DNA of 5,324 nt from Candidatus Bathyarchaeota archaeon (lineage in GTDB: Archaea; Thermoproteota; Bathyarchaeia; Bathyarchaeales; UBA233): assembly GCA_007050895.1 (NCBI GenBank), contig SMYP01000012.1, forward strand, positions 1-5,324, given 5' to 3'. The translations under genes and the position numbers were made by a program. The notes below the pieces were generated by a model that saw nothing but the letters and a program-made list of their open reading frames with translations, ran no database searches and had not been told where the DNA came from. Below are positions 1 to 5,324 of this stretch, in pieces (position 1 is the first letter of the stretch; the number at the start of each line of letters is the position of its first letter).

Positions 1-1
1 C

Positions 2-676
2 AAAAACAAAACGGGAACCGAAGAGAACCCTTTACGATATTACGAGATTGATTTCCTACACGCGATAAAGGATAATGGAGCTCTTGACGAGGCCAAACTG
101 GCCCACACTGTGATCTTTCTCAGAGACACCGTAGAAGAGAAGTTGCGGGGATACAGCCGACGTGACACAGTGGATTACTACAGGAAAATAGTGACGAAAG
201 CGTGGTCGCAAGTGGAACAAGCCGGTACAGCTAACTTGGGGTCCAAAGCGTACGATGAGCAACTGCTGTGGCTTATGCTTGACCCGGATTACCGATCTCG
301 TACAGAAATTACGTTTCAGAATCGCGTTTTTGAACCGAGCCCTCTCTGGTTCTGGTACTGGTACGGCCACAATCATTATAATCCGCATTCTGCGAACAAA
401 CCGACCATTGACCCGCCAGCCAAACCCGCTCAACCACCAAAGATTCCTGGTGCTGAATTCGCAAACAACATAGCAACCGCGGTGGAAAAAACTTCAAGCA
501 ACATCGTTATGGACGTCGAGAAGTTCGCCAACGCCATAATTCCAATGCAACGGCAGGAAGCGTCGCATGCCCCTGTCCACCGGGAAGACAGCTGCGTATG
601 CGCCTGCGCTGCGTGTGCTTGCGCTTGTGCTTGTGTTTCATGTGCTTGTGCGTGTGCAGGAGGAGGTGTCGGATAA
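2..676 (+). CDS. C-terminal part of a protein with a Cys-Ala-rich tail; candidate substrate of the adjacent radical SAM enzyme
   Basis: The reading frame is open from the left edge, so the true start lies outside the window; 224 codons are visible, ending in TAA. The GTG at 110 is not needed as a start, because coherent sequence continues upstream of it. In order along the visible residues: a charged helical region (about 1-105), an aromatic/His-rich patch rich in W, F, Y and H (115-127), a Pro-rich linker (134-149), an amphipathic helical stretch (about 150-182), then a tail from residue 198 with ten cysteines alternating mainly with alanine and ending GGGVG. No membrane segment is visible in this part. 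From memory, archaeal membrane proteins of a DUF2207-like or TIGR04222-like type can end in similar low-complexity Cys/Gly tails, but I cannot confirm membership. The gene for a PqqD-radical SAM-SPASM enzyme starts two bases after the stop, which suggests the tail is post-translationally modified. Coding status is secure; function is inferred. Confidence 0.85.
   Translation, partial: KNKTGTEENPLRYYEIDFLHAIKDNGALDEAKLAHTVIFLRDTVEEKLRGYSRRDTVDYYRKIVTKAWSQVEQAGTANLGSKAYDEQLLWLMLDPDYRSRTEITFQNRVFEPSPLWFWYWYGHNHYNPHSANKPTIDPPAKPAQPPKIPGAEFANNIATAVEKTSSNIVMDVEKFANAIIPMQRQEASHAPVHREDSCVCACAACACACACVSCACACAGGGVG
593..673 (+). repeat. Cys-Ala low-complexity coding repeat (modified-tail candidate)
   Basis: This is the tail-coding end of the first gene, built from repeated TGY-GCN codon pairs. 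It encodes cysteines in groups of three, four and three (CxCxC, CxCxCxC, CxCxC) separated by the dipeptides Ala-Ala and Val-Ser, then Ala, three Gly, Val and Gly. Cys codons are mixed (TGC in the 5' part, TGT in the 3' part) and Ala codons vary (GCC, GCT, GCG, GCA). The repeat is therefore not a pure nucleotide microsatellite and appears to be kept at the protein level. Confidence 0.9.
661..668 (+). promoter_or_regulatory. Shine-Dalgarno site of the radical SAM gene, inside the upstream coding region
   Basis: AGGAGGTG sits 10 bases before the ATG at 679 and matches the archaeal SD core GGAGGTG. It decides the start of the radical SAM gene in favour of 679 over the in-frame ATG at 598. The same bases encode part of the Gly-Gly-Gly-Val end of the upstream protein, so the two genes are probably translationally coupled. 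Confidence 0.8.
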
Positions 677-678
677 AA

Positions 679-2025
679 ATGAGTTTTCTACGGAGAGCTT
701 TGCGACCGCCTAGAGTTCCTCAAGGTCGCTACACTTACCGCGGGGAGGGTGAGTTTGCGGGCATGTCGCTTCAGTTACGAATTCAACCCGATGGGCGTGG
801 GGTCATGTTGATAAACGCTAACACTGTACTTCACTTGAACGAGACTGCGACCGCTTACACTTACTATTTCATGACAGGTATGCCTGCAAGCGAAATTTTA
901 ACTAAGATTCGTCGTATGTACCGCGTTAACCCAAACAAAGCAAAGGCAGACTACGAAAGAATAGTATATACCATCAGCACTTTGGCACGAACTGAAAAGA
1001 TTTGCCCAGTTTCGTTTCTTGAAGTGGAAAAAGAAGAACCTTTTAGCTACCAGTATTCTGCGCCTTTACGTATGGATTTAGCGCTTACCTTTGAGTGTTC
1101 AAACAATTGCATTCACTGCTACGCTGGTGGACCTCACGAAACTCCCGAACTAAACACCAATCAGTGGAAAGAAGTGATAGACCGCCTCAGCCAAATCGGC
1201 ATTTTCATTTTAACCTTCACAGGTGGCGAGCCGACGCTACGTGAAGACTTGCATATACTATTACAGCATGCCCAGAACAGAGGTATGGTTACGGGTTTGA
1301 TAACTAACGGTAGAAAGATGAAAGACGAGGAATACGTGCGAACCCTTGAGAAAGCAGGTTTAGATTTTGCGCAGGTGACCCTCGAGTCACATAAGCCTGA
1401 AATCCATGATTTGATGACTGCAACTGAGGGAAGCTGGAAGGAAACGGTTGTTGGAATAAAGAACGCAGTGCGCTCGCAGATTTACGTTACGACTAACACT
1501 ACATTGAGCAAATATAATGCTCCAGAATTCCTAAAAACAGTTGACTACATAAAGGAGCTCGGCGTTGCTGCATTTGGCTGCAACAGTCTTATATATTCTG
1601 GCAAGGCAAACGCGATAAGTGAAGAATTCGCTTTGTCTGTTGAAGCGCTAGAAAAGCTTCTGAAGAAAATAAATGACAAAGCCCAGCAGCTTAACCTAAA
1701 GTTTCTATGGTATACACCAACGCAGTATTGTCGTTTTAACCCAGTTCAGCTAGGTTTAGGCGTCAAATCTTGTACAGCAGCGATGATAAACATGTGCATT
1801 GGACCATCGGGGGAGGTTTACCCCTGCCAAAGCTACTTTGAAAGTCTTGGAAACATACTCGTTGATAGGTGGGAAAAAATATGGAATACCCCACTCGCCC
1901 TGAAGATTCGAAACAGAGAATACGTTGAGCCCAAATGCAAAGATTGTCCTCAACTCCAAGTATGTGGCGGAGGATGCCCTTTAGAATTGATAGACAAACA
2001 ATATATCTGTGGTCAATCGGAATAA
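679..2025 (+). CDS. PqqD-like / radical SAM / SPASM peptide-modifying enzyme
   Basis: A predicted 448-residue iron-sulfur enzyme that would use S-adenosylmethionine to start radical chemistry on a peptide. Residues about 25-103 resemble PqqD/RRE peptide-binding domains, including the hallmark LNETA at 53-57. The radical SAM core follows, with CxxxCxxC at C140/C144/C147 for the catalytic 4Fe-4S cluster and GGEP at 182-185. The C-terminal SPASM region is complete: C365-x12-G-x4-C383, then CX2CX5CX3C at C420/C423/C429/C433 and a last C444, with an extra C373. That pattern predicts two auxiliary clusters, as in sactipeptide, ranthipeptide and quinohemoprotein maturases. The start at 679 is chosen for its SD and because an in-frame ATG at 598 would only add an implausible Cys/Arg-rich shadow of the upstream repeat. 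The gene lies two bases after the Cys-Ala-tailed protein, its most likely substrate. Enzyme class is confident; the bond formed is unknown. Confidence 0.93.
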   Translation: MSFLRRALRPPRVPQGRYTYRGEGEFAGMSLQLRIQPDGRGVMLINANTVLHLNETATAYTYYFMTGMPASEILTKIRRMYRVNPNKAKADYERIVYTISTLARTEKICPVSFLEVEKEEPFSYQYSAPLRMDLALTFECSNNCIHCYAGGPHETPELNTNQWKEVIDRLSQIGIFILTFTGGEPTLREDLHILLQHAQNRGMVTGLITNGRKMKDEEYVRTLEKAGLDFAQVTLESHKPEIHDLMTATEGSWKETVVGIKNAVRSQIYVTTNTTLSKYNAPEFLKTVDYIKELGVAAFGCNSLIYSGKANAISEEFALSVEALEKLLKKINDKAQQLNLKFLWYTPTQYCRFNPVQLGLGVKSCTAAMINMCIGPSGEVYPCQSYFESLGNILVDRWEKIWNTPLALKIRNREYVEPKCKDCPQLQVCGGGCPLELIDKQYICGQSE

Positions 2026-2112
2026 ATCCGCTTTACTCAATAGAAACCTATCACAATTCATTTTAATGCATAAAACTTTACCTATGAAAGTCATAATGAA
2101 ACAGTCAAGCTA

Positions 2113-2119
2113 GAGGTGA
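2113..2119 (+). promoter_or_regulatory. Shine-Dalgarno site deciding a TTG start
   Basis: GAGGTGA lies six bases before the TTG at 2126. Its TGA is in frame and blocks any further upstream start, so TTG is the only good start for the HAD-kinase gene. The AT-rich stretch at about 2060-2080 could hold a weak TATA-like element for a separate promoter in the 100-base gap after the radical SAM gene, but nothing there is a strong match. Confidence 0.7.
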
Positions 2120-2125
2120 AAAACG

Positions 2126-3370
2126 TTGCAGACGGCAGAGAGAAGCAAACCTCGGCTAGTGGTATTTGACGTTGAGGGAGTGCTAATCCCAAAAAACCGG
2201 TTCATCTTTGATGTAGGTAAGAGTTTAGGCGTTTCTATGCTGCTGAAAATGCTCCTCATTGGCTTTCTATATGAAGCTGGTCTTGTAACGTTGAAGTGGG
2301 CTCTGAGACGCATTTTTAAAATTATGACTGGAGTTAAAATCGCTAAGATCATCAAGATTTTTAATGAAATTCCTTCAAACCCTCAATTGCTTAGCCTTTT
2401 TGATCAACTCAAAGATAGAAACTTCAAAATAGCGTTGATAAGTTCCGGAATTCCTTCAGTTATCGTTGAGAAATTGGCCAGTACGCTTCACGCAGATTAC
2501 GCCGTTGGCGTTGAGGTTGGTTTGAATGATGAAGCTTTGACTGGTGAAATTTGGGGTGATGCTATAGAAACTAATGGAAAGCGCAAAGTTCTAACGCGAA
2601 TCTTAGCTGCTGCAGGGTTGAATTTGGAAGACTGCGTAGTAGTGGCGGATGACAGGAACAACAGTTGCATTTTTCTCTCTAGGGCGCAGAAAATAGGATA
2701 CAATCCAGACTTTGTGTTACGCGTAAAGGCTGACAACGTTATAACAGGCAGGTTATCCAAGATTTTGCCCCTAATCGACGGAAAACCGCGACAATGGTCG
2801 CTGCCATCTAAGAACGACTTGTTAAGAGAGGGAATTCATGCTTCTGGATTTTTTATTCCAGTTCTTTCCGATTTAGTAGGCGTTTACTCCGTTGCATTGA
2901 TGATTTTCGTAATAAGTGCTGTCTACTCTTTTTCTGAACTATTGCGTATGAACAACACAAATATGCCCGTAATATCGACGATAACTCAGAACGCCGCGTC
3001 ACCGGCAGAACTTTACGAGTTCGCCGCTGCGCCCCTCTATTTTGCCACAGGCATATTGCTAACCTTGCTCATGTTTCCTGCTGTAGTGTCCAGCGCAGCT
3101 ATTGCCGTATTTACTTTGGGAGACAGCACTGCCTCACTATTCGGAGGGCTAATCTCAAAAAAGTCGTTGCCATTAAATAAAAGCAAAACCTTGGAGGGAT
3201 CGCTCATCGGTTTCCTCTTTGCTTTTTTAGCCGGAGCGTTTTTTGTGCCACCAATGCTGGCGTTAATTGCCGCCGCGGTCGCGATGACGATTGAGAGCCT
3301 GCCATTTCCAGTTAACGACAATATTCTAATACCGTTGGGTACAGGATTGGCTTTGTTGGCTATGCTTTAA
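2126..3370 (+). CDS. HAD phosphatase-like domain fused to a dolichol/phytol kinase-like membrane domain
   Basis: 414 residues from a TTG start. Residues about 10-215 form a phosphoserine-phosphatase-like HAD domain: motif I FDVEGVL (D15, with E17 where a second Asp is usual), a hydrophobic helical cap (about 33-75), motif II LISSG (S106/S107), a Lys for motif III (K152 or K154), and motif IV VADDRNN (D175/D176, with N179 where Asp is usual). Residues about 225-414 resemble the COG0170 polyprenol/phytol kinase family: an REGIHASG stretch like the RKxxHxxxG signature (R234, H238, G241), the CTP-kinase-like GDSTASLFG (332-340), KSKTLEGS (352-359), and roughly five to six hydrophobic membrane segments. 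Family members phosphorylate polyprenols or phytol with CTP in the membrane. The fusion suggests one protein handling both addition and removal of phosphate on an isoprenoid or related lipid, but the substrate is unknown. It stands apart from the radical SAM gene by 100 bases. Domain calls are confident; the reaction is inferred. Confidence 0.85.
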   Translation: MQTAERSKPRLVVFDVEGVLIPKNRFIFDVGKSLGVSMLLKMLLIGFLYEAGLVTLKWALRRIFKIMTGVKIAKIIKIFNEIPSNPQLLSLFDQLKDRNFKIALISSGIPSVIVEKLASTLHADYAVGVEVGLNDEALTGEIWGDAIETNGKRKVLTRILAAAGLNLEDCVVVADDRNNSCIFLSRAQKIGYNPDFVLRVKADNVITGRLSKILPLIDGKPRQWSLPSKNDLLREGIHASGFFIPVLSDLVGVYSVALMIFVISAVYSFSELLRMNNTNMPVISTITQNAASPAELYEFAAAPLYFATGILLTLLMFPAVVSSAAIAVFTLGDSTASLFGGLISKKSLPLNKSKTLEGSLIGFLFAFLAGAFFVPPMLALIAAAVAMTIESLPFPVNDNILIPLGTGLALLAML

Positions 3371-3840
3371 ATTTGAAATAACGCTTTTTCATGATTAAGT
3401 ACAGCGTAATTTTTACCTTTTTTAACTATCTTGTGCCCTTCCTGCTCTACCCGCAGTTTTTGAGCTTCTGCGCTATCTGGGTAATTCTCGTTCAATGTGT
3501 CACCTGTCTTCAAGGTGGACTAGTAGGGTGTGATGTCTCTCTCGCCGTTTTTTTCTCGCTTTCCTGCGACCTTTGTTGCGATCCAAACAAGGATGCCTGT
3601 GGTCATGGAGCAGATGATTGTGGCATTATGTTTCTTGGCAAGTGTAGTGCAGATGTTGTTGATTGTGATTAGTTTTCCCTCTGGCACTTTTCTTATTATT
3701 TGATCAACTTCCATTTGGGCAGGTATAACTACGGTGCCTATCCCCCAGCGTTTGCTTAGTTTGTCTTTGTTTTGTTCAAATTTGGGAAGCCCTTTGATGT
3801 CGTTTAGCTTTTCAATCTATGTTGTCTTCTTTCTTGGCAT
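3367..3840 (-). pseudogene. Ada/ATL-like (MGMT-type DNA-binding domain) protein gene with two in-frame TAG codons
   Basis: Reading leftward from ATG at 3840 gives 157 codons to TAA at 3369-3367, interrupted only by TAG at codon 8 (3819-3817) and codon 107 (3522-3520). The protein matches what I know of the Atl1/MGMT-like winged-helix family: an EKL..IKGLPK N-terminus, KRWGIGTVVIP, VPEGKLITINNI, LAKKHNATIICSMTTGI, DITPY, then TLKTGDTLNENYP, EAQKLRVEQEGHKI and KGKNYAVLN. Relatives have a Trp in the KSWREKL-like start and in TPYWR, exactly where the two TAGs fall. Other expected features are eroded: the PGG before EAQ is DSA, and CP is CS. The PCHR alkyl-acceptor motif is absent, so an intact version would be an ATL-like lesion-binding protein rather than a methyltransferase. 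No frameshift is present, so decay is recent or the TAGs are read through. A 64-codon internal frame from 3714 would lack both ends. Family assignment is from memory. Confidence 0.8.
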
Positions 3841-3892
3841 AAAACTAGCCTGCTATGAAAATTACCGAAAGCTTTTTATCAATTTATCTCTC

Positions 3893-3898
3893 AAAAAA
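3893..3898 (-). terminator. T-tract terminator after the GIY-YIG gene
   Basis: On the minus strand a run of six T residues within TTCTTTTTTGAG begins 12 bases after the GIY-YIG stop. Archaeal transcripts commonly end at such T-tracts without a hairpin. The 70-base gap to the next leftward gene also contains GATAAAAAG (minus strand, about 3879-3871), a weak TATA-like element about 30 bases before the ATG at 3840, so that gene may have had its own promoter. Confidence 0.4.
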
Positions 3899-3910
3899 GA
3901 ACCGCTTACA

Positions 3911-4180
3911 TCATTGATATTTGTTTTGTGTATTAATCAAATTGACTTTCTGTTGATGCGACAGTTTTTTTATCTCTCTTTCCCGTTTCATCGCTTTCGT
4001 TCGCGAATCAAAAAGTTCAACGTAAGCAATCTGTTTGGGCTTATGAGTTATAGTATATCGAGCACCTTTTCCGCTTTCGTGAAGTCTTGTCCGCTCTTCT
4101 AAGTTCTTGGTATAACCAGTGTAAAAACTTCCATCTCTGCAAAGAAGAATATACACGTAAAAGGGCAATGGTGCATTCAC
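3911..4180 (-). CDS. GIY-YIG domain nuclease, UPF0213/YhbQ type
   Basis: An 89-residue single-domain protein, the usual size for this family of small predicted endonucleases related to the UvrC N-terminal domain. Visible motifs are FYVYILLC (the GIY strand, Y10), DGSFYTGYT (the YIG strand, Y20-T-G), R30 in LEERTRLH, GKGARYT (37-43), and KREREIKKLS with E67 as the likely metal-binding Glu, followed by LI...N86. All expected catalytic positions are present, so it should be an active metal-dependent DNA nuclease; substrates of this family are poorly defined. The start is GTG at 4180, the first start codon after the in-frame TGA of the upstream gene; GGGAG overlaps the start region, so ribosome binding may depend on coupling. 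It lies nine bases downstream of the PD-(D/E)XK-like gene, so the two form an operon. Stop is TGA. Confidence 0.88.
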   Translation of the reverse strand: MNAPLPFYVYILLCRDGSFYTGYTKNLEERTRLHESGKGARYTITHKPKQIAYVELFDSRTKAMKREREIKKLSHQQKVNLINTQNKYQ

Positions 4181-4189
4181 TCCCAGACT

Positions 4190-4855
4190 TCAATAAACCG
4201 AATAATCGGAAAGCATACCTCTATGCAATGCGCGCTTCATGTAGGCTTCTGGATCGATTTCTCTGACTTTTGCTTGATCAACGTCGATTATATAGATTTC
4301 TTGTATGCGCGCGTTTTGGATTTCTTCTTTCGTAACCGGTGGATTTTGATAGTACGCGTCACAGAGTTTCTTGATCGCCTCTATTTCTTCAGCTGTTCTT
4401 TTTCTGGGTGACTTAGCTAATGCACGTGGAAAAGGCAGTATGTAATGAGGTGGCATGCCTAACGCGAATTTTCCGGCAAAGCTGTTGTACCTTATTATTT
4501 TGCTGGCCAACCGGGCTGACGTATAAGTTAAGGGAGATAACGCATACTCGGGAGGAATAAAGCCTGTTTCTATTTCAACTATAAGGTTTCCATAGCCTTT
4601 CATAGAGTACAAATCGCAAGTTAATAGCGTGCTGACCTGATATTCAAGTTGCACCTCGTATCCTTTCAAGATAAGGTATTTCGCGCAGACAAGTTCCATT
4701 ACGGAATGGTTAATTTTTACAACGTTCTTCGTTTGGAGGTTAACTAGCCAGTCCTTAAGCATGTTTAGCTTGTTTTCAACCTCTTTTTCAACGTCGAGCG
4801 TAAGCCGCGACATTAAAGTGGTTAAATCTTGCTCGAATCTATCTCTACCATTCAT
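4190..4855 (-). CDS. conserved archaeal hypothetical protein with a PD-(D/E)XK-like core
   Basis: 221 residues; I do not recognise a named family, though the sequence has the feel of a conserved archaeal hypothetical. Residues 5-45 are charged and helical, possibly a short coiled coil. Then comes a pattern like restriction-type nuclease folds: NHSVMELVCAKYLILKGYEV (helix with E54), CDLYSMKGYG (D81) and LIVEIETGF (E94-x-E96). This gives E...D-x12-E-x-E, with Glu where PD-(D/E)XK nucleases usually have Lys; the following helix (114-123) supplies R115, K119 and R122. Next are a PP-containing segment (100-140), a PRKRTAEEIEAIKKLCDAYY helix (150-169) and IYIIDVD (187-193). No signal peptide or membrane segment is seen, so it is likely cytoplasmic. 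ATG at 4855 directly follows an in-frame TGA and is preceded by a weak SD (GGAAATGA). It is the first gene of an operon with the GIY-YIG nuclease, which favours a nucleic-acid role. Coding is secure; the nuclease assignment is tentative. Confidence 0.85.
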   Translation of the reverse strand: MNGRDRFEQDLTTLMSRLTLDVEKEVENKLNMLKDWLVNLQTKNVVKINHSVMELVCAKYLILKGYEVQLEYQVSTLLTCDLYSMKGYGNLIVEIETGFIPPEYALSPLTYTSARLASKIIRYNSFAGKFALGMPPHYILPFPRALAKSPRKRTAEEIEAIKKLCDAYYQNPPVTKEEIQNARIQEIYIIDVDQAKVREIDPEAYMKRALHRGMLSDYSVY

Positions 4856-4892
4856 CTGTCATTTCCTTGCCATTTGATACGGGTGGTTCATT

Positions 4893-4904
4893 TATTTAAA
4901 TTTC
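4893..4904 (-). promoter_or_regulatory. BRE/TATA-like promoter for the leftward operon
   Basis: The minus strand reads GAAATTTAAATA, a BRE-like purine tract joined to a TATA-like octamer. It lies about 40 bases upstream of the ATG at 4855, which would give a leader of roughly 10-20 bases. It is the best-placed promoter for the PD-(D/E)XK-like and GIY-YIG genes. Confidence 0.5.
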
Positions 4905-4925
4905 AAGCATTGATATTAACCCCTG

Positions 4926-4933
4926 TATATAAA
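4926..4933 (-). promoter_or_regulatory. second TATA-like box (TTTATATA on the minus strand)
   Basis: TTTATATA is the classic archaeal box A. Here it is about 70 bases upstream of the ATG at 4855 and could give a longer leader. Read on the plus strand it is TATATAAA and could instead drive a rightward transcript into the non-coding region. Direction cannot be settled from sequence. Confidence 0.35.
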
Positions 4934-4947
4934 TCATGAAATCTCCA

Positions 4948-4959
4948 AACCAATTGGTT
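4948..4959. repeat. perfect 12-base palindrome AACCAATTGGTT
   Basis: A perfect dyad just upstream of the TATA-like boxes of the leftward operon. Its position and symmetry would suit a dimeric regulator site, but no second copy is seen in the window and no regulator gene is adjacent, so it may be chance. Confidence 0.3.
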
Positions 4960-5013
4960 AAGAGGCAATCAAGCCAATTTGAGTTTAAATACTTGCCATT
5001 GTTTGCAGTTTCT

Positions 5014-5063
5014 AGCTGAAGATAACATGCATTAGTTTAGATTTTTCTGTCAAAAATTCAGCT
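5014..5063. repeat. nested inverted repeat (AGCTGAA/TTCAGCT enclosing TTTTT/AAAAA)
   Basis: AGCTGAA (5014-5020) pairs with TTCAGCT (5057-5063). Inside it TTTTT (5042-5046) pairs with AAAAA (5052-5056) around the loop CTGTC, directly stacked on the outer stem on its 3' side. It could form a bulged stem-loop in RNA from either strand. Its function is unknown. Confidence 0.35.
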
Positions 5064-5134
5064 GCTGTTAAATATAGAATTGATTTGCTATCGTACAAGC
5101 AACTTAATACGAAACGGAAGTATTACTGTATATC

Positions 5135-5300
5135 TACCAAGTTGGGGAGCATGCTGGAACTGACCAGCAAAGAACAGTTGTCACAGTGACTAACTGCTTT
5201 AAGTTCCCCCAAGAGATCATATCAACTGGGAAGAATAGCGGTAGTTGGTTAACAGCTGGCTGAACAATGCTGGGCATTCGGGCTTAGACTCAACTTGGTA
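5135..5300. repeat. long-range inverted repeat enclosing several hairpins; possible structured RNA or small element remnant
   Basis: TACCAAGTTG (5135-5144) and CAACTTGGTA (5291-5300) are perfect 10-base complements. Between them lie several stems: GGGA/TCCC (5145-5148/5205-5208); TGCTGG/CCAGCA (5152-5157/5164-5169); CAGTT-GTCA/TGAC-AACTG (5175-5183/5187-5196, one bulged T), flanked by AAG/CTT; CAACT/AGTTG (5223-5227/5243-5247); and AATGC/GCATT (5266-5270/5274-5278). Stacked, this is a closed multibranch fold of about 166 bases. It matches no RNA family I know. Terminal inverted repeats without visible target duplications could also mark a decayed MITE-like element. Confidence 0.4.
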
Positions 5301-5324
5301 TTAACTTCTTGCTCATTTTGAATT

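Follow-up and report, generated by a model that had tools for sequence, protein, structure and literature searches.

Known radical SAM/SPASM maturases mostly serve small peptides, sulfatase maturation being an exception. SkfB is a sactipeptide maturase and SuiB makes a C-C link, and anSME acts on a full-size protein, in which it modifies one residue, a Cys or Ser, in the active site of a folded enzyme. Cys-rich tails on membrane proteins are known from another enzyme family: according to the available part of PMC12452194, TIGR04222 membrane proteins whose C-terminal segments are Cys-rich adjoin MNIO (MbnB_TglH_ChrH) enzymes. In the accessible portion of PMC10457818, DUF2207 proteins are described as having a large extracellular part at the N-terminus and an intracellular part at the C-terminus that includes a Gly/Ser-rich stretch. 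The available sections of PMC9062424 describe Cluster 59, in which an Asp-Cys repeat precursor with up to six repeats adjoins a radical SAM enzyme and a recombinase is present.

The window analyzed here, a stretch of 5,324 nucleotides whose closest named relatives are Bathyarchaeota MAGs, carries two adjoining genes on the + strand. The first (2..676), here called the scaffold gene, is open at the window's 5′ edge, and the N-terminus of its product is therefore missing. Comparison of this open reading frame with those of relatives identifies the 224 visible residues as the 3′ part of the gene and suggests that some 320 residues, comprising a signal peptide, an extracellular domain, and a membrane helix, are to be expected upstream of the window. 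The second gene (679..2025) encodes a 448-residue radical SAM/SPASM enzyme, as indicated by open reading frame, profile, and fold evidence. The scaffold stop codon, TAA, occupies 674-676 and the enzyme's ATG is at 679, confirming the two-base spacing given in the earlier note. A longer enzyme reading frame from 598 was rejected, as its start is not that of the 448-aa relatives.

The scaffold ends in a Cys-Ala tail of 27 residues (593..673, +), identified by reading the letters and by homologue search. As the earlier note had stated, ten Cys lie in this tail; they are all the Cys in the protein, with none in the rest of the 224 visible residues (hypergeometric P = 6e-10 for all ten falling in the last 31 residues). 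The Cys period goes from 2 to 3 at two-residue spacers (Ala-Ala and Val-Ser). The 15-residue tail core, CACACACVSCACACA, is identical in 48 of 77 loci and is encoded by 47 DNA versions, which argues that the tail is conserved as protein. The 47 spellings of one peptide also exclude chance or low complexity as the tail's origin, and a frame artefact is excluded by the tail being in frame in relatives. Over the 77 loci, mean majority identity is 0.87 for the tail vs 0.45 for the remainder of the scaffold. Moreover, the core CVSCACACA is present in 120/120 homologues (the best 120 of 289, found with a query that itself contains the tail).

The same scaffold is also found with divergent enzymes and then bears other periodic tails, namely CACACACAGCACACA and ACHS repeats. 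Since ACHS/CVHD repeats are found in one deep clade, with 25 of the 135 loci of the enzyme tree, the rule is "periodic Cys tail". Hence, the earlier proposal of a Cys-Ala tail as the enzyme's partner stands with respect to the periodic Cys, but not with respect to Cys-Ala as a universal sequence. On the enzyme tree, built without seven loci whose enzyme is broken or partial, tail types form blocks, with 12 changes compared with a shuffled mean of 58.8. Distances between enzymes are correlated with those between tail-less scaffolds (r=0.957, calculated without twelve named loci, scaffolds of ≤400 aa, and scaffolds without a tail label). These congruent trees and clustered tail types provide weak support, because common descent also produces both.

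Full-length scaffold relatives are about 540 aa long; in their predicted layout, a signal peptide and an extracellular domain precede a single membrane helix, and the cytosolic domain after it ends in the tail. The earlier note had inferred from the window that the tailed protein exceeds 224 residues, unlike a short RiPP precursor, and may be membrane-anchored; both points agree with the length and predicted topology of the relatives. On average, 4.13 K+R follow the internal helix vs 1.27 before it, and the count after the helix is the higher one in 63/70 scaffolds. Two hydrophobic stretches are present in 51/70 scaffolds and three in 19/70; we judge the third to be a hydrophobic helix within the cytosolic domain. 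Four scaffolds, L095-L098, are short (373-456 aa) and, on inspection by eye of the last 220 residues, appear to be missing the greater part of the cytosolic domain, with the Cys motif and the enzyme kept; here the motif is non-terminal and 30-91 further residues come after it. In the structure model of the scaffold, the tail is disordered and the pTM is low (0.47). In a fold search, the ribophorin I and M1-aminopeptidase N-terminal beta domains were matched with TM-scores <0.4 (among the best 50), which we take as the signature of a common beta-sandwich that would imply no function. A sequence search against solved structures gave chance-level matches only.

Sequence comparison places the scaffold family: the scaffolds are, as judged by profile matches, divergent relatives of the DUF2207/TIGR04222 membrane proteins. 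A tail-less scaffold profile is matched by 129/129 tailed scaffolds at E<1e-5 (up to 27 of these were built into the profile). The ACHS-tailed scaffolds L118 (28.8 bits) and L121 (25.2 bits) pass the PF09972 cut-off of 24.4, while none of the 13 CACA-type scaffolds scanned reaches a DUF2207 cut-off; only L072 shows PF20990, with 20.2 bits vs 33. With the TIGR04222 profile (cut-off 43), L118 scores 39.1 bits, the best of the scaffolds scanned, and L072 24.0. The window's own scaffold is tied to DUF2207 only via this chain of homology, as it has no TIGR04222 match, no Pfam match, DUF2207 included, and no name from NCBIfam or Pfam. The predicted layout, with a large extracellular N-terminal and an intracellular C-terminal part, is shared with DUF2207 (PF09972/PF20990) as outlined in the available part of PMC10457818. 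In locus L125, the ordinary DUF2207 paralogue has a Gly tail and is located 3.8 kb from the enzyme.

The TIGR04222-MNIO pairs resemble the present locus in having a membrane protein with a low-complexity Cys-rich tail whose gene adjoins that of a maturase candidate. They differ in that the candidate here is a radical SAM/SPASM enzyme, in that the tail follows a strict, near-invariant grammar, and in topology: as far as the accessible text of PMC12452194 goes, the tails in the MNIO pairs are predicted to be periplasmic, whereas the scaffold tail is predicted to be cytosolic. MNIO as maturase of the present scaffold was rejected, as PF05114 is found in 2/19 genomes and there on contigs other than that of the pair. 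Neither this pair nor a radical SAM counterpart of the TIGR04222-MNIO pairs was found in a literature search, which had most subscription journals outside its reach. Like the Cys-Ala tail, the Cluster 59 precursor has a dipeptide repeat with Cys as the presumed modification site; it is a peptide with Asp-Cys, and the part of PMC9062424 at hand mentions no membrane scaffold.

The CxxxCxxC radical SAM cluster motif of the enzyme spans residues 140-147 (1096..1119, +; Cys at 140, 144, and 147), and its three Cys are present in 29/29 aligned enzymes. All 29 also match Pfam Radical_SAM and SPASM PF13186. Profile and alignment locate the SPASM cysteines C365, C383, C420, C423, C429, and C433 at 1771..1977 (+), likewise in 29/29. 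The "full SPASM" set claimed earlier is present in the window's enzyme, but it is not universal, since the seventh Cys, C444, is found in 20/29. At the N-terminus, residues 16-104 form strands and then three helices in the AlphaFold model, within a domain placed at residues 15-104 (721..990, +). Pfam PqqD gives 15.6 bits with the window's enzyme, below the cut-off of 23.4, and is matched at E<=0.1 by 18/29 aligned enzymes, at best with 6.7e-6. The model and the profile matches in relatives thus agree on a PqqD/RRE-like domain that is predicted to bind peptide, in keeping with the peptide-recognition domain proposed in the earlier note, the window's own protein being sub-threshold. The model has no membrane segment, and for this reason the enzyme is taken as cytosolic.

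SkfB is the closest solved relative, both by sequence and by fold, and SuiB also ranks high. With the window's enzyme, no NCBIfam model reaches its cut-off among the best 25 of 73 matches (top score 156.6 bits vs 500). CxxxCxxC, the SPASM cysteines, and a PqqD-like domain are shared with sactipeptide/ranthipeptide-type maturases (SkfB and AlbA, and further off SuiB and PqqE). However, the precursors of sactipeptides and ranthipeptides are short peptides made up of a leader and a Cys core, in which Cys sulfur becomes joined by a thioether link to an alpha, beta, or gamma carbon, whereas the partner here is a membrane protein of full size. Because anSME, which is among the fold matches as a SPASM enzyme, modifies a full-size protein, a protein-sized substrate has a precedent, although that system has no repetitive tail and no membrane scaffold. 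The enzyme of L118, from the ACHS clade, matches the ACGX-system radical SAM/SPASM protein (TIGR04340; E=6e-30, 104.6 bits vs a cut-off of 400), a name that presumably implies Ala-Cys-Gly-X repeats akin to the ACHS repeats.

The two genes are paired far beyond the window, in Bathyarchaeia, other Thermoproteota, Theionarchaea, relatives of Methanocella, Bacillota, and Anaerolineae. Among 80 loci found by way of the scaffold, the enzyme follows on the same strand in 71, some copies being broken or cut; in five it is close by but differs in order or strand, and none is found within the stretch in four. Nine duplicate loci were dropped from the analysis. In the seed's class (201 genomes), the enzyme is present in 50 genomes, all 50 of which have the scaffold, and 50/51 enzymes directly follow it with 3-59 bases between matches. 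The scaffold occurs alone in four genomes of this class, one with broken enzyme pieces adjoining and one with a partial enzyme at a masked run. When six genome samples were searched with the enzyme first, a scaffold with periodic Cys in its tail was found in 114 of 119 non-seed enzyme genomes; enzyme homologues regularly lacking Cys tails, the pattern that the earlier note had set against its own reading, are therefore not what is seen. These samples were not drawn by scaffold, some of their genomes may also supply loci among the 80, and their group names (Bacillota, Anaerolineae etc.) are inferred from each sample's seed. The number 119 leaves out the scaffold-found seed genomes G001, G002, G004, G005, G013, G014, G015, G016, and G019, as well as G606, whose one match is a degenerate paralogue without CxxxCxxC. 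For the 46 genomes of the seed's class other than seeds, the tail was scored by a scaffold match that extends to the final one or two positions of the model, which are those of the tail.

The Cys tail was not seen in 5/49 Anaerolineae enzyme genomes; in four of the five, but not in G419, the enzyme is near a contig end, and G542, also one of the five, was inspected on its own short contig only. Six Anaerolineae loci have a Gly-tailed scaffold paralogue 1.8-4 kb away on the opposite strand, while the Cys-tailed one adjoins the enzyme on the same strand. As they are located in the same neighborhood, the Gly-tailed paralogues act as a weak negative control. Clustering of the neighbors in the 80 loci revealed no third gene whose conservation with the pair extends across clades. 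The cluster with the widest occurrence is present in 14/80 loci, all of them archaeal and from the Bathyarchaeia portion of the set, and ABC transporters are the sole cluster spread over distant taxa (10/80 loci, position not fixed).

Collectively, these data make it likely that the two genes constitute a dedicated substrate-maturase pair and, judged from sequence, we similarly regard the tail as the probable substrate of the enzyme. In the proposed mechanism, the scaffold would be inserted in the membrane; its N-terminal domain would face outward, and the C-terminal domain and the Cys tail would be exposed to the cytosol. There, the enzyme would recognize the scaffold via its PqqD-like domain and act repeatedly on the periodic tail, and the mature tail, stiff and rich in sulfur, would stay on the scaffold as an appendage at the inner face of the membrane. 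The product may be thioether links between Cys sulfur and tail carbons, by analogy with the nearest solved relative being a sactipeptide maturase; we put this slightly below an even chance. In the CACA tails, the non-Cys residues are mostly Ala, and these tails are without the acceptor residues usual in known sactipeptides. That the modified tail binds metal is a guess and rather doubtful. The full picture would be an old and widespread archaeal and bacterial two-gene system, in which a radical SAM/SPASM enzyme furnishes a single-pass membrane protein, at its cytosolic end, with a cross-linked polythioether (or otherwise Cys-remodeled) tail. This would be modification of a cell-envelope protein and not production of a secreted peptide, with at least two tail grammars, the Cys-Ala dipeptide and the Ala-Cys-His-Ser tetrapeptide, co-inherited with their enzymes; for this picture as a whole, belief and doubt are evenly balanced.

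The tight pairing of scaffold and enzyme would also fit an unmodified tail that acts as a metallothionein-like or Fe-S ligand and gives electrons, iron, or sulfur to the enzyme, the membrane protein being a partner and not a substrate. Alternating Cys can indeed bind soft metals. We consider this improbable, given that the enzyme has a PqqD-like domain and a SPASM domain resembling those of peptide maturases, and that the strong dependence of tail grammar on clade looks more like a change of substrate than a fixed cluster-binding motif. It is also conceivable that the tail is cleaved off and exported as a peptide in a classical RiPP pathway whose leader would be unusually large, as many radical SAM enzymes of the subfamily serve peptide natural products (available part of PMC9062424). 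However, among the neighbors in the 80 loci no protease or exporter is conserved beside the pair, the tail hardly varies, and the scaffold bears both a signal peptide and a membrane-spanning helix, all of which makes this route highly improbable.

Docking tails exist, and the disorder of the tail in the scaffold model could mean that it merely docks the enzyme, which would then act on another part of the scaffold or on another substrate. Ten near-invariant Cys exceed what docking needs, and L095-L098 keep motif and enzyme seemingly without most of the cytosolic domain; the chance that the tail only docks the enzyme is very slight. The presumed role of the tail as substrate would set the system apart in that the substrate is a full-size membrane protein and not a small peptide, and the regularity of the tail makes each residue position a natural experiment on enzyme specificity. 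Should the tail prove to be modified, radical SAM chemistry would extend to membrane proteins, in lineages that are for the most part uncultured, and a testable function would follow for one branch of the widespread, unexplained DUF2207-like proteins.

The two genes may also be connected at the level of translation. A Shine-Dalgarno-like stretch, GGAGGAGGTG (659..668, +; sequence read directly), lies within the Gly-Gly-Gly-Val codons of the tail and ends 10 bases 5′ of the enzyme's ATG. Its position inside the scaffold's tail suggests translational coupling to the enzyme.

The scaffold gene, a Cys-tailed membrane protein gene that ends at position 676 (+), is open at the 5′ edge of the window. 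Its ten Cys residues all lie within the final 27 of the 224 aa visible, CVCACAACACACACVSCACACAGGGVG. The radical SAM/SPASM enzyme gene (679-2025, +; 448 aa) starts two bases after the scaffold stop codon. This two-base gap together with the tail Gly codons, GGAGGAGGTG, positioned ten bases 5′ of the enzyme ATG, suggests that the 3′ end of the tail sequence also acts as a ribosome-binding-like site and that translation of the two genes is coupled. The closest named relatives belong to Candidatus Bathyarchaeota MAGs.

The scaffold family is unnamed, and its member in the window has no Pfam or NCBIfam match. Complete relatives (~540 aa) carry a signal peptide, an extracellular beta domain, a helix, a cytosolic part, and a disordered stretch with the tail, in that order; in the scaffold of locus L002 the beta domain covers residues 31-210 and the helix residues 224-253. 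Lys and Arg are more frequent after the internal helix than before it in 63 of 70 scaffolds (mean 4.13 vs 1.27 per 19 residues), and the tail is therefore expected on the cytosolic side, as is the enzyme. Some relatives match the membrane protein families TIGR04222 or DUF2207_C, below threshold only; L118 and L121, which have tails of Ala-Cys-His-Ser repeats (ACHS), exceed the DUF2207 N-terminal cut-off. Moreover, a profile built without the tail matches 129 of 129 tailed scaffolds. These matches indicate that scaffolds with Cys-Ala repeats (CACA) and those with ACHS tails are a single family near DUF2207/TIGR04222.

The tail is conserved at the protein level. CVSCACACA is present in 120/120 scaffold homologues (the best 120 of 289), a count that is weak alone because the query itself contained the tail. 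A scan of GTDB species genomes gave 97 relatives, of which 80 loci were retained; these range over archaea (Bathyarchaeia, a Methanomethylicia MAG, Thermoprotei/Thermoproteota, Theionarchaea, a MAG labelled Thermococci, and Methanocella) and bacteria (Bacillota and Anaerolineaceae). The 15-residue core CACACACVSCACACA is identical in 48 of 77 compared loci, and its coding DNA exists in 47 different versions that vary freely in the codons used for Cys, Ala, Val, and Ser; mean majority identity in 27 aligned scaffolds is 0.87 for the tail vs 0.45 for the rest. Repeat slippage at the DNA level as the origin of the tail is at odds with both observations.

Among 135 enzyme-bearing loci (duplicates removed), 74 have a CACA tail with a Val-Ser spacer, 21 one with an Ala-Gly spacer, and five one with two Val-Ser spacers; short Bacillota tails account for four and ACHS/CVHD repeats for 25, and no tail was seen in six. 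In CACA tails, successive Cys are mostly two residues apart, with single intervals of 3; in ACHS tails the spacing is mostly 4, interrupted by intervals of 5. The ACHS/CVHD tails (L116-L128, L146-L148, L168-L174) mostly have 13 Cys, alternating with His. In the Bacillota sample, L095-L098 encode short scaffolds (373-456 aa) with the Cys motif 30-91 residues from the end, and the enzyme adjoins them despite the nonterminal motif.

The enzyme gene lies directly downstream of the scaffold in 71 of the 80 loci (including some broken or cut copies); in two it precedes the scaffold on the same strand, and in three it is on the opposite strand. In the remaining four the examined stretch has no enzyme: the L023 sequence stops 76 bases beyond the scaffold; L039 contains masked sequence, and its genome has a tail and enzyme elsewhere; in the L077 genome, enzyme and scaffold share a contig and are ~30 kb apart; and L066 has none within 3 kb. 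Across the neighbours of the 80 loci no third conserved partner gene was found. The commonest neighbour clusters are confined to Bathyarchaeia (at most 14/80 loci), and ABC transporters occur in 10/80 at variable positions. A secreted RiPP with a dedicated protease and exporter is disfavored because no such third partner was found in these loci.

The pairing also holds genome by genome. Of 201 genomes in the class of seed genome G002, 50 carry the enzyme and 54 the scaffold; every enzyme genome also has the scaffold, and 50 of the 51 enzymes lie immediately downstream of it. The four scaffold-only genomes comprise one with adjoining enzyme fragments, one with a partly masked enzyme, and two with partial scaffolds. 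Leaving out seeds (genomes found through the scaffold), 46/46 enzyme genomes of this class have a tailed scaffold. When the enzyme was searched for first, it was found in 11/199 genomes of the Bacillota phylum of its seed (tailed scaffold in 10/10 non-seed genomes), 50/199 of the Anaerolineae class (44/49), 4/147 of the Methanocella phylum (3/3), and 7/115 of the Theionarchaea phylum (5/5). In the Anaerolineae phylum 14/201 genomes matched, one by a degenerate paralogue only, and the six new ones all have the tailed scaffold (6/6). Over these six samples, seeds left out, 114 of 119 enzyme genomes encode a Cys-tailed scaffold, on a separate contig from the enzyme in 6 of the 44 Anaerolineae genomes. 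No tailed scaffold was seen in G419, G420, G571, G542 (for which its short contig was examined), and G438, where a scaffold is visible but cut off before the tail.

Mapped onto the enzyme tree (FastTree, which gave long-branch warnings), tail types cluster in blocks, with 12 changes where shuffled labels averaged 58.8, and distances for the enzyme and the tail-less scaffold correlate at 0.957 (113 loci). Both are taken as consistent evidence rather than proof, because common descent explains much of each. Six loci (L118-L120, L124, L125, and L147) have two scaffold paralogues: one with a Gly-only tail, on the opposite strand and 1.8-4 kb from the enzyme, and the Cys-tailed one, which directly adjoins the enzyme on the enzyme's strand. 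The Gly-tailed paralogues thus provide a partial internal control for Cys-tail pairing. G883 has two enzymes (L186 and L200), one next to a CACA tail and the other next to an ACHS tail, and is a natural specificity test; G058 also carries two enzymes.

Radical_SAM and SPASM match 29/29 aligned enzymes, and PqqD 18/29 at E ≤ 0.1. In the structure model (mean pLDDT 88.9, pTM 0.89), residues 16-104 form strands and three helices, followed by the barrel and SPASM. SkfB is the nearest solved structure in both sequence and fold; next come PqqE and SuiB in the sequence ranking and SuiB in the fold ranking. Each of the 19 seed genomes has an enzyme scoring 560 bits or more, with no other radical SAM protein above 203 bits; in the wider samples enzyme scores are graded (276-757 bits).

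In the proposed mechanism, the PqqD-like domain is predicted to dock the enzyme, the tail would thread into the active site, and the 5′-deoxyadenosyl radical would take hydrogen from tail residues. Given the SPASM clusters and the predominance of Cys in the tail, Cys-to-carbon thioethers are the likeliest product. Epimerization is an alternative, in line with the presence of EpeE among the enzyme's fold matches, as are C-C links and sulfur insertion. Candidate final roles of the tail are metal binding, redox sensing, or a stiff cytosolic stem; His in the ACHS/CVHD tails suggests metal binding, more so than the CACA tail.

The literature search found no report of the scaffold-enzyme pair. The closest printed idea found is a proposal in PMC12452194 that MNIO (MbnB_TglH_ChrH-type) enzymes modify TIGR04222 membrane proteins with Cys-rich ends, whereas here a radical SAM enzyme adjoins the tail; a search of 19 genomes found no MNIO in 17. 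A list in PMC9062424 includes peptide precursors with Asp-Cys repeats, and PMC12144867 refers in general terms to archaeal RiPPs modified by radical SAM enzymes.

In Anaerolineae, a second enzyme-related protein is encoded directly after the enzyme or within ~1.5 kb (L071:12654-13775; also L137, L138, L139, L140, and L141, ~380 aa in L137-L141). It keeps the PqqD-like start, lacks CxxxCxxC in 6/6 checked, and has 1-4 Cys in all. It resembles a degenerate radical SAM protein and may act as a substrate-binding subunit. G606 encodes this paralogue, and no main enzyme there passed the threshold applied. In L111-L115 a further diverged paralogue of the enzyme (437-534 aa, 47-106 bits) is located next to the enzyme and scaffold or in between them.

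Downstream of the window pair, the gene at 2126-3370 (+) encodes a HAD-type phosphatase domain and, C-terminal to it, a membrane domain that, judged by eye, resembles a dolichol-kinase-like protein; it stays downstream of the pair in 14/80 loci, all Bathyarchaeia. The gene at 3520-3840 (-) is apparently fragmented, with a 64-aa part open (judged by eye), and its counterpart is kept in 12 related loci, as a 170-aa ORF in L002. A domain match identifies a small GIY-YIG domain protein at 3911-4180 (-). The unnamed 221-aa protein encoded at 4190-4855 (-) has apparent relatives, by eye, near the pair in 13/80 loci.
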